Origin: an uncultured Treponema sp.
GTDB taxonomy: Bacteria; Spirochaetota; Spirochaetia; Treponematales; Treponemataceae
Direction of reading: 5' to 3'
Assembly (NCBI GenBank): GCA_946186185.1
Contig: CAMHMJ010000006.1
Location: 1 to 64,000 of the forward strand
Length of the DNA stretch: 64,000 bases
Made by a program: the position numbers and the translations under genes. Position 1 is the first letter of the stretch; every line of letters starts with the position of its first letter. The notes below the pieces were generated by a model. The model was not told where the DNA came from. It saw only the letters and a program-made list of their open reading frames with translations, and ran no database searches. Positions 1 to 64,000 of this stretch are shown here, piece by piece.

Positions 1-50
1 GCAGCGGTCTCCAAAACCGCCTGTCGTGGGTTCAAATCCTGCCTGCCCTG
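1..50 (+). tRNA. trnW: tRNA-Trp (CCA), 5' part missing
   Basis: The window opens inside a tRNA. The anticodon stem GCGGT/ACCGC (4-8, 16-20) encloses the loop CTCCAAA, giving anticodon CCA at 11-13 (Trp). The T arm GTGGG-TTCAAAT-CCTGC spans 26-42. The 3' acceptor strand CTGCCCT is at 43-49, followed by discriminator G50. No CCA is encoded. The D arm and 5' acceptor strand lie outside the window. tRNA-Trp upstream of secE-nusG is a common bacterial arrangement. Confidence 0.93.
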
Positions 51-57
51 ATTTTTC

Positions 58-91
58 AAAAAGCCGGCAACTTGTTTGTCGGTTTTATTTT
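58..91 (+). terminator. Hairpin terminator or attenuator between tRNA-Trp and secE
   Basis: CCGGCAA (64-70) pairs with TTGTCGG (76-82), with one G-T wobble and a 5-nt loop, followed by TTTTATTTT. It could end the tRNA transcript or only attenuate read-through into secE, whose ribosome-binding site starts 12 nt after the stem. Confidence 0.65.
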
Positions 92-102
92 ATGGAGGAC
101 AT

Positions 103-285
103 ATGGCAAAGCTTGGTCAGTTCTTGAAAGAAAGCAGAGCAGAACTTAAAAAAGTTGTCTGGCCGACACGTGCAGATGTTGTTTCATCTGTAAAAGTAGT
201 AATTATCTCCACTGTTATAATTGCAATTGTTCTTGGTCTGTTGGACTTTGGGTTCACAGAAGCATTCCGTGCAATAATGAAATAA
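103..285 (+). CDS. secE: Preprotein translocase subunit SecE
   Basis: SecE clamps the SecY channel of the Sec translocon in the inner membrane. The 60-residue product has the short bacterial form: an amphipathic N-terminal segment with the conserved ELKKVVWP motif, then one membrane span (VVIISTVIIAIVLGLL). I placed the start at 103 because GGAGG (94-98) lies 4 nt upstream. An earlier in-frame start at 76 would overlap the terminator hairpin. nusG follows 12 nt downstream, the usual secE-nusG pairing, and secY is encoded in the same window at 23562. Confidence 0.95.
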   Translation: MAKLGQFLKESRAELKKVVWPTRADVVSSVKVVIISTVIIAIVLGLLDFGFTEAFRAIMK

Positions 286-297
286 CAGAAGGGCTAT

Positions 298-855
298 ATG
301 GCAAAGAGTTGGTATATTTTAATGTCTTTTACCGGATATGAAGGTAAAATTGAACGTACAATCAGAGCGCTTCTTGATAAGGGTGAACTTGATTCTTCTA
401 TCATTACAGACGTTAAGGTTCCGGTTGAAGAAATCGTTGAAGTAAAAGACGGAAAAACAAAAACAAGAAAAGACAAATTCCTGCCAGGCTACATCATGGT
501 TGAAATGGATCTTCCGGAAATTGGCTGGAAGGCTACATGTTCTACATTGCGAAGAATTCAGGGAGTAGGTGGTTTTGTTGGAACAAATCCAAATGAGCGC
601 CCTCGTCCGATTTCTTCCGCTGAGGCAAAAAATCTTCTTATGAAAACCGGCGATATCAAAGGCGAAAAGGTTGTTAAAGTTAAGACAAACTGCAACGTTG
701 GAGATTTCGTAAAAATCACAGACGGTCCTTTCAAGGGATTCAGCGGTAATATCGAAGAAGTTAATGCTGAAAAAGATAAGCTTCGTGTTAATGTTCAGAT
801 TTTTGGACGTGCAACACCGGTTGAAGTTAATCTTAATCAGGTTGAAAAAGCTTAA
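298..855 (+). CDS. nusG: Transcription termination/antitermination factor NusG
   Basis: NusG binds the RNA polymerase clamp, promotes processivity and Rho-dependent termination, and couples transcription to translation. The 185-residue product has the N-terminal NGN domain (starting KSWYILMSFTGYEGK) and a C-terminal KOW domain with the signature VGDFVKITDGPFKGF. Length is normal. It follows secE by 12 nt and precedes the rplK leader, so it probably shares a transcript with the L11/L1 genes. Confidence 0.97.
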   Translation: MAKSWYILMSFTGYEGKIERTIRALLDKGELDSSIITDVKVPVEEIVEVKDGKTKTRKDKFLPGYIMVEMDLPEIGWKATCSTLRRIQGVGGFVGTNPNERPRPISSAEAKNLLMKTGDIKGEKVVKVKTNCNVGDFVKITDGPFKGFSGNIEEVNAEKDKLRVNVQIFGRATPVEVNLNQVEKA

Positions 856-868
856 ATTTAAATCAATT

Positions 869-901
869 CAGGTGCTCGCATGCCAGTGCGGGCATTACCT
901 G
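869..901 (+). promoter_or_regulatory. Structured leader of rplK-rplA (candidate L1-type control site)
   Basis: CAGGT (869-873) and ACCTG (897-901) enclose a 7-bp stem GCTCGCA/TGCGGGC with a 6-nt loop. A second small hairpin, GTCC-GTT-GGAC, lies just downstream inside the 135-nt nusG-rplK gap. There is no T-run, so it is not a simple terminator. The position matches where protein L1 represses the L11 operon in other bacteria. I infer that role from position only; I did not recognise the L1-binding consensus. Confidence 0.5.
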
Positions 902-990
902 TTTTTGGGAGAAGCGCAGGTCCGTTGGACATAGGCACTTCGTTAGAGCAATCCTTGAATGGAGGCTCACACCAATTTAGGAGAATCAAA

Positions 991-1422
991 ATGGCAACAA
1001 AAAAGGTAACAGCCGTAATCAAGTTACAGTGTCCAGCAGGAGCTGCAACACCGGCTCCACCGATTGGTCCAGCCCTTGGACCTCATGGTGTTTCTGCACC
1101 AAAGTTTGTCCAGGAATTCAATGACAGAACTAAGAGCATGGAAAGAGGACTTATCATTCCTGTTGTTCTTACTGTTTATGCGGACAAATCTTACACTTTC
1201 ATTCTTAAGACTCCTCCGGCAGCCGTTCTTATCAAGAAGGCTATGAAGCTTGAGAAGGGTTCTGGAAACCCTCTTCGCGACAAAGTCGGAACTCTTTCAA
1301 AGAAAGATCTTGAAGAAATCGCAAAGACAAAGATGCCTGACGTTAATGCTAACGATCTTGAGGCAGCAAAGAAAATCATCGCCGGTACTGCACGCAGTAT
1401 GGGTGTAGAGGTGGAGCACTAA
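991..1422 (+). CDS. rplK: 50S ribosomal protein L11
   Basis: L11 forms the GTPase-associated centre with its 23S rRNA target and is needed for the RelA stringent response. The 143 residues match the usual length. The N-terminal proline-rich switch region is present ([21 protein letters not shown]). I chose the start at 991 because TAGGAGA (979-985) precedes it at normal spacing; an upstream in-frame start at 880 would add leader-derived sequence unlike L11. rplA begins 1 nt after the stop, implying translational coupling. Confidence 0.97.
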
Positions 1423-1423
1423 T

Positions 1424-2104
1424 ATGAAACATGGAAAGAAATATCGCGCATCCGCTGCAAAATACGATTTGACAAAAAAGTACAGTGTAGAAAACGCATG
1501 CAACATGGTAAAAGATATGAAGCTTGCTAACTTCGACGAAACTGTTGAAGCTCACATTGCACTTAAACTTGATAAATCAACATCAGTTCGTGACACACTT
1601 GTTTTCCCTAACCAGTTCCGCGGTGAAAAAAAGGTTTTGGTATTCTGTCAGCCTGGCCGCGTACAGGAAGCTTTGGATGCAGGTGCAGCTTACGCTGGTT
1701 CAGATGAATACATCGAAAAAGTAAAGGGAGGCTGGCTCGACTTCGACGTTGCAGTTGCTACTCCTGATATGATGAAAGATGTAGGTCGTCTTGGTATGGT
1801 ATTGGGACGCAAAGGTCTTATGCCTAACCCAAAAACAGGAACAGTTACAGCTGATATCGTAAGCGCTATCGGTGAACTTAAGAAAGGTCGTACAGAATAT
1901 CGTGCTGACAAGGGTGGAGTAATCCACATCGCTGTTGGTAAGAGTTCTATGGACGCTGCAAAAGTTGCAGAAAACGTAAATACCCTTATTGCAGAAGTTG
2001 GAAAGAAGGCTCCTAACGGCGTTACTTCAAACTTCATTCAGTCTGTTTCACTCAGCTCAACAATGGGACCAGGCGTATGGGTTGACATGAAGGAGGGTGA
2101 ATAA
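1424..2104 (+). CDS. rplA: 50S ribosomal protein L1
   Basis: L1 builds the mobile L1 stalk at the tRNA exit site and in many bacteria represses its own operon by binding the rplK leader mRNA. The 226 residues contain the signature region GRKGLMPNPKTGTVT and the usual N-terminal K-rich start. The stop codon is followed almost immediately by rplJ (2 nt), so rplK, rplA and rplJ are read as a tight unit. Confidence 0.97.
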   Translation: MKHGKKYRASAAKYDLTKKYSVENACNMVKDMKLANFDETVEAHIALKLDKSTSVRDTLVFPNQFRGEKKVLVFCQPGRVQEALDAGAAYAGSDEYIEKVKGGWLDFDVAVATPDMMKDVGRLGMVLGRKGLMPNPKTGTVTADIVSAIGELKKGRTEYRADKGGVIHIAVGKSSMDAAKVAENVNTLIAEVGKKAPNGVTSNFIQSVSLSSTMGPGVWVDMKEGE

Positions 2105-2106
2105 TT

Positions 2107-2691
2107 ATGGCAATGATGGCACATAAAGTTCAGGCTGCTAAAACAGCTGCTATTGAAGAAGCAAAGAAAACATTTGCTGAATACAATGACTTCATCTTCG
2201 CTGACTATCGTGGAATGACAGTAGAGCAGATCACAAGCCTCCGCAAGAAGCTCCGCGCTCAGAATGCAGTACTTAAAGTTGTAAAAAACAACTTTGCTCG
2301 TATCGCATTTGAAGATATGAAAATTGACAACGTAGCTGACTATCTTAAAGGTCCTACAGTTGTCGCAATGACAAAAGAAGATTCTAATGTTGTTGCAAAG
2401 ACTCTTTTCGATTTCGCAAAAGACAATCCTGTTCTTACTGTAAAAGGTGCTCTTGTAGAAAAAGAAGTTCTCGATGCTGCAAAGATCGAAGCTTACTCAA
2501 AAGTTCCTGGAAAGAAAGAACTTATCGCAATGCTTATGTCTGCTATCAACGGTCCAGCTCGTCAGCTTGCCGCTACTATCAAGGCATACGCAGAAAAGAA
2601 AGAAGCAGAGGGCGGTGCAGCTCCTGCTCCTAAAGCAGATGCAGCTCCAGCTGCTGAAGCACCAGCCGCAGAAGCTCCTGCAGCTGAGTAA
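2107..2691 (+). CDS. rplJ: 50S ribosomal protein L10 with long Ala/Pro/Glu tail
   Basis: L10 anchors the L7/L12 dimers to the stalk base. The core (DYRGMTVEQITSLRKKLR, then the helical C-terminus) is standard. The protein is 194 residues, some 20-30 longer than typical, because of a low-complexity tail of AAP/AEAPAAE units from about residue 165. A similar AEAPAAE ending occurs in the small zinc-ribbon protein at 27521. AGGAGGG (2090-2096) serves the start at 2107; the in-frame ATG pair at 2113/2116 is a possible alternative. Confidence 0.95.
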   Translation: MAMMAHKVQAAKTAAIEEAKKTFAEYNDFIFADYRGMTVEQITSLRKKLRAQNAVLKVVKNNFARIAFEDMKIDNVADYLKGPTVVAMTKEDSNVVAKTLFDFAKDNPVLTVKGALVEKEVLDAAKIEAYSKVPGKKELIAMLMSAINGPARQLAATIKAYAEKKEAEGGAAPAPKADAAPAAEAPAAEAPAAE

Positions 2692-2711
2692 TTGATTTTT
2701 TAATCAATAAG

Positions 2712-2745
2712 CACGGTCAGGCTTCATAGCTGTCGACTGTCCGTG
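2712..2745 (+). promoter_or_regulatory. Hairpin in the rplJ-rplL gap
   Basis: In the 141-nt gap, CACGGTCAG (2712-2720) pairs with CTGTCCGTG (2737-2745) apart from one T-T mismatch. A short TTGATT/AATCAA hairpin precedes it and a CACC/GGTG hairpin follows. The rplA-rplJ junction has only 2 nt and no room for an L10-type leader, so expression control of the stalk proteins may sit here. This role is inferred from position. Confidence 0.45.
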
Positions 2746-2832
2746 TAAAGATTGCAGAACGGTTCGTATGAATCAGTCACTGCAGCACCTTTATGGTGAA
2801 AAATATATTTACATATTTGTGAGGAAGACAAT

Positions 2833-3210
2833 ATGGCAGCATTAACAACAGATCAGATTCTTGATGCAATTTCCAGCATGACAGTTCTTGAATGTTCAGA
2901 ACTCGTAAAAGCAATGGAAGAAAAATTCGGTGTAACAGCAGCAGTAGCAGTAGCAGCAGCTCCAGCAGCAGGTGCAGGTGCAGCAGCTGAAGAACAGACT
3001 GAATTTACAGTAACTCTTGACAGCTTCGACGCTGCAAAGAAAATCAATGTTATCAAGGCTGTTCGTGAAATCACAGGTCTTGGTCTTGGTGAATCAAAAG
3101 CTTTGGTTGAAGGCGCACCAAAAACTCTTAAAGAGGGCGTAAGCAAGGCTGATGCTGATGCAATGATCGCAAAGATTACTGAAGCTGGTGGTAAAGCTTC
3201 TAAGAAATAA
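2833..3210 (+). CDS. rplL: 50S ribosomal protein L7/L12
   Basis: L7/L12 is the multicopy flexible stalk protein that recruits translational GTPases. The 125 residues show the N-terminal dimerisation domain, an Ala-rich hinge (about residues 35-52) and the C-terminal factor-binding domain with [12 protein letters not shown]-like sequence ([19 protein letters not shown]). GAGGAAG just upstream is the ribosome-binding site. It is separated from rplJ by a structured gap and from rpoB by an attenuator-like terminator. Confidence 0.97.
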
Positions 3211-3255
3211 TGCAGGTGCTCCGGCAGCATAACCGGAGTTCAGACATTAGATACG

Positions 3256-3287
3256 AACTGCAGGGTGTTTTTCGCCCTGCAGTTTTT
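3256..3287 (+). terminator. Terminator/attenuator between rplL and rpoB
   Basis: AACTGCAGGG (3256-3265) pairs perfectly with CCCTGCAGTT (3275-3284), and the T-run covers 3283-3287. A partial terminator in the rplL-rpoB gap is known from E. coli, where it lowers rpoBC relative to the ribosomal genes. The short T-run fits incomplete termination. Confidence 0.8.
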
Positions 3288-3304
3288 GGCGTTTAAAAAG
3301 TTTT

Positions 3305-3332
3305 TTGTTCTTTTAAATTATTTTTGTAAAAT
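3305..3332 (+). promoter_or_regulatory. Probable promoter upstream of rpoB
   Basis: TTGTTC (3305-3310) and TAAAAT (3327-3332) are 16 nt apart, in AT-rich DNA just after the rplL terminator. A perfect GTCTTAA/TTAAGAC hairpin (3334-3340, 3346-3352) would lie at the start of the transcript. The -35 match is weak. Confidence 0.45.
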
Positions 3333-3426
3333 CGTCTTAATTCCCTTAAGACAAATCAGGGTTTCCGTGCTGTGCGGAGTTTCCAGCATGTAGCGGATTC
3401 ATACTGAATTATATACACAGGGGGAA

Positions 3427-6400
3427 ATGATGTTCGCAAAGACACGAACAATCAACCGTCAGTATATCGGTAAAGACATCCAGAACTTCATGGATGTACC
3501 AGATCTGATTGGTATCCAGACTTCTTCTTATGAAAGCTTTCTTCAGGCAGAACGCCTTAAGAGAGGTGAAAAACCGTTAAATCAGGGACTTCAGGAAGTA
3601 TTTACTTCAACTTTCCCAATCGAAAGTCCAAACGGCGACTTGTCGCTTGAGTTCGAATACTACGAACTTGACTATCCTAACATTAAATTTTCAGAACTCG
3701 AATGCAAACAGAAAGGTTTGACCTATGCCGTTCCGCTCAAGGCTCGCATTGACTTGAACTATCTTCAGACAGGTCAGATTCTTCAGAAAGATATCTACAT
3801 GGGAGATATTCCTCTCATGACGGAAAGAGGAACTTTTATCATCAATGGTGCTGAGCGCGTAGTTGTTTCTCAGATTCACCGTTCGCCTGGAGTTATTTTC
3901 CAGCATGATAAGGGTGTTTACTCAAGCCGTATCATTCCATACCGTGGTTCATGGCTGGAATTCGAAATTGACCAGAAAAAAGAACTTATTTTTGCAAAGA
4001 TTGACCGCAAAAAGAAGATTCTTGGTACTATTTTCCTCCGCGCTCTTGGATACAATACTCGTGAAGAAATCATCCGCTGCTTCTATGCTACAGAAAATGT
4101 GCAGGTTATTGATTCACTCGAAGCCCGCGAAGCATTGATCGACAGAGTACTTGCAAGCGCAATTACAATTAAAGATGAAGATGGAGAAGAAAAACGACTT
4201 TTCAATGCCGGTGTTCGTCTTCATCCGCATGATATTGATGAACTTGTTGCAAACAAGATTAAAGAAATCAGCGTAATCAAGTTCAGCACAAAGAAAAATC
4301 CTAACGATAAGGAAGAAAAGAACGAATCTCTTGATTCACAGATTATCATCAACTGTTTTGAAAGAGAAGAAGTGCGCTTCGTAAAAGAAGGTTCTGTTGA
4401 TATGGAACCAACAAAAGAAGATGCACTTGCAGCAGTTTACTCAATCCTTATGCCAGGTGAGCCAATCACTGTTGAAGCTGCAGAGAAGGATCTTACTTCA
4501 ATGTTCTTCAGTGAACGCCGCTATGACCTTGGCCGTGTAGGACGCTATAAGCTTAACAAGAAATTTGAATACACAGAAAATGTAGACAGCTTCACTCTTA
4601 TTAAGGAAGATATCATCAATACAATGAAGATTCTTATCAAAGTTTATATTGGTGAGGATCAGTTCGACGATATCGACCACCTTGGAAACCGTCGAATCCG
4701 ATGTGTAGGAGAGCTTCTTACAAACGCTCTTAAAACTGCTTTCAGCAGAATGGAACGCATCGTTAAGGAACGAATGGGTCTTAAAGAAACTGAGACAATG
4801 AAACCTCAGGAACTTATTTCTATTAAGCCTATCGTTGCTGCAATCCGCGAATTCTACGGTTCAAGCCAGCTTTCTCAGTTCATGGATCAGGTAAACCCTC
4901 TTTCTGAACTTACTCATAAACGTCGTCTTAACGCTTTGGGACCTGGTGGTCTTTCTCGTGACCGCGCCGGATTCGAAGTTCGAGACGTACACTATACTCA
5001 CTACGGACGCATGTGTCCAATTGAAACTCCTGAAGGTCCGAACATCGGTCTTATCGTTTCTCTTGCTATGTACACACAGATTAACGACTACGGATTCCTT
5101 GAAGCTCCATACCGCAAGGTTGTAGACGGAAAGGCAACAAACGAAGTTGAATATCTTTCAGCAATGGACGAAGACAAGTACACTGTAGGACAGCTTGTTG
5201 AAGGTATCAAAGAAGACGGTACTTTCCCTTCAGAAATGATTTCTTGCCGCCACCGCGGTGACTATACAACACGAAACGTAAAAGATATTCAGTATATCGA
5301 CGTTTCTCCACGACAGGTAATTTCCGTTTCTGCTTCCCTTATTCCATTCCTTGAGCATGACGATGCTAACCGTGCCCTCATGGGTTGTAACATGCAGCGT
5401 CAGGCAGTTCCTCTTCTTTTCCCGGAGCCTCCTTATGTTGGAACCGGTATGGAAAGAAAGACCGCTTACGATTCAGGTGTTCTGGTTAAGGCTAAGTACG
5501 AAGGTGATGTAACTTACGTTTCAAGTGAACTTATCAAGGTAAAGCCAACAGATCCAGGTGCTGGAGATGTAAACGATTACAAGCTTCTTAAATATCAGAG
5601 AACTAACAACGATACATGGAGCCACAACCGACCTATCGTTGAAGTTGGACAGCATGTTAAAAAAGGCGATGTCCTTGCCGACGGTCCTGCAACTTTCAAT
5701 GGAGAGCTTGCTCTGGGACGCAATATTCTTGTAGGTTTCGTTCCGTGGAACGGATACAACTATGAGGACGCTGTTTTGATTTCACAGCGCGTTGTTCGCG
5801 AAGATATGTATACAACAATTCATATCAAGGAATTCCAGACAGAAGTTCGTGAAACAAAGCTTGGTTACGAGCGCATTACCCGGGATATTCCAAATACAGC
5901 TGAAAAAGCTCTTGATAACCTGGACTCAGAAGGTATCATCCGCATCGGTGCAAAGGTTCGCTCAGGAGACATTCTTGTTGGTAAGGTAACTCCAAAGTCT
6001 GAAACTGAAACAACACCGGAATTCAAGCTTTTGAACTCAATCTTCGGTGAAAAGGCAAAAGAAGTTCGTGATTCTTCACTTCATGTTCCACACGGAGTTG
6101 AAGGTGTAGTAATCGACGTTCAGCGTATGAACCGTATGGAAGGGGATGAGCAGCTCAGCCCTGGCGTAACAGAAATCGTAAAAGTTATCATCGCTAACAA
6201 GCGTAAGCTCCGTGAAGGTGATAAGATGGCTGGACGTCACGGAAACAAGGGTGTTGTTGCACGTATTCTTCCTATTGAAGACATGCCGTATCTTGAAGAC
6301 GGTACTCCACTTGATGTTTGTCTGAACCCTCTTGGTGTACCTTCACGAATGAATATCGGTCAGATTATGGAATCTGAACTTGGTGTAGCAGGCCGCTATT

Positions 6401-6984
6401 TGAACCAGTTCTTCGAGTCTCCGGTATTCCAGTCTCCGAGCCAGGAACAGATTGCTGCAAAACTGGCAGAAGCAGGTCTTGCAAGCGATGCAAAGCAGAT
6501 TGTTCATGACGGTCGAACCGGTGAACCTTTTGTAAACCCAATCTTCGTTGGTGTTATTTACTTCATGAAGCTTCATCACCTTGTTGATGATAAGATGCAC
6601 GCTCGATCTACAGGTCCGTACTCACTTGTAACTCAGCAGCCACTTGGTGGTAAGGCTCAGTTCGGTGGACAGCGTCTTGGAGAAATGGAAGTTTGGGCTC
6701 TCGAAGCTTATGGTGCCGCAAATACACTTCAGGAAATGATGACAATCAAATCCGATGATATGAACGGTCGTTCAAAGATTTACGAATCTATCGTAAAGGG
6801 CGATCCTACTTCACCGGTGGGAGTTCCGGAAGCATTCAACGTTATGGTACAGGAACTTCGTGGTCTGGGTCTTGATTTCACTATTTATGATGATAAGGGT
6901 AAACAGATTGCCCTTACAGAACGTGATCAGGAATTGATTGATAAAGCTGCATCTGGTTTTGATAAGGAGAACACAAATGCGTGA
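3427..6984 (+). CDS. rpoB: DNA-directed RNA polymerase subunit beta
   Basis: RpoB is the beta subunit of core RNA polymerase and forms one wall of the active cleft. The 1185-residue product has the rifampicin region ([20 protein letters not shown] then [10 protein letters not shown]), the invariant [17 protein letters not shown], and the C-terminal clamp segment ([21 protein letters not shown]). Position 502 is Asn where E. coli has Ser531 (codon AAC, 4930-4932). GGGG precedes two adjacent ATGs (3427, 3430). The stop overlaps the rpoC start by 8 nt, so the two large subunits are coupled. Confidence 0.98.
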
Positions 6985-9900
6985 TATTCAGGATTTTTCA
7001 AGTCTTAAAATAAAGCTGGCTTCTCCAGACACTATTCGTGCCTGGTCTTACGGTGAAGTAAAGAAGCCGGAAACAATTAACTATCGTACTCTTCGTCCGG
7101 AGAAAGACGGTCTTTTCTGTGAAAAGATTTTCGGAACCACAAAAGAGTGGGAATGTTGCTGTGGAAAGTTCAAATCAATCCGTTACAAGGGTGTTATCTG
7201 TGACCGCTGTGGTGTTGAAGTAACTCACTTCAAAGTACGCCGTGAACGAACCGGACACATTGAACTTGCTGCTCCTGTAAGCCACATCTGGTATTACCGC
7301 TCGGTTCCAAGCCGAATGGGTCTTCTTCTTGATCTTCAGGTTGCAGCTCTCCGCTCTGTTCTCTATTACGAAAAATATATCGTAATCGATCCGGGCGACA
7401 CTGAACTTAAACCAAAGCAGCTTCTTACAGAAGATGAATATATCGAAAAGCGCGAACGCTACGGTGAAACTTTCACTGCAGATATGGGTGCTGAAGCTAT
7501 CAAGACTTTGCTTGATCAGACAGACCTTGATGCACTTGCTGCAGAACTCCGCGCTAAGATGATAGAAAAAGGTGCAAAAACCGATAAGCGTCTTCTTAAA
7601 CGAATTGAAATCGTTGAAAACTTCCGTTCTTCTGGAAACAAGGCAAGCTGGATGATTCTGGATGTAATTCCTGTTATCCCTCCTGAGCTTCGTCCTATGG
7701 TTCAGCTTGATGGCGGACGTTTTGCAACTTCTGACTTGAACGACCTTTATCGTCGTGTAATTAATAGAAACAACCGTCTTAAGAGACTTCAGGGACTTCT
7801 CGCTCCGGATATCATCATCCGTAACGAAAAGCGCATGCTCCAGGAAGCTGTTGACGCATTGTTCGATAACTCAAAGAGAAAGCGCGTTGTAAAGGGTGCT
7901 TCTAACAGACCTCTTAAATCTATCTCTGATATGCTTAAGGGTAAGCAGGGTCGTTTCCGCCAGAACCTTCTTGGTAAGCGTGTAGACTACTCTGGACGTT
8001 CTGTAATCGTTGTTGGACCTGAACTCAAGCTCTGGCAGTGCGGTCTTCCAACAAAAATGGCTCTTGAACTTTTCAAGCCGTTCATCATGAAGAAGCTTGT
8101 TGACAAGGACATCGTATTCAACATCAAAAAGGCAAAAATGCTTGTTGAATCAGAAGCTCCTGAAGTATTCAGCATTCTTGACGAAGTTGTTCGCGAGCAC
8201 CCTGTAATGCTTAACCGAGCTCCAACCCTTCACCGACTTGGTATTCTTGCATTTGAACCAGTTCTTGTTGAAGGAAAAGCACTTAAGCTTCACCCGCTTG
8301 CTTGTAAATCATTCAACGCCGACTTCGATGGTGACCAGATGGCTATTCACGTTCCTTTGACACAGGCTGCTCAGATGGAATGCTGGACTTTGATGCTCTC
8401 TGCAAGAAACCTTCTTGACCCGGCTAACGGAAACACAATCGTTGCTCCTTCTCAGGACATGGTTCTTGGTATCTACTATATGACTTCAATTAAGCCTGGT
8501 GCAAAGGGCGGTCCAAAAGACGGTCACTGCCGTCGTTTCTGTTCAGCAGATGAAGTTCGTCTTGCAGCAGAAAGCGGTGCAATCGACTGGCAGGCAGAAA
8601 TTGAAGTTCCAGCTCCAAAGGATTCTTTTGATGGTGCAAACTACGCATTTGATAAAAAGGCATTCAAAGCTGGTGATTTGATTCATACAACTGCCGGTAC
8701 ACTCCGCTTTAATGAAGCAATGCCGGAAGATGTTGCTTACATCAATAAACAGATGGGTGACAAAGCCCTTAAGGCAATGATTGAGCATGTTTATCATACT
8801 CAGGGTCCTTGGCTCACAATCCAGATGCTTGATGCAATCAAGTCTGTAGGATATAAGAACGCTACCTTCTTTGGTGCTACTCTTTCTATGGATGATATCC
8901 TTGTTCCTGATGAAAAGAAGGAAATGGTTGGAAAGGCAAACAAAGAAGTTGAAAAGATTGTAAACGAATACTCACAGGGTGTTATCACTGCTGATGAACG
9001 TTACAACCGTGTCTGCGATATCTGGTCAAGAACTAACGATGAACTTACTAAGATAATGATGGATAACCTTGCTAAGCACAAGAATGGTTTCAATACTATC
9101 TATATGATGGCTACTTCTGGTGCCCGAGGTTCTAAGAAACAGATTTCTCAGCTTGCAGCTATGCGAGGCCTTATGGCTAAGCCTTCTGGAGAAATTATCG
9201 AACTTCCTATTAAGTCAAACTTTAAGGAAGGTCTTTCGGTTATCGAGTACTTTATTTCTACAAACGGTGCACGAAAAGGTCTTTCGGATACCGCTCTTAA
9301 AACTGCCGACGCAGGTTACATGACCCGTCGTCTTGTTGATGTTGCTCAGGATGTTGTTGTAAACGTTGAAGACTGTGGAACAATCAACGGTATTGACTAT
9401 GCTGCAATTAAAGAAGGAGATGAAATTAAGGTTCATCTTGCTGAAAGAATTGTTGGTCACTACACAATCGAGCGTGTTGTTCACCCTATTACCGGTGAAC
9501 TTATCTGTGATGTAAACTCTTATATTACAGATGAACTTGCTCACAAAATTGAAGATGCCGGTGTTGAAAAAGTAAAGCTCCGCACTGTACTTACCTGTGA
9601 AGCTCAGCACGGTGTATGTATCAAGTGTTACGGTCAGAACCTTGCCCGCAACAAGATCGTTGAAATTGGTGAAGCAGTTGGTATTATTGCAGCTCAGTCA
9701 ATCGGTCAGCCTGGTACACAGCTTACACTTCGAACCTTCCACTCGGGTGGTACTGCTGATAAGACAACTGAAGATAACCGAATCGTTTTGAACTTCCCGG
9801 CTATCATCAAGGATGTAACTGGTACCCACGTAGAAATGGAAGACGGAAGCTGGCTCTTTACCCGTAAGGGCTTTATGAATGTTATCCGCGTTCTTGATAC

Positions 9901-11278
9901 AGTTAAGATTGAAAAGGGTGACACTCTTAAAGTTGAAGACGGTGTAAGTCTTCTTAAAGACAGCGTTCTTCTTGTTCGCAACGGAAAAGAAGTTACTGCA
10001 AGTCAGTCAGGAAAAGTTGTAATTATTGGTGATACTCTCTATCTTACGAAGAAAGAAATTAAGGTAGAAATCAGTAACGGTTCTAACATTCACGCTAAGG
10101 CAGGTGATGTGTTCGAAGCAGGAAAGGCAATCGGTACATTCGATCAGTATTCTGACCCAATCATTGCAGAAAGTGACGGATACGTTCACTTTGAAGATGT
10201 AATTGTTGGTTCAACACTTGCTGAAACAACTGACCTTCAGACTGGTAAGATTGAAAGAAAGATTACGGATCTTCACCTTGATGTTAAACAGCCTCGTATT
10301 CTTATTACTGATGAAGCCGGTAACGAAGTTGGTAGCTATTACCTTCCAGCCGGTGCCGTTCTTCAGGTTGAAGACAAACAGCAGATCAGTGCTGGTGATA
10401 CTCTTGCAAAACTTCCAAAAGAAGCTGCTAAGACAAACGATATTACCGGTGGTATCCCTCGTGTAACCGAATTGTTCGAAGCTCGTAAACCTAAGAATCC
10501 TTGTGTTCTTGCAAAGATTTCAGGAACAGTTAAATTCAAGGGAATTAACAAGGCAAAGAGTGTTATCGAAATTGAGGATGAATTTGGTAAGGTTCAGGAA
10601 CATCTTGTTCCAACAACAAAGCATCTTCTTGTTCGTGACGGTGATAAGGTTGAAGCTGGTGAACAGCTTTGTGACGGAGCTCCAAACCCAAGTGATATTC
10701 TTGCAATTCTTGGTGAAAATGCTCTTCAGAATTACCTTATGGATGAAATCCAGGCCGTTTACCGTGCTCAGGGTGTAAGCATCAACGACAAGCACATCGG
10801 TGTTATCGTTCGCCAGATGCTCCGCAAGGTAGAAGTTGTTGCTGTAGGTGATACAAAATTTATTTACGGTCAGCAGGTTGATAAATACAAGTTCCATGAA
10901 GAAAACCGAAAGGTTGTTGCAGAAGGTGGTCAGCCGGCAGTTGCACGCCCGATGTTCCAGGGTATTACAAAGGCAGCTTTGAATGTAGATTCCTTCATTT
11001 CAGCTGCTTCATTCCAGGAAACAACCCGCGTTCTTACAAATGCTGCAATTTCCGGAGCAACAGACGGACTTCACGGAATTAAGGAAAACGTTGCAATCGG
11101 ACATATCATTCCTGCCGGAACTGGTATCAAAGATTACAAGAACGTTAAACTTTTTGATGATGGTGATCGTGATCTGGACATCCAGATGGAAGAAATCCTT
11201 GAACGACGCCGAATTGAAAACGAAATGATGATGAACCGTGTTGAAGAACCGGTTTACGAAAGTGATGATCAGGACTAA
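6977..11278 (+). CDS. rpoC: DNA-directed RNA polymerase subunit beta'
   Basis: RpoC is the beta' subunit and carries the catalytic Mg2+ site. The 1433-residue product has the N-terminal zinc site (WECCCGKF then VICDRCG), the invariant NADFDGD at residues 447-453, the bridge helix/trigger loop region, and the second zinc cluster ([17 protein letters not shown]). The start is 6977, served by AAGGAGA (6964-6970); an upstream in-frame ATG inside rpoB has no such site. A strong terminator follows at 11311. Confidence 0.98.
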
Positions 11279-11310
11279 TAAGTCTTAATGATTACTTTTA
11301 ATTAATGAAA

Positions 11311-11349
11311 GGGCGGTGTTCTAAAACAGGGCACCGCCCGTTTTTTTTT
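11311..11349 (+). terminator. rpoC terminator
   Basis: GGGCGGTG (11311-11318) pairs with CACCGCCC (11332-11339), followed by G and nine Ts. This is a strong intrinsic terminator closing the secE-to-rpoC region. Confidence 0.9.
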
Positions 11350-11388
11350 ATAAAAGGAATTAAGAGTTTATAATATAATTAAAAAAAA

Positions 11389-11477
11389 TGGCGTAAGCGG
11401 GGTTCCTGTTTTGAAAAACATTCAGCCACCGCGAAGCGGTACTGCCGTTTTTCAAAACAGGGTTCCCGCTGAGAGCC
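11389..11477. repeat. Family A foldback element, short form (copy 1)
   Basis: An 89-bp imperfect inverted repeat. The left arm starts TGGCGTAAGCGGGG and ends CCTGTTTTGAAAAAC. The right arm mirrors it, from GTTTTTCAAAACAGG to CGCTGAGAGCC. Between them is a perfect ACCGC-GAA-GCGGT hairpin. The flanks A8 (11381-11388) and T9 (11478-11486) extend the pairing. The same sequence recurs at 34091 and 63851. It occupies most of the 354-bp rpoC-rpsL gap together with the rpoC terminator and the rpsL promoter. Nothing in it codes for protein. Confidence 0.85.
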
Positions 11478-11527
11478 TTTTTTTTTAGATTTTATTTTAA
11501 AAACTCTTAAATTCTTTTCCATTACTC

Positions 11528-11556
11528 TTGAATTCATTTTTTGAATTCGTTAAAAT
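11528..11556 (+). promoter_or_regulatory. Promoter of rpsL-rpsG
   Basis: TTGAAT (11528-11533), a 17-nt spacer and TAAAAT (11551-11556) make a good sigma-70-type promoter about 75 nt upstream of the rpsL start. It lies immediately downstream of foldback copy 1. Confidence 0.7.
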
Positions 11557-11632
11557 CGTTAAACCTTTAATTGAACATTATTTAGCAAAATTTTCCGGGG
11601 TGCTGACCGGAATCAAAATAGGAGAATAGGCG

Positions 11633-12007
11633 ATGCCTACAATCAATCAATTAATTCGTCAGGGACGTCAGTCAGTGGCTAACAGAACTAAGTCTCCCGC
11701 ACTTCAGTCTTGCCCACAGAAACGTGGTGTTTGTACACGTGTAATGACTGTAACTCCAAAAAAACCGAACTCTGCTCTTCGTAAAGTAGCTCGTGTTCGT
11801 TTGTCAAATGGTATTGAAGTAACTGCATACATTCCTGGTATTGGTCACAACCTTCAGGAACACTCTGTAGTTTTAATCCGTGGTGGTCGTGTAAAGGACC
11901 TTCCTGGTGTTCGCTATCATATCATCCGTGGTACAAAAGATACTCTTGGTGTAGAAGATCGTAAACGCGGTCGTTCAAAATACGGTGCTAAGAGACCTAA
12001 GGCATAA
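11633..12007 (+). CDS. rpsL: 30S ribosomal protein S12
   Basis: S12 lines the decoding centre and controls accuracy. The 124 residues contain the highly conserved [15 protein letters not shown] loop (Lys at residues 43-44) and the [13 protein letters not shown] loop. Both streptomycin-determining loops therefore have the usual sensitive-type residues. AGGAGA precedes the ATG. rpsG follows 15 nt after the stop. The gene has its own promoter after the rpoC terminator. Confidence 0.98.
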
Positions 12008-12022
12008 TAACGGAGGAATAAG

Positions 12023-12493
12023 ATGGGAAGACATAAGAAGTCTGTAGATCGTCCGATTACACCAGACGTAAAATATAACAGTGTTGTAGTTTCAAAGTTT
12101 GTAAACAGAATGATGCTTGATGGAAAGAAATCAATCTGTACAGCAATCATTTATGAAGCTATGGACAAACTTAAGGCAAAGACTGACAAGGATCCTCTTG
12201 AAGTTCTCCTTAAGGCTCTTGATAATGTAAAACCTGTAGTAGAAGTAAAATCACGCCGTGTTGGTGGTGCTACATATCAGGTTCCAGTAGAAATCCGCGA
12301 TGCTCGTCGTGAAGCACTTGCAATGCGTTGGATTATCGATGCTGCAAGAAATAGAAGTGGTCACGGAATGGCTGACACTCTTTCTTCTGAACTTCTTGAT
12401 GCATTCAACAATACTGGTACTGCATATAAGAAAAAGGAAGATACACACAAAATGGCTGAAGCTAACAAAGCTTTCGCTCATTACAGATGGTAG
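12023..12493 (+). CDS. rpsG: 30S ribosomal protein S7
   Basis: S7 nucleates assembly of the 30S head by binding the 3' major domain of 16S rRNA and contacts E-site tRNA. The 156 residues show the typical [11 protein letters not shown] and [13 protein letters not shown] segments. CGGAGGA precedes the start. In many bacteria fusA follows in this operon. Here a terminator follows and the next gene is tuf, so EF-G must be encoded elsewhere. Confidence 0.97.
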
Positions 12494-12509
12494 GATAACT
12501 TCCTTTCAG

Positions 12510-12542
12510 AAAACGGCTGCTCTTAGGGGCGGCCGTTTTTTT
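12510..12542 (+). terminator. rpsG terminator
   Basis: AAAACGGC (12510-12517) pairs with GCCGTTTT (12532-12539), followed by a T-run to 12542. It separates rpsL-rpsG from the tuf transcription unit. Confidence 0.8.
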
Positions 12543-12565
12543 ATCTATTTTTATTTTATAACCAC

Positions 12566-12594
12566 TTGAAATTTATTTTTAAAAATAGTATAAA
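12566..12594 (+). promoter_or_regulatory. Promoter of the tuf-S10 transcription unit
   Basis: TTGAAA (12566-12571), a 17-nt spacer and TATAAA (12589-12594) form a strong sigma-70-type promoter in an AT-rich stretch just after the rpsG terminator. If used, it gives tuf an untranslated leader of about 440 nt. Confidence 0.72.
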
Positions 12595-12600
12595 GTACGA

Positions 12601-13033
12601 ACTAAAAAATGTGCAGATTTTGCGCGTTTTTAAGCAGGGTTCTTTGAAATCGGGAAACATATGGTTTCTGCATTACCGTAAAGTTAATCTATAAAAAGAT
12701 TTTCAGGATAGTGCGCCCTGCTTTAGAGTGTCAGCGTGGAAGTGACAGTCTGGTGGCAGGTGTCCGATAAGGCTCTCGGAACCAGACCAGTTATCAATGC
12801 TGCGGTTGATGATGATCGGTGGTTTTAGGCCAAGATGCTCCGAAATGATGAAGCATTTTTCTACAATTAAAGTTTCTTGTCCGAAAACACTCATCTATCT
12901 AATCAATCCTCAAAATATGCAACCAAAGTGTGTCTGCGAATAATTTCTGTATCAGTGATGCAGGGTTTATTCTGGCTTAAAGTGCAACACATTAAAATAA
13001 GTATGCTGGATAGTAACTATATTTAGTCCAGCA
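12601..13033 (+). ncRNA. Long structured leader (or small RNA) upstream of tuf
   Basis: The 551-bp rpsG-tuf gap holds no convincing gene. Between the promoter and tuf several helices can form. AAGCAGGG (12632-12639) pairs with CCCTGCTT (12716-12723) and encloses a GAAAC/GTTTC hairpin (12654-12668). A nested hairpin AACCA...TGGTT (12780-12824) has inner stem ATCAA/TTGAT. TGCTGGA/TCCAGCA (13004-13033) ends at the tuf ribosome-binding site. It does not match tmRNA, RNase P RNA or SRP RNA motifs that I know. It could be a regulatory leader or a processed RNA. Confidence 0.4.
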
Positions 13034-13044
13034 AGGAGAAAAAC

Positions 13045-14235
13045 ATGGCAAAGGAGAAGTTCGAGAGAACTAAGCCTCACATGAACGTTGGTACTATTGG
13101 TCACGTAGACCATGGTAAGACAACACTTTCAGCAGCTATCACTTCATATTGTGCTAACAAATATGGTGATAAGGCTCTTAAGTATGACGAAATTGATAAC
13201 GCTCCAGAAGAGAAAGAGCGTGGTATCACAATCAACACTCGTCACTTGGAATATCAGTCAGACAAGAGACACTATGCTCACATCGACTGTCCAGGACATG
13301 CTGACTATATTAAGAACATGATTACTGGTGCTGCTCAGATGGATGGTTCTATCCTCGTAGTATCTGCTCCAGATTCAGTTATGCCTCAGACACGTGAGCA
13401 CTTGCTCCTCGCTCGTCAGGTAGGTGTACCAAAGATTATCGTATTCTTGAACAAAGTTGATATGCTCGGCGGCGATGAAGAAATGTTGATGCTCGTAGAA
13501 GAAGACGTAAAAGATACAATCAAAAAGTACGGCTTCTCTGAAGATACACCAATCATCAAAGGTTCTGCATTCAAAGCTTTGAACGAAGCTTCTAACCCAG
13601 AAAACACAAAATGTATCGAAGAATTGCTTACAGCTATGGATACTTGGTTCGATGATCCAGTACGTGCTGAAGACAAGCCATTCTTGATGCCAATTGAAGA
13701 CATCTTTACAATCTCTGGTCGTGGTACTGTAGTAACAGGACGTATCGAACGCGGTGTTGTAAACATGGGTGATCCAGTTGAATTGGTAGGTATCCGCCCA
13801 ACAGCTGCTTCAACTGTAACTGGTATCGAAATGTTCCAGAAGACACTTGATCAGGGTATCGCAGGTGATAACGTAGGTATCCTCCTCCGTGGTGTTGAAA
13901 AGAAAGACGTAGTACGTGGTCAGGTTCTTGCTAAACCAGCTTCAATCACTCCACATACAAAGTTCGAAGCTCAGCTTTACGTTCTTACAGAAGCTGAAGG
14001 TGGACGTCACTCTTCATTCCGCAATGGTTACCGCCCACAGTTCTACTTCAGAACTACAGACGTAACTGGTACAATCATGCTTGGTGAAGGCGTAGAAATG
14101 GTTAACCCTGGTGACAACGTAAAAGTTATCGGTGAACTTATCCACCCAATCGCTATGGATGAAGGTCTTAAACTCGCTATCCGTGAAGGCGGTCGTACAA
14201 TCGCTTCTGGACAGGTAACAAAGATTATTCAGTAG
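13045..14235 (+). CDS. tuf: Translation elongation factor Tu
   Basis: EF-Tu is the GTPase that delivers aminoacyl-tRNA to the ribosomal A site. The 396-residue product has the P-loop GHVDHGKT (19-26), the RGITI switch I sequence, DCPGHADY and NKVD, followed by the two beta-barrel domains with the usual [13 protein letters not shown] and [10 protein letters not shown]. The segment [11 protein letters not shown] replaces the common VSAADGPMPQT, as I recall from treponemal EF-Tu. AAGGAG (13033-13038) is the ribosome-binding site and overlaps a hairpin. It is followed by rpsJ after a strong intergenic hairpin. Confidence 0.98.
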
Positions 14236-14240
14236 TTTTA

Positions 14241-14286
14241 GATAAGGTCAGTCTGCTGAGTAATCAGGTCAGACTGGCCTTTATCC
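14241..14286 (+). promoter_or_regulatory. Long hairpin between tuf and rpsJ
   Basis: AAGGTCAGTCTG (14244-14255) pairs with CAGACTGGCCTT (14270-14281) with one G-T wobble. GATAA/TTATC extends the stem at the base. There is no T-run. It ends 2 nt before the rpsJ ribosome-binding site GGAGG (14289-14293). It could be an RNase processing site separating tuf mRNA from the ribosomal genes, or a translational control element. Confidence 0.6.
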
Positions 14287-14301
14287 TTGGAGGATAAATT
14301 A

Positions 14302-14610
14302 ATGGCTAATGCAAAGATTCGTGTTCGACTACGCGCTTTTGATGTTGAACTGATTGATCGCAGTGCTAAAGCAATCGTTTCTGCCGTACAGAAAGCTGGT
14401 TCTAAGGTTTCAGGTCCAATCCCGCTTCCTACAAGAATCAATAAGGTTACAGTACTTCGCTCACCTCACGTAAACAAAAAGTCACGCGAGCAGTTCGAAA
14501 TGCGTACACACAAACGCCTTATTGACATATTGAACCCAACTGAAGAAGTTATGAATTCATTGTTGAAGCTTGAACTTCCAGCTGGCGTTGCAGTTGAAAT
14601 CAAACAGTAA
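14302..14610 (+). CDS. rpsJ: 30S ribosomal protein S10 (NusE)
   Basis: S10 sits in the 30S head and also partners NusB and NusG in antitermination. The 102 residues show the conserved [10 protein letters not shown] start and the [25 protein letters not shown] loop. GGAGG (14289-14293) fixes the start at 14302 rather than an earlier in-frame codon at 14287. It opens the S10 gene order rpsJ-rplC-rplD-rplW-rplB-rpsS-rplV-rpsC-rplP-rpmC-rpsQ, which is fully conserved here. Confidence 0.97.
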
Positions 14611-14669
14611 TTTTTACTGTTAGTTAAAGGTACGGACCCTCCGGATCTGGGTTGGCGGCCTAATAAACC

Positions 14670-14697
14670 GAACAGAGGTTCCTTAGGGACTTTGTTC
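14670..14697 (+). promoter_or_regulatory. Hairpin before rplC
   Basis: In the 104-nt rpsJ-rplC gap, GAACAGAGGTTCC (14670-14682) folds onto GGGACTTTGTTC (14686-14697) with wobbles and a bulge, ending just before TAGGAGA. The rest of the S10 block has gaps of 0-30 nt, so this spacing is unusual. It may be a control site for one of the S10-operon proteins; L4 plays that role in E. coli. Confidence 0.45.
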
Positions 14698-14714
14698 AAA
14701 TAGGAGATATCAGA

Positions 14715-15338
14715 ATGAAAGGTCTGATTGCTAAAAAAGTAGGAATGACACAGGTCTTCGACGAAAGCGGTAACTTAACACCTGTTACTGTGATCCGCGT
14801 TGAACCTAACACAGTTGTTGCTACAAAAACTAAAGAGACTTGCGGATATGATGCAGTTGTTCTTGGTGTAGACGATTTGAAGGCTAACAAGACAAACAAA
14901 GCATACGCAGGTATCTTCGCAGAAAACGTTTCCCCAAAACGTACTTTGAAAGAGTTCCGCGATTTCGAAAAAGAAGTTGCTGTTGGAGACAAAATTGGTC
15001 TTGAACTCTTTGACGGATCTCGCTTCCTGGATGTAACTGCTACCTCTAAAGGTAAAGGATTCCAGGGTGTTATGAAGAGATGGGGCTTCCATGGTGGACG
15101 CGCTACTCACGGTTCAAAATTCCACAGAGAACCGGGTGGAACAGGAAACTGTACAACTCCAGGACATTGTTTCAAAAATGTCAAGCTTCCTGGTCATATG
15201 GGTTTCAGACGCGTTACAGTACAGAATCTCAAGATTGTTAAAATTGACCCTGAACTGAATGTAATTTTGGTTCGCGGTGCCGTACCTGGCAACAAAGACT
15301 GCACTCTTATTGTGAAGTCCGCAGTAAAGAAGAACTAG
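14715..15338 (+). CDS. rplC: 50S ribosomal protein L3
   Basis: L3 is an early 50S assembly protein whose loop approaches the peptidyl-transferase centre. The 207 residues begin [13 protein letters not shown] and contain the central loop with [13 protein letters not shown] and [12 protein letters not shown], the site of the conserved methylated Gln in other bacteria ([14 protein letters not shown]). rplD follows 11 nt downstream. Confidence 0.97.
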
Positions 15339-15349
15339 GAGATTAGGAT

Positions 15350-16030
15350 ATGGAAAAGAAAGTATATTCAACTTCTGGAAAAGAACTGCGTACAATTACA
15401 CTTGATGAAAATGTATTCAATCTTCCAGTAAAAGATGAAGTTATTTACTATGCCATTACAAATGAACTTGCTAACAAGCGCGTAGGTACAGCTTGTACTA
15501 AGGGTCGTGCTGAAGTTCATGGATCTAATGCTAAGCCTTACAAGCAGAAGGGAACTGGTAATGCCCGCCGTGGTGATAAGAAATCACCTATCATGGTTGG
15601 CGGTGGTACAATTTTTGGACCAAAACCACGCGATTTCAGCTACTCAATGCCTAAAAAAGCAAAGAGAGTTGCAATGAAATCAATTCTTTCTATGCAGGCT
15701 CAGAGCGATAGATTTACAGTAGTAGAGGATTTTACTGTTGATAGCGGTAAAACAAAGGATCTTGTGGCTATCCTCAATAATTTTGCAAAAGATGAAAGAA
15801 CAGTTCTGATTCTTAAAGATGGTGAACAGGAAAGAAAGAACAAGGATGAAAAAGCAATCGAGGCTGCTAAGAAAATCAAGCAGGCTGGACGCAACATCAA
15901 GAATCTTACATTCCTTTCATATGACCGTCTCAGAGCTCACGATTTGTTCTACGCTCGCAAGATTGTTATCCTTGAAAGCGCTGTAAAAAATCTTACAGAG
16001 TTTTATGCTGAAGACAAGGAGGCTAAATAA
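15350..16030 (+). CDS. rplD: 50S ribosomal protein L4
   Basis: L4 lines the peptide exit tunnel. The 226 residues have the extended loop QKGTGNARRGDKKSPI, where tunnel and macrolide contacts lie, and the GPKPRDFSYSMPKKAKR motif. In E. coli L4 represses the S10 operon at both transcription and translation, which could act at one of the hairpins upstream. The stop TAA shares its last base with the rplW ATG. Confidence 0.97.
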   Translation: MEKKVYSTSGKELRTITLDENVFNLPVKDEVIYYAITNELANKRVGTACTKGRAEVHGSNAKPYKQKGTGNARRGDKKSPIMVGGGTIFGPKPRDFSYSMPKKAKRVAMKSILSMQAQSDRFTVVEDFTVDSGKTKDLVAILNNFAKDERTVLILKDGEQERKNKDEKAIEAAKKIKQAGRNIKNLTFLSYDRLRAHDLFYARKIVILESAVKNLTEFYAEDKEAK

Positions 16031-16314
16031 TGAATTACGCAGATATTCTTATTGAGCCTGTTGTTACAGAAAAGGCTAATGCGCTCAGAGAACAGAATAA
16101 ATATGTTTTTATCGTGCAGCCATCTGCAACAAAAACTGAAATAAAAGAAGCAGTATCAAAGCTTTTCAATGTAAAAGTTGTTGACTGCACTACAGTAAAT
16201 GTTATGGGCAAGGTAAAACGTCTTCGTGGTAAACCAGGACGCACCAGCTCATATAAAAAGGCAATTGTACGTCTCGCTGCTGGAGAAACAATCCAGGCAT
16301 TCGAGGGTGTATAA
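16030..16314 (+). CDS. rplW: 50S ribosomal protein L23
   Basis: L23 sits at the tunnel exit and is the docking point for trigger factor and SRP. The 94 residues have the usual start (YADILIEPVVTEKANAL) and the K-rich loop VMGKVKRLRGKPGR. The ATG overlaps the rplD stop by one base, so translation is probably coupled. rplB begins 28 nt after the stop. Confidence 0.96.
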   Translation: MNYADILIEPVVTEKANALREQNKYVFIVQPSATKTEIKEAVSKLFNVKVVDCTTVNVMGKVKRLRGKPGRTSSYKKAIVRLAAGETIQAFEGV

Positions 16315-16342
16315 TCCCGATTAGACTTAAGGGGAAAAGAAA

Positions 16343-17167
16343 ATGGCTCTTAAAGTATATAAGCCAATAACTGCGGGTACACGTGGACGTGTTGACCTCG
16401 TCAGAGAAGAACTGACAACCGACAGACCCGAAAAAACTTTGGTGTCAGGTATGAAGTCTAATGGCGGTCGTGGACAGGGTGGTCGTATTTCTGTACGTCA
16501 CCAGGGCGGCGGTCATAAAAGACGTTACCGTGAAATTGATTTCAAGAGAAACAAGCACGGTATTCCAGGAACTGTAAAGACAATTGAATACGATCCAAAC
16601 AGATCTGCTAACATTGCTTTGGTATTCTATGCTGATGGTGACAAAAGATACATCATCGCTCCAAAAGGTTTGCAGGTAGGACAGAAGATTATGTCTGGTG
16701 AAAATGCAACTCCAGTTGTAGGAAATGCACTTCCATTGGAAAAGATTCCTGTCGGATTTACTATTCATAACATTGAACTTACACTTGGTCAGGGTGGACA
16801 GCTTGTTCGTTCTGCAGGTGCCAGTGCAATGATTGCTGGTCGTGAAGGCGATTATGTTATCGTTCGTCTCCCATCAAGCGAAATGCGCAAAATCAATGGT
16901 AAGTGCTATGCTACTATTGGTGTTGTAGGAAACGAAGAGCACATGAACGTTCAGCTTGGAAAAGCTGGTCACAAACGCTGGCTTGGTATCCGCCCTACTG
17001 TTCGTGGTATGGCTATGAACCCTGTAGATCACCCTCTTGGTGGTGGTGAAGGTGCTGGAAAAGGACGTAACCCTGTTACTCCATGGGGACAGCCTTGTAA
17101 AGGTTACAAAACACGTAACAAGCGCAAGCCGTCTAACAATTTCATTGTTTCACGTCGCAAGAAGTAG
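16343..17167 (+). CDS. rplB: 50S ribosomal protein L2
   Basis: L2 is needed for subunit joining and peptidyl-transferase activity. The 274 residues contain [20 protein letters not shown] near the N-terminus and the catalytic-core segment [18 protein letters not shown] with the conserved His. Its C-terminus is the usual basic [14 protein letters not shown] ribosome-binding site AAGGGG precedes the start. Confidence 0.98.
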
Positions 17168-17184
17168 TGGCATAGGAGATAACA

Positions 17185-17469
17185 GTGTCAAGATCGGTTA
17201 AAAAAGGTCCTTTTGTAGAGAAAAGCCTTTACAAAAAGGTAATAGCAATGAACAAAGAAGCAGATAGAAAAATGATCAAAACATATTCTAGATGCTCAAC
17301 AATCATTCCTGAAATGGTAGGAAACACCATTTCTGTATATAATGGCAAATCATGGATTCCGGTGTACATCACAGAGAACCTCGTTGGTCATAAGCTCGGC
17401 GAGTTTGCTCCTACACGTACTTTCCACGGACATGGTGGTTCAGATAAAACAGCTAAGGCTGGTAAATAA
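17185..17469 (+). CDS. rpsS: 30S ribosomal protein S19
   Basis: S19 binds the 30S head with S13 and touches A-site tRNA. The 94 residues start [18 protein letters not shown], which is diagnostic, and end with [18 protein letters not shown]. The start codon is GTG at 17185, preceded by TAGGAGA. It lies between rplB and rplV as in nearly all bacteria. Confidence 0.96.
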
Positions 17470-17481
17470 TAGGTGGATATT

Positions 17482-17838
17482 ATGGCTGAAAAGAAAGGTT
17501 ATGTAGCCACTTCTAAGTTCCTTATCGCTTCGCCGACTAAGGTTCGTCCGGTAGCTAAATTGGTTAATCAGCAGCCTTGTACAAAGGCTATGGCAATTCT
17601 TGCTAATATGCCGCAGAAAGGTGCTGGTCTCATCAGTGCAACTCTTAAATCAGCAATTGCTAATGCACTGAATCAGAATAGCAAGCTTGATGAGGATATG
17701 CTTTACGTTAAAGAAATCAGAATTGACGAAGGTCCAAGACTTAAGAGAGTCTGGTTCCGTGCTCGTGGACGTGCTGATCAGCTTTTGAAACGTATGTGTC
17801 ATATTACTGTTGTAGTAGACGAAAAGGCGGGGGAATAA
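17482..17838 (+). CDS. rplV: 50S ribosomal protein L22
   Basis: L22 spans the 50S from surface to tunnel constriction. The 118 residues have the [11 protein letters not shown] motif and the conserved C-terminal hairpin [20 protein letters not shown] chose ATG 17482 because AGGTGG (17471-17476) lies 5 nt upstream. A GTG at 17473 in frame falls within that ribosome-binding site. rpsC starts 1 nt after the stop. Confidence 0.95.
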
Positions 17839-17839
17839 A

Positions 17840-18598
17840 GTGGGTCAGAAAGTAAGTCCTATCGGTTTACGCTTAGGTGTAAACAAAACATGGCAGTCAG
17901 TTTGGTATGCAGATCCTCGTGAATATGCAGATTTAGTTCTTGAAGATATCAAAATCAGAAAAATGGTTATGGATCTTCCAGAATGTAAAAATGCTGACAT
18001 TGCTGAAATTGAAATTGTACGTCATCCACAGCGTGTGACAATCATGATTCACACAGCTCGTCCGGGTGTAATCATTGGTGTAAAAGGTGCAACCATTGAA
18101 AAGATCAGCGCAGACATTCAGTCTCAGCTGACAAAGAAAGTTCAGATCAAGATTAAGGAAGTTAAGCGTGCAGACGTTAATGCAAGCTTGATTGCTCAGA
18201 ATATTGGTCGTCAGCTTTCTGGTCGTGGTTCATACCGCAAAGCATTGAAGCAGTCCGTTAGCAATGCAATGCGCGCCGGTGCACAGGGAATCAAGATTCG
18301 TCTTTCTGGACGTCTTGGTGGAGCCGAGATGACACGTACAGAAGAACACAAAGAAGGTCGTGTTCCACTTCATACACTTCGTGCAAACATTGATTATGCT
18401 ACATATGAAGCACATACAACATACGGAAAAATCGGTATCAAAGTATGGGTTTACAATGGCATGAACTATGGCATCGAACAGAATGAAGATGCAGGACAGC
18501 TTGTCAGAAAGCCACGTCGTGATCGTCGTGCAAATGACAAGAATGAAGGTGCAGATAAGGCTGAGAAATCAGAACCTTCTGCAAAGGCAAGGAGCTAA
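17840..18598 (+). CDS. rpsC: 30S ribosomal protein S3
   Basis: S3 forms part of the mRNA entry channel and its helicase. The 252 residues contain the type II KH domain ([17 protein letters not shown]) and the C-terminal S3 domain. The last 25 or so residues are a charged extension ([19 protein letters not shown]) beyond the usual end. The start codon is GTG, followed by [12 protein letters not shown], the standard N-terminus. Confidence 0.97.
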
Positions 18599-18601
18599 GG
18601 T

Positions 18602-19021
18602 ATGCCATTAAGTCCTAAAAGAGTTATTCACCGAAAGGTGCAGCGTGGTAGAGAAAAAGGAAATGCTACCCGTGACAACAACATTGACTTCGGCGATATT
18701 GCTCTTGTAGCAATGGAGCCAACTTGGTTAAGTGCTCGCGTAATTGAAGCAGCTCGTGTTGCTATCAACCGTAAGCTTGACCGTAAAGGACAGGTTTGGA
18801 TTCGTGTTTTCCCAGATAAACCGATTTCTAAGAAACCTGCCGAGGTTCGTATGGGTAAGGGTAAAGGTGCTCCAGAATCATGGGCAGCTGTTATCAAACC
18901 TGGTATGATTTTATTCGAGATTGCTGGTGTAGATTTGAAGCTTGCAGAGCGTGCTCTTGAGCTTGCTGGTAGCAAACTTCCAGTTACAACAAAAATCGCA
19001 TTTAAGCCTACAAAAGACTAA
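18602..19021 (+). CDS. rplP: 50S ribosomal protein L16
   Basis: L16 contacts A- and P-site tRNA elbows and completes the 50S late in assembly. The 139 residues have the expected [11 protein letters not shown] start and the [17 protein letters not shown] loop, the region carrying the hydroxylated Arg in E. coli. rpmC follows 11 nt downstream with AGGAGGAG before its start. Confidence 0.97.
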
Positions 19022-19032
19022 GGAGGAGTAAG

Positions 19033-19251
19033 ATGGCTGATTCGAAATCAAAGAAGAAGAATGACAATGAACTGTCTTATTCTGAGTTAGTTGCTAAAAG
19101 AGATGCGCTTAAAAAGGAATACATGGATCTCCGTTTCAAGATGGTTGTATCTCATGTAGATAACCCGTTGCAGAAACGAACAATGCGCCGAGAAATCGCA
19201 CGCTTGAATACGTTTATCCGCCAGAAAGAAATTGCTGGCGAAAACAAATAG
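19033..19251 (+). CDS. rpmC: 50S ribosomal protein L29
   Basis: L29 lies at the peptide tunnel exit next to L23. The 72-residue product is a two-helix protein with the typical LRFKMVVSHVDNPLQKRTMRREIARL segment split across its helices. A lysine-rich N-terminal stretch precedes the usual start of the fold. A strong AGGAGGAG ribosome-binding site precedes it. Confidence 0.93.
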   Translation: MADSKSKKKNDNELSYSELVAKRDALKKEYMDLRFKMVVSHVDNPLQKRTMRREIARLNTFIRQKEIAGENK

Positions 19252-19261
19252 GAGCTGAACC

Positions 19262-19537
19262 GTGGCAGAAAATACTGTTCAGACTGTAAAGGCAACAAAA
19301 CGTTCTTTCGTTGGTATGGTTACAAGTGACAAGATGGACAAAACTATCGTTGTTACTGTAACAACAAAGAAAATGGACCGTCTTTACAAGAAATATGTAA
19401 CACGATCAAAGAAATATATGGCACACGATGAAAACAACGATGCTCACATTGGTGACACAGTTCGTATCGTGGAATGCAGACCGCTCAGCAAAGATAAGTG
19501 CTGGCGCCTTGCTGAAATTGTAGAACGTGCTAAATAA
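19262..19537 (+). CDS. rpsQ: 30S ribosomal protein S17
   Basis: S17 is a primary 16S rRNA binder of the OB-fold class. The 91 residues show [16 protein letters not shown] and [19 protein letters not shown], both diagnostic. The start codon is GTG, preceded by TAGGAG. Position after rpmC matches the conserved order. Confidence 0.96.
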
Positions 19538-19555
19538 GGTATAAGGGGTTAGAAA

Positions 19556-19924
19556 ATGATTCAGATGCAGTCATGTATGACAGTTGCTGATAACTCCGGT
19601 GCTAAGATCGCTCAGTGTATCAAAGTACTCGGTGGTTCACACCGCCGCTATGCCGGAATTGGCGACATCGTAGTAGTAGCTATCAAAGATGCTATTCCTA
19701 CATCTACTATCAAAAAGGGTACAATTGAAAAAGCTGTAATTGTACGTCAGGCAAAAGAATATCGCCGCCCAGATGGAACTTACATTCGTTTCGATGATAA
19801 CGCTTGCGTAATCGTTGATGATAACAAGAACCCTAAGGGAAAGCGTATTTTTGGACCTGTTGCTCGTGAGCTTCGCGATATGGATTTCATGAAAATCGTA
19901 TCACTTGCTCCAGAGGTTCTTTAA
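19556..19924 (+). CDS. rplN: 50S ribosomal protein L14
   Basis: L14 lies at the subunit interface (bridges with 16S helix 14) and is the target of the silencing factor RsfS. The 122 residues match the family from [17 protein letters not shown] to the C-terminal [23 protein letters not shown]. It opens the spc-type gene order rplN-rplX-rplE-rpsN-rpsH-rplF-rplR-rpsE-rpmD-rplO-secY. Confidence 0.97.
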
Positions 19925-19936
19925 GGAGAAATGGAT

Positions 19937-20254
19937 ATGGAAAAGAAATTCAAAATCCGTAAAGACGATACAGTACAGGTTCTTGCTGGTAAGGACAAGG
20001 GCAAGAGAGGAACTGTTGTTCGCGTTCTTACTAAAAAAGATGCAGTAATTGTATCTGGTGTAAACATTGTTAAAAAAGCAATGAGAAAACGAAGTGAGCA
20101 GGATCAGGGTGGAATCGTTGAAATCGAAGCTCCACTCAACATTTCAAATGTTGGAATCGTATGTAAAAAATGCGGTGGTCCTGTAAAAATTGGTTACAAG
20201 ATTGACGGGGACAAGAAAGTTCGCGTTTGTCGTAAATGTGGAGATATACTGTAA
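19937..20254 (+). CDS. rplX: 50S ribosomal protein L24
   Basis: L24 starts 50S assembly. The 105 residues contain the KOW motif ([16 protein letters not shown]) and a C-terminal zinc-ribbon-like pair CKKCG...CRKCG. I prefer ATG 19937 because AGGAG (19924-19928) is 8 nt away; the ATG at 19931 is only 2 nt from it. The stop overlaps the rplE start by one base. Confidence 0.95.
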
Positions 20255-20805
20255 TGGCTAATTACGTACCTCGGCTTAAGAAAGTCTATAAGGACGAAAT
20301 CGCTCCAGCATTGGTAAAAGAGTTCAACTACACAACTCCAATGCAGATTCCTGCTATCAAGAAAATCGTTGTTAGCATGGGTGTGGGCGAGGCTCTCACA
20401 AATAAGAAACTCCTTGATGCCGCAGTAGCTGACTTGACTCAGATTACAGGTCAGAAAGCTGTTAAAACTAGAGCAAAAAAGAGTATCGCTAACTTTAAGT
20501 TACGTGAGGGTAATGAAGTAGGAGCAATGGTAACATTGCGCGGAACAATTATGTATGAATTCTTGGACCGCCTTATTAACGTTGCGTTCCCACGAATCAA
20601 GGACTTCCGTGGAATTAAAGCTACTGGCTTTGACGGACACGGAAACTTCTCGGTTGGTGTTACTGAGCAGTTGATTTTCCCGGAAATCGATTTTGATAAA
20701 ATCACAAAGATTGCCGGAATGAACATCACTATCGTAACAAGTGCAAAGACAGATGCTGAAGCAAAATCTTTGCTTACCAAGTTCAATATGCCATTCCGTA
20801 AGTAG
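20254..20805 (+). CDS. rplE: 50S ribosomal protein L5
   Basis: L5 binds 5S rRNA and forms the B1b bridge to the 30S head. The 183 residues show the [17 protein letters not shown] start, the [15 protein letters not shown] segment and the [21 protein letters not shown] motif. The start overlaps the rplX stop (TAATG), so translation is likely coupled. An upstream in-frame codon at 20236 lies inside rplX and lacks support. Confidence 0.96.
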
Positions 20806-20817
20806 AGTGAGGGATAC

Positions 20818-21003
20818 ATGGCTAAGAAATCATTAGTAATTAAAGCCGCTCGCAAACAGAAGTATGAAAGCAGACAGTATAATCGCTGTCAGATTTGCGG
20901 ACGTCCACGTGGATATTTGAGGAAGTTTAAGATGTGTCGTATCTGCTTCCGCAAATTAGCAAGTGAAGGCCTTTTACCAGGCGTCACAAAATCAAGTTGG
21001 TAG
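20818..21003 (+). CDS. rpsN: 30S ribosomal protein S14, zinc-binding short form
   Basis: S14 is a 30S head protein. At 61 residues this is the short C+ type with a zinc site formed by Cys24, Cys27, Cys40 and Cys43 (CQIC...CRIC). It is therefore the ancestral zinc-dependent form rather than the about 100-residue zinc-free paralogue. It lies in the conserved place between rplE and rpsH. Confidence 0.96.
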
Positions 21004-21020
21004 AGTGGTAGGAGAATAAT

Positions 21021-21419
21021 ATGAGTGCATCAGATCCAGTAGCAGATATGCTTACTAAGGTTCGCAATGCGGCTGTAGCCCGCCACGAAAAAGTAGATAT
21101 TCCTGCTTCAAAGCTTAAGCTTGAAATCGTAAAGATTATGAAGACTGAAGGATATATCAAAAACTTCAAGAAGGTTCAGGAAGAAGGAAAATCAATCATC
21201 CGCATCATCCTGAAATATGATGACAGCAATAACCCGGTAATTCACGGTGTTAAGAAAATCTCAACACCAGGTCGCCGTGTTTATTCTGGCTATAAAGATT
21301 TGCCACGCGTATTCAATGGATACGGTACAATCATCGTTTCAACATCTTCTGGTGTAACAACTGGAAAGAAAGCTGCTGAAAAAATGGTTGGCGGTGAATT
21401 GATTTGCTCAATCTGGTAA
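21021..21419 (+). CDS. rpsH: 30S ribosomal protein S8
   Basis: S8 binds the central domain of 16S rRNA and is the autoregulator of the spc operon in E. coli. The 132 residues include [19 protein letters not shown] and the C-terminal [17 protein letters not shown]. In E. coli the S8 control site is at the start of the L5 gene; I did not identify an equivalent fold here. Confidence 0.97.
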
Positions 21420-21432
21420 TAGGGAGGAAAAG

Positions 21433-21972
21433 ATGTCTAAATTAGGTAAACTTCCTGTAACTATTCCAGCTGGCGTTACAGTAACTGTTGCAAACAATCT
21501 TGTTACTGTAAAAGGTCCAAAGGGCGAATTGAAGCAGGATTTCAGCAACAATGTAAAGATTGAAGTAAAAGGAACTGAAGTTATCGTTGAAAGAACTAAC
21601 GATACAAAACAGTCTAATGCTGATCACGGTCTTTACAGAAATCTTATTCACAATATGGTTGTTGGTGTTTCAACTGGCTTTACAAAGACTCTTGTAATTA
21701 CTGGTGTAGGATATCGTGCTGAAGTTCAGGGTAAAACTCTTATGTTGAACCTTGGTTATTCAAACGACTTCTTTGCTGCGATTCCTGAAGGTCTTACAGT
21801 AACTGCTGATGCACAGGGTAAGGTAACGATTACTGGTGCTGACAAACAGCAGGTTGGTGAATTCAGTGCTCAGATTCGTAAACTGCGCAAACCTGAACCT
21901 TACAAAGGAAAGGGTATCCGCTACGATAATGAAGTTATCAGACGTAAAGTCGGAAAGACTGGTGTTAAATAA
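21433..21972 (+). CDS. rplF: 50S ribosomal protein L6
   Basis: L6 sits near the factor-binding site at the stalk base. The 179 residues have two homologous alpha/beta domains and the diagnostic C-terminal [28 protein letters not shown] precedes the start. rplR follows 11 nt downstream. Confidence 0.97.
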
Positions 21973-21983
21973 GGTGGATCGCT

Positions 21984-22346
21984 ATGTTTAAGAAACTGAA
22001 TGATAAAGACAGAAAGAGATTGCACAGAAAGGTTCACATTCGTAAGAGTGTATACGGAACTGCTGACCGTCCACGTATGACAGTTACACGTTCTAACAAG
22101 AACCTTTCAGTACAGGTAATTAATGATGACGAGGGTAAAACTCTTGCTTCTATTTCCACAATGGAAAAAGAATTTGCAGCTATCAAGCCTAATACTGAAG
22201 GTGCTGCAAAGCTCGGAGAAGCTTTAGGTGCACGTCTTAAAGATAAGAAAATCACAAAAGTGGTTTTCGACCGAAACGGTTATCTTTACCATGGTGTTGT
22301 AAAAGCCCTTGCTGATGGTGCCCGCAAAGCCGGGATTGAATTCTAG
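21984..22346 (+). CDS. rplR: 50S ribosomal protein L18
   Basis: L18 binds 5S rRNA with L5. The 120 residues show [20 protein letters not shown] and the C-terminal [22 protein letters not shown], both typical. It begins 11 nt after rplF with a GGTGG ribosome-binding site. rpsE follows after 9 nt. Confidence 0.96.
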
Positions 22347-22355
22347 GAGTCGCTG

Positions 22356-22871
22356 ATGGAACGCCAGAATAAATTTGATAAAGAACCAAGAGAAAAAGAG
22401 TTTGTTGAAAAACTCGTAACTCTTAACAGAACTGCAAAGACTGTAAAAGGTGGACGCCGAATGTCTTTTGCAGCACTCACTGTTGTTGGTGATCAGAAAG
22501 GTCGTGTAGGATACGGATTTGGTAAAGCTAATGATGTATCTGAAGCTATTAAAAAGAGTGTTGACCGTGCAAAGAGAAATTTGGTTAATATGCCAATGAA
22601 AAACGGTACAATTCCTCATGAAATTATTGGAAAATACAAGAGCTCTTCAGTTCTTCTTAAGCCTGCTTGTTCGGGTACTGGTATCAAAGCCGGTGGTGCT
22701 GTTCGTGCAGTAATGGATGCTGTTGGAGCAACTGATATTATTTCCAAATCATTGGGTTCAAGTTCTTCTGTAAACGTAGTTCGCGCAACTTTCAATGCAA
22801 TCGAAAATCTTATGGATGCAAAGAAAATCGCTGCTGGACGCGGAAAGACACTTGACGAGTTGTGGGGTTAA
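22356..22871 (+). CDS. rpsE: 30S ribosomal protein S5
   Basis: S5 lies at the mRNA entry site and influences accuracy. The 171 residues contain the dsRBD-like domain (LVTLNRTAKTVKGGRRMSF) and the C-terminal domain with GTGIKAGGAVRAVMDAVG. The stop TAA directly abuts the rpmD ATG. Confidence 0.97.
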   Translation: MERQNKFDKEPREKEFVEKLVTLNRTAKTVKGGRRMSFAALTVVGDQKGRVGYGFGKANDVSEAIKKSVDRAKRNLVNMPMKNGTIPHEIIGKYKSSSVLLKPACSGTGIKAGGAVRAVMDAVGATDIISKSLGSSSSVNVVRATFNAIENLMDAKKIAAGRGKTLDELWG

Positions 22872-23066
22872 ATGATGGCAAAGGCTAAAAAAATTAAGGT
22901 TACACTTGTAAAAAGTACAATCGGACAGAAGCCTGCCAAAGTTGCAACTGTTCGCAGTCTCGGTTTGAAGAAGATTAATTCTTCTGTAATCCATGAAGAA
23001 ACAGACGCTATCAAAGGAATGGTAGCTGCTGTTGAACACCTTGTAACTGTAGAGGAGGTAAAATAA
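22872..23066 (+). CDS. rpmD: 50S ribosomal protein L30
   Basis: L30 is a small 50S surface protein. The 64 residues show the typical [21 protein letters not shown]...with the second half [14 protein letters not shown]. Two ATGs in tandem (22872, 22875) could serve as start. The stop shares one base with the rplO ATG. Confidence 0.94.
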
Positions 23067-23545
23067 TGTCAGATTATAATCCAATTCTTAGTGCTCCACA
23101 GGGTGCTAATAAAAAGCCAAAGCGTGTAGGTCGTGGTTCTTCTTCAGGACTCGGAACTACAGCTGGTAAAGGTAACAAAGGTCAGCAGTCACGTTCTGGT
23201 GGAAAAGTATACGTAGGTTTTGAAGGTGGTCAGATGCCACTTTACAGACGCGTTGCTATCCGCGGATTTTCTAACTATCCTTTCAAGAAAGAATATGTTT
23301 GCATCAATGTAAGCGTTCTTGAAGATAAGTTTGAAAACGGTGAAACTGTAGACAAAGAATCTTTGAAGACAAAAGGCTTCATTTCAAAGACAAATGATAC
23401 ACTTGTAAAGATCCTTGGTGATGGTGAAATCACAAAGAAACTTACAGTTGTAGCTGATAAAGTATCTGCATCTGCTAAAGCTAAAATTGAAAAAGCTGGC
23501 GGTACAGTAACTATTGTCTCTGAAAAAGCTGAAGAAAAAAAGTAG
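23066..23545 (+). CDS. rplO: 50S ribosomal protein L15
   Basis: L15 is a late-assembly 50S protein. The 159 residues begin with the diagnostic basic, glycine-rich N-terminus (KKPKRVGRGSSSGLGTTAGK) and contain GFEGGQMPLYRR. AGAGGAGG upstream serves the start, which overlaps the rpmD stop by one base. secY follows 16 nt downstream. Confidence 0.96.
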   Translation: MSDYNPILSAPQGANKKPKRVGRGSSSGLGTTAGKGNKGQQSRSGGKVYVGFEGGQMPLYRRVAIRGFSNYPFKKEYVCINVSVLEDKFENGETVDKESLKTKGFISKTNDTLVKILGDGEITKKLTVVADKVSASAKAKIEKAGGTVTIVSEKAEEKK

Positions 23546-23561
23546 GTGACGGAGTTACAAC

Positions 23562-24896
23562 ATGGCAAGCAATCCAATTGTGAATATGTTTAAAGTAAAG
23601 GAACTTCGCGGCCGTCTGCTGTTTACATTGCTTATTCTTGCAGTGTTCCGACTTGGTAGTGTTCTTACAATTCCAGGAATCGATGCAAATGTGCTGTTCA
23701 GTTACTTTAATGACTTGGCAAGCCAGAATAAAAATGCGTTTGCAAGTTATATGGACTTCTTTGTAGGTGGTGCATTCTCTAACTTCTCAATTTTCATGTT
23801 GGGAGTTATGCCTTACATTTCTACACAGATTATTATGCAGCTTGCTGTGATTATTTTCCCATCGCTGAAACGTGCAGTTCAGGAAAACGGTGGTCAGCGT
23901 AAAATGACTCAGTGGATTAGAGTTGGAACCGTATTGGTTTGTATTATTCAGTCCTATGCTGTAACAGTTTACGCCGGCAGTATTCCTGGCTGTATTATGA
24001 TTGATCCAAGATGGAAGTTTAACATTCTTGCAATGTTGACTGTAACTACAGGTTCTATGGTAACAGTTTGGCTTGGAGATCAGATTACTGCTAACGGTAT
24101 CGGAAATGGTATCTCAATGATGATTTTTGCCGGTATCGTTGCTCGTCTTCCTAATGCTATTGTTGAACTTGTTAAGAAAGTTGCTGATGGCGAAATCCAG
24201 CTGGTTTTCGTTATCGTAGTTCTTATCATGTTCATTGCTATCATCGCTCTTGTAGTATATGAAGAATCTGGAGAACGAAAGATTCCGGTACATTATGCAA
24301 AGCGTGTTGTTGGAAGAAAAATGTATGGTGGACAGAACACTTACATTCCTTTCAAAGTAAACCCGTCTAACGTAATTCCGTTGATCTTCGCTTCTTCTGT
24401 TCTTACATTGCCACTTCAGCTTGTATCTATGATTGGAAATAACCAGAACTCTGCAAGGTGGGTAGCTAGATTATCTGCTATTCTTACACCGAACGGTATC
24501 TGGTACAATATTTTACTTGTAGTTCTTATCGTTTTCTTTGCATACTTCTACACTCAGGTAACACTGAACCCTACAGAAATCGCAAAGAATATCCGGGAAA
24601 ACGGTGGTTCTATCCCTGGAGTAAGAATTGACAAAACTGAAGAATATCTTCAGAAAATATTGAACCGGTTAGTATTACCTGGTTCATTGTTCCTTGCATT
24701 TATAGCAATTGTACCAACTATTGTGCAGAATCTTTTTGGATTCCCTCAGTCAATTTCAATGTTGATGGGTGGAACCTCACTTATCATCATGGTAGGTGTT
24801 GATTTGGATACGATGAGTCAGATAGAAGCTCTTCTTAAAATGCATCATCAGGACGGACTTACAAAGAAGGGTAAAATTAGATCACGAAATCTTTAG
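23562..24896 (+). CDS. secY: Preprotein translocase subunit SecY
   Basis: SecY is the protein-conducting channel of the inner membrane, working with SecE (encoded at 103) and SecG. The 444 residues have ten predicted membrane spans and family segments such as GVMPYISTQIIMQL, GNGISMMIFAGI and NPTEIAKNIRENGGSIPG. It ends the spc block. adk, map and infA, which often follow secY, are absent; a long hairpin and rpmJ come next. Confidence 0.98.
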   Translation: MASNPIVNMFKVKELRGRLLFTLLILAVFRLGSVLTIPGIDANVLFSYFNDLASQNKNAFASYMDFFVGGAFSNFSIFMLGVMPYISTQIIMQLAVIIFPSLKRAVQENGGQRKMTQWIRVGTVLVCIIQSYAVTVYAGSIPGCIMIDPRWKFNILAMLTVTTGSMVTVWLGDQITANGIGNGISMMIFAGIVARLPNAIVELVKKVADGEIQLVFVIVVLIMFIAIIALVVYEESGERKIPVHYAKRVVGRKMYGGQNTYIPFKVNPSNVIPLIFASSVLTLPLQLVSMIGNNQNSARWVARLSAILTPNGIWYNILLVVLIVFFAYFYTQVTLNPTEIAKNIRENGGSIPGVRIDKTEEYLQKILNRLVLPGSLFLAFIAIVPTIVQNLFGFPQSISMLMGGTSLIIMVGVDLDTMSQIEALLKMHHQDGLTKKGKIRSRNL

Positions 24897-24925
24897 AATT
24901 TTGTGAAAAGTAGTAGAAAAAGATT

Positions 24926-25002
24926 GAGAATTTGTATATAGTATCGTTCACCGAATTGTCTCTCATTGCGAGGTGCTAAGATTCGGTGAAATACAAATTC
25001 TC
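24926..25002 (+). promoter_or_regulatory. Long two-part hairpin leader of rpmJ/alpha block
   Basis: GAGAATTTGTAT (24926-24937) pairs perfectly with ATACAAATTCTC (24991-25002). Inside it CACCGAAT (24949-24956) pairs perfectly with ATTCGGTG (24981-24988). The apical 24 nt can form a further small CTC/GAG stem. The helix ends immediately before the rpmJ ribosome-binding site GGGGG. There is no T-run, so control would be translational or by RNA processing. It resembles a ribosomal-protein autoregulatory leader in position; the ligand is unknown. Confidence 0.7.
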
Positions 25003-25014
25003 AGGGGGTCTTTC

Positions 25015-25128
25015 ATGAAAGTACGAACCAGTGTAAAGCCTATCTGCGATAAGTGTAAGGTAATTAAAAGAAACGGTATTGTTCGTATCGTTTGCACAAA
25101 TCCTAAACACAAGCAGAGACAGGGTTAA
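25015..25128 (+). CDS. rpmJ: 50S ribosomal protein L36
   Basis: L36 is the smallest 50S protein. The 37-residue sequence starts [15 protein letters not shown] and carries the zinc ligands Cys11, Cys14, Cys27 and His32, so this is the zinc-binding form. GGGGG upstream is the ribosome-binding site, directly after the long hairpin. It lies between secY and rpsM as in many bacteria. Confidence 0.96.
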
Positions 25129-25138
25129 GGAGTAACAG

Positions 25139-25507
25139 ATGGCTCGAATATCGGGAGTTGATATCCCAAACAAACACTTATGTGTTGCTTTAACTTACAT
25201 TTATGGTATCGGTCGTTCTGCAGCAGCAAAAATCTGTGAAGAAGGAAAGCTTGATCCAATGATGATGGCTAACGATCTTACACAGGAACAGCTTGCTACA
25301 ATCCGTGATATCATTGAAAAGAATTTCAAGGTAGAAGGCCGTCTCCGCTCAGAAATCGGTCTTAATCTTAAGCGCTTGATGGATATTGGCTGCTATCGCG
25401 GTCTTAGACACAAGAGAGGTCTTCCAGTACGTGGACAGAGAACTCGTACTAATGCTCGTACCCGCAAAGGTAAGAAGAAGACTGTTGCTAATAAGAAGAA
25501 GGCTTAA
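25139..25507 (+). CDS. rpsM: 30S ribosomal protein S13
   Basis: S13 bridges the 30S head to the 50S and contacts P-site tRNA. The 122 residues have [12 protein letters not shown] at the start, the YGIGRS motif and the basic tail [22 protein letters not shown] precedes the start. It is followed by rpsK after 14 nt. rpsD, which often lies in this block, is absent. Confidence 0.97.
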
Positions 25508-25521
25508 GGCGGAGGAAACTA

Positions 25522-25902
25522 ATGGCTACAGCTAAAAAGCGAAAGGAAAAGAAAAGCGTATACGAAGGTAATGTTTACATTCAGGCTACGTTTAATAATA
25601 CTATCGTTACAATTACAGACTTGAAGGGTAATGCGATTTCATGGGCTTCTTCAGGTGGACTTGGATTCCGTGGAGCTAAAAAATCAACTCCATTTGCTGC
25701 ACAGACTGTTGCTGAAACAGCTGTTCAGAAAGCAGCAAGCTACGGTTTGCGCGAAGTACACGTTTTTATAAAGGGACCTGGAATGGGACGCGAAAATGCT
25801 ATCCGTTCTCTCGGCGCTATGGGGCTTAAAGTTAAATCTATTCATGATGTAACTCCAATTCCTCATAATGGATGCCGCCCTCGCAAAACTCGTCGTATGT
25901 AG
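25522..25902 (+). CDS. rpsK: 30S ribosomal protein S11
   Basis: S11 lies in the platform near the E site and contacts the Shine-Dalgarno helix region. The 126 residues contain [16 protein letters not shown] and the C-terminal [17 protein letters not shown], with the Asn-Gly often isomerised in other bacteria. CGGAGGA precedes the start. A 120-nt gap to rpoA follows; it holds one small ATTAAC/GTTAAT hairpin and nothing else I can name. Confidence 0.97.
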
Positions 25903-26022
25903 TTTTGAATCGGTTTAAGGTGTTGGGAATCCAGTTTGCCGGATAAAGGGCAGACTAGTATTAACTTTAGTTAATAATGAAGTTAAAGGGCAATATTTTT
26001 TGTTCTTAGTAAAGGAGTTCTG

Positions 26023-27078
26023 ATGGCTCGCAAAAATCTGCTTAAAGGTTTTAAGAAACCTAAGGGTATTACATTTGAGCATCTTGAGACTAATCCGAAT
26101 TACGGAAAGTTTACAGCTAGCCCATTTGAAACAGGATTTGGTACAACTGTAGGTAATACATTGCGCCGCGTTTTGCTTTCTTCTATTCAGGGATACGCAG
26201 TTACTTCTATTCGTGTTACTTCCTATGATGCTGACGGTGTTCCTCACGTTATTTCCAGTGAATTTGAAGCAATTCCAAATGTTTCTGAAGATACTCTGGA
26301 AATAATCAATAGTTTGAAACAGATCCGATTGCGACTCCTTAATGACGTAGAGCAGGAAACTATACTTTACGAATTTGAAGGTCCAGGAGAGGTGAAGAGT
26401 CAGGATCTTGCCAGAGAAAATCAGGTAGAAGTAATGACCAAGGATATGCTTCTTTTCACTATGATGGAAGGAGCTAAACTTGAGATTGAAATGCAGATTG
26501 ATCTGGGAAGAGGCTATGTTCCAGCTGAAGTAAATGAGCACTATATTGAAGTATTGGGAACTATCCCGATCGATGCAATATTTACTCCAGTTCCAAAGGT
26601 AAAATATTCGATTGAACCATGCCGCGTTGGTCAGAGAAATGACTACGATAAGCTCGTTCTTGAGATTTGGACTGACGGAACAATTTCACCAGAAAATGCA
26701 TTAGGTGAAGCTGCGAAAATTGCAAGAGATCATTTTTCAATTTTTGTAAACTTTAATGATGATGATGTCATCGGTAGTGATGAAAGCGATGAAGACGATG
26801 CTAGAATTAAGGAAATCCTTAATACTCCAGTTGAAGAACTTGAGCTTTCAGTTCGCTCTTCGAACTGCTTGAAGAATGCGAATATCCACACAATCGGTGA
26901 ATTGACAAAGAAGACAGAAGATGACCTTGCCAAAACAAGAAACTTTGGTAAGAAGAGCCTTGCAGAAATCAAGGAAAAACTTCAGGAATGGCGTCTTACA
27001 CTCGGTATGACAGATTACAGTCATTTGAAGAGTGCTGTTAATTTAACAAAGCAGAAGGAAGAAACAGATGAATCATAG
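26023..27078 (+). CDS. rpoA: DNA-directed RNA polymerase subunit alpha
   Basis: RpoA dimerises to start RNA polymerase assembly. The 351 residues have the N-terminal assembly domain ([19 protein letters not shown]), an acidic linker (about residues 245-265) and the C-terminal DNA/activator-binding domain with [12 protein letters not shown], which keeps the Arg equivalent to E. coli R265, and [20 protein letters not shown] upstream is the ribosome-binding site. Its end overlaps the rplQ start by 11 nt. Confidence 0.98.
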
Positions 27079-27517
27079 AAATGGTTTTAATCCGCTTTCA
27101 AGAACAACAGCTCATCGTCGTGCAATGTCACGTAACATGGTAACTTCACTCTTTAGATTTGAGAGAATTACAACTACTAAATCAAAGGCACTTGAAGTTA
27201 GAAAAGCTGCTGAAAAATTGATTACACGAAGCAAGGTTGATTCTGTACACAACCGCCGCGAAGCTGCGAAATTTATTCAGGATGAAAAAATCCTTAATAA
27301 ATTGTTTACAGAAATCGGTCCTCGTATGAAAGAAAGAAACGGTGGATACACACGCGTTCTTAAACTTGGTTATCGACAGGGCGATGCTGCTGATATGGTA
27401 ATTCTTGAGCTTGTAGATTATAAGCTTGATGCAGAAAATACTGCAGAAGAAGAACCAAAAGCAAAGGCAAAAAAGCCGGCTGCTAAAAAAGAAGCTGCTA
27501 AGGCAGATAAGGAGTAG
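27068..27517 (+). CDS. rplQ: 50S ribosomal protein L17 with Lys/Ala tail
   Basis: L17 lies near the tunnel exit. The core shows [18 protein letters not shown] and the C-terminal [20 protein letters not shown]. At 149 residues it is longer than the usual 115-130 because of a tail rich in Lys, Ala and Glu. The gene overlaps rpoA by 11 nt. A small zinc-ribbon gene follows 3 nt after the stop. Confidence 0.95.
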
Positions 27518-27520
27518 TTT

Positions 27521-27736
27521 ATGTCAAAGAACCATCGTGGATCTGGAATCCGAAGCTTGCCTAGTCATGGAAGAGGAACTTGTGCAATCTGCAAAAAAGA
27601 TAGCATCAAGGTTCTTTATGAACAGTCTGTTGATGGACAGACAATTAAAATCTGTAAGTACTGCAATGCAGCATTGAAAAACAAAGCAAAAGCTGCAAAG
27701 CCTGAGGCTGCTGCTGAAGCACCAGCTGCTGAGTAA
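27521..27736 (+). CDS. Small zinc-ribbon protein of unknown function, in the ribosomal operon
   Basis: I do not recognise a named family. The 71-residue product has a CxxC-20-CxxC zinc ribbon (Cys21, Cys24, Cys45, Cys48) after a basic Gly/Ser/Arg-rich N-terminus (NHRGSGIRSLPSHGRG). It ends in a low-complexity tail with AEAPAAE, very like the tail of L10 at 2691. It starts 3 nt after rplQ and is followed by the terminator, so it is the last gene of the alpha block. Size, basic charge, zinc ribbon and position suggest an accessory ribosomal or RNA-binding protein; this is inference. Confidence 0.8.
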   Translation: MSKNHRGSGIRSLPSHGRGTCAICKKDSIKVLYEQSVDGQTIKICKYCNAALKNKAKAAKPEAAAEAPAAE

Positions 27737-27757
27737 TAAGTCTTACTAAGGTTTGTT

Positions 27758-27790
27758 AACCGCTCCACTATTGCTGGGGCGGTTTTTTTT
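27758..27790 (+). terminator. Terminator of the ribosomal/rpoA block
   Basis: AACCGCTCCA (27758-27767) pairs with TGGGGCGGTT (27775-27784), one G-T wobble, followed by eight Ts. Confidence 0.9.
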
Positions 27791-27802
27791 ATTTTAATGT
27801 AA

Positions 27803-27831
27803 TTTACTAAATTTCTTAAATTGGATATTAT
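27803..27831 (+). promoter_or_regulatory. Promoter of the branched-chain amino-acid binding lipoprotein
   Basis: TTTACT (27803-27808), a 17-nt spacer and TATTAT (27826-27831). This would give a leader of about 90 nt before the strong GGAGG at 27918-27922. Confidence 0.55.
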
Positions 27832-27927
27832 AAACTTAATCATGTGATTTGCTTTTACACTTTTCACAGAGGAAAATCAAAGGCTTGTGACCGGATAAAT
27901 CCGTGCGCATATATTTTGGAGGATATT

Positions 27928-29061
27928 ATGAAAAAGATTTTTGGTCTTGCATGTGCTTCCCTTGCTCTTTTGGCATTTTCATGTTCAAAAACTGAAGGTG
28001 ACACTGTAAAAATCGGTGGAATTGCACCTCTTTCTGGAGCTGTTGCAGTTTATGGTGTTGAATGTAAAAACGGAATTGACCTTGCTGTTGAAGAAATCAA
28101 CGCTGCCGGTGGTATCAATGGAAAGAAAATTGAGTTCGTTTGCGAAGACGATGAAGGCTCTCCAGATAAGACTGTAAACGCTTTCAAAAAGCTTACAACA
28201 AAAGATGGTGTTAAAATCATCATTGGTTCATTGACAAGTGGCTGTACACAGGCTATTACAACATTGAGCCAGGCTGGTAAAGTTTTGCAGATTGCTCCTG
28301 CAGCTACTGCTTATTCAATTACTGACGCAGGAAATTACATTTTCCGTGCCTGCTTTATCGATCCTTTCCAGGGAACAGTAGGTGGAAAATTTGCTGCAAA
28401 TAACCTTGGCTGCAAAAAGGCAGGAATCCTTTACGATATCGGAAACGATTATTCAGTAGGTCTTACAGACAACTTCAAGAAAGCTTTTGCTGAAAATGGA
28501 GGCGAAGTAGTTGCAGTTGAATCTTACGCAACTGGTGACAAGGATTTTAATGCACAGCTTACAAAGATTAAGAGCGCTAATCCGGACATCGTTTACCTTC
28601 CTGATTACTACGGAACTGTAGCTTTGATTGCAAAACAGCTTCGTGCACAGGGAATCAACTGCCCGATCGTTGGTGCAGACGGATGGGACGGTCTTACAGA
28701 CAATGCCGGTGATGAAGTTTTGAACGGATATTATTCAAACCACTATGCAGCTGACTCTACAGAAGAAGCTGTTCAGAAGTTTGTTACTTCATTCAATGAC
28801 AAATATGGAAAGGCTCCAAACTCATTTGCTGCTCTCGGATACGATGCAGTTTATATGCTGAAGGATGCTATTGTAAAAGCAGGAACAACAGATGTTTCAA
28901 AGGTACGCGATGCATTTGAAGCAACTGACGGTGATTATGTAACAGGTCATTTGACTTTCGATGCTCACAGAGATCCTGTAAAGTCTGCAGTAATGCTTGA
29001 GCTTGTAAAGGGTGCTGACGGAAAAATGACAACTGCTTACGAAGCAACTGTAAATCCGTAA
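27928..29061 (+). CDS. Periplasmic Leu/Ile/Val-type ABC substrate-binding lipoprotein
   Basis: A type I periplasmic binding protein (LivK/LivJ class, Peripla_BP_6) that would capture branched-chain amino acids or related ligands. The 377 residues start with a lipoprotein signal peptide (MKKIFGLACASLALLAFSC, lipid-bearing Cys19). The mature protein has the family's VKIGGIAPLSGAVAVYG, NGIDLAVEEINAAGG and SCTQAITTLSQ-like GCTQAITT elements. GGAGG fixes the start; an upstream in-frame start at 27844 is rejected. No permease or ATPase gene is adjacent. A terminator follows, so it is monocistronic. Confidence 0.88.
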   Translation: MKKIFGLACASLALLAFSCSKTEGDTVKIGGIAPLSGAVAVYGVECKNGIDLAVEEINAAGGINGKKIEFVCEDDEGSPDKTVNAFKKLTTKDGVKIIIGSLTSGCTQAITTLSQAGKVLQIAPAATAYSITDAGNYIFRACFIDPFQGTVGGKFAANNLGCKKAGILYDIGNDYSVGLTDNFKKAFAENGGEVVAVESYATGDKDFNAQLTKIKSANPDIVYLPDYYGTVALIAKQLRAQGINCPIVGADGWDGLTDNAGDEVLNGYYSNHYAADSTEEAVQKFVTSFNDKYGKAPNSFAALGYDAVYMLKDAIVKAGTTDVSKVRDAFEATDGDYVTGHLTFDAHRDPVKSAVMLELVKGADGKMTTAYEATVNP

Positions 29062-29111
29062 TAACTGGAATAAATTGCTGCGGATAATATAAATTCCCGG
29101 CAGAATAAAGG

Positions 29112-29147
29112 AATCCGGCTGGAGGTAATTCTGACCGGATTTTTTTT
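29112..29147 (+). terminator. Terminator of the binding-protein gene
   Basis: AATCCGG (29112-29118) pairs with CCGGATT (29135-29141), followed by a run of Ts to 29147. Confidence 0.85.
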
Positions 29148-29190
29148 GTCTTGAAAGGGCCGATGTTTCCTGTGAAAGACTGCCTTTTGG

Positions 29191-29199
29191 TGCTATACT
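29191..29199 (+). promoter_or_regulatory. Extended -10 promoter, leaderless (PARG-like gene)
   Basis: TGC-TATACT (29191-29199) ends 6 nt before the ATG at 29206. There is no Shine-Dalgarno sequence between them. Transcription from this -10 would begin at or next to the start codon. Confidence 0.7.
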
Positions 29200-29205
29200 T
29201 TATAT

Positions 29206-30024
29206 ATGAATAAAATTGATTACAGAGCGTTGAATGAACGCGTAATGAATGACACTCAGGATTTGTGTTGCAAGATTAATTCCCTGAAAGCTTCTGTTTT
29301 AAATTCGATAAAGAATGAATGCGTGATTTATGAAGCGGATACTGATGTTTCTTCGTTTTTTAAGGATGGTGTTATGCGAAGGACAAACGAGGCAATGAAG
29401 ATTTGCGTTTCTGAGGAACGAACATATCAGGCGGCATCTAAGTACAAAGGCAAACGAATCTGCTGTCTTGATTTTGCAAACTGTCATTCTGTGGGCGGCG
29501 CACCCTGGCATGCTGGTGCTCAGGAAGAGAGTATGTGCAGGACTTCAACCCTTTATCCGTGTATCAATGCCAGAAGAGAAGAATTTTACGAAAAGCATAA
29601 GAGGGATTTTGAAGCAGGCCTGAATGACGACATGGGAACTGATGATGTAATTTATGTTCCTGATGTAACAGTTTTTAAAACAGATGAATCAGCTCCGGTT
29701 CTGATGGACGAAAATGACTGGTTTTTAACGGATGTTATTGTGAGTGCTGCTCCGGAATTATGGAAGGATCAAATTCCAGAGAATTATGAAAGTCTTATGA
29801 CAAAGCGAATTAAAAGAATTCTGGATGTTTGCGATATGGCGGGAGCAGAGATTCTTATTCTTGGAGCCTTTGGCTGCGGAGCCTTCTGTAATCCTCCGGA
29901 AATCGTGGCGAAAATTTTTGCCTCCCTTATAAGAAATTATGGTTTTGAAACCGTTGAGTTTGCTGTTTACTGCAGGGATGATAAAGAAAATTACGAAGTA
30001 TTTAAGCGGATTCTGGCGGAATAG
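29206..30024 (+). CDS. PARG-like macrodomain protein (TIGR02452/DUF2263-type)
   Basis: A 272-residue protein of the microbial poly(ADP-ribose) glycohydrolase class, which removes ADP-ribose from modified proteins or nucleic acids. It shows the class signature region LDFANCHSVGG-APWHAG-AQEE followed by CRTSTLYP, and near the C-terminus ILGAFGCGAFCNPPEIVA, the macrodomain phosphate-binding loop. The two catalytic-loop glutamates (QEE, 106-108) are present. The usual GGG reads VGG (96-98). No ADP-ribosyltransferase gene is nearby. The gene stands alone between a terminator and purL, with a leaderless-type promoter. Confidence 0.8.
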   Translation: MNKIDYRALNERVMNDTQDLCCKINSLKASVLNSIKNECVIYEADTDVSSFFKDGVMRRTNEAMKICVSEERTYQAASKYKGKRICCLDFANCHSVGGAPWHAGAQEESMCRTSTLYPCINARREEFYEKHKRDFEAGLNDDMGTDDVIYVPDVTVFKTDESAPVLMDENDWFLTDVIVSAAPELWKDQIPENYESLMTKRIKRILDVCDMAGAEILILGAFGCGAFCNPPEIVAKIFASLIRNYGFETVEFAVYCRDDKENYEVFKRILAE

Positions 30025-30054
30025 GTTGCGGTGAACGAAGTTCCCTGAAAACAA

Positions 30055-30083
30055 TTGAAAATGCCACGGAATATCTTTATAAT
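30055..30083 (+). promoter_or_regulatory. Promoter of purL, leaderless
   Basis: TTGAAA (30055-30060), a 17-nt spacer and consensus TATAAT (30078-30083) end 6 nt before the purL ATG (30090). This is the clearest of the leaderless-type promoters in the window. Confidence 0.8.
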
Positions 30084-30089
30084 AGTTGA

Positions 30090-33000
30090 ATGTTTCGTTT
30101 ATATGTAGAAAGAAAGCCGGGTTTTGAAAACGAGGCTTCAAGTTATTTTTCGAGTTTTAAGAATTTTTTGGGAATTTCGGGTGTGACCGGAGTTCGTTAC
30201 TTGAACCGCTATGATGTTGAAAATGTTGGGGAGGCAGTTGGAAAAGCCAGTGCAACCCGCATTTTTAGTGAACCCCAGAGCGACTTTGTTTACTACGATA
30301 AGGTGGACATTGCATCTGACGAGACGGTTATCGTCTGGGAATACCTTCCGGGTCAGTACGATCAGAGAGCCGACAGTGCAGAACAGTGTCTGACTCTTTT
30401 GCGTGCAGATCTTTCAAGTACATGCAAGGTTGGAACGGAAGCGCCTCGTGTTCGATGTGCAAAAATGGTAATTTTGAAGGGTAAGCTTAGCGCTGACGAT
30501 GTTGCAAAGATTCAGAATTATCTTGTAAACCCTGTAGACAGCCGTCTTACGGATTCAAGTGTTCCTGAAACTCTGGAAATTAAGTCTGAAAACCCTGGAG
30601 ATATTCCGGTTGTAGAAGGCTTTATCGGCTGGGACGAAGCTGCTCTTGAAGCATACCGTCAGAAGATGGGCCTTGCAATGGATAAGGCTGACATCAAGTT
30701 CCTTCAGGACTATTTTATCGGTGAAAAGCGGGATCCGACAGAAACAGAAATCCGCGTTCTTGATACTTACTGGTCAGACCACTGCCGTCACACAACCTTC
30801 CTTACTGAACTCAAGAATATTAAGATTGAGGACGGCCCTTACGCCGCAGAAATCAAAAAATCACTTGAAAATTATACAGATATGCGTACAGAAATGTATG
30901 CAGGAAGAAAGGACAAGCCAGTATGCCTTATGGATATGGCTGTTATCTGTATCAAATATCTTAGAAAACACGGAAAACTGGATGACCTTGAAGTGAGCGA
31001 GGAAAACAATGCCTGCTCAATTTACATGGACGTTCATTATACACATGATAAAGACGGGAAGCCTTGTGATTCTACAGAACGCTGGCTTTTAATGTTCAAA
31101 AACGAAACTCATAACCATCCTACAGAAATTGAACCATTTGGTGGTGCCGCTACCTGTATCGGTGGTGCTATTCGCGACCCTCTTAGCGGACGAAGCTGGG
31201 TTTACCAGAGTATGCGCGTTACCGGTGCAGCAGATCCGACTGTTCCTCTCAGTGCAACACGAAAGGGTAAGCTTCCTCAGATTAAAATCTGCCGTGAAGC
31301 AGCACAGGGCTTTTCTTCATACGGAAACCAGATTGGTCTTACAACCGGCCAGGTAAGTGAAATCTATCACCCTGGATATATGGCAAAACGAATGGAGCTT
31401 GGTGCTGTAATTGCAGCTGCTCCTGAAAATATTGTAATGCGCGAACGCCCTGAGCCGGGTGACGTAATTGTTCTCCTTGGCGGTGGTACAGGACGCGACG
31501 GTATCGGTGGTGCAACCGGTTCATCTAAGGTTCATACTGAAAAATCGGTAACAACTGCTGCTGCTGAAGTTCAGAAGGGTAACGCAGTTGAAGAAAGAAA
31601 AATTCAGAGACTCTTCAGAAAGAAGGAAGTAAGCCTTATGATTCGCCGCTGTAACGACTTTGGTGCAGGCGGTGTTTCAGTTGCTGTTGGTGAACTTGCT
31701 CCTGGACTTGATATCAATCTTGATTCAGTTCCAAAAAAATATGAAGGCCTGAACGGTACTGAACTTGCAATTTCTGAAAGTCAGGAACGAATGGCAGTTG
31801 TTGTCCGCAAGGAAGACGCAGAAAAGTTCATCAAGGAAGCTGAAAAAGAAAACCTTCAGGCTGTAAAGGTTGCTGATGTAACTGATTCTAACCGCCTTGT
31901 TATGAAGTGGCGCGGAAAGGTAATCGTTGACATCGGCCGTGAATTCCTTGATGCAGCCGGAGCACATCACGAAGCAGATGCTCTTATCGAAAGTCCTGCA
32001 AAACAGGAGGAAAGCCCTCTTGTAAATCCGCTTGATTCTGTAAAAGAAGTTTTAGCCGGCGGAAAGAACAGCGATGTTCTTAAAAAAGCATGGCTTACAA
32101 ATATGAACGACCTTGCCTGCTGTTCTCAGCGTGGTCTGGGAGAGCGTTTTGACGGCTCAATCGGTTCTGCTTCTGTTCTTTTCCCTTACGGAGGCAAATA
32201 TCAGTGCACTCCTGAAGCAGGTATGTGTGCAAAGGTTCCGGTTGAAACTCCTCTTGAAACCAGTACCGTAAGCTTTATGGCTCACGGCTTTGATCCTCGT
32301 ATCGGCCAGTGGTCTCCATGGCACGGAGCTGAAGTTTCAGTTCTTTCTTCTCTTGCAAATATTACCTGTATGGGTGGAAAGGCTTCTTCCTGCCGCTTAA
32401 GTTTCCAGGAATTCTTTGGTCGCGCTGTAAGCGAAAAGACCTGGGGTTACCCTGCTGCAGCCCTTTTGGGTTCAATTGATGCTCAGGTAAAGACTGGCTG
32501 TGCAAGTATCGGCGGAAAGGACTCTATGTCCGGAACCTTTGAGGAAATCAATGTACCTCATACCCTGGTTTCCTTTGCCGTAACCCACGACGACGTAAAA
32601 AATGTTACAAGCGGTTCCTTCAAAAAAGCAGGAAACGATGTTTACCTTGTAACTGTTCCATATTCAGAAACTCTTGCTCCTGATTTCTCTGTATTCATGA
32701 AGAATGCTGAAAAGCTCTATTCTTTGAATGCTGAAGGAAAAATCAGTGCAATGTATCCGGTAAAAGCCGGTGGTATTGCAGAAGCCGTTACAAAAATGGC
32801 AATGGGTAACAGAATCGGTGTAAAAATCGAAAATGTTCCATATTCAGCAACTGCCCGGGGCTACAAGGCTGACGGCGTTTATTCTGTAAAGGATCTCTTT
32901 ACACCTCTCTACGGTTCAATCATTGTTGAGGCCGGAAAAGGCGTGAACCTGGCAGATTTCGTTGACGGAACCTGCTTCAAGATTGGACAGACAATTTCTG

Positions 33001-34061
33001 AAGCTGAAATCGACATTTGTGCAGAAAACATTCCGGGTGCAAAGATTTCACTCAGTGAAGCAGAAAAGACCTGGGAAGAAAAGCTTTCCGTTGTATTCCC
33101 TCCAGTAAGCGGTGCAAAAGAACAGCCGGCCCTTCCTGAGTTTGCTCTTGGTGTTCATAAGTCTCTGAGCGAAGTAAGAAAGAATCCGGTATTTGCCAAT
33201 ATTACAAAGAAGCCTCGGGTTGTTATTCCTGTATTCCCGGGAACAAACTGTGAAATCGATATGGCCCGTGCTTTCAATCTTGCCGGTGCAGAAACAAGAA
33301 CCGTGGTTCTTGCAAACAAAACTCCAGCAATGCTTGAAGCATCCCTTGCAGCCTTTGAAAAGGAACTGAAGGAAGCCCAAATTCTTGCCCTTGCAGGTGG
33401 TTTCAGTGCCGGTGATGAACCGGACGGTTCTGCTAAGTTCATTGCAAACTGTCTCCGGGAAGGCCGTGTTTCTGAAGAAATCATGCGTCTTTTGAAGAAC
33501 CGGGACGGTCTTGTTCTTGGTATCTGTAACGGTTTCCAGGCACTTGTAAAAACTGGTCTTGCTATGTACGGCGAGTTCCGTGACATGACAGGTGACATGC
33601 CGACCCTTACATACAACAAAATCGGCCGCCATATCAGCCGCGTTGTTCGAACCCGTCTTGTAAGTGCTGCAAGTCCGTGGGCTATGGATCCTTCTGTAAT
33701 CGATTCCAGAATCCATCTTGTTCCAATCAGCCATGGTGAAGGACGCTTTGTATGTGATGAAGCAACTGGAAAACGGCTTTTCGAAAACGGACAGGTATTT
33801 ACACAGTACGTTGATGAAAATGGCGTGCCTGCAATCAGCGAGCCGGATAATCCGAACGGTTCTATCTTTGCAATCGAAGGTATTACCAGCCCGGACGGCC
33901 GTGTTCTTGGAAAGATGGGACACAGCGAGCGAACAATTGGAACTGACATGAACGGTGCAAGCCTTGACTTAATCAAGAACGTTGCAGGAAATCCTCTGGA
34001 TAATCCGAGCGAAAATTCCTGCGAAAACGTATTCCGTGCCGGAGTTCGATATTTTAAATAG
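30090..34061 (+). CDS. purL: Phosphoribosylformylglycinamidine synthase, single-chain (PurL-PurQ fusion)
   Basis: Catalyses step four of purine synthesis: FGAR + Gln + ATP gives FGAM. The 1323 residues include an N-terminal domain, two ATP-binding synthetase halves (GGGTGRDGIGGATGSS, GGKDSMSGTFEE) and a C-terminal class I glutaminase domain (VVIPVFPGTNCE) with nucleophile Cys1146 in GICNGFQAL and the ISHGEGRF His. This matches the large fused type rather than the small PurL/PurQ/PurS complex. No other pur gene is near. Transcription probably begins at the ATG, so no riboswitch is possible upstream. Confidence 0.96.
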   Translation: MFRLYVERKPGFENEASSYFSSFKNFLGISGVTGVRYLNRYDVENVGEAVGKASATRIFSEPQSDFVYYDKVDIASDETVIVWEYLPGQYDQRADSAEQCLTLLRADLSSTCKVGTEAPRVRCAKMVILKGKLSADDVAKIQNYLVNPVDSRLTDSSVPETLEIKSENPGDIPVVEGFIGWDEAALEAYRQKMGLAMDKADIKFLQDYFIGEKRDPTETEIRVLDTYWSDHCRHTTFLTELKNIKIEDGPYAAEIKKSLENYTDMRTEMYAGRKDKPVCLMDMAVICIKYLRKHGKLDDLEVSEENNACSIYMDVHYTHDKDGKPCDSTERWLLMFKNETHNHPTEIEPFGGAATCIGGAIRDPLSGRSWVYQSMRVTGAADPTVPLSATRKGKLPQIKICREAAQGFSSYGNQIGLTTGQVSEIYHPGYMAKRMELGAVIAAAPENIVMRERPEPGDVIVLLGGGTGRDGIGGATGSSKVHTEKSVTTAAAEVQKGNAVEERKIQRLFRKKEVSLMIRRCNDFGAGGVSVAVGELAPGLDINLDSVPKKYEGLNGTELAISESQERMAVVVRKEDAEKFIKEAEKENLQAVKVADVTDSNRLVMKWRGKVIVDIGREFLDAAGAHHEADALIESPAKQEESPLVNPLDSVKEVLAGGKNSDVLKKAWLTNMNDLACCSQRGLGERFDGSIGSASVLFPYGGKYQCTPEAGMCAKVPVETPLETSTVSFMAHGFDPRIGQWSPWHGAEVSVLSSLANITCMGGKASSCRLSFQEFFGRAVSEKTWGYPAAALLGSIDAQVKTGCASIGGKDSMSGTFEEINVPHTLVSFAVTHDDVKNVTSGSFKKAGNDVYLVTVPYSETLAPDFSVFMKNAEKLYSLNAEGKISAMYPVKAGGIAEAVTKMAMGNRIGVKIENVPYSATARGYKADGVYSVKDLFTPLYGSIIVEAGKGVNLADFVDGTCFKIGQTISEAEIDICAENIPGAKISLSEAEKTWEEKLSVVFPPVSGAKEQPALPEFALGVHKSLSEVRKNPVFANITKKPRVVIPVFPGTNCEIDMARAFNLAGAETRTVVLANKTPAMLEASLAAFEKELKEAQILALAGGFSAGDEPDGSAKFIANCLREGRVSEEIMRLLKNRDGLVLGICNGFQALVKTGLAMYGEFRDMTGDMPTLTYNKIGRHISRVVRTRLVSAASPWAMDPSVIDSRIHLVPISHGEGRFVCDEATGKRLFENGQVFTQYVDENGVPAISEPDNPNGSIFAIEGITSPDGRVLGKMGHSERTIGTDMNGASLDLIKNVAGNPLDNPSENSCENVFRAGVRYFK

Positions 34062-34090
34062 GGCGAATATCAAGTTTGCTAATAGTAATT

Positions 34091-34267
34091 CAAAACTGGC
34101 GTAAGCGGGGGTTCCTGTTTTGAAGGCGTGACAAAGCGGAGCAAATGACAATGCTTGCATTGGCACTTGTGAAGCGACTCGTGACGGCCCTTTGGGCAAA
34201 ACATTCAGCCACCGCGAAGCGGTACTGCCGTTTTTCAAAACAGGGTTCCTGCTGAGAGCCAGTTTTG
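34091..34267. repeat. Family A foldback element, long form (copy 2)
   Basis: A 177-bp element bounded by a perfect 10-bp inverted repeat, CAAAACTGGC (34091-34100) and GCCAGTTTTG (34258-34267). The outer arms and central ACCGC-GAA-GCGGT hairpin match copy 1. Relative to copy 1 it carries about 74 extra bp (34125-34198) that form their own stem around AATGC-TT-GCATT. It lies between purL and the next lipoprotein gene, so it occupies most of that gap. It encodes no protein. Confidence 0.88.
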
Positions 34268-34315
34268 GAGTTAAAATTATAAAACTTGAAATTTGGACTA
34301 AACAGGATGAAAACT

Positions 34316-35329
34316 ATGAAAAAAAATAAAATTACTGGAATTGCAGCAGCTTTAATCTGTGTTCTGTCACTCGTGCTCAGCGCTTGTTCTTCAAAGAAGA
34401 ATTCAAACGGCTGGTACACAGATTTCGATGAGGCAAAAAAAGCAGCAAAGGGTCACAATAAAAGCATCGTGCTTTTTGTTAATTCAATGTACGATGATGA
34501 TTCCACCGCTGACGGTGTTAAGCTTTTGACGGAAACAAGTGAGTTTACAAAGGCTGTTTCTGAAGATTTTGTATGCGTTCATTTTGACTTCACAAATATT
34601 CAGGAAATCATGGGAAAAAGCCTTGAAGGCCTGACGGGAAAAGAGCAGAAAGCACTTGAAGCCCAGCAGCAGGCATTGAAGACAAAGTTTGCCTATGCAG
34701 ATATGTATGCCGTTCGTGACACTCCTTGTGCAATCATTCTTTCAAAAGAAGGCTTTTACATTACTCAGGTAAAATTTGACTATCTTGATACTTCTGTAAG
34801 CGGTTACAAGGGCTGTCTTTATCTTGAAATCGGAACTGTTGAAGATTTTAACGCACTCTTAAAAAAAGCCAGAAAGGGAACTGTTCCTGAAAGAATGGCT
34901 GCTTACGATGAAATTTACGGTTCAGTTGAAGAAATGGTTCAGCCTTCAATGGTTGCCCTCTGGAAAGAAGCAATGAATGCGGACAAGAACAATATTTCCG
35001 GTTCCGCTTCAAAATATGTTATGACCTGCGCTTCAGTAGAAGCTTATGAAAAAATCAATGAGCGAAAATTTGATGAAGGTGCTCAGGTGTTCCAGAAATA
35101 TTCAGAAGATAACCGTCTTTCCGGCGAGGAAAAACAGACTCTTCTGTTCTATTCTGCCCAGGTTCTTCTTTCCAGCGGAAATGCTCAGTACGATAAAATT
35201 GCTCTGGTTCTTCAGGCTGCAATTGACGCAGATCCTGAAAGTCAGTATGCAGAGACCTTAAAAAGCTATCTTGCTGAAATGGAATCAAATAAGGCTGCGG
35301 TAGAAGCGGCCTCTGCAAACGAAAAATAG
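34316..35329 (+). CDS. Lipoprotein with thioredoxin-like fold lacking the CXXC motif
   Basis: The 337 residues begin with a lipoprotein signal peptide ending LVLSAC (Cys24). Residues about 30-190 resemble the thioredoxin-like family that starts DFDEAKKAAK..NKSIVLFV and has the cis-proline segment DTPCAIILSKEGF. The redox CXXC position reads NSMYDDDS, so no disulfide chemistry is expected. The rest is helical and TPR-like (residues about 200-330). I chose ATG 34316, 9 nt after an AGGA. Earlier in-frame starts (TTG 34286, ATG 34307) are possible. Function unknown; probably periplasm-facing. Confidence 0.7.
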   Translation: MKKNKITGIAAALICVLSLVLSACSSKKNSNGWYTDFDEAKKAAKGHNKSIVLFVNSMYDDDSTADGVKLLTETSEFTKAVSEDFVCVHFDFTNIQEIMGKSLEGLTGKEQKALEAQQQALKTKFAYADMYAVRDTPCAIILSKEGFYITQVKFDYLDTSVSGYKGCLYLEIGTVEDFNALLKKARKGTVPERMAAYDEIYGSVEEMVQPSMVALWKEAMNADKNNISGSASKYVMTCASVEAYEKINERKFDEGAQVFQKYSEDNRLSGEEKQTLLFYSAQVLLSSGNAQYDKIALVLQAAIDADPESQYAETLKSYLAEMESNKAAVEAASANEK

Positions 35330-35349
35330 AATTACACTGTTTTAGAAAA

Positions 35350-36639
35350 TTGAAAGGCTTATCTTTGGCAGGATTATTGATTTCTTCGGTAATCCTGCTT
35401 CTTTTATCAACTTTATTCTCAATTTCTGAATCCTCTTTTCTTGCAATGAATAAGCTCCGCCTTCGAATCCTGCGGGATGATAAGGACAAGCGGGCCATGA
35501 GGGCGGGAAAGCTTCTGGATAAAAAGGAGCTTTTAATCAACACTCTCTTAGTTGCAAATGATCTTGTAAACATTCTGCTGTCTTCGATTGTTACTGCCTG
35601 TGCTATCCGGCTCTTCGGGGAAAAAGGAGTGGGAATTGCAACCTTTGTGGTTACGATTTTTCTTCTGGTGTTTGGGGAAATCACCCCGAAGACCCTCTCT
35701 ACCCGGAATCCGGATGCCATTGCCTATCATCTTTCCCTTTTTGTGTCCGGGGTGGTAAAGCTTCTTCATCCGGTTGTGTATGTGTTCACCTTTGTGAGCA
35801 GAATTGCCCTTCGTATAATGGGAATTAAGATTGAAAAAAATAAAAAGTCCTATACCCAGGAGGATATCCGTTCCTTTATCGATGCAGGGGCGGAAACCGG
35901 AGTTCTTGAAAAGGGTGAAGATGCCATGATGAGCAGGGTGTTCAAGTTTTCGGATCTTGAAGCCCAGAGTATTATGATTCCCCGGCCTGCAATTATTGCA
36001 CTGAAGGATACGGCAAGCTATGCAGAGGTTCTGGAGATTGCCCAGAGAACCCGTTTTTCCTACTTTCCGGTTTACGGAGAAAATCTTGATGATATCCAGG
36101 GGATTTTGTATTTAAAGGATTTATTAAAGTATAAGCCGGAAACCTTTAATATTCAGGCGGTAATGCGTTCGCCGCTGTTTATTCCGGGAACAAAAAAGAT
36201 TTCTTCCGTTCAGCATATGTTCCGGGAGCGGAATGAATCAATGGCAATCGTAATCGATGAATATTCCGGAACGGACGGGGTAATTACCAAGGAAGATATT
36301 GTTCGTCAGATTTTTGGAAAGAAGGAAAGCTCAACTCCCTGGCGAAATCCTGCTTCGGCTTCCGATATTCAGGATAAAAACTGCTTTACTCTGGACGGAA
36401 CAACCCTCTTAAAGGATATAAAGGAGCTTGTTGGCGTTGAACTGACTTCCGATGTAAACGAGACCCTTGGTGGCTGGATTATTGAGCGTCTGGGGCGTCT
36501 TGCAATGCCCTACGACAGCATTACCTATGAAGATATAGTTTTTACTGTAGAAGATATTCATAAGCGGCGGATAAAAACTGTCAGAATCGAGCGAAAAAGC
36601 GATATTACAGAAAATGAAAACTCAGGCGGTGAGGAATGA
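35350..36639 (+). CDS. CNNM/CorC/HlyC-family membrane protein, first of a pair
   Basis: The 429-residue product has the DUF21 membrane domain (three to four spans; LAGLLISSVILLLLSTLFSIS at the start), two CBS domains (IMIPRPAIIALKDTA.., VIDEYSGTDGVITKEDI) and the C-terminal CorC_HlyC domain (DVNETLGGWIIERLG). Members are linked to Mg2+/Co2+ efflux; older names include hemolysin TlyC/HlyC. The start appears to be TTG at 35350, because no in-frame ATG precedes the first membrane span. It overlaps the next, paralogous gene by 4 nt (ATGA). Confidence 0.85.
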   Translation: MKGLSLAGLLISSVILLLLSTLFSISESSFLAMNKLRLRILRDDKDKRAMRAGKLLDKKELLINTLLVANDLVNILLSSIVTACAIRLFGEKGVGIATFVVTIFLLVFGEITPKTLSTRNPDAIAYHLSLFVSGVVKLLHPVVYVFTFVSRIALRIMGIKIEKNKKSYTQEDIRSFIDAGAETGVLEKGEDAMMSRVFKFSDLEAQSIMIPRPAIIALKDTASYAEVLEIAQRTRFSYFPVYGENLDDIQGILYLKDLLKYKPETFNIQAVMRSPLFIPGTKKISSVQHMFRERNESMAIVIDEYSGTDGVITKEDIVRQIFGKKESSTPWRNPASASDIQDKNCFTLDGTTLLKDIKELVGVELTSDVNETLGGWIIERLGRLAMPYDSITYEDIVFTVEDIHKRRIKTVRIERKSDITENENSGGEE

Positions 36640-37919
36640 ACAGTGTAAAGACCTATGTAACACTTCTTGTCCTCATTTTTATAGTCCGTCTGGTTGCTTT
36701 TTTTGCCGGAAGTGAAACGGCCTTCCTTTCTGTTTCAAAGATAAAAATGCGTCAGCTGGTTTCCGAAAAGAGAAAAAATGCCAGGGTTGCTGCAAAATTA
36801 AAAAAGAATATCGACGAGCTTTTAACGGTTATTTTAATCGGTACGAACCTGATGAATACTCTTTCCAGTGCCCTTGCTACGGCCCTTGCCCTTGAGCTTG
36901 CCGGAAAGGGCGGGGTCGGAATTGCAACGGCTCTTATCACTTTTTTCGTAACCACCTTCGGACAGATAGTTCCTAAAACCAAGGCCAGCATTAAGCCTGA
37001 AAAGGTGATGCTGAAATCTGCTGTTCCCCTGTATGTTCTTGAAAAAGTTTTCTATCCGGTTGTCTGGCTTTTTTCTCTTGTGTCAAAGGGAACGGCCCGC
37101 CTTGCTCAAAAAATCTGGAAAACGGACGAAACTCTGGTAACGGAGGAGGAACTGGCCGCTCTTTTTGAAGTCGGTACTAAGGAAGGAACAATAGAAAAAG
37201 ATGAGAGCGTAATGCTCAATAAGATTTTTAAGTTCAACGATTTGAATGTTCACGACATTATGAAGCACCGATCCTTTGTTCAGTCCGTGTATCTGGGTGC
37301 AACAAAGGAAGATGTTGTCCGGAAATTCAATGAGACCGGGCTTAAAATGCTTGCGGTTTACGAGAAAAATCCTGAAAGCATCGTGGGAGTTATTCATTAT
37401 AAGGCGGTTCTCCTCAGCGGAAGTGAAGTTCAGACGGGCGTAGGATATGCGGCGGCCGTAATGAACGGAGTTATGTTTGTTCCGGAAACCTTTACGGCTC
37501 TTGAGCTTTTAAGTCAGTTTAAGAAACAGCGCACGGAGTTTGCGGTAGCCCTTGATGAGCAGGGAAGCCTTAGCGGCGTTGTTACAATGGACGATATTCT
37601 TCGTGTTGTGTTCGGCCGAATTACGGAAGAAAAAAATGAACATGTTTCACCTGAATCAAGAATAAAGCTTGCGGGGGCCGGAGAGTTTATTGTTCCGGGA
37701 GAGCTTCTTTTAGACGATATAAACGAGTTTTTCAAGCTGGGACTTGAATCTGAATACTTTATGACCCTTGGAGGCTGGCTTATCGAACAGTTCGGTTATC
37801 TTCCTTCCAGCGGCGAAATCTTTAAATGGAAGAATATGCTGTTTGTGGTGGAAGACCAGAGCCAGAGGCGCATTGTAACAGTCAGATTAAAATACGTTCA
37901 GAGCGGGGTTCTCCGGTAA
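36636..37919 (+). CDS. CNNM/CorC/HlyC-family membrane protein, second of a pair
   Basis: A 427-residue paralogue of the preceding gene with the same layout: DUF21 membrane domain (YVTLLVLIFIVRLVAFFAG, SETAFLSVSKIKMRQLV), CBS pair (DIMKHRSFVQSV; ALDEQGSLSGVVTMDDIL) and CorC_HlyC domain (LGGWLIEQFGYLP). The ATG overlaps the previous stop, so the two are co-translated. Two different chains from one message suggest a heteromeric transporter, which is inference from pairing. Confidence 0.85.
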   Translation: MNSVKTYVTLLVLIFIVRLVAFFAGSETAFLSVSKIKMRQLVSEKRKNARVAAKLKKNIDELLTVILIGTNLMNTLSSALATALALELAGKGGVGIATALITFFVTTFGQIVPKTKASIKPEKVMLKSAVPLYVLEKVFYPVVWLFSLVSKGTARLAQKIWKTDETLVTEEELAALFEVGTKEGTIEKDESVMLNKIFKFNDLNVHDIMKHRSFVQSVYLGATKEDVVRKFNETGLKMLAVYEKNPESIVGVIHYKAVLLSGSEVQTGVGYAAAVMNGVMFVPETFTALELLSQFKKQRTEFAVALDEQGSLSGVVTMDDILRVVFGRITEEKNEHVSPESRIKLAGAGEFIVPGELLLDDINEFFKLGLESEYFMTLGGWLIEQFGYLPSSGEIFKWKNMLFVVEDQSQRRIVTVRLKYVQSGVLR

Positions 37920-38025
37920 TTTTTCGGTAATTCAACGGGCAGGTTGCGGCGGATAGCCGATAATGCGGAAGCCCAGTTCGGTAACAGGCTCTTCTTTCCG
38001 GTGACTATCAACACCCGGTTTTTTC

Positions 38026-38034
38026 TGCTATAAT
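38026..38034 (+). promoter_or_regulatory. Extended -10 promoter, leaderless (RluA-type gene)
   Basis: TGC-TATAAT (38026-38034) ends 6 nt before the ATG at 38041, with GAACCC between and no Shine-Dalgarno sequence. No good -35 is seen at normal distance; the TGn extension may compensate. Confidence 0.72.
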
Positions 38035-38040
38035 GAACCC

Positions 38041-38787
38041 ATGAAGAAAATTCCTGATTATACTGTTGTTTATTCGGATAACGATGTTGTTGTTTTAAAT
38101 AAAAAAAGCGGGCTTCTGATTGCCCAGGACAGATACGACCTTGAGGCTCCCCGGCTGGATCTTGAGGCATCTGAAGAATTTGGAAAACTCTATGCGGTTC
38201 ACAGAATCGATAAGGATACTTCCGGAATAATTATCTATGCCCGCACTGTTGAGGCTCACAAGAACCTTTCAATGCAGTTTGAAGAAAGAAAGGTAGAAAA
38301 GACCTATCACTGCATTGTCCGGGGAAAGCCCATGTGGGAAAAGCTTTCTGTAGATCTTCCTCTTTTACCGGACGGAGACGCCCGCCACAGAACTGTTGTA
38401 AACAAAAAAATCGGTAAGGAATCCTTTACAAGCTTCCGGGTTCTGGGAGGCGGTTCCCTTTATACCTGGATTGAAGCAAAGCCGAAGACGGGAAGAACTC
38501 ACCAGATCAGAGTTCATCTTGCGGAAAGCGGTTTTCCTATTGTCTGCGACCCTCTTTACAGCGGAAACTTAAAGCCAATATATCTTAGTGAAATCAAACG
38601 CAGCTGGCGGGGAAATGAATACGAGGAGCGGCCTCTGCTTGCAAGACTTGCCCTTCATGCGTATAAAATCAGCTTTAATCATCCTGTTACCGGGGAGCGC
38701 CTTACCTTTACGGCACCGTACCACAAGGATATGGAAGCCCTGAAAAAGCAGATGGAAAAGCTGTTTCATTTTGAAATTGAAGAATAA
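38041..38787 (+). CDS. RluA-family RNA pseudouridine synthase
   Basis: Converts uridine to pseudouridine in rRNA or tRNA. The 248 residues contain motif I (VVLNKKSGLL), the catalytic motif II HRIDKDTSGIIIYA with the active-site Asp, motif III with KPKTGRTHQIRVHLAESGFPI, and a C-terminal LHAYKISFNHP. There is no S4 domain, so it resembles RluA/TruC-type enzymes rather than RluC/RluD. The RNA target cannot be read from sequence. The transcript is probably leaderless. Confidence 0.9.
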   Translation: MKKIPDYTVVYSDNDVVVLNKKSGLLIAQDRYDLEAPRLDLEASEEFGKLYAVHRIDKDTSGIIIYARTVEAHKNLSMQFEERKVEKTYHCIVRGKPMWEKLSVDLPLLPDGDARHRTVVNKKIGKESFTSFRVLGGGSLYTWIEAKPKTGRTHQIRVHLAESGFPIVCDPLYSGNLKPIYLSEIKRSWRGNEYEERPLLARLALHAYKISFNHPVTGERLTFTAPYHKDMEALKKQMEKLFHFEIEE

Positions 38788-38813
38788 TTTGTGAATGTTA
38801 TAAGGAAAGAATC

Positions 38814-40616
38814 ATGGCAAAAACTATACCTTTACGAAAAGATGTAAAAGAAACTGATAAATGGAATCTTCAGGGATTGTACAAAGCTTACGAAGACTGG
38901 GAAAAGGATTTAAAACTTCTTTCTTCTCTGGCAGAAAAGGCTGCTTCCTATAAAGGACGGCTTGGTGAATCTAAGGATACGCTCCTTGAAGCCTTCGGCG
39001 CTTATGAAAAACTGCTGCTTACCCTTGAAACCTGCTATCATTACGCTTCACTTATGCATTCTGCAGATGAAGGAGATTCAAAGGCTTCTGAAATGCACGG
39101 TCGGGTTCTGATGGCTTACACTGATGCAATGGAGAAAACCAGCTTCTTTGAGCCGGAGCTTCAGGCAATTCCAGATGACAAAATCAGCCAGTGGTGTGTT
39201 TTACCAGAGTTTTCTGATTACAGGATTTTCATCGAAAAGCTTCTGTACAAGAAAAAATACATACTTTCAGAAAAAGAGGAGCGGATTTTGTCCCTTCAGG
39301 CTAATGTCAGCGATGTAACTTCTAATGTTTTCAGCCAGCTTACAAATGTGGATATGAACAAGGTTTTCGGTCAGGTTCTGGCTGATGGCGAAAATGTGCA
39401 GCTTACCCAGACAACCTTTTCAACCCTCTTAAAAAATCCTGACCGCAATGTCCGAAAAGAGGCTTATACAAAATTTTACGACAAATTTGCTGAAAATCAG
39501 AACACCATTGCCGCTCTTTATGCCGGAAACGTAAATCAGGATGTTTTTATTACAAGAGCCCGGGGCTACGATTCCTGCGTTCAGCGTGCACTTTACGGAG
39601 ATAAGGTCCCGGTTTCTGTTTATACAAATTTAATTGAATGTGTTCACAAAAATCTTCCTAAGCTTCACGAATATTATTCCTTAAAGAAAAAGGTGCTTGG
39701 AGTTGAAGAGCTTCGCCATTACGATGTATATGTTCCTCTTACTAAATCCGTGAAGGTAAAAACTACCTATGACGAGGCGGTAGAAATCTGCCGGAAGGCC
39801 CTGAGTCCTCTTGGAAAGGAATATACTGACCGGCTCTGTTCCGGTTTGCAGAACGGCTGGGTTGACCGCTATGAAAATCAGGGAAAGAGAAGCGGTGCCT
39901 TCTCCAGCGGTGCCTATGTGGGAGATCCGTACATTCTTTTGAATTACGACGAGGAAGATATCCGGGATGTATTTACCATGGCACACGAGGGCGGACACAG
40001 CATGCACTCCTGGTATTCAGTTCATTCAAATCCCTTTATGAGCTACGATTACACCATTTTTGAAGCAGAAGTTGCTTCAACCTTCAATGAAGAGCTGGTG
40101 TTCGAATATCTTTTGAAGAATTCTGACTCAGAGGATATGAAGAAATTCCTTCTTTCAATGCGGGCTGACGATATTCTTGCAACCCTTCACCGGCAGACTA
40201 TGTTTGCGGAGTTTGAACTGAAATGTCATCAGGCTGTAGAAGAGGGAACTCCCCTTACAACAGAGACAATCCGTAAGATTTACCGGGAGCTTCTTGAACT
40301 GTACTTTGGACCGGAAATGCACTTTGAAGAAAACAGTGATCTTGAGGGCCTGAGAATTCCTCATTTTTACAGCGCCTTCTATGTTTACAAATATGCAACA
40401 GGAATCTCTGCAAGCCTTGCCCTTGCAAAACGGGTTACAAAGGGCGGAGAAAAAGAAAAGGAAGATTATTTCAAGTTCCTGAAATCAGGCGGTTCCCGCT
40501 ATCCCATCGAAAGCCTTTGTGTTGCCGGTGTGGATATGTCCCAGACAAAGCCGGTTCAGGATGCTCTGGATGAGTTTGCCCGCATTGTGGATGAGTTAAA
40601 AAACTTGCTAAAATAA
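38814..40616 (+). CDS. pepF: Oligoendopeptidase F (M3 family)
   Basis: A cytosolic zinc metallopeptidase that trims short peptides. The 600 residues carry HEGGH at 391-395 in TMAHEGGHSMHSW, the M3 signature, with the third ligand Glu in the downstream IFEAEVASTFNE segment. Length and the N-terminal helical domain (NLQGLYKAYEDWEKDL) match PepF. AAGGAAAG precedes the ATG, so unlike its neighbours it has a ribosome-binding site. It starts 26 nt after the pseudouridine synthase gene and may be co-transcribed with it. Confidence 0.94.
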   Translation: MAKTIPLRKDVKETDKWNLQGLYKAYEDWEKDLKLLSSLAEKAASYKGRLGESKDTLLEAFGAYEKLLLTLETCYHYASLMHSADEGDSKASEMHGRVLMAYTDAMEKTSFFEPELQAIPDDKISQWCVLPEFSDYRIFIEKLLYKKKYILSEKEERILSLQANVSDVTSNVFSQLTNVDMNKVFGQVLADGENVQLTQTTFSTLLKNPDRNVRKEAYTKFYDKFAENQNTIAALYAGNVNQDVFITRARGYDSCVQRALYGDKVPVSVYTNLIECVHKNLPKLHEYYSLKKKVLGVEELRHYDVYVPLTKSVKVKTTYDEAVEICRKALSPLGKEYTDRLCSGLQNGWVDRYENQGKRSGAFSSGAYVGDPYILLNYDEEDIRDVFTMAHEGGHSMHSWYSVHSNPFMSYDYTIFEAEVASTFNEELVFEYLLKNSDSEDMKKFLLSMRADDILATLHRQTMFAEFELKCHQAVEEGTPLTTETIRKIYRELLELYFGPEMHFEENSDLEGLRIPHFYSAFYVYKYATGISASLALAKRVTKGGEKEKEDYFKFLKSGGSRYPIESLCVAGVDMSQTKPVQDALDEFARIVDELKNLLK

Positions 40617-40633
40617 CATTCCTATCCCATAAT
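40605..40633 (+). promoter_or_regulatory. Promoter of the membrane GGDEF gene, leaderless
   Basis: TTGCTA (40605-40610), a 17-nt spacer and CATAAT (40628-40633) end 6 nt before the ATG at 40640. The -35 lies within the last codons of pepF. Confidence 0.65.
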
Positions 40634-40639
40634 TAATGT

Positions 40640-41743
40640 ATGAATTTATTTACGTTTGGTTATGGGAAAATAAAGTCTCTCAGAAATGATATGAAGGGCT
40701 TGAAAAATGAAATATGCAGGACAAACCTTGAGGTTCTCCGGCTTGTCTGCATATTTCAGATGCTTTTTGCCTTCGTGCTGTTTCTGTATTCCCGGGTTTT
40801 TGGTTCCGAACTCAACGTAAAATTTCTAATAGTTCAGCTGATTTCTTTTGGTTTACCTTTAATCGTTCTGTTTCTGCTTAATCAGTTCGGAAAAAAAAGC
40901 CGCTTTCTGGTATTTTTTCTGATGTATTTTTCCATAATTTTTACCCATACCCTGGCCATTTATTCTGATGTCTGGTTAAAGCGTGAAAATTATGGTGTCA
41001 TTTACTGCATTGTACTTTTTTTCTATCTGATTCTTTTTATCGATTATGCGGAAAGAATTATTCTTCCTTCTTTTGTAAGTCTCTGTATTTTCTGTGCCCT
41101 GAGTCTCTGGCTGAAAAAGAATGAAATTTCCTATCGGGATGTTTTTTATTCAGTTCTTCTGTTTTCTTCCGGAAGTATTCTGAACCGCTACCTGGTTGTA
41201 ATGCGTGTCCGGGAACTTCGTCTTTTAAAACTCATCGACGGAGAGCAGAATAAGGATCCTGAGCTTGACGTTCTGACCTATTTGACATTTAAGCGCCTGG
41301 TTCGAAAAAATCTTATTGTTGGTAAGACCGGCTGCATGCTTTTTCTGGATCTGGATGATTTTCTTACCCTTAAGGAAGAGGAAACTCTTGAATCCGGGGA
41401 TGAAATTTTACGGGATGTGGTAAGCTGTATTCATTTCGGTTTCAGAACTCCGGACTTTGTCTGCCGCTATGGAAATGACCAGTTTTTAATCTACATGCCT
41501 GGTGCCAACACTCATTTTACCAGCTCAAGGCGGGCATTTTCTTTCAATGAAAAGCTGGAAAAGACTTTCAGGAGTTTTTCTCAGTTCCCTGTTACCGTGA
41601 GCATCGGAATTTCTGAACCGGACAGGGTAGGGGACACCTTTGAATCTCTTTTTGCAAGGTCAAAAGCCGCAATGGAAGAAGCAAAAAAGCGGGGTAAAAA
41701 CTGCATTGTCTGCACCAACTGCAGGGGTGAGGAGCTGGACTAG
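40640..41743 (+). CDS. Membrane protein with degenerate GGDEF domain
   Basis: The 367 residues have about six membrane spans (residues about 30-180) followed by a GGDEF-type domain (FLDLDDFLTLKEE; RYGNDQFLIYMPG). The signature pentad reads GNDQF (278-282) instead of GGDEF, so diguanylate cyclase activity is doubtful. It may act as a c-di-GMP or GTP sensor, or through partner domains. It ends facing coaE (convergent, 51 nt apart). No terminator is obvious in that gap. Confidence 0.8.
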   Translation: MNLFTFGYGKIKSLRNDMKGLKNEICRTNLEVLRLVCIFQMLFAFVLFLYSRVFGSELNVKFLIVQLISFGLPLIVLFLLNQFGKKSRFLVFFLMYFSIIFTHTLAIYSDVWLKRENYGVIYCIVLFFYLILFIDYAERIILPSFVSLCIFCALSLWLKKNEISYRDVFYSVLLFSSGSILNRYLVVMRVRELRLLKLIDGEQNKDPELDVLTYLTFKRLVRKNLIVGKTGCMLFLDLDDFLTLKEEETLESGDEILRDVVSCIHFGFRTPDFVCRYGNDQFLIYMPGANTHFTSSRRAFSFNEKLEKTFRSFSQFPVTVSIGISEPDRVGDTFESLFARSKAAMEEAKKRGKNCIVCTNCRGEELD

Positions 41744-41794
41744 AAAACAATCGTCGGGGAAGAAACGGAGTGCCGATGAGTTACAGGAGAAAAA

Positions 41795-42493
41795 TTAATT
41801 ATCTCTGACAGTGCTCAGTTTCCGAAGTATTTTTCTTACCAGCTGAGGCTTTGTGCCGGAATTATTGATGCGTAAAACCGGAATTCCCGATTTTTCGTAT
41901 TCGACTGAAAGCTCTTTTTGAGTCTCAAACCGTTCCAGTATTTTTTTGAAGGGCATACCGTCTCGTTTTTTTGCCCTGAAAAGCCGTTTAAGGTACGGGG
42001 CATCGCAAAACACAATAAGGCTGCATTTGTTCAGAAGTTCCGGGGTTTTATAAAGAACCGTGGCATTTAAAATTATGTTTTTGTGCCTGTTTTCTTCAAT
42101 AAAGTCTTCCGTCATCTGAATTACTTTTGGGTAAACCAGGTCTTCCTGCCTTTTTAATAATTCCGGTTCCGGAAAAATCAGGCTTCCTAATGCACGCCTG
42201 TCAATTTTCCCTTCCGGCGTAAGGATTGAAATTCCTTTTTCTGCGGCTTCCCTGCTGAATGCCCGGGCTATTTCATCGGAGAGGCTGTCTATGGCTTTGT
42301 GAACAAGAATGTCGGCATCCAGAGAGATAAACTCACGGTTAAAACCGCATAATATTCTGAACTCCGCCGTTTCAAAAATGGAGGAAACATAGTTTTTCCC
42401 GGCAGCCATTTTTCCGGTTATGCAGATTACAACAGGTTCCGGAGAGTCGTTTATGAAGTCAATATATGTTTTTTTAAAGCTGTCTTTTTCCAT
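41795..42493 (-). CDS. coaE: Dephospho-CoA kinase with altered P-loop
   Basis: CoaE phosphorylates dephospho-CoA in the last step of CoA synthesis. The 232 residues show a P-loop GKMAAGKN, the DADILVHK motif, an LGSLIFPEPELLKRQEDLVYPKV segment and a C-terminal RFETQKELSVEYEKS region typical of CoaE. The residue after GK is Asn, not Ser/Thr. GGAGG lies 5 nt before ATG 42493, so that start is preferred over an in-frame codon 51 nt upstream. It follows polA on the minus strand. Confidence 0.85.
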   Translation of the reverse strand: MEKDSFKKTYIDFINDSPEPVVICITGKMAAGKNYVSSIFETAEFRILCGFNREFISLDADILVHKAIDSLSDEIARAFSREAAEKGISILTPEGKIDRRALGSLIFPEPELLKRQEDLVYPKVIQMTEDFIEENRHKNIILNATVLYKTPELLNKCSLIVFCDAPYLKRLFRAKKRDGMPFKKILERFETQKELSVEYEKSGIPVLRINNSGTKPQLVRKILRKLSTVRDN

Positions 42494-42552
42494 TTTTCCT
42501 CCAGTGTTGTATCTGCCGGTCCGGGGTAAATCTGATATCCCCAAGACTTCCC

Positions 42553-45549
42553 TTAATGGAAGAGTCCCCAGCTTTTTCCGTATTCCACGCTGACTTTAAG
42601 CGGAACGGAAAGCGTTACGGCATTTTCCATTTTTTCACGGATTACTGCTATTGTTTTCTGAATCACTTTTTCATCGTCAGGGCATTCTACAATCAGCTCG
42701 TCGTGAACCTGAAGAAGAAGCTTTGCACCGTCTCCGGCAAGGGTAAGGGCTTCTTCCACCTGGATCATGGCTTTTTTTACGATGTCGGCAGCGCTTCCCT
42801 GTACCGGAGTATTTATTGCGATTCGTTCTGCGGCGGCTTTTTCAACCTTGTTCCGGCTGAGTATGTTTGGAATTGCCCGTTTTCTGCCAAAAATCGTCTG
42901 TACAAAGCCGGATTCTTCGGCCTTGCAGATTGTTTCTGTTTTAAACTGAGTAATTTTCGAATAGAGCCTGTCGTAGTTTTCGATGAAGGCGGCGGCTTCC
43001 CTTCGGGGAATTCCAAGGTCATTGGCAAGGCGGAAGGCGCTCATTCCGTAGATTACGCCGAAGTTTATGGTTTTTGCAGTTCGCCTCATTTCCGGGGTTA
43101 CTTCTTCAGGGCTTACTCCGTAAATCAGGGCGGCGGTTGCCTTGTGAACGTCTGTTCCGTTTATAAAGGACGCCATCATGGTTTCGTCCTGGCTTAAGTG
43201 AGCAAGGACAACAAGTTCAATCTGAGAATAGTCGGCGGAAATTAAAACCTTTCCTTCCGGGGCTGTAAAGGCACTTCTGATTTTTCGGCCGGCTTCGCTT
43301 CGTACCGGAATATTCTGAAGGTTTGGCTCCCGGCTTGAAAGGCGGCCGGTGGCAGTTCCAGTCTGAACAAATTCCGTATGAATTCTCATATCTTTATCGC
43401 ACATTTGTGGGAGAGTTTCAACATAGGTGGACTTCAGCTTTGCACTTTCCCGGTATTCCAGAATCATCCGCGGAACCGGGTCATAGGCGGAAAGCTCTTC
43501 CAGAACATCCGTATCCGTTGAATATCCGGTTTTTGTTTTCTTGCTTGGTTTTAGCCCCCGTTCCTCAAACAAAATGGTCTGAAGCTGCTTTGGACTTGCA
43601 ATATTAAACTCATGTCCAACTTCACGGTAAAGGGCTTTTTCAGATTCCATTATGCTTTCTGTAAGCTCAAGGTTATAGTCGTTAAGGGCTTTTGAATCTA
43701 AGTGAATGCCGGTTACTTCCATCTTGAAGAGAATAGGAAGAACCTTCATTTCGAGCTCTGTGAAAAGCTGGTAAAGTCCCTTGTTTTTCAGTTTTTCGCT
43801 TAAGACTTCAGCCAGCTGGAAGGTGAAGTCTGCATCTTCTGCTGCGTAGGGAGCAGCCTTTTCAATTTCAATGTCAGCGAAGGTCTGGCCTTTCGGGACA
43901 ATTTCTGAGAACTCCGTTCCCTTAAGGTAAAGAACCGTTTCTGCCACATATTCAAGGCTGTAGGAATTTTTTCCGGTACGCTCCGGATTTAAAAGCCAGG
44001 AAGCTACCATTGTGTCAAAAATCTGGCAGGAAGGTTTTCCGTTTTCGCCGCCATTTCCATTCTCAAAGGAAAGTCCTGCGTGAAACAGAACCTTAAGGTC
44101 GAACTTTCCGTTGTGAAGGGCAACTGTCATTTCCGGGTTTGAAAAAATGCGTGCAACTTCTTTTAAGGCATCGTCTTTGCTGATGAAGTCCATGCTTTCA
44201 AACATGTTTGTTGAATAAAGGGGAACGTAGATTCCTTTTCCCTTCTGAACAGAAAGGCTGAAGCCCGCAATTTCTGAATTTAATGGGTCAAGGCCCGTGG
44301 TTTCCGTGTCAAAAGCGGCTTTTTTCAGTTTAAGTGCTGAATCAACAAAGGCTTTTAATTCTTCAAGGTTAGTTACAGCCTTGTAATCTCCCTGGTTTTG
44401 AACAGGCTCCCGGTATTCTTCGGCTTCAGTTTCAGCTTCAGCTACTGAAAAGTCAGAGGCAGAAGAAGCTGGGGAAGCTGTTTTTGAAGCGGAAGCTTCC
44501 TTTGTGGAAGAACTTTCTGTTTTTGCCGCAGAACTGCTCTCTGTGCCGGAAAGCCCCTTCCCGGCGGCGGCACTTTCTTTTGAGAATGAGTCCTCTGCCT
44601 GTGGAGCAGTGCCGTTATCTGTACCTGTAATTTCTCCGGCATTTACTGCACATTCAGCAAAGCTTTTTGCAACCTGAAATGCCTGGTATTTTTTTAACAT
44701 TTCTGCTGCTTTTGAAAAATTGAAGCTGTTGGGTGAAGAAAGTGCCTTGTCAATTTCGCTGCAGGGAACTTCAGAGTTCAAAAGAACAAGCTTTCTTGAA
44801 AAATAGGCGCTTTCTTTTCCCTCCAGAAGCTTTTTCTGCATTGCGCCCTTTATTTCATCGATGTGGGCGTAAATGCCATCCAGATCCTTGTAATCATTCA
44901 ACAGCTTTGCGGCAGTTTTTGTTCCAACGCCTTTTACTCCCGGAATATTATCCGCAGTGTCTCCGTAGAGGGAAAGCAGGTCTAAAAGCTGAGCCGGTTC
45001 AACGCCCCATTCAGCCTTTACGCCTTCGGTTTTGCAGATTTTCCAGCCGCCGCCGTTTTCCGGCTTCAGGATATTTGTTCTGTCTGTTACAAGCTGCATT
45101 AAGTCCTTGTCACCGCTTAGGATTCTGCATTCCCGGCCTTCTGTTTCACATTTTTTTGCAACGGTAGCGATGATGTCGTCTGCTTCGTAGCCGTCGCACT
45201 GAAGAACAGGAATTCCCAGGACTTCAAGGACTTCTTCAATCCATGGAATCTGGGCGTGGAGGTCCTCCGGAGTTTTGTTTCGGGTGGCCTTGTATTCCGG
45301 GTACATTTCATGGCGGAAGGTTTTTGTCTTTGAATCCATTGCCGCAAAAATATAGGAAGGCTTGTAGTGTTCGATTACATAGTGAAGGTTTCTGAAAAAT
45401 CCAAAGAGGGCGCTTATATTTTCGCCGCTGGAGTTTGAGAGGGGGCGGGAAATAAATGCAAAATAGCACCGGAAAATCAGACCGTAGGAGTCAATAATGT
45501 ATACTGTTTTATCAGAAGATTTGTTGTCAAAAAGAGAAGTTTCGTTCAT
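42553..45549 (-). CDS. polA: DNA polymerase I
   Basis: DNA polymerase I fills gaps and removes Okazaki primers. Domains in the 998 residues: 5'-3' nuclease (1-300, with DGYEADD and SGDKDLMQL); a Ser/Ala/Glu low-complexity linker (about 301-385); 3'-5' exonuclease with intact motifs (DTET from 414, LHNGKFD, YAAEDAD), so proofreading should be active; and polymerase with motif A DYSQIELVVLAH (Asp773), motif B and QVHDELIVEC. Val780 stands where most pol I have Arg. A leaderless-type promoter abuts the ATG. Confidence 0.96.
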   Translation of the reverse strand: MNETSLFDNKSSDKTVYIIDSYGLIFRCYFAFISRPLSNSSGENISALFGFFRNLHYVIEHYKPSYIFAAMDSKTKTFRHEMYPEYKATRNKTPEDLHAQIPWIEEVLEVLGIPVLQCDGYEADDIIATVAKKCETEGRECRILSGDKDLMQLVTDRTNILKPENGGGWKICKTEGVKAEWGVEPAQLLDLLSLYGDTADNIPGVKGVGTKTAAKLLNDYKDLDGIYAHIDEIKGAMQKKLLEGKESAYFSRKLVLLNSEVPCSEIDKALSSPNSFNFSKAAEMLKKYQAFQVAKSFAECAVNAGEITGTDNGTAPQAEDSFSKESAAAGKGLSGTESSSAAKTESSSTKEASASKTASPASSASDFSVAEAETEAEEYREPVQNQGDYKAVTNLEELKAFVDSALKLKKAAFDTETTGLDPLNSEIAGFSLSVQKGKGIYVPLYSTNMFESMDFISKDDALKEVARIFSNPEMTVALHNGKFDLKVLFHAGLSFENGNGGENGKPSCQIFDTMVASWLLNPERTGKNSYSLEYVAETVLYLKGTEFSEIVPKGQTFADIEIEKAAPYAAEDADFTFQLAEVLSEKLKNKGLYQLFTELEMKVLPILFKMEVTGIHLDSKALNDYNLELTESIMESEKALYREVGHEFNIASPKQLQTILFEERGLKPSKKTKTGYSTDTDVLEELSAYDPVPRMILEYRESAKLKSTYVETLPQMCDKDMRIHTEFVQTGTATGRLSSREPNLQNIPVRSEAGRKIRSAFTAPEGKVLISADYSQIELVVLAHLSQDETMMASFINGTDVHKATAALIYGVSPEEVTPEMRRTAKTINFGVIYGMSAFRLANDLGIPRREAAAFIENYDRLYSKITQFKTETICKAEESGFVQTIFGRKRAIPNILSRNKVEKAAAERIAINTPVQGSAADIVKKAMIQVEEALTLAGDGAKLLLQVHDELIVECPDDEKVIQKTIAVIREKMENAVTLSVPLKVSVEYGKSWGLFH

Positions 45550-45555
45550 AGAAGG

Positions 45556-45564
45556 ATTTTAGCA
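45556..45564 (-). promoter_or_regulatory. Extended -10 promoter, leaderless (polA)
   Basis: On the minus strand TGC-TAAAAT (45564 down to 45556) ends 6 nt before the polA ATG (45549). The 6 nt CCTTCT contain no Shine-Dalgarno sequence. The -35 position is weak. Confidence 0.65.
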
Positions 45565-45588
45565 TTTTTTTTGGTTGAGGAAAAGCGC

Positions 45589-45660
45589 AGTTAGCGCAGG
45601 TTAGCAGTTAGCGCAGGCGCGCGGTTTTGCCCGCAGCACGCGACCGGAAGTCAGTTTTGA
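45589..45660. repeat. Family B element remnant plus a 12-bp direct repeat
   Basis: Two direct copies of AGTTAGCGCAGG (45589-45600, 45606-45617) lead into 45619-45660. That stretch matches the right arm of the full family B element at 50451: GCGCGGTTTTGCCCGCAGC, then ACGCGACCGGAAGTCAGTTTTG. Only one end is present. It lies between the polA start and the end of the acyl-CoA synthetase gene. Confidence 0.7.
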
Positions 45661-45690
45661 GACAGAATATAAAACCCGATATTAAGGCTG

Positions 45691-47781
45691 TTATTCCTCG
45701 AACATTTCTTCTATCTGACTCCTGTAGATTTCCCGGATTTTCCAGCGGACCAGATCCTGTTTTGCGGAAAGCTCAACTCCAACCTCAAAGGGCTTTTCAA
45801 GAAGTGCAATGTGTCCGATTTTTTCGTAGGGCTTAAAGCCGTTTTTTACTGTTACAAGGCGCTCAATTTCACTGAAGAAAAGAGTTCTGGTTTTTTCTGA
45901 AGCCAGGAGAAGCTCGTACTCATCTTCCTTCTTTTTCCCGGGAATATTGCTTGCGATGTAGTTTTTTGCGGCCTCAGCAAATCTTCCGGCTTCTGCAATT
46001 TTTCCCGCCAGCCCGCCGTCTTTTGCAGATAAACCGGTTCCCCCGGCCATTCCTGTTTTAGTTTCCGCTTTTTCAAGAGCTCCGTTCTGTTTTGCCCATT
46101 CAAGAAGAGCGTCCCGGGACGGAATAATCAGGGCACCCAGTGCATTTTTATCCTGGCCGAGAACCACTGCCTGGGCGATGTATTCCGATTCCTGAAGTTT
46201 GCATTCAATAGGGAAGGGTTCAACATTTTCTCCGGAGCGGAGGACGATGGTATCCTTGCTTCGGCCTTTTACGATGATTTCATCATTGATTGTCCGGATT
46301 ACGATGTCTCCCGTGTTAAACCAGCCCTCCCTTACGAACTGCTCTGTCAGTTCCGGCTGCTTGTAGTAACCCTTCATTACGTTTTCACCCTTGATGAATA
46401 AAACGCCTTTTTCGCCGGGTGCGCATTCTGTGAGACTTGAAATATCTGCACCGGAGTTAATGTCGGAAAGCCGCAAAACCTTTGCCTGACAGTAGGTTGT
46501 CATTATTTTTCCGATGGTTCCCGGAACAATGCTTTTTTTGTTTCGCATGCAGCAGATTGGAGCGGTTTCGGTAAGTCCGTAGCCTTCAAGAAGCTTTATA
46601 CCGATGGAGTTGTAAAAGTGGTCAACCTGAAGGGCAAGTCCGCCGCCGCCGGACATTCCCAGCTTAAAGTGGCCCCCAAAGAAACTTCGGATTTTCCTGA
46701 AATAGAAATGTTCTCCAAGAAGACGGAAAGGCAGTAAAAAGAAAACTGGTATATAAAGCAGCTTTGAAAAGGCTTTTTTGATAAACGAGGTTTTCTTGAA
46801 CCTCAGGGTGCGGGAGTGAAGGATGTTTTCAAGAAGGTAGAGCCATTTTGAAGTTTTTACGGTGAGGGCATAGAAGCAGGTGTGTCGTTTGCTTCCGTGA
46901 ACGATCCTCTTTTGAATCTGTTTTGCAAGTCCGTCCCATACCCGGGGAACGCAGGCCATGAATTCCGGGGAAATCTTCTGAAAATCGTCTAAAATCATGC
47001 TTAAAACCGGTTTTGAATAGCAGATGGAAGCTCCTGTGTAAAGCAGGTAGTATTCGATTTCCCTTTCGTAAACGTGCCATACCGGAAGGACGCTTAAGGC
47101 CTTGTCTCCGGCTTTCAAACGCAGCCTGAAGCCGATTTCCTTTGTCTGGCAGAGAAAGTTTTTGTGTGTCAGCTCTACACCTTTGGGAGTACCGGTTGTT
47201 CCAGAGGTGAAAATTATTGTGGCGGTATCGTTTTCCGTTCCGTCCATCAAAAGGGATTCCACAACGCCCGGCCGGTCACTTCTGTATATTTTTCCTTTTT
47301 CTATTATTTCGTCGTAGGACAGGATTTGAATTTCTTTTTCTGAAAAGGCGGCACTTTTCTGCTTGGAATTATCCAGCATTATTACGGTTTTTAAAAGTGG
47401 GAGCTCCGGAAGGCATTTTTCAATTTTTTTGAAGGCAACGCCGTTTTCAAGAACGGCGGTTTTGCAGTCTGCAAAGGAAAGAATGTAGGATAAATCTTTT
47501 ACGGTTGCTTCACTTCCCCGTGGAATGTCGGCGCAGGAAAGTGCCATAATGCCGATGCTTGCGGTAAGCCATTCTTTTCGGTTATCGCTGATCAGGGCAA
47601 CATTTTCTTTTGGAAGGGTTCCGTTTTCTAGAAGACCTGCTGCAAAATAGAGGGAATTCTGAAGAAGCTCCATGTAAGTAACGGGAAGAAAGGTTCTGCT
47701 CTGAGTTTTGTAGAACTGAGCCGGCGCATTAGGAAGCTCTTTTGCCTTTTCAAACAGAAGCTGCGGAATGGTAGAATACAT
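45691..47781 (-). CDS. Long-chain acyl-CoA synthetase (AMP-forming)
   Basis: An ANL-superfamily enzyme activating fatty acids to acyl-CoA through an acyl-AMP. The 696 residues contain the AMP-binding signature IIFTSGTTGTPKGVELTH, the EGYGLTETAP motif, the NTGDIV Asp and the GRSKDTIVLRSGENVEP region, matching FadD/LACS-type enzymes. An internal Gly/Ala/Lys-rich insertion lies about 120 residues from the C-terminus. I chose ATG 47781 because GAGGG is 5 nt upstream. Its promoter carries a perfect dyad. The product could also supply the host-derived fatty-acid route typical of treponemes (inference). Confidence 0.9.
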   Translation of the reverse strand: MYSTIPQLLFEKAKELPNAPAQFYKTQSRTFLPVTYMELLQNSLYFAAGLLENGTLPKENVALISDNRKEWLTASIGIMALSCADIPRGSEATVKDLSYILSFADCKTAVLENGVAFKKIEKCLPELPLLKTVIMLDNSKQKSAAFSEKEIQILSYDEIIEKGKIYRSDRPGVVESLLMDGTENDTATIIFTSGTTGTPKGVELTHKNFLCQTKEIGFRLRLKAGDKALSVLPVWHVYEREIEYYLLYTGASICYSKPVLSMILDDFQKISPEFMACVPRVWDGLAKQIQKRIVHGSKRHTCFYALTVKTSKWLYLLENILHSRTLRFKKTSFIKKAFSKLLYIPVFFLLPFRLLGEHFYFRKIRSFFGGHFKLGMSGGGGLALQVDHFYNSIGIKLLEGYGLTETAPICCMRNKKSIVPGTIGKIMTTYCQAKVLRLSDINSGADISSLTECAPGEKGVLFIKGENVMKGYYKQPELTEQFVREGWFNTGDIVIRTINDEIIVKGRSKDTIVLRSGENVEPFPIECKLQESEYIAQAVVLGQDKNALGALIIPSRDALLEWAKQNGALEKAETKTGMAGGTGLSAKDGGLAGKIAEAGRFAEAAKNYIASNIPGKKKEDEYELLLASEKTRTLFFSEIERLVTVKNGFKPYEKIGHIALLEKPFEVGVELSAKQDLVRWKIREIYRSQIEEMFEE

Positions 47782-47801
47782 AGAACCCTCTTTTTTAAAC
47801 A

Positions 47802-47830
47802 GAATGACATAAAATGTAAAAATGTCATTC
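47802..47830 (-). promoter_or_regulatory. Operator-like dyad at the acyl-CoA synthetase transcription start
   Basis: A perfect inverted repeat GAATGACAT (47802-47810) and ATGTCATTC (47822-47830) with an 11-nt AT-rich spacer. It begins 5 nt after the -10 hexamer of the minus-strand promoter, so it covers the transcription start. That placement fits a repressor site. The 304-bp gap to the divergent clpP-like gene otherwise holds only the two promoters. Confidence 0.6.
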
Positions 47831-47835
47831 ACGGT

Positions 47836-47864
47836 ATTTTAGTAACTTTTATGGAGAAATTCAA
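47836..47864 (-). promoter_or_regulatory. Promoter of the acyl-CoA synthetase gene
   Basis: On the minus strand TTGAAT (47864-47859), a 17-nt spacer and TAAAAT (47841-47836). The transcript would have a leader of about 50 nt with GAGGG before the ATG. Confidence 0.72.
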
Positions 47865-47973
47865 GGGGGGATTTTTGTCTGCAGGAGGATAACGAAAGTC
47901 ATTTTTTTTGTATTGCGGAAGACCTTTCTGACTTAAATCGGTCGTATAATTTTCTGTTGAATTTCAAAAACCG

Positions 47974-47982
47974 TGCTATATT
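47974..47982 (+). promoter_or_regulatory. Extended -10 promoter of the clpP-like gene
   Basis: TGC-TATATT (47974-47982). No good -35 is seen at normal spacing. The same TGCTATA form occurs at 29191 and 38026. Unlike those, it would give a leader of nearly 100 nt. Confidence 0.5.
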
Positions 47983-48085
47983 TAATTGAAAATAAACGCT
48001 TCTTTTAGTATATTTAAGGCAGGCTGAATTTTTGTTTTGTCGGCCTTTTACAATCGAAGTGAAATCTCTAGGTATGGTGGAAAAC

Positions 48086-48697
48086 ATGAAAAACATCTGT
48101 TCGTCTGTTGTATGTGAAGACAAAGAAGAAAAAAAAGCTCCTGAAATGCAGGATTCGCTTTCTGAAAAATTTTTGAAAACTCGCCAGATTCTTTTGTCCG
48201 GTGAAGTAAATAAGGAACTTGCTGATAAAATCGTAAAACAGCTTCTGCTTCTTGAAGCTGATGATGCAAAGAAGCCGGTTTATATGTTTATTGATTCTCC
48301 TGGCGGAGACGTTGATGCCGGTTTTGCAATTTTCGATATGATTCGTTTTGTAAGCTGCCCTGTAATTCTTGTGGGAATGGGACTTATTGCAAGTGCAGCC
48401 GCTCTTATTCTTCTTGCAGTTGATAAGGATAAGCGCCTTGCTCTTCCAAACAGCCGCTATCTGATTCATCAGCCTATGAGCGGAATGAGGGGTGTTGCCA
48501 CAGATATTGAAATTCACGCAAAGGAAATGGCAAAAACAAAGGCTTCCATCAATAAGATTATTGCGGACGCAACCGGACAGGAGCTTTCTAAGGTTGAGCA
48601 GGATACAGACAGAGATTACTGGCTTTCTGCTGATGAAGCAATCAGTTATGGTCTTGTAAGCAGAATCGTTTCTAAACGTTCTGAACTTGAAAAATAA
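48086..48697 (+). CDS. clpP: ClpP-like serine protease (divergent paralogue)
   Basis: The ClpP fold forms a barrel protease fed by Clp ATPases. The 203 residues retain the catalytic triad: Ser103 (GLIASAAAL), His128 (YLIHQPMSG) and Asp177 (DRDYWLSADEA). The oxyanion segment SPGGDVDAG is present. The sequence around Ser differs from the usual ASMGA, and the N-terminus (CSSVVCEDKEEKKAPEM) is acidic and unlike the canonical axial loop. No clpX is adjacent. ATG 48086 is preferred (GGTGG 5 nt upstream); ATG 48074 in frame is an alternative. Confidence 0.85.
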   Translation: MKNICSSVVCEDKEEKKAPEMQDSLSEKFLKTRQILLSGEVNKELADKIVKQLLLLEADDAKKPVYMFIDSPGGDVDAGFAIFDMIRFVSCPVILVGMGLIASAAALILLAVDKDKRLALPNSRYLIHQPMSGMRGVATDIEIHAKEMAKTKASINKIIADATGQELSKVEQDTDRDYWLSADEAISYGLVSRIVSKRSELEK

Positions 48698-48698
48698 A

Positions 48699-49589
48699 AT
48701 GAATTTTAAGCTTACAGAAGTGCTTCTGGAAGCGATTATTCAGGCACTGGAAAATCAGGAGGAAAGTTTTCTTGTAGATGCAGAAAAGGCTTGTCTTGTT
48801 TCTGCCAGGGAAAATACTCCTGATGATGAGCGTTTTTATTCGCTTCCGTCCTGGAACAGTGCCGACGGTTTTGGGCTTATGGAGGAATTTTCAATAAACC
48901 TTCATAATCCTCTTGCCCGGGAATCGCTTTTAAATGTACTTCATTCAGGAAGGGGGGTGTTCAGGAATTTTAAAGATGAATTAAAAAATTATCCGGTTAT
49001 CGAGCGCAGATGGAATCTTTTTAAGAACAAGAAAATGCGCCTTTTTGTGGATGACTGGTACAATTCACTCTGCGAAGTCTGGGGTCTTGAAAAACTTGAT
49101 ATTGAAATTGAAGATACGGATTATGTTCTTCTGGACGATTTTGAGTTTTTCCCTTATAAAAATGAAGATTCCGGTTTTATTTCGTCAGTTTTAGACAGTG
49201 CGGACGATTATGAAAAAAACTGGCCGTATGAGATTGACGCCGCTGTTAGAGATTTGTGGAAAAAATGGTTTTTATTATTTCCTTCTGAAGCTCAAAGCGG
49301 TTTTGTTTCTTATACTTTATCCAATGAATTTGCCGGTTTTATAACGGTTTCGCCTGTATCAGAAAGAAGCGCAGATACTGTGGTTATTACAGGCTTCTAC
49401 GTTTCAGAAAAATTCAGAGGACTTGGAATAGGTACGGAGTTGTTAGGTAAGTGCCTTTCTGATTTGAAGTCCCAAAATAAAAAATGGATTTTGCTAGCAT
49501 ATACAGTAGTTCCTGAGTCTCTGGAGTCATTGTTATTACGTTCAGGCTTTCAGAAGACGGGTTCGGTTTTTTCAGCAAAAATCTGTTAA
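48699..49589 (+). CDS. UPF0158-GNAT acetyltransferase fusion
   Basis: The 296-residue product joins two parts. Residues 1-about 130 resemble UPF0158 (LTEVLLEAIIQALEN; NPLARESLLNVL; RGVFRNFKDELK; ERRWNLFKNKKM). The C-terminal part is a GNAT N-acetyltransferase domain with the acetyl-CoA loop FYVSEKFRGLGIGTELL. Its substrate is unknown. The ATG lies 1 nt after the clpP-like stop, without a clear ribosome-binding site, so translation is probably coupled to that gene. Confidence 0.75.
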   Translation: MNFKLTEVLLEAIIQALENQEESFLVDAEKACLVSARENTPDDERFYSLPSWNSADGFGLMEEFSINLHNPLARESLLNVLHSGRGVFRNFKDELKNYPVIERRWNLFKNKKMRLFVDDWYNSLCEVWGLEKLDIEIEDTDYVLLDDFEFFPYKNEDSGFISSVLDSADDYEKNWPYEIDAAVRDLWKKWFLLFPSEAQSGFVSYTLSNEFAGFITVSPVSERSADTVVITGFYVSEKFRGLGIGTELLGKCLSDLKSQNKKWILLAYTVVPESLESLLLRSGFQKTGSVFSAKIC

Positions 49590-49641
49590 CTTTTCGAGGC
49601 GGCTGTTTAGGACGGCTTGACCTGCATTTTAGGAGTTTTTT

Positions 49642-50382
49642 ATGTACAATCGTAATTCAGACATCGATTTGGAACAGGTAGCATCTTTCCTTGAGGATGC
49701 AGTTTACAAAGTAAAGAATCAGGAAAATCCTGAAATTCTTGATGACGTTAAAAAAGTTTTCAAGAAAAATGTTCCTTTTTCCCTCAGAATGTATGTAGCT
49801 GCTTATCTCGTTAAAGAAGCACAGAAGCATTACCGTGGCGGATACCGCTCACAGAGAAGAAATTTCCAGGAAACAAAGGGCCGCTTTCAGAATGAAAGAC
49901 CTGCTGGACGCGAAAGAAAACAGTTCAATGAAACAACAGAAGAAAGAACTCCACGACCGCGCGTACAGATTGACCCAGAAGTTGCCGCAACAATATTTAT
50001 CAGCATCGGAAGAAACCGCCGTGTATTCCCTCGTGACCTTGTAGGTCTTTTGATCAGCGTAGGCGGCCTTGAGCGCGACAGAATCGGTGATATCCGTGTT
50101 CTTGCAAATTATTCTTTCGTTCAGCTTTTTGCAGAAGATGCAGAAAAAGCAATTGCCGCTCTTGACGGCTACGATTACCGCGGAAGAAAGCTTGCCGTAA
50201 GCTATTCAAAGCAGAAGGCAGAAGACGAAGCCGGCACAGAAGCTGACGAGAACGCAGAATCACAGGTAACAGAAGAAATGGACGCTCAGTCAGCAGAGGA
50301 CGAAGCAGCTTACCGCGCAGCAGAAAAAGCCGCTGCCAACAACGAGCCCTTCGCAACCCCTCACAACCTGAGCTCAAACTAA
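49642..50382 (+). CDS. Stand-alone DbpA-type RRM RNA-binding protein
   Basis: The 246 residues have an N-terminal helical region, a basic Arg/Gln-rich linker (65-108), a DbpA C-terminal RNA-binding domain (about 115-190) and an acidic tail. The domain matches the DEAD-box helicase DbpA/CsdA end (TIFISIGRNRRVFPRDLVGL, GDIRVLANYSFVQL). No helicase domain is present in this chain or next to it. It may act as an RNA chaperone or partner a helicase in trans; both are inference. AGGAG upstream serves the start. Confidence 0.78.
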   Translation: MYNRNSDIDLEQVASFLEDAVYKVKNQENPEILDDVKKVFKKNVPFSLRMYVAAYLVKEAQKHYRGGYRSQRRNFQETKGRFQNERPAGRERKQFNETTEERTPRPRVQIDPEVAATIFISIGRNRRVFPRDLVGLLISVGGLERDRIGDIRVLANYSFVQLFAEDAEKAIAALDGYDYRGRKLAVSYSKQKAEDEAGTEADENAESQVTEEMDAQSAEDEAAYRAAEKAAANNEPFATPHNLSSN

Positions 50383-50450
50383 GCATTTTCTACTTATTTT
50401 AGAAAAGCCGCCTTCTATCAGGACGAATGCTGAGTATGCTGAGACTAATT

Positions 50451-50603
50451 CAAAATTGGCGGTAGGGTAGCGAAATGCGGGCAAAAAAACTCTGCTTGTG
50501 GTTGCCGCGATAGCGGCAATTTATAGGTTCCCTTGCCACAAGCAGCGTTTAGCATGCTAGCATGCGATTTTGACCCGCAGAACGCGACCGGTAGCCAATT
50601 TTG
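50451..50603. repeat. Family B foldback element, complete copy
   Basis: A 153-bp element bounded by perfect 10-bp inverted repeats CAAAATTGGC (50451-50460) and GCCAATTTTG (50594-50603). Inside, CTGCTTGTGG (50492-50501) pairs with CCACAAGCAG (50536-50545) around the hairpin TTGCCGC-GATA-GCGGCAA (50502-50519). The 14-bp palindrome GCATGCTAGCATGC is at 50552-50565. Pieces recur at 45619 and 53073. It fills most of the 288-bp gap before the hydrolase gene. A TATAAT (50614-50619) sits just outside its right end. Confidence 0.88.
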
Positions 50604-50670
50604 AAATTGAAGTTATAATACTCATGCGTTCGTGTATATCTAGATTGGCGGCTTTTTTTATGGAGATTGT

Positions 50671-51432
50671 ATGGAAAAAATACACCGCATTCCCACCGGT
50701 ATTTTCGGTGTAAATACCTGGATTATCCGGCTTTTTAAGAATACCGTGATGATTGTAGATCCTGATTGCAGCGAGTACACCGGAGACGACAAGGCTTTTG
50801 TCCAGTTTTTGAAGGATAAAAATCTTATTCCGGTTTTTACGGTTCTTACCCACGGACATTTTGATCATGTTGCCGGAATCCGCCCCATAAAAAACGCCTT
50901 TCCATACACAAAAATCCTGATTCACAAGGCCGATGAAAAAATGATAGGTCCTTCCGCTATTTACGAACAGGACGATTTTAATGACGAACCATCTATTTAC
51001 GAATTTGTAAAAGCTTCTCTCTCCGGTTTACCGAAGGCGGACGGCTATCTTGAAGACGGTAAAAAGTTATCTGAACTTCCGGCCTTTGAAGAGCTTAGAA
51101 CGAATAATGATTTTCTTTCTGCCATGGAAGCTGAGGACAGCGCAGACTACAGGACTTTAAGCGGCCTTGAAAATATCCTTTCCCTTTGGAAAATACTTTT
51201 GACTCCTGGACATACTGAAGGCTCATGCTGCCTCTATAACGAAACAGAAAAAATGCTTGTTTCCGGGGATACTGTTTTCTATCATTCCTATGGCCGCACG
51301 GATTTGAAGGACGGAAGCGACGCAAAAATGGCAAGAAGCCTTACCGCTTTGCAGAAAATCATAAAGCCTGAAACCCTTGTTTATCCTGGTCACGACTATT
51401 CCGGCTTTGTCTTTGGGGATAACTGGTATTAA
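50671..51432 (+). CDS. Metallo-beta-lactamase-fold hydrolase (glyoxalase II-like)
   Basis: A dinuclear-metal hydrolase of the MBL superfamily. The 253 residues have the HxHxDH motif (His61, His63, Asp65, His66 in THGHFDHVAG), the second metal His in TPGHTEGS, SGDTVFYHSYGRTDL with the bridging Asp, and a C-terminal YPGHDYSG. This pattern fits GloB/RNase Z-like small-molecule hydrolases; the substrate is not determinable. Compared with usual members (about 210) there is an insertion around residues 90-155. GGAG upstream serves the start. It converges on the phosphoesterase gene, 16 nt apart. Confidence 0.87.
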   Translation: MEKIHRIPTGIFGVNTWIIRLFKNTVMIVDPDCSEYTGDDKAFVQFLKDKNLIPVFTVLTHGHFDHVAGIRPIKNAFPYTKILIHKADEKMIGPSAIYEQDDFNDEPSIYEFVKASLSGLPKADGYLEDGKKLSELPAFEELRTNNDFLSAMEAEDSADYRTLSGLENILSLWKILLTPGHTEGSCCLYNETEKMLVSGDTVFYHSYGRTDLKDGSDAKMARSLTALQKIIKPETLVYPGHDYSGFVFGDNWY

Positions 51433-51448
51433 GGGGGCACGTCCTGCT

Positions 51449-52177
51449 CTAGTACATCAGCGTTTCCGGATTATACGGCGAAAATGTCATGTTTTTTCTG
51501 TCTTCAAGGCCGAAGAAGCGGGTGTAGGTTACATCCGGGCGGATGAAGGTGTAGGCAAAGCCCTGTTTTGTCATCATTCGCGGAAGGGAGATGCTGCCCG
51601 GATTCATTGTGTATACAGAAAAAACGTGTTCCGTGGGAACATGGGTGTGCCCGTGGATTGCAATCTGACAGTTTTTTTTGTGGGCGTACTCGGTCAGGGC
51701 CTGGTCTGAATAGTAGACTCCCTGTTCATGTCCGTGAAGAACCAGGATGCTTTTTCCGGCGGCAGTAAAGACTGTTTCCCGGGGAATGGGAATTGAAGAA
51801 AATGCGGCTTTATTTTTCTGAAAAAAAAGCCTGTGTTCGTGCATTTTCTCAGTAAGGGATGAGTCCGAAGCTTCTATAAAATACTGATAGGGGTCGTTGT
51901 TTCCCCGGACGAAGGCAATCACGGAAGGAAGAGCGCTTTTTAATTCCTTAGAGGTCTTCGCTTCTTCCATAATCGAGATAAGATCGCAGGCTCCGTCTCC
52001 GGCAAAAACCAGGGCGTCACACTCCTTTGAGTAATTCTTTATGATGTATTTTAAAAGCGGGGAGTTTCCGTGGCTGTCAGAGATAACAAGAAGCTTTACC
52101 TCGATTTTTTCTGCAAGGGAGTGAAGTGCCCTTTCGCTTCCGAATAATCCCGGAGAAATCTGTTTTAAACTGTTCAT
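51449..52177 (-). CDS. YfcE/MJ0936-type metallophosphoesterase
   Basis: A calcineurin-like phosphoesterase. The 242 residues show all metal motifs in order: VISDSHGN (about 32), VFAGDGACD, VRGNNDP, VLHGHEQG and AIHGHTHVPTEH. This matches the YfcE/YsnB phosphodiesterase group. About 25 residues precede the fold, an N-terminal extension. The gene starts 6 nt after the stop of an upstream lipoprotein gene, so they form an operon. The physiological substrate is unknown. Confidence 0.88.
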   Translation of the reverse strand: MNSLKQISPGLFGSERALHSLAEKIEVKLLVISDSHGNSPLLKYIIKNYSKECDALVFAGDGACDLISIMEEAKTSKELKSALPSVIAFVRGNNDPYQYFIEASDSSLTEKMHEHRLFFQKNKAAFSSIPIPRETVFTAAGKSILVLHGHEQGVYYSDQALTEYAHKKNCQIAIHGHTHVPTEHVFSVYTMNPGSISLPRMMTKQGFAYTFIRPDVTYTRFFGLEDRKNMTFSPYNPETLMY

Positions 52178-52183
52178 CCGCGG

Positions 52184-52963
52184 CTATTCCAGTACAAAGT
52201 GATTTATGGAGATAAGTGAAGTATCCGGGTCGGAGTAACGCTCGATTTTTAAGTCCCGGCAGATTTTTCGGACAATTTCGTAAAGCTTTGCATTTTTTTC
52301 AAAGGGTGAATCTGAACAGGCGATAAAGGATGCGCAGTTTTCAAGAATTGAAGGAACCTCGTGCACATAACTCTGTTCTTCCTCTGTGATGATTCCATTT
52401 ATTTCTGCTTTCTGAGCCTTGTCCAGCACAAAATCCGAAGAATCCTCGATTCCAAGAACGTCGTCCTGGGGGAAAAGTGCAAAAACCGGGAAGGGAAGGC
52501 TTCCGCCCCAGGAGTCCTGCATCCGGGCAATGGCAATATGGGTTCCTTCCGGAGCGCCGATGAGAATCAGTCCCTGAAGGTCTACGTTCGAAAGCAAATC
52601 CTGAAGCGTTGTGATAAATACCTTGGAGCCCCGCTTAAAATCCTCCGGGAACCGTAAGTTCATGATAAGTCCGCCTTCTTCCGCGCTGCCGAACCTGGAA
52701 TAAAGACGTTGGTTCATATTCTGGATGAAATCTTCGTCGTTGTAGCCGTAGCCGTAGAGCACGCAGATTTTTTTATTGGTCTGGTGCCACATCTGGCTTG
52801 GGATTTCCAGTTCTTCTGTAAGGGATGCTGCATTTTCAAGAACTATTTCTCCGTCCGTGCCTGCCGCAGAATCATCCTTCTGGCAGGAAAAAATGAGAAA
52901 TGCAGCTGAAATTGTAAGGATTAAAATCCCGGTTCTGGAAAAAAGTTTTGTTGCCCCTCGCAT
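52184..52963 (-). CDS. Lipoprotein of unknown function
   Basis: I do not recognise the family. The 259 residues begin with a lipoprotein signal peptide (ISAAFLIFSC, Cys27). The mature part alternates strands and helices (KKICVLYGYGYNDEDFIQNM; LQGLILIGAPEGTHIAIARM; LPFPVFALFPQDD), which would suit a periplasmic-binding-protein-like fold. It is the first gene of a two-gene unit with the phosphoesterase. The promoter TTGAGA-17-TAAAAT ends 6 nt before its ATG. Confidence 0.7.
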   Translation of the reverse strand: MRGATKLFSRTGILILTISAAFLIFSCQKDDSAAGTDGEIVLENAASLTEELEIPSQMWHQTNKKICVLYGYGYNDEDFIQNMNQRLYSRFGSAEEGGLIMNLRFPEDFKRGSKVFITTLQDLLSNVDLQGLILIGAPEGTHIAIARMQDSWGGSLPFPVFALFPQDDVLGIEDSSDFVLDKAQKAEINGIITEEEQSYVHEVPSILENCASFIACSDSPFEKNAKLYEIVRKICRDLKIERYSDPDTSLISINHFVLE

Positions 52964-52969
52964 AGGAGT

Positions 52970-52998
52970 ATTTTAGTGAATTTTTACGAAACTCTCAA
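52970..52998 (-). promoter_or_regulatory. Promoter of the lipoprotein-phosphoesterase unit, leaderless
   Basis: On the minus strand TTGAGA (52998-52993), a 17-nt spacer and TAAAAT (52975-52970) end 6 nt before the ATG at 52963. Confidence 0.75.
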
Positions 52999-53072
52999 GA
53001 ATGAAACGGATAATGAAACGGATAATCCCATAAAAATATCAGGGCTCCCGCATTATAGTAATAGTTAGAAAA

Positions 53073-53110
53073 AAAATGGCTTACGGTCGCGTCCTGCGGG
53101 TCCAAAAAAA
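53073..53110. repeat. Family B element remnant
   Basis: AAAATGGCTTACGGTCGCG then TCCTGCGGGTCCAAAA matches the inverted right end of the complete element at 50451, with a few differences. Only one end is present. Its A-run doubles as the T-run of the minus-strand terminator just beyond. Confidence 0.65.
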
Positions 53111-53137
53111 TCCCGGAAGACTGAATGTCCCCCGGGA
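53104..53137 (-). terminator. Terminator of the AGCS symporter gene
   Basis: On the minus strand TCCCGG/CCGGGA (53132-53137 with 53111-53116) is followed by a seven-T run (53110-53104). It begins 26 nt after the symporter stop codon. Confidence 0.8.
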
Positions 53138-53162
53138 GAAAAATTATATATTATCCTTGAAA

Positions 53163-54608
53163 CTAGAGTTCCGGATGGCGGTCAAAATATGAGTTGGTTT
53201 CTTTTGCTGCGATGCCGCTCAATACGATGAGGGCGATACAGTTTGGAATTGCCATAAGACCGTTTGTGATGTCGGCGATTGTCCATACAGCGCTGATTGT
53301 CATGTAAGGTCCGATGAATACTGCAACGATGTAGAGAATTCTGTAAATCATTACCAGCTTCATTTTTCCGTTTGAAAGGTATTCAAGACAGCGTTCTGAG
53401 TAGTAGTCCCAGCCCAGGATTGTAGTGAAAGCAAAGAAGATAAGACAGAGCATCAGGAGAAACTGAACAGAGTGACCGTCACCGCCCAGAACCTTTGAGA
53501 AGGCAGTTGAAGTGATTGCAACGCCCTTGAGATCTCCGATTCCAGCTGCGTCGCTTCCTGTAAAGAAGGCGATTACGATTGCAAGACCGGTCATTGTACA
53601 AACGATGATTGTGTCGATGAAGGTTCCTGTCATTGAAACAAGCCCCTGAGCAACCGGTTCTTCAACCTTTGCTGAAGATGCGGCGATAGCGGCAGAACCG
53701 AGACCTGCTTCGTTACTGAAGATACCTCGGGCAACACCCTTCTGCATTGCGTCTGTCATTGCCTTTAATGTGAAGCCCATTGCACCGCCTGCTACAGCCT
53801 TAAAGCCGAAGGCGCTCTTGATGATTGCTGCGAAAGCCTGTGGAATCAGGGTTGCGTTCATTACGATTACGGTAATTCCAAGGAATACGTAGATGATTGC
53901 CATGAAAGGAACGATAACCTGAGCAACCTTAGAGATTCGTTTAAGACCTCCGATGATTACAAGGGCTGCACAAACTGTAACGATGATGCCTGCGATTACT
54001 GTTGCGTAAGAATATGAGTTGGTTCCGATTGAGAACATGATGTGTGCGTTTTCCGGGTCAAAGGCATTGTTTACGGCAGAGGTGATACCGTTGATCTGTG
54101 TCATGGTTCCGATACCAAGAAGACCTGCTGCAACACCGAAAATTGCAAAAAGAACTGCAAGCCACTTGAAGTTTTTACCGGTTCTTTCTTTCATACCTTT
54201 TTCGATTGTGTAGAAAGGTCCGCCTAAAATTGTACCGTCTGCTTTTACTTCACGATATTTTACGGAAAGCATACATTCTGCGAATTTTGTTGCGATTCCA
54301 AGAAGAGCTGCAATCCACATCCAGAAGAGCGCTCCAGGTCCGCCGGCAGAAATTGCAGTTGCAACTCCGACGATGTTTCCGGTTCCGATTGTTGCAGAGA
54401 GAGCTGTACAGAGAGCACCGAAGCTTGAAACTTCTCCGTCTACGTTACCTTCGTTTTTTTTGAAGATTGATTGTAATGCAAGACCGAGCTTTCTGAACTG
54501 AAGGCCTTTAAGTTTGATTGTCAGGATGAGACCTGTAACAAGAATGAGGATGATTGTTGGGAGACCCCATACGATATCATCGATTTTTCCAAGAATTGTG
54601 TCGAACAT
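53163..54608 (-). CDS. Sodium:amino-acid symporter, AGCS family (probably glycine/alanine)
   Basis: An inner-membrane Na+-coupled importer of small neutral amino acids. The 481 residues contain the AGCS signatures GLPTIILILVTGLILTIK, ALSATIGTGNIVGVATAI and KGVARGIFSNEAGLGSAAIA, with about ten or eleven spans. AAGGAT upstream serves the start. A glycine riboswitch with a terminator lies immediately upstream, which points to glycine as substrate and as regulatory signal. Confidence 0.93.
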   Translation of the reverse strand: MFDTILGKIDDIVWGLPTIILILVTGLILTIKLKGLQFRKLGLALQSIFKKNEGNVDGEVSSFGALCTALSATIGTGNIVGVATAISAGGPGALFWMWIAALLGIATKFAECMLSVKYREVKADGTILGGPFYTIEKGMKERTGKNFKWLAVLFAIFGVAAGLLGIGTMTQINGITSAVNNAFDPENAHIMFSIGTNSYSYATVIAGIIVTVCAALVIIGGLKRISKVAQVIVPFMAIIYVFLGITVIVMNATLIPQAFAAIIKSAFGFKAVAGGAMGFTLKAMTDAMQKGVARGIFSNEAGLGSAAIAASSAKVEEPVAQGLVSMTGTFIDTIIVCTMTGLAIVIAFFTGSDAAGIGDLKGVAITSTAFSKVLGGDGHSVQFLLMLCLIFFAFTTILGWDYYSERCLEYLSNGKMKLVMIYRILYIVAVFIGPYMTISAVWTIADITNGLMAIPNCIALIVLSGIAAKETNSYFDRHPEL

Positions 54609-54623
54609 GATTTAATCCTTAGA

Positions 54624-54664
54624 GAAGAAAAAATAAGAGCCCGTAAGGCTATGCTTAGGGCTCT
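54624..54664 (-). terminator. Riboswitch expression-platform terminator
   Basis: On the minus strand AGAGCCC (54664-54658) pairs with GGGCTCT (54642-54636) around a 15-nt loop, followed by a T-rich run (54635-54624). It lies between the glycine aptamer and the symporter start codon. Confidence 0.85.
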
Positions 54665-54668
54665 CCAA

Positions 54669-54802
54669 AGAGTCGAACAGACTTTTTTTATTTACCCTGT
54701 CCATTTGCCTGAGATATCGGTTTCGCGCCGGAATAATTCCGGGTTTGAAGCTTTAACCCTTCGGCGCCCTGCGTCATTGCAGAGACTCTCCAGAGAACTG
54801 CT
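54669..54802 (-). promoter_or_regulatory. Glycine riboswitch, single aptamer with a vestigial second domain
   Basis: Reading the minus strand, the aptamer shows the conserved order CTCTGGAGAG, GGCGCCGAAGGGTTAAAGC, then CTCAGGCAAATGGACAG, the core of Rfam glycine riboswitches. After it, a second-domain start (ACTCTTTGGAGAG) appears but no second core follows. That remnant runs straight into the terminator stem. Whether glycine turns transcription on or off cannot be settled by eye. A TATAAT -10 lies upstream (54833-54828). Confidence 0.92.
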
Positions 54803-54827
54803 GAATCGACAACGTCTATCACCAGCA

Positions 54828-54833
54828 ATTATA
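54828..54833 (-). promoter_or_regulatory. -10 element of the riboswitch/symporter promoter
   Basis: TATAAT on the minus strand, about 26 nt before the aptamer core begins. No convincing -35 lies 16-18 nt away; a TTGAAA is present but 22 nt upstream. Confidence 0.5.
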
Positions 54834-54875
54834 AGTTATCATTTAAATAATTAAGTTTCAAGAACTGAAAACTCG

Positions 54876-54884
54876 TGGTATAAT
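54876..54884 (+). promoter_or_regulatory. Extended -10 promoter of the EAL protein gene
   Basis: TGG-TATAAT (54876-54884), with TTTCAA (54856-54861) 17 nt upstream as a weak -35. The leader is short (about 20 nt) and includes GAGG (54901-54904). The 301-bp divergent gap contains this promoter, the symporter promoter and the riboswitch. Confidence 0.6.
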
Positions 54885-54909
54885 ATCGTAGTTTATTTTC
54901 GAGGTGTTT

Positions 54910-57522
54910 ATGGGAAATTCAGCTTTGCTTCTGGTTTACAATTCAGATTTTTTACAAAAAGTTTTTTCTGATAAGCAGATTACCGATATCTACGAAGTTA
55001 TTTTTTCCACTCCTGACGGATTTGAGAACGTAAAGCTGAAAAATCAGGGGCGCTTCATTTTCCTGATTCTCGACGAGAATTTTGCAAATGATGAAAGCCT
55101 TAAAGCCACCCGTCTTCTTGACCTTCCTACCATTGTAGTTTCCGAGCAGCTTTCAGAAAGCCAGCAGATTCTTCTATATGAAAGCCAGGTGGACGACATC
55201 ATTGAAAATGTAACCCGTCCCCAGATTCTTCTTCATAAGCTTGAAAATTTGAGGCATAAATATTATTCACTGCATCAGAAGCTTGCGGCCGTGGAAATTG
55301 AAATTGCGGAGGAAGCAAAGCGTTTTACAAAGCATGATGAAAAGAGCGGCCTTTCAACGCTTGATGGCTTTAAGGAGCAGGCGGAAAAACTTCTAACGGA
55401 AAACTATTGTTCCTCAGCGGATGGCGGCGGTTCTGGTGCAGCGGATGGCACGGTTCCTCAAAAACAATATATAATCTGTCACTTTGATATTGACCGTTTT
55501 AAGGTATTCAATGAGCTTTACGGTTTTTCCGGCGGAGACAAGCTTTTAAATATAATCGGAACTGAAATAAAAAAGCGGCTAAAACCGGGAGAATGTGCCG
55601 GAAGAATCAGGGCCGACCATTTTATTATATGCGTGCAAAAAGGCAACCTGAACTACGACGAGTTTTGTGCCTACTATTCGGATTACCTTTCTTCTTTTTA
55701 CCCGGATTTTTATTTTAATGTCCGGCTGGGTATTTTTGACATAGAAAGCGTTACCTCAGATAAAATAAACATCAATTTATTTATTCAGAATTCCCATCTT
55801 GCTCTTTTGAGCCTTAAAGGTGATTTTTCAAAAAAATACGCGGTTTACACAGAAGAAATGAGTTCCGCTCTAAAGGAAGAGCAGGAGCTTATCAGTGACA
55901 TGGTGGAAGCCCTTGAGAACGGGGACTTTAAGGTGTGGATGCAGCCGCAGTACGATTATTCGGAGGATGTGCTTACTGGGGCTGAGGCACTTGTCCGCTG
56001 GCATCATCCCAAGAAGGGGCTTATTCCGCCTTCAAAATTCGTTCCTGTTTTTGAATACAACGGCTTTATTTCCCGGCTTGACGAATATGTGTGGGATAAA
56101 ACCTGTTCTCTGGTTAAGGAATGGATTGACAAGGGCTTGAATCCGGTTCCGGTTTCGGTGAATATTTCACGACGGGACATCAACAACAAGGATGTGGTTT
56201 CCCATTTTAAAAGTCTTCTTGAAAAATATTCCCTGAATCCAAAGGATCTGCGGCTTGAAATTACCGAGTCTGCCTACATGGAAAATCCGCGGCTTTTGAT
56301 AAATGTGGTTAAGGAACTTCAGAAGGCCGGTTTTGTAATCGAAATGGACGATTTTGGTTCCGGTTATTCATCTTTGAACACCTTAAAAGACGTTCCGGTT
56401 GATGTTCTGAAGCTTGACATGAAGTTTATTCTGGACGAGAACAATAATCCGGTTACTTCAGAAAACGGGGCTTCAAAAAGCGGAAATATTCTGAGCTCCG
56501 TTGTCAGGATGGCAAACTGGCTTCGTCTTCCGGTAATTGCCGAGGGAATTGAAACCAAGGAGCAGGCCGAATATTTAAAGAGCATCGGCTGTTTCAATAT
56601 GCAGGGCTATTACTTTGCAAAGCCGATGCCGCCGGAGGAATACGAAAAGCTTCTGGAAACCATACCTGTGGTTCAGGCGGAAGATGCCGTTCTTGGCTCG
56701 GATAATGATAAGCCCCTGGACTATCTTGATGCAACTGTGCAGACTACGCTTTTATTCAACAGCTTTGTGGGCGGAGCTGCGATTATTGAATGGACTGGAG
56801 CGACGGTTGAAGCCCTCCGCTTAAATGACCAGTATTTTGAGGAGCTGGGAACTACCAGGGCGGATTATTCTGGGGTTCAGCAGAATCTTTTGAACCGCAT
56901 GGACTGGGCAAGCCGTTCCGTTTTCCTTACAAATCTTTCTGAGGCTTCAAGACTGGGGCGCCCTTCTTTCTGTGAAGTAAAGTGTAATCCGATTTATCCG
57001 GGACAGAAGCCCTTCTGGCTCAGAATGCGGATCCGGCACCTGACTAAAACCGTCACCAGCGATATTTTCTTCCTTGCGGTAGATAATATTGATTTCAGAA
57101 TGCACCTTCTTGAACTGAATACCACCCTTTCCGAGCAGCTTGCGGGAATTATGGAAACTGTTCCCTGCGGAATAATTTCTGCGGTTTACGACCGGGTGAG
57201 CGATAATATTTCAATTTCCTATCTGAATGAAAAATGTGCCCGGATTTTTGGCTGCCAGCCCGGGGAGTTCAGGGTACGAATGCACGATAATCCTTTCTCA
57301 ATTTTTGACAGGGAAGAGCAGGCGGAAAAACTAAAACTCATGAAAGAATTCCTGGTTTCCGGAAGAGAGGAGTACCGTTCCACCTTTACCGTAAAGGTTC
57401 CGGCAGAAGGCGGAGAGAACTCTGTAACCAAGCAGGTTTCGGTTATCATCAAGGTTTCCATGAGAAGCGACGGCCTGCAGAATGTAAGCCTTGCCTTTAT
57501 CGACCTGAGCGAAAAGAATTAA
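54910..57522 (+). CDS. Cyclic-di-GMP phosphodiesterase: receiver-like, degenerate GGDEF, EAL, C-terminal sensor
   Basis: The 870 residues have an N-terminal receiver-like domain (about 1-125), a GGDEF domain whose pentad reads RADHF (234-238) and should be catalytically dead, an EAL domain (about 330-590) and a C-terminal PAS-like region. The EAL part keeps all key motifs: EALVRW (Glu359), EITESAYM, MDDFGSGYSS, LKLDMKF, EGIETKEQ and MQGYYFAKP, so c-di-GMP hydrolysis is expected. ATG 54910 is served by GAGG 5 nt upstream; GTG 54904 overlaps that site. Confidence 0.9.
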   Translation: MGNSALLLVYNSDFLQKVFSDKQITDIYEVIFSTPDGFENVKLKNQGRFIFLILDENFANDESLKATRLLDLPTIVVSEQLSESQQILLYESQVDDIIENVTRPQILLHKLENLRHKYYSLHQKLAAVEIEIAEEAKRFTKHDEKSGLSTLDGFKEQAEKLLTENYCSSADGGGSGAADGTVPQKQYIICHFDIDRFKVFNELYGFSGGDKLLNIIGTEIKKRLKPGECAGRIRADHFIICVQKGNLNYDEFCAYYSDYLSSFYPDFYFNVRLGIFDIESVTSDKININLFIQNSHLALLSLKGDFSKKYAVYTEEMSSALKEEQELISDMVEALENGDFKVWMQPQYDYSEDVLTGAEALVRWHHPKKGLIPPSKFVPVFEYNGFISRLDEYVWDKTCSLVKEWIDKGLNPVPVSVNISRRDINNKDVVSHFKSLLEKYSLNPKDLRLEITESAYMENPRLLINVVKELQKAGFVIEMDDFGSGYSSLNTLKDVPVDVLKLDMKFILDENNNPVTSENGASKSGNILSSVVRMANWLRLPVIAEGIETKEQAEYLKSIGCFNMQGYYFAKPMPPEEYEKLLETIPVVQAEDAVLGSDNDKPLDYLDATVQTTLLFNSFVGGAAIIEWTGATVEALRLNDQYFEELGTTRADYSGVQQNLLNRMDWASRSVFLTNLSEASRLGRPSFCEVKCNPIYPGQKPFWLRMRIRHLTKTVTSDIFFLAVDNIDFRMHLLELNTTLSEQLAGIMETVPCGIISAVYDRVSDNISISYLNEKCARIFGCQPGEFRVRMHDNPFSIFDREEQAEKLKLMKEFLVSGREEYRSTFTVKVPAEGGENSVTKQVSVIIKVSMRSDGLQNVSLAFIDLSEKN

Positions 57523-57588
57523 AACTGTAAGCAGCGGGCGGCTTTAAGCGATAATTTGTCTGCGGGAGTTTTGTGTTTTCCGGACCTG

Positions 57589-59283
57589 TTAAAACGGTGC
57601 CCGGCTTTCAAAGGTCATGCGCTCTTTTGTTACCGGGTGGGTGAAGCTTAAAAGTGTTGCGTGGAGCAGAAGCCGTTCTCCCTCTTTGCAGCTTCCGTAC
57701 AGGGTGTCGCCGATTATGGGATGGTTCAGACCGTGAGAATCTGCGCTTGCAAGCCGAAGCTGGTGGGTTCTTCCGGTGTGGGGAATGAACCTCATGCGGA
57801 TTACGGGAACTGTTTCTCCGTCCGGGGCGATGTAAACCTCGTCCTTTGTTTTTTCGATTTTTATAAACTCTGTTACAGCCTTTTTACCGTAAACCTCGTC
57901 CCAGATCTGATGAGGCCTGTTTTCAAGGTCAACCCGGAAGTAAAGCTCCATGGTGCCGTGGTCCGGGATGCCGGAGGAATTTATTGAATTAAAACCGGTC
58001 TTGTCCTGCTCCTGAGGTAGTTTCTGGGTGCCGTGTTCCGTTTCTGCTGAATTCCCGGCTGATTCGGCGCAATTCAGGGGTTGCTCCAAAGTGCAGTTGT
58101 TCGCTCTGCCGTCTGTCCCTGGACGGACTCGTGCGTCCAGCAGGGCTTCGTATTCCTTGCAGGTTTCCCGGTTTTCAAACTGACGGTTTAATTCCCGGTG
58201 GGCTTCTCTGGTGAGGGCTAAAACCATAATTCCGCTGGTTTCCATATCCAGGCGGTGAACGGCAGGCTGCTCTATACATTCCGGAAAGAGCTTTTTGAGC
58301 CGGGAGGTAACGCAGTCCTGTTTGTCCGAAGTCCTTCCCGGTACGCTCAAAAGGCCGCTCTGTTTGTTGATGACCACTATGTCCCTATCCCGGTAAAGAA
58401 TTTCCAGTCCCAGCATGGAAGGAAGAATCAGGCCACAGCGTTCGTCGCAGGGCGGGTAGGTTTTCAGAGGAGTCCTGTTTGCATTTTCTTTTCCGTAGTA
58501 AATTTCTGCCATGCTCTGAATGTTCAGGTTCAGGCTGAAGGCTTTCTGAAGAAGCTTTGGGGCAGCACAGTCCCCGGTTCCCGTTGGAGGAAGCTTTGTT
58601 TCTGGAGTTTTAAAAGCCGGAGAAGTGGCTGAAGTCCCGTCTTGAGTAAACTTAACTTCGCTGCTCAGGAAAACCTGCCTGGCGTCGGAAGCGCTTGAAA
58701 TGCCGGAGTCCGTATTTTTAATCACCGTCCAGGCTTTTCCTTTCATAATTTGATTCAGTGAAATGGTATGGCCGGAAATAGTCTTAAAATTGTAAAGTGA
58801 ATAGACTTTTTTTAAGGATTCCGAAGTTAATGAAAGGCGTTTTTGAGCCAGCTCCCGTTCTTCTTCTCCCATGTTCTGGTATTTTCCGCTTTTCAGGCGG
58901 CGGCTTTCCTTGAGGGCGTTTATTTTTTCGGTTAATACATGAATTTCCCTGTCGTTTTCATCCAGGGCAGCGTTTATTTCCTTCTGGGAAACTATAGGTT
59001 CGGCGTAATAAAAATCTGCACCTTTAAAAAGCGGGTCTTCCTTTATTTTTTCGTAAAAATCTTTGGAAAACTCCAGGTACCTTGAAATTCCTGACACCGT
59101 AACGATAATGCATTTTCTGCCGTCAGGAAGAAAACCCGTCAGGGCGCCCAGCATGATGCCGTTTCCGCTTCTTTCCCGGCTTTCTTTTCCGGAAAGTAAG
59201 AGGCGGACTGTGCCGTCATCAAGGAAGTCGGCAAGCTTTTTGCAGACTTCCTCTGCTTCTTCCTGAGAAAATGGTGGAAACAT
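57589..59283 (-). CDS. RluA-family pseudouridine synthase with large N-terminal domain
   Basis: The C-terminal half is an RluA-type enzyme: VINKQSGLLSVPG, the catalytic HRLDMETSGIMVLAL, an IPHTGRTHQLRLASAD segment and LLLHATLLSFTHPV. It is interrupted by a Ser/Asn/Glu-rich insertion after ALLDAR. The N-terminal 260 residues include a coiled-coil stretch (residues about 115-160) and no S4 domain. At 564 residues it is about twice the usual length, as in some long RluA homologues of other bacteria. ATG 59283 is preferred (AGGAG 9 nt upstream) over TTG 59301. Confidence 0.85.
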   Translation of the reverse strand: MFPPFSQEEAEEVCKKLADFLDDGTVRLLLSGKESRERSGNGIMLGALTGFLPDGRKCIIVTVSGISRYLEFSKDFYEKIKEDPLFKGADFYYAEPIVSQKEINAALDENDREIHVLTEKINALKESRRLKSGKYQNMGEEERELAQKRLSLTSESLKKVYSLYNFKTISGHTISLNQIMKGKAWTVIKNTDSGISSASDARQVFLSSEVKFTQDGTSATSPAFKTPETKLPPTGTGDCAAPKLLQKAFSLNLNIQSMAEIYYGKENANRTPLKTYPPCDERCGLILPSMLGLEILYRDRDIVVINKQSGLLSVPGRTSDKQDCVTSRLKKLFPECIEQPAVHRLDMETSGIMVLALTREAHRELNRQFENRETCKEYEALLDARVRPGTDGRANNCTLEQPLNCAESAGNSAETEHGTQKLPQEQDKTGFNSINSSGIPDHGTMELYFRVDLENRPHQIWDEVYGKKAVTEFIKIEKTKDEVYIAPDGETVPVIRMRFIPHTGRTHQLRLASADSHGLNHPIIGDTLYGSCKEGERLLLHATLLSFTHPVTKERMTFESRAPF

Positions 59284-59321
59284 CTGTAAAACTCCTGCCA
59301 ATAAAATCCGGCTTTCAAATA

Positions 59322-60050
59322 TTAAAATCCGCGGATTTCTACGGTTCCGTCTTCCTTTGCGATAAAGGCTTTCGGTGTGTTTTTTGTGAAGAAACCGGCT
59401 TCTACAACACCCGTGATGCTGTTAATAAAATCCTCGTATTCCTTTGGATTAACAGGTTTTTCCCACAGAAGGTCGATAATCTGGTTTCCGTTGTCGGTGA
59501 TTACAGGGCCGCATTTTCTGACACCCTCGCGGATTATAACCTTTGCGCCGGTTTTTTCAAGGGCTTTCTTAATCGGAACATAGGCTTCCGGAATGATTTC
59601 TACAGGGAGCGGGAACTTTGTGCCCAGGGTTTTTACGGCTTTTGAGCTGTCTGCAACGATTACAAAAATCTTAGAATTGTAGGCAACGATTTTTTCACGC
59701 AAAAGAGCAGCTCCGCCTCCCTTTATGAGGTTCGATTCTTCGTCGATTTCGTCTGCGCCGTCAATGGCAAGATCAAGGGTTCCGTCAATTACTCTGTCTC
59801 TGAAGGAGTAAACCGGAACTCCCCAGTCGATGCAGGCATTTTCAGTCTGGAAGCTGGTTGCAACCGCCTTAATGTCCTTAAGACGACCATCAGCGATGTA
59901 TTCGCTCAGGCGTTTTACGGCAGGAAGGGCTGTAGAGCCGGTTCCAAGTCCGATTTTCATTCCGCTGAAAATAAGACCTTTTTCAACAAGGGTATCGATT
60001 GCAGTGCAGGCTGCAAGCTCCTTCTGTTCTTTCTGTGATAACTGTGCCAT
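59322..60050 (-). CDS. rpiA: Ribose-5-phosphate isomerase A
   Basis: Interconverts ribose 5-phosphate and ribulose 5-phosphate in the pentose phosphate pathway. The 242 residues show the RpiA motifs: IGLGTGSTA, DGADEID, KGGGAALLREKIVA and a C-terminal EAGFF. It is about 10-20 residues longer than E. coli RpiA. AGAGGA precedes the ATG. It lies between aroDE and the long pseudouridine synthase gene, all on the minus strand. Confidence 0.96.
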   Translation of the reverse strand: MAQLSQKEQKELAACTAIDTLVEKGLIFSGMKIGLGTGSTALPAVKRLSEYIADGRLKDIKAVATSFQTENACIDWGVPVYSFRDRVIDGTLDLAIDGADEIDEESNLIKGGGAALLREKIVAYNSKIFVIVADSSKAVKTLGTKFPLPVEIIPEAYVPIKKALEKTGAKVIIREGVRKCGPVITDNGNQIIDLLWEKPVNPKEYEDFINSITGVVEAGFFTKNTPKAFIAKEDGTVEIRGF

Positions 60051-60123
60051 TTTATTCCTCTTTCAAGTATAAGTTTTATCATTAAAATCTGCCTTAAGGA
60101 TTTCCTCTGCCGCAGACACTTTT

Positions 60124-61650
60124 TTATCTGTATAATTTATTTGTCAGGTTGGAGCTTTCGTAGTCTTCTCCGGTAAAATGTTTGAACTGCCTGTAACTCT
60201 GATATTTAAGCATCTGAAGACCGTTTGAAACCTTGCAGCCCACGTTCAGCGCAACCTTCATGAGTGCAGTCTGTTCCGGGGAGTAGACGATGTCAAAAAC
60301 TGTTTCATGTCCCTTGAAGGTATAGAACCAGATGGGATTATTTTCCTTTGAAGGCTCGTCGTGGTTGTTCATTCCCACATTTGTTGTCTGAATAATGATG
60401 TCCGAATATTTTTCCAGTAAGGTTACGCTTTCGATTCCCAGAGGCGCGCAGGGAAAACCGAATCTGTCCCCAAGAAGCTTGGCGTTCACCTGATTGCGGT
60501 TAAAGATGCAGGCCTTTCCCCCCATCAGCTTTATTACATAGGCGATTGCGGCGGCGGCAGCACCGGCTCCAATTATTGCCACCTTTCGTTTGTGAAGCTT
60601 CTGGAATCCGATGAACTGGGTGAAGGCCTGATGGAAACCGTAAACCGCGGTCTGATAGCAGACCCAGCGGGTGTTTTTCCTGATAATTGTGTTGGCAGAA
60701 TTGATTTCTGCCGCTTCACTGTCCAGCTCCTCTATGTTGTACAGAATTTCTTTGTTAAACGGATAGGCGATGGAAAGTCCCTGAATCCCGACGTTCTCTG
60801 CAAACTGAAGGCTTTCTGCAATGGAAGTGGAGTGAAGGGGAATAAAGACCTTGTTCATTCCGTGGGAGCGGAAGCCTGCGTTCTGAAGAAGAATTGAATT
60901 TGAAGAGCGGAGGGGATTTCCAGTTATGGCAAAAATGTCCGTATCTTCATTTATTGCCCGGAAATTATAGATTTCATTCAGGGTAACCGGGTCTAATAGT
61001 CCGGAGCTGATAAGGTTTCCGGCAGTTTCCTTTGGAGAAGTGTAGGTGATGCAGGAGTTCAGCTTTGCGCTTAAAATTCTGGAAGGAATTCCCAGGGTTC
61101 CCGTTGCTGTAAGAATGTGTTCAAAATCGTTGAACCGTTCTCCTTCCTTAAAAAGGTTGGTTACATCGGAAAGAGTGTGTGGGGTCTGCACGATCTTTGG
61201 AATTTCGTAGCCGGTTTTCCGCATGGAATAACAGTGCTCACGAATATTTGTCAGCGGTCCTTCAAGATGATAGAGGCTTCTGATGATTTTTACGCCGAAG
61301 GCAAGGGCTGCGTCTTCAAGTCCCGGAATGTGAAAGTCGTCTTCAAAATCAACATAGGCAAAGTTCTTGGATGGATTTCTGTCTGCAAAAGCAAGAGCCC
61401 GGGCAAAAAGGGCAGTGCGGGAAAATTCACTTGAATTGAACTTTCCGCCGTCTGCAAGCCGCCGGATTGAAAGAATACATGGAATTCTTATCATGGACGG
61501 GAATTTTCTTACTTCAAGCTGCTCGTCTTCTGTAAGAAAATCTACCCTCAGCTCTGCAATGTCAACATATTTTGCGTACCGTTCGCAGAGCTCTGCATTT
61601 TCTTTGAGTGTCTGACAGGTGAGGGTAAGACAGATAAGGGATTTTACCAT
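60124..61650 (-). CDS. aroDE: Bifunctional AroDE-type protein; shikimate dehydrogenase half degenerate
   Basis: Residues 1-230 match type I 3-dehydroquinate dehydratase with Glu33/Arg35, Glu103, His128 and the Schiff-base Lys152 (PKIVQT). Residues 236-508 match shikimate dehydrogenase with an NAD(P) site (AIIGAGAAAAAIAY). In the second half the catalytic Lys and Asp are not conserved: NVTxPHK reads SIAYPFNK (Lys shifted one place, Asn299 in its position) and NTDxxGF reads QTAVYGF (Ala335). The substrate Ser motif is also altered. So the dehydratase is plausible, dehydrogenase activity doubtful. It follows the PASTA gene by 21 nt. Confidence 0.85.
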   Translation of the reverse strand: MVKSLICLTLTCQTLKENAELCERYAKYVDIAELRVDFLTEDEQLEVRKFPSMIRIPCILSIRRLADGGKFNSSEFSRTALFARALAFADRNPSKNFAYVDFEDDFHIPGLEDAALAFGVKIIRSLYHLEGPLTNIREHCYSMRKTGYEIPKIVQTPHTLSDVTNLFKEGERFNDFEHILTATGTLGIPSRILSAKLNSCITYTSPKETAGNLISSGLLDPVTLNEIYNFRAINEDTDIFAITGNPLRSSNSILLQNAGFRSHGMNKVFIPLHSTSIAESLQFAENVGIQGLSIAYPFNKEILYNIEELDSEAAEINSANTIIRKNTRWVCYQTAVYGFHQAFTQFIGFQKLHKRKVAIIGAGAAAAAIAYVIKLMGGKACIFNRNQVNAKLLGDRFGFPCAPLGIESVTLLEKYSDIIIQTTNVGMNNHDEPSKENNPIWFYTFKGHETVFDIVYSPEQTALMKVALNVGCKVSNGLQMLKYQSYRQFKHFTGEDYESSNLTNKLYR

Positions 61651-61671
61651 AAGAAACTTTCCCTAAAAAAA

Positions 61672-62700
61672 TCAGTGAACTGAAATTTTGTTTACTGCCT
61701 TGTCTACAACATAAAGTGTAAGTGTAGAATTCTTTGGAACCTTGTAAGGAATGCTTACGCTTCCACCTGTGTGGTTGAATGAGAGAAGTGTGTAGGTTCC
61801 TTCTTCTTCAGTTGTAACATCCACGCGCATTGGAACAGGATATGGATAATCTGTTACATCAGAGCGGAAGATGCCGTAAACGTCAGTTTCCTTTGGATCC
61901 TTTGCAGGGAAGGCGAATTCAACGCTCATTCGGGTGTAGTTCTTGATGAATTCTCCTTCGAATTCCTGCTGGCCTACAACAGTTCCTGCTTTTTCTGAAC
62001 CGGAAGCGGTGTGGCTTTCAAAATCAAAAATGATTCTGCTTCTTGAAATTGTCTGAAGCATATCGTTTACAGAAGCGCCCTTTAAGAAAGGTACTCTTGT
62101 GTTGTCAAAGTTAGGTCCGCGGCTTACTACAAGCTTTAATGTAATCGGCTCAGAAATCTCAGTTCCTTCTTCCGGATCCTGTTCAAGAATTGTTCCTGCA
62201 TCGCTTACATCGGCCTTGTATTCAGGGTTTGCAAGAACGATGAGAGGTTTTACAGAACCCGCAAAGAGTGTCTGCAGCTTGAGTTTAAGCTCGTCATAGT
62301 TCATTCCGATGTAATTTTCAACCTTGTCTACAATTACACCGCGGCTTACAACAAGGGAAACCCGGCTGTAACCTTTTACGATTGAACCGGCACCCGGTGT
62401 CTGGTCAAGAATTGTGCCTTCATCTCCCGGATTTTCTGAATATCGGAGGGTGATTTTAGGATAAAGTTCCTTGTTCTGCATTTCAATCAAAGCGTCAGTA
62501 AGTGCTTTTCCCTTTACATCCGGAACCATTACTTCTTCCGGGCCACGGACGTGAATAAAGAACACGGCGAGGCAGGCACATGTCATAAGGATAATTGCAG
62601 TTACGACTGTTAAAACCAGGGCAAGAGTGCTTGTCTGGAGTTTTTCTAAAATTTCATGAAAACTAATGCGGGAAGGCTTGAATTTATTCTTGATATCCAT
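61672..62700 (-). CDS. Membrane-anchored PASTA-repeat protein
   Basis: The 342 residues have a cytoplasmic N-terminus, one membrane span (about residues 27-50, LALVLTVVTAIILMTCACLAVFF) and three extracytoplasmic PASTA domains (VPDVKGKALTDALIEMQN; YIGMNYDELKLKLQT; VPFLKGASVNDMLQT). There is no kinase domain, unlike PknB-type PASTA kinases. PASTA domains bind peptidoglycan or muropeptides. It lies between fmt and aroDE. Its promoter abuts the ATG, so the transcript is probably leaderless. Confidence 0.9.
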   Translation of the reverse strand: MDIKNKFKPSRISFHEILEKLQTSTLALVLTVVTAIILMTCACLAVFFIHVRGPEEVMVPDVKGKALTDALIEMQNKELYPKITLRYSENPGDEGTILDQTPGAGSIVKGYSRVSLVVSRGVIVDKVENYIGMNYDELKLKLQTLFAGSVKPLIVLANPEYKADVSDAGTILEQDPEEGTEISEPITLKLVVSRGPNFDNTRVPFLKGASVNDMLQTISRSRIIFDFESHTASGSEKAGTVVGQQEFEGEFIKNYTRMSVEFAFPAKDPKETDVYGIFRSDVTDYPYPVPMRVDVTTEEEGTYTLLSFNHTGGSVSIPYKVPKNSTLTLYVVDKAVNKISVH

Positions 62701-62706
62701 AGCCCT

Positions 62707-62735
62707 ATATTAGCATTTTTCAGGATTGTTCGCAA
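62707..62735 (-). promoter_or_regulatory. Promoter of the PASTA gene, leaderless
   Basis: On the minus strand TTGCGA (62735-62730), a 17-nt spacer ending TGC and TAATAT (62712-62707) end 6 nt before the ATG at 62700. It has both an extended -10 and a recognisable -35. Confidence 0.75.
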
Positions 62736-62782
62736 TGCTCGCAGTATGCTGTGTCACAGAACATCCTGCGGGGCAGAACATC

Positions 62783-63799
62783 TTAGTCTAAAACAGAGCC
62801 GATGAAGTTTCGGGAACCGTTCATGAAGGACTTGTAATCCATTTCATTTTTTCCCTGCTTCTGAAGGCGGGTTATGGCGTAAAAGCCTGTTCCGCACTCA
62901 ATAAGGATTCCTTTTCCCTTTACGAAGGCGCTTACTCTGCCAGGTGTTCTGGCGCTGCGTTTTTCTTCCTCAATTTTTTGTGCTGCAGGTGCGCCGTTTA
63001 TGAGGGAAAGTGCTTCTTCTTCAGTTACCGGAAGGCCTTCAAGAATTTTTAAGGTGCCTTCGCTGTTTTGCGTCCATGCGCAGGGATTTGAAAAATAGCC
63101 CCGAACCTTTGCATCGATTTCAAGGGCACTTTCCCTCCAGTTCAGGCGGGCGTCCTCTTTTTTTATCATTGAGGTGTAGCTGGCATTCCCTTCCTGAACT
63201 TTTCCTTCCGGCAGGTTCATGGTTTTTGAAAGGTCTGTAAGTATGCGGGTTAATTCTTCTCCGCCCCATGCTGCAGCGTCGTTCAATAGAGAGAAGGCTG
63301 TTTCTTTGCCGGAAAGCTTTACTTCTTCCTGACTCAAAAGGTTTCCTTCATCCATTTTTGGACTTACCTTCTGGATTGAAAAAGCCGTTGTTTCGTTTCT
63401 GTTTAGGATTGCGGCGTTTACCGGAGTGCAGCCCCTGTATTCTGGAAGACGGGAAGGGTGCAGGTTAATTCCGCCGAATTTAAATAGCGCCATGAATCTC
63501 GGTCCGAAAATGTGTCCGTAGGCAAAACAGACTAAGATATCTGGCTTTACGGCAGCAACGGCTTCCCGGGCTGGTGTATCAAGATGTTCCGGGTTAAAAA
63601 CCGGAATATTATAGCTTTGTGCAAGAGTTTCAACCGGGGTTGGTACCGGAGTTTTGTGGCGTCCCTGCACGGAAGGTGCATTTGTAAGAACACCGCAGAT
63701 TCTGAAAGCCGTGGAAGGCTCTGAATTAGAGTTTTTTATGAGAATTTCCAAGGTTTTTGCAGATGCCTCCGGGCTTCCTGCATAAAGAACATTAATCAT
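62783..63799 (-). CDS. fmt: Methionyl-tRNA formyltransferase
   Basis: Formylates initiator Met-tRNA using 10-formyl-THF. The 338 residues have the N-terminal formyltransferase fold with FAYGHIFGPRFM, the NLHPSRLPEYRGCTPV signature (catalytic Asn/His) and the KMDEGNLLSQEEV segment, then a C-terminal OB domain (PGRVSAFVKGKGILIECG). GGAGG lies 9 nt upstream of the ATG. A formyltransferase confirms bacterial-type initiation. It is preceded by foldback copy 3. Confidence 0.95.
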   Translation of the reverse strand: MINVLYAGSPEASAKTLEILIKNSNSEPSTAFRICGVLTNAPSVQGRHKTPVPTPVETLAQSYNIPVFNPEHLDTPAREAVAAVKPDILVCFAYGHIFGPRFMALFKFGGINLHPSRLPEYRGCTPVNAAILNRNETTAFSIQKVSPKMDEGNLLSQEEVKLSGKETAFSLLNDAAAWGGEELTRILTDLSKTMNLPEGKVQEGNASYTSMIKKEDARLNWRESALEIDAKVRGYFSNPCAWTQNSEGTLKILEGLPVTEEEALSLINGAPAAQKIEEEKRSARTPGRVSAFVKGKGILIECGTGFYAITRLQKQGKNEMDYKSFMNGSRNFIGSVLD

Positions 63800-63850
63800 A
63801 GGGCCTCCATATTAATAAACTTAATTTCGAGTTTTATAAGTCTTAATTAA

Positions 63851-64000
63851 AAAATTGGCTCTCAGCGGGAACCCTGTTTGAAAAAACGGCAGTACCGCTT
63901 CGCGGTGGCTGAGTGTTTTTCCTAACGGGTAGTCACGAGTCGCTCCACAAGTGCCAATGCAAGCATTGTCATTTGCTCCGCTTTGTCGTGCCTTCCAAAC
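63851..64000. repeat. Family A foldback element, long form (copy 3, cut by window end)
   Basis: It begins AAAATTGGCTCTCAGCGGGA (63851-63870) and runs to the window end in reverse orientation to copies 1 and 2. It shows the inverted outer arm, the ACCGC-TTC-GCGGT hairpin, and the internal segment with ACAAGTGCCAATGCAAGCATTG and the GACAAAGCGG-complement seen in copy 2. About 20 bp of the far arm lies beyond the window. It is upstream of fmt. Confidence 0.85.

Follow-up and report, generated by a model that had tools for sequence, protein, structure and literature searches.

A candidate lineage-specific ribosomal protein of Spirochaetia encoded directly after rplQ in Treponema

Bacterial ribosomal proteins are still being discovered, and the ribosome of Borrelia added two that annotation had missed, bS22 and bL38, of which bS22 is a very Lys/Arg-rich helix (61% K/R) (PMC10618245). 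Some ribosomal proteins exist in both a zinc and a non-zinc form (PMC3087516, PMC5912738). In Treponema pallidum, the ribosomal operon was drawn as genes 0188-0213, and all 27 genes were expressed at higher levels in rabbits (PMC8525777). TP0213 is L17, with a mass of 19 kDa, and TP0214, with a mass of 7 kDa, showed the highest NSAF (19.6) in the Top 50 table of the T. pallidum proteome (PMC5015957), a ranking repeated in PMC9200625.

The window analyzed here is a stretch of 64,000 nucleotides from an uncultured Treponema sp. (GenBank assembly GCA_946186185.1, contig CAMHMJ010000006.1), and all features of it given below lie on the forward strand. At 27521-27736 it encodes a basic protein of 71 aa with four cysteines (Cys4), named Z here, whose gene starts with ATG at 27521 and ends with TAA at 27734-27736. 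The 5' neighbor is rplQ (bL17; 27068-27517), whose stop codon (27515-27517) lies 3 nt before the start of Z. A Shine-Dalgarno sequence, AAGGAG (27509-27514), overlaps the last rplQ codons and ends 6 nt ahead of the ATG. An intrinsic-terminator-like hairpin followed by a T run was found at 27758-27784, and a terminator scan of 26900-28000 gave 2 sites versus a mean of 0.9 in shuffled sequence. This hairpin marks the likely end of the cluster, so Z is probably the final gene of the ribosomal-protein cluster. Compared with the nearest relative (L127), residues 1-57 gave a dN of 0.022 and a dS of 0.63 (dN/dS about 0.04), and of 39 genomes from its relatives (own genome included), 37 contained a match to Z. 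Considering the low dN relative to dS and these homologues, Z is a real gene. The description of Z in an earlier note made from the sequence (71 residues, 3 nt after rplQ, basic, CxxC-20-CxxC, and an AEAPAAE end) was confirmed in every point.

The four cysteines (C21, C24, C45, and C48) are arranged as CAIC-20-CKYC. The pI of Z is 9.5, and that of its core (residues 1-57), which contains 12 K+R, is 9.8. Residues 1-20 (27521-27580) form an N-terminal segment that is conserved and basic (MSKxHRGxGIR...GRG), and the first CxxC (C21-C24; 27581-27592), a predicted zinc knuckle, comes next. The AlphaFold2 model (overall pLDDT 84.7) contained short helices at residues 8-11 and 14-17, a predicted beta hairpin with strands 33-37 and 40-44 (27617-27652), and a helix at residues 46-58, whose start coincides with the second CxxC (C45-C48; 27653-27664). 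The Ala/Glu/Pro tail (residues 58-71; 27692-27733) was the least confident part, with a pLDDT of about 58-61. Z had been called a zinc ribbon; in the model the second CxxC opens a helix after the hairpin, a layout that we would name a treble-clef-like finger in preference to a plain ribbon. A Cys-less, T. pallidum-like Z was predicted with the same elements as the zinc form, a prediction that is not independent because the alignment mixed Cys and Cys-less forms. Searches of the PDB with Z returned no convincing match by sequence, and by fold the best Foldseek E-values (0.34 for the zinc form and 0.68 for the Cys-less form) were not significant. In the VIA fold comparison, run with the first model only, the Z score was at most 3.1. 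No solved chain was matched significantly by sequence or fold in the PDB; ribosomal chains appeared in the fold searches as weak rows, which are evidence neither way.

Among 294 genomes from across the phylum, 134 (own genome included) matched Z, and all 134 belonged to its own class, Spirochaetia; the 160 genomes without a match included at least 20 of the same class. In a collection of named genomes, 418 stretches matched and 395 of them encoded a relative. The best 80 were titled Treponema, Treponemataceae, Spirochaetaceae, Spirochaetales, Spirochaetia, or Spirochaetes, and the closest relatives among the matches listed were Treponema metagenome assemblies. None of the 8 Borreliaceae-like genomes (family f7) gave a credible match to a 73-row profile of Z at E-values up to 10; the best one (E 0.138) fell inside a 404-residue frame. 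The solved Borrelia ribosome is therefore uninformative on Z. The homologues read for the counts below were 114 distinct ones (L001-L116 without the duplicate loci L031 and L036) and those of 18 further genomes. One genome, G012, carried two copies on different contigs, 63% (C104:5825-6037) and 61% (C170:22299-22508) identical to Z, and may be a mixed metagenome bin.

The family extends beyond spirochaetes, since an unannotated homologue of 62 aa was found in Paenibacillus cellulosilyticus, a member of the Bacillota (NZ_CP054613.1, a 2.7-Mb replicon; L366:4001-4189, reverse strand of the record). It aligned to residues 1-50 of Z, N-terminal segment included (tblastn E 2e-5; hhalign probability 98.9%). 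Its neighbors, judged by eye, were a zinc-type dehydrogenase and a regulator, and no ribosomal cluster was seen in the flanks read. This replicon was the sole plasmid record matching Z. Neither phage records searched with the core of a Z relative nor viral contigs searched with the Paenibacillus protein gave a match.

Alignment A2 comprised 73 of 81 non-redundant homologues, L003, L006, L012, L019, L038, L048, L053, and L060 being left out for long tails or as near-duplicates, and alignment A3 comprised 51. The core consensus (residues 1-57) was MSKxHRGxGIR...GRGxCPVC...K.LYE...G..xKICKxCxA, and M1, K3, R6, G7, C21, K30, and K46 were invariant across the 73 rows. The core pI was 9.5-11.1 at all 116 loci read, two of which are duplicates. 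In a sample of 17 of 18 fetched genomes plus the window, the mean pairwise identity of the core was 0.62 (18 sequences), compared with 0.64 for uL6, 0.65 for uL15, 0.66 for uL24, and 0.67 for bL17 from the same genomes, and its conservation was slightly below that of each of 16 comparison proteins. Z was retained even in a genome of 1.14 Mb (G079). Against Pfam and NCBIfam, Z of the window (P0001) gave weak matches alone, far under the cut-offs. For the other 72 members, only best E-values are given, without cut-offs: 4.4e-4 in Pfam (best 25 of 77 families listed) and 2.3e-5 in NCBIfam (best 25 of 26 families listed), scattered over unrelated, mostly zinc-finger, families. A PHROGs search with two proteins gave no useful match. 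Residues 1-57 of Z thus define a family that is unnamed in the libraries searched, and the view of Z as an undescribed small protein holds for Pfam, NCBIfam, and PHROGs.

We found that the gene neighborhood of Z differed between orders. In its own order, rplQ lay upstream on the same strand in all 94 genomes with Z that were read, at a distance of 40 nt or less in 86 of them. In other orders, rplQ was found at none of 20 loci, with about 2 kb upstream covered (230 nt at L101), and neighbors of at least 100 aa at 12 of these 20 loci, inspected by eye, included none of ribosomal appearance. That Z closes the ribosomal block was upheld, as it is the last cluster gene in its own order and the copy in the window is followed by the terminator-like hairpin. 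Like ribosomal proteins, Z is small, basic, conserved, and, in its own order only, encoded with ribosomal genes.

Four cysteines were present in Z of 125 of the 132 genomes read. In the remaining 7, Z kept C21 and the rest of the core, and C24, C45, and C48 were replaced by T, S, and G or A, respectively. These Cys-less forms occurred in three groups, namely four genomes of one genus (G079 included), two of family f17, and one of family f14, and the residues that took the place of the cysteines followed one pattern in all three groups (PVTG/PITG or PVTK, and xSKxG/A). The existence of zinc and non-zinc forms by lineage is a trait that Z has in common with ribosomal proteins, one that is common among them and not defining. 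The zinc tail of uL24 (rplX; 19931-20254 in the window, with its own CKKC...CRKC tail) was compared with the finger of Z. Its cysteines have been lost in many of the Spirochaetia genomes read, with the hairpin kept (L228-L245, L246-L275), more frequently than those of Z. All 7 genomes with Cys-less Z also had uL24 tails without the four-Cys motif, but so did many genomes with Cys-containing Z (G044, G151, G194, G222, G290, and G313, for example), so a specific coupling of Cys loss between Z and uL24 is unsupported. In the T. pallidum-like clade, S14 and L36 retained their cysteines and bL28 was Cys-containing; Cys-less bL28 was found in G212, G257, and G293. A Treponema genome, G313, carried two bL28 genes above the Pfam cut-off (C1:209658-209819 and C1:1800934-1801098).

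The tail of Z resembles that of L10 (rplJ; 2107-2691), which carries repeated AEAPAAE at 2653-2688 and, as the earlier note said, ends with it (terminus APAAEAPAAEAPAAE). From this likeness a common location or partner on the ribosome had been proposed. The AEAPAAE coding pattern occurred at 3 places in the 3.04-Mb assembly (estimated 93% complete), 2 in L10 and 1 in Z, and the exact heptamer is therefore rare in this genome. The reversed control gave 2 places for the shorter AEAPA pattern, against 12 in the assembly, of which two were in L10, one in Z, and one at the end of L9; at the other eight, no ribosomal protein end was recognized. L9 of the same genome (C39, L364:1000-1533) ends ...KKAEAPAEAEQNA, ...KKAEKKEEKKAEAPAEAEQNA, and a K/A tail closes L17, which places such tails on several unrelated ribosomal proteins here. 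In this genome, L9, L10, L17, and Z all bear low-complexity Ala/Lys/Glu tails: by composition the tail is to some extent shared among unrelated proteins, while as an exact heptamer it is not. The tail is not a family trait. By a simple composition rule, an Ala/Glu/Pro tail was present on Z in 44 of 46 homologues inside the genus of the window and in 12 of 68 outside it, 56 being untailed. The length of Z was 60 aa or less in 40 of 114 homologues, and AEAPAAE itself was present in 3 of the 114. Of 30 genomes compared, one yielded no L10; in the 29 with both proteins, the tails of L10 and Z were not associated, both being tailed in 10, Z only in 9, L10 only in 3, and neither in 7 (Fisher p 0.43). 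Counting the borderline G108 and G240, just under the L10 threshold, as tailed changed these numbers to 12, 7, 3, and 7 (p 0.13). In G004, G010, G014, G015, and G020, all of the same genus, Z was tailed, yet L10 ended in ...KKxAEGAN. The argument from a shared tail to a shared place on the ribosome is not supported by these results, and the Z tail is a lineage-specific low-complexity addition, mostly confined to the genus of the window and uninformative on a shared site. Neither adjacency to L17 nor the L10-like tail gives the site of Z on the ribosome.

The gene after rplQ in G079 encodes a protein of 7.0 kDa, and its rplQ product has a mass of 18.7 kDa. From gene order and masses, Z of G079 is probably TP0214 (TPANIC_0214) of T. 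pallidum, and the synteny seen here suggests that the T. pallidum ribosomal operon may include 0214. NSAF values such as that of TP0214 are biased toward tiny proteins. The TPANIC_0214 transcript was higher in rabbits than in vitro (log2 1.28; 830 vs 310 counts) and was among the 94 of 1063 genes significantly changed, although many non-ribosomal genes showed the same rise (PMC8525777). A newer label-free study did not identify TPANIC_0214 as highly abundant and called it a candidate antimicrobial peptide (AMP) (PMC10600179). In the passages on TP0214 read in open-licence papers, it is nowhere named ribosomal. By title, the open-licence literature searched contained no Treponema 70S cryo-EM structure and no novel spirochaete ribosomal protein matching Z.

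Based on the rplQ linkage in 94 of 94 genomes, the basic core, the low dN/dS, the retention in the 1.14-Mb genome, the zinc and non-zinc forms, and the NSAF and transcript data of TP0214, we read Z as a lineage-specific ribosomal protein of the class Spirochaetia, or a near-stoichiometric and permanently bound component of the ribosome, with a probability of roughly 0.55. The interpretation in the earlier note is thus partly supported: Z is an undescribed basic Cys4 protein whose gene closes the cluster and which probably acts at the ribosome, but its tail does not point to a partner there. In this proposal, Z would be translated right after L17 as the product of the last ribosomal-cluster gene in its own order. 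Its structural core would be a compact Cys4 finger of knuckle, hairpin, and helix. Contacts to rRNA would be made by the near-invariant MSKxHRG...GRG segment together with the basic hairpin, and the variable Ala/Glu/Pro tail, where present, would lie in solvent. Zinc would stabilize the finger without being required, much as known ribosomal proteins occur both with and without it. Binding to the ribosome, contact with rRNA, coordination of zinc, and membership of either subunit are putative properties of Z.

The main rival, possible though clearly less probable, is a ribosome-associated factor that binds transiently during assembly, hibernation, or translation and is not structural. Transient binding would account for co-location with ribosomal genes in one order together with tolerated loss in some lineages, and it agrees with the finding that Borreliaceae-like and some other genomes of the class gave no credible match, with the separation from rplQ outside the order, and with the proteome in which TPANIC_0214 was not reported as highly abundant (PMC10600179). 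Against it, Z matches no known enzyme family, the conserved basic N-terminal segment and the loss of cysteines with the rest kept look structural, and TP0214 had the top NSAF in another proteome (PMC5015957). It is unlikely that Z is a nucleoid-associated or general RNA/DNA-binding protein without a tie to the ribosome. Z is small, basic, and perhaps abundant, and it does not adjoin rplQ in other orders; the Lsr2 dimerization domain headed the Foldseek list for the Cys-less model (E 0.68) and the VIA list for the zinc form (Z score 3.1), although Foldseek placed it only at rank 10 for the zinc form (E 1.2). These fold matches were not significant, and RGR, an AT-hook-like tripeptide seen in 15 of 114 homologues, was missing in 99 of them and in Z of the window; the rplQ linkage in 94 of 94 own-order genomes also speaks against such a protein. 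A zinc store or zinc-sensing accessory protein is very improbable: four cysteines in 125 of 132 genomes would suit it, but seven genomes keep the core with three of the four replaced. We consider equally poor the prospects of a ClpX-type zinc-binding domain that stands alone and serves a protease or chaperone as its adaptor. For the zinc form, ClpG and ClpX entries led the Foldseek list (E 0.34 and 0.43), and two clpX models were weakly matched, one by 4 of 73 members (best E 0.024) and the other by 3 (best E 0.012), but these values do not reach significance, few parts of Z are as invariant as the basic N-terminal segment, and no Clp gene was recognized by eye at the 12 listed loci of other orders. 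The antimicrobial peptide suggested in the case of TPANIC_0214 (PMC10600179) is scarcely credible, since basic ribosomal-type proteins may score as such by composition, Z has no secretion signal evident by eye, and a housekeeping role is in keeping with its operon context and its conservation across the class.

If Z is the ribosomal protein proposed here, a T. pallidum protein of unknown function once reported as the most abundant would simply be a ribosomal protein, and a miniprotein filed as an antimicrobial-peptide candidate would be re-filed. As a named candidate, Z could be sought in any Treponema ribosome map. It would also be a marker for much of Spirochaetia that was not found in the Borrelia-like genomes tested. 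The fuller proposal, an unnamed Spirochaetia ribosomal protein present in Treponema (TP0214 included), replaced or lost in Borrelia, and existing in zinc and non-zinc forms, stands in our judgment at even odds.

Several known proteins were considered as identities for Z. It is not bL38: hhalign gave probabilities of 0.3% and 0.9%, and a separate bL38 homologue exists in its own genome (G000:C14:72872-73030) and in G079. The bL38 gene was found in a Borrelia-like genome, the query being identified via PDB 8fmw_Ai (E 3e-24), and bL38 homologues lay about 0.2 kb (G140) and 0.9 kb (G079) from bL28. A bL28 paralogue was rejected as well, with canonical bL28 encoded elsewhere in the same genome, a profile probability of 2%, and PF00830 (bL28) absent from the Pfam matches of Z at E-values of 5 or less. 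Identity with bS22 was rejected because Z has 12 K+R in its 57-residue core and a predicted finger, versus a very Lys/Arg-rich helix. As for uL24, PF17136 was absent from the Pfam matches of the window Z and was weakly matched by 6 of 73 members (best E 0.018). The hhalign probability was 54% against the single uL24 of the same genome and 17% against a 49-row uL24 alignment, equal to the 17% of uS14, and 20 column shuffles that kept the cysteines gave 0.1-1.5% against uL24. The resemblance is weak, and since uL24 and uS14 are resembled equally weakly, an origin of Z as a duplicate of the uL24 tail is not established.

Compared with the closest known systems, Z resembles the C-terminal zinc tail of uL24, a Cys4 finger with a basic hairpin from the same cluster whose cysteines were lost in several lineages. 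In this genome, however, the spacing of uL24 is 18 (Treponema type, CKKC-18-CRKC) versus 20 in Z, and the uL24 finger is the tail of a larger protein, whereas Z has its own conserved N-terminal segment. The zinc form of bL28 is likewise a small basic CxxC...CxxC ribosomal protein, and bL28 without these cysteines also occurs in the class. Borrelia bL38 (BB0162) is, like Z, a small spirochaete protein and was overlooked by annotation until a structure was available (PMC10618245); unlike Z, it lacks a Cys4 finger. TP0214, the probable T. pallidum orthologue of 7 kDa, follows L17 (TP0213) as Z follows rplQ, and differs from Z of the window in C24T, C45S, and C48G and in having no Ala/Glu/Pro tail.

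Follow-up and report, generated by a model that had tools for sequence, protein, structure and literature searches.

An AroDE protein, the fusion of 3-dehydroquinate dehydratase and shikimate dehydrogenase (SDH), in which catalytic residues of both halves are replaced is encoded in a 64,000-nucleotide stretch of DNA (below, the window) from the MAG of an uncultured Treponema sp. (3.04 Mb, 93% complete). By the best reading of its origin, it is the AroDE ancestral to the Treponema family and was inherited vertically. The same genome carries a second, complete set of shikimate pathway genes, and the whole altered protein has been under strong purifying selection since the lesions arose. We consider it probable that the ancestral enzyme has turned into a pseudoenzyme, retained for a non-catalytic role such as binding of a ligand or NADP, or scaffolding.

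Gene, Predicted Fold, and Genomic Context

The protein consists of a dehydratase domain followed by an SDH domain in a single chain, which is the order of the bifunctional AroDE enzymes (Pfam DHquinase_I, 1.3e-27; Shikimate_dh_N, 3.3e-12; Shikimate_DH slightly below the cut-off). Among solved structures, the Arabidopsis bifunctional enzyme is nearest in sequence (2gpt, residues 4–494; phmmer). The AlphaFold2 model (pLDDT 90.8, pTM 0.87) superposes on the Arabidopsis enzyme over approximately 477 residues (rmsd 2.4–2.5, Z 36.6–37.2), the top PDB match being 2o7s (Z 37.2), and the fold is thus predicted to be intact.

A preliminary description of this DNA had remarked that the gene lies beside a PASTA gene and apart from other aro genes (Table 1). 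This is true, but not unusual: the order fmt-PASTA-aroDE-rpiA-rlu is the usual arrangement in related loci, conserved with few exceptions in those examined wherever the contig reaches, and the window gene occupies the orthologous position.

Table 1. Features of the aroDE locus in the window.
Feature	Position	Strand	Basis or remark
fmt, methionyl-tRNA formyltransferase, conserved neighbor	62783..63799	−	above TIGR00460 cut-off; synteny
PASTA-repeat protein, no kinase domain, directly upstream of aroDE	61672..62700	−	similarity to PknB-type kinases confined to their PASTA part
aroDE, fused type I 3-dehydroquinate dehydratase and shikimate dehydrogenase, both active sites altered	60124..61650	−	508 aa, ATG start
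Dehydratase half, residues 1–225	60976..61650	−	alignment
Tyr127 codon, catalytic His column (His143 of E. coli/Salmonella AroD)	61270..61272	−	His in 136/140 genus AroDE
Dehydrogenase half, residues 226–508	60127..60975	−	alignment
Asn299, codon AAC, catalytic Lys column (Lys385 of the Arabidopsis enzyme)	60754..60756	−	Lys in 116/116 AroDE from genomes without AroE::AroK
Ala335, codon GCG, catalytic Asp column (Asp423 of the Arabidopsis enzyme)	60646..60648	−	Asp in 115/116 AroDE from genomes without AroE::AroK
rpiA, ribose-5-phosphate isomerase A, conserved neighbor	59322..60050	−	above TIGR00021 cut-off; synteny

Active-Site Substitutions in Both Halves

The catalytic dyad of the plant DQD/SDH enzymes is Lys385/Asp423 (PMC7752791). 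SDH residues were assigned by phmmer comparison with solved structures and by a MAFFT alignment with the Arabidopsis (2gpt), Aquifex (2hk9), and M. jannaschii (1nvt) proteins; the two alignments are concordant around the dyad and gap-free nearby. Both bear out the earlier proposal in that the motif Lys is replaced by Asn299 and the Asp of NTDxxGF by Ala335. Since alignment of the flanking motifs requires no gaps (SIAYPFNKE in the window vs. VTIPHKE in the reference; YQTAVYGF vs. YNTDxxGF), these are true substitutions and not a register shift. The protein hence lacks the Lys/Asp dyad that characterizes a catalytic shikimate dehydrogenase. In the M. tuberculosis SDH, the Lys69Ala replacement decreases kcat 68-fold and largely keeps DHS binding (PMC2789096). 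The lysine one residue further on, Lys300, had also been pointed out correctly. It is not a relocated catalytic Lys, because relatives whose dyad is intact have Glu in this column, as seen for the two references and 105 of the 116 AroDE proteins from genomes without AroE::AroK.

Further changes in the SDH pocket are Thr295Ala and Asn333Gln, while Ser250, Ser252, Asn320, Tyr456, Gln484, and the GxGxxA motif are retained. In the SxS region (RSSNSI), which the preliminary description had named beside the dyad changes, both serines, Ser250 and Ser252, are present; in the AroDE of the sister species described below, position 250 is Pro. As judged by its motifs, the NADP site appears to be mostly kept: GxGxxA and NR are in place, and the earlier statement that the nucleotide site remains should be qualified by two replacements, Gly364Ala (GAGAAA vs. 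GAGGAA) and Thr386Asn (NRN vs. NRT).

Type I dehydroquinases form a Schiff base with a lysine, and both its formation and its hydrolysis are described as depending on an essential histidine (PMC9902378). The dehydratase half, previously taken to be intact, does retain Glu33, Arg35, Arg63, Arg191, and the Schiff-base Lys152, which is kept in 140/140 proteins. However, His128, which had been counted among the kept catalytic residues, is off by one: no gap is required in the alignment, the catalytic His aligns with position 127, and this column is Tyr both in the window AroDE and in its sister. In most relatives, the column of His128 contains Asp, Asn, or Ser, and its assignment as the catalytic residue is unsupported. 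The other changes in this half are Ala154Val, Met183Thr, and His/Gln218Leu; three of the replacing residues (Tyr127, Val154, and Thr183) are fixed across the two sister species. The Ala154 position (codon 61191–61189), situated beside the Schiff-base Lys152, is Val in four of the five AroDE proteins from AroQ-containing genomes (the window genome, G092, G057, and G129) and in 0/135 others.

A second, independent MAG, G092 (= RUI196), represents a sister species and encodes an AroDE 89% identical to the window protein and with the same lesions, which rules out a sequencing or assembly error.

A Second Shikimate Pathway Gene Set

The preliminary description had suggested that a second AroE might exist, and a genome search found one together with the rest of the pathway. 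Contig C21 of the same genome contains the complete operon pheA-aroB-aroC-aroE::aroK-aroQ-aroA-aroF. The products AroB, AroC, AroQ (a type II dehydroquinase; TIGR01088), and DAHP synthase score above the NCBIfam equivalog cut-offs, and clear matches below these cut-offs were obtained for AroA, for both parts of the AroE::AroK fusion, and for the prephenate dehydratase part. The AroE part of the AroE::AroK fusion is intact, with both Lys and Asp present (NVTIPYK and NTD). As the operon thus encodes an intact AroE and AroQ, both reactions of AroDE are covered elsewhere in the genome. No second type I dehydroquinase above the cut-off was found in this genome. Contamination of the bin by C21 is unlikely, given a base composition in agreement with that of the window (GC 43.2 vs. 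43.1), the tetranucleotide correlation (r 0.92), and the presence of AroQ and AroE::AroK in the sister MAG (AroE part 80% identical).

The AroC encoded in this operon is 73–79% identical to the AroC proteins of the AroE::AroK-containing genomes G057, G129, and G025, and 43–47% identical to those of ordinary Treponema. The identity is 39% to the AroC of G074, a genome whose AroDE falls in a clade with an Asp-to-Asn replacement. These identities within the genus suggest that an aro operon of the AroE::AroK type may have been gained at least twice separately.

Distribution of Altered AroDE Proteins in the Genus

In a survey of 146 genomes of the genus, AroDE proved to be near-universal (139/146, one of these, G043, being matched only by its AroE::AroK), and it is present in all 20 genera of the family; 140 AroDE sequences were aligned. 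AroE::AroK was found in 25 genomes, and AroQ in six, all of which also contain AroE::AroK.

The Lys and/or the Asp of the SDH dyad is lost in 14 of the 24 AroDE proteins from AroE::AroK-containing genomes vs. 1 of 116 others (Fisher test, 4e-12, kinship ignored). The lone exception, in G010, occurs in a genome that holds a second, intact AroDE. Loss of the dyad is hence not a genus-wide trait, since both residues are retained in relatives without AroE::AroK. The substitutions vary by lineage: Lys is replaced by Asn, Thr, Gln, or Arg, and Asp by Asn, Glu, Ala, or Thr; Asp to Glu and Lys to Arg, as conservative replacements, may preserve activity. By parsimony, nine changes of the dyad state and eight changes of AroE::AroK presence are placed on the tree. 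A kinship-corrected test comprised four pairs on well-supported branches, too few for significance (median p 0.25).

The mean number of deviations at near-invariant sites in genomes without AroE::AroK is 0.14 for the dehydratase half and 0.21 for the SDH half, low values that partly arise by construction, as the columns were defined on these genomes. The respective numbers are 0.53 and 7.7 in genomes with AroE::AroK only, and 3.2 and 7.0 in genomes with both AroE::AroK and AroQ. The difference in the dehydratase half between the latter two groups (p 0.010, kinship ignored) is unaffected by the choice of columns. The catalytic His is replaced in three of the five AroDE proteins of AroQ-containing genomes vs. 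1/135 others, that one being a spare copy in G002. Across the genus, conserved sites of a given AroDE half are altered in the presence of a gene that covers its reaction. Against this pattern stands G138, a genome with both AroE::AroK and AroQ, whose AroDE is unaltered at every near-invariant site; decay is thus not inevitable. In G043, which also has both, AroDE was not found, the genome being 72% complete. In all 24 AroE::AroK genomes with AroDE, the open reading frame is full-length.

Several additional observations were made in the survey. Two genomes contain two AroDE copies, one intact and one altered (G002, L205 and L219; G010, L155 and L218), which constitutes a second route to the same decay. 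In G006_L209 and G130_L202, the Rossmann glycines are lost (GAGGAAK to GDTANAN) and NADP binding is probably gone, and dN/dS of the SDH half is still 0.03. Eight AroE::AroK loci (L068, L071, L074, L076, L078, L079, L080, L083) lie within longer open frames of 831–883 aa; the two that were read fully run into AroA-like sequence, suggesting a triple fusion. Finally, in G090 (97% complete), as well as in G052 and G058, no type I or type II dehydroquinase or shikimate dehydrogenase domain was found, but G090 encodes chorismate synthase; the missing enzymes of G090 may reflect either an unknown replacement or an assembly gap.

Selection on the Retained Gene

The double lesion is known in two species only, and the estimate of selection accordingly comes from one pair of proteins, 89.4% identical, at a high dS (about 1.5). 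For this pair, dN/dS of aroDE is 0.043 both by the Nei–Gojobori method and by pairwise codon maximum likelihood (95% interval 0.029–0.064), and dN/dS = 1 is rejected (likelihood ratio 449), which rules out a neutrally evolving pseudogene. The two halves have dN/dS of 0.034 (dehydratase) and 0.056 (SDH), and the gene as a whole falls within the range of its neighbors in the same pair (rpiA 0.027, PASTA 0.034, fmt 0.122). In other lineages with AroE::AroK, dN/dS of the SDH half is 0.03–0.09 vs. 0.03–0.12 in controls without it.

In the tree, the stem branch of the pair is long (0.51) and its tips are short (0.06 and 0.08), which points to a burst of change on the stem followed by constraint. Among near-invariant SDH sites, 11 are changed in either sister, and 4 of these 11 differ between the sisters; all 49 kept sites are identical (49/49). 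The differences in the pocket are Ala/Glu295, Ala/Thr335, and Ser/Pro250 (window/sister). This pattern is indicative of a pocket that has been freed within a scaffold that is held.

Possible Roles of the Retained Protein

We propose that a separate aro operon encoding AroE::AroK and AroQ took over both AroDE reactions, and that the freed AroDE would then have lost the SDH Lys, Asp, and pocket Thr, as well as the catalytic His of the dehydratase. Such a protein would no longer make shikimate at a useful rate and would be retained for something that its fold does without turnover. Binding seems the most likely form of this role, because the barrel keeps Lys152 and the arginines, and the Rossmann half keeps GxGxxA and NR; the protein could bind dehydroquinate, dehydroshikimate, or NADP(H), either as a sensor or to hold it, and act via a partner, in a manner resembling that supposed for the fungal QutR repressor. 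A purely structural or partner-binding role is a close alternative within the same pseudoenzyme reading. The preliminary description had offered a regulatory role, another substrate, or a second AroE as explanations. The last was found and accounts for the tolerance of the lesions; it does not explain the ongoing purifying selection, which leaves room for a regulatory or other role. A more specific and tentative version is that AroDE, once an aro operon had made it redundant, became a bacterial counterpart of the QutR family, which would sense dehydroquinate or dehydroshikimate and NADP(H) without catalysis; in broader terms, the SDH half may have turned into a constrained pseudo-domain several times independently within the genus. 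We regard this version as possible, if rather doubtful.

The main rival of the pseudoenzyme reading is residual dehydratase activity, with the SDH half dead and serving as a structural partner, and the barrel active beside AroQ, Tyr127 or His128 acting in place of His143. Residual or altered chemistry of this kind is possible as Glu33, Arg35, Arg63, Lys152, and Arg191 are all kept, and the dehydratase half is the most strongly conserved (dN/dS 0.034). Moreover, in AroE::AroK genomes without AroQ, this half is near-untouched, and the SDH half is altered yet constrained (0.03–0.09), as would fit a scaffold for the barrel. Still, we find a working dehydroquinase unlikely, as the column replaced by Tyr127 is occupied by His in nearly all proteins of the genus and its loss coincides with AroQ, which the complete operon already contains; the histidine is described as essential for both forming and hydrolyzing the Schiff base (PMC9902378), and Ala154Val, Met183Thr, and His/Gln218Leu accompany its replacement.

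It is less probable again that the protein has become a new enzyme, acting on a changed substrate and catalyzing another reaction by means of its old cofactor or its Schiff-base lysine. The plant quinate dehydrogenases, which arose from DQD/SDH with loss of the dehydratase activity (PMC7752791), provide a precedent, and the rapid change along the stem (0.51) with strong constraint thereafter, the mostly kept NADP motif, and the fixation of Tyr127, Val154, and Thr183 in both sisters would all be in line with it. On the other hand, the SDH pocket has diverged further from one sister to the other at positions 295, 335, and 250, unlike a pocket selected for new catalysis, and no candidate for a new acid-base pair is apparent. 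As for a pseudogene in the making, decaying without selection, the redundancy of both functions is real, the active-site lesions follow it, and no AroDE was found in the 72% complete G043, which has AroE::AroK and AroQ. This explanation is nevertheless highly improbable in view of the low dN/dS (0.043; likelihood ratio against 1, 449), the full-length frames of the two sisters and of all 24 AroE::AroK genomes with AroDE, and the constraint on the altered half in sister pairs, which is the same as in controls.

Comparison with Known Systems

The Treponema AroDE proteins constitute a replicated natural experiment on a bifunctional enzyme whose job, or both jobs, are taken over by others. In several lineages and by differing substitutions, each half loses active-site residues when a stand-in is present, and selection is as strong as in active relatives. 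This makes it testable why redundant enzyme domains persist as pseudoenzymes. It also means that automatic annotation as AroDE in these Treponema is no proof of both activities. Among the open-access papers searched, nothing on point was found on Treponema AroDE or a pseudo-SDH.

The window protein shares its two domains, their order, and the fold with the Arabidopsis DQD/SDH (2gpt, 2o7s; Z 36.6–37.2), and its locus and neighbors with other Treponema AroDE. It differs from both in the replacement of Lys/Asp by Asn/Ala, His by Tyr, and the pocket Thr by Ala. AroE and the AroE-like proteins YdiB, HI0607, and Ael1 have the same Rossmann and substrate-domain fold (Z about 28–32); the AroE references 2hk9 and 1nvt keep Lys and Asp, unlike the window AroDE, and YdiB, HI0607, and Ael1 were compared by fold alone. 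The plant quinate dehydrogenases derive from an AroDE paralogue that lost the dehydratase activity and changed its role (PMC7752791), but they are still dehydrogenases, whereas the window protein is devoid of the dyad.

The fungal repressors QutR/QA-1S, GaaX, and TanX are relatives of the last three AROM domains and are thought to lack catalytic activity (PMC10512348; PMC12610400) but to bind ligands (PMC10512348). Like the window AroDE, repressors of the QutR type retain the dehydratase and shikimate dehydrogenase domains, and they provide a precedent for the use of these two domains by a supposedly inactive protein. In contrast to them, the window protein is bacterial, has no shikimate-kinase-like domain in front of the dehydratase domain, which begins at residue 7, and has no known linked Zn(II)2Cys6 activator. 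It lies outside the QutR family, having presumably originated independently from a bacterial AroDE.
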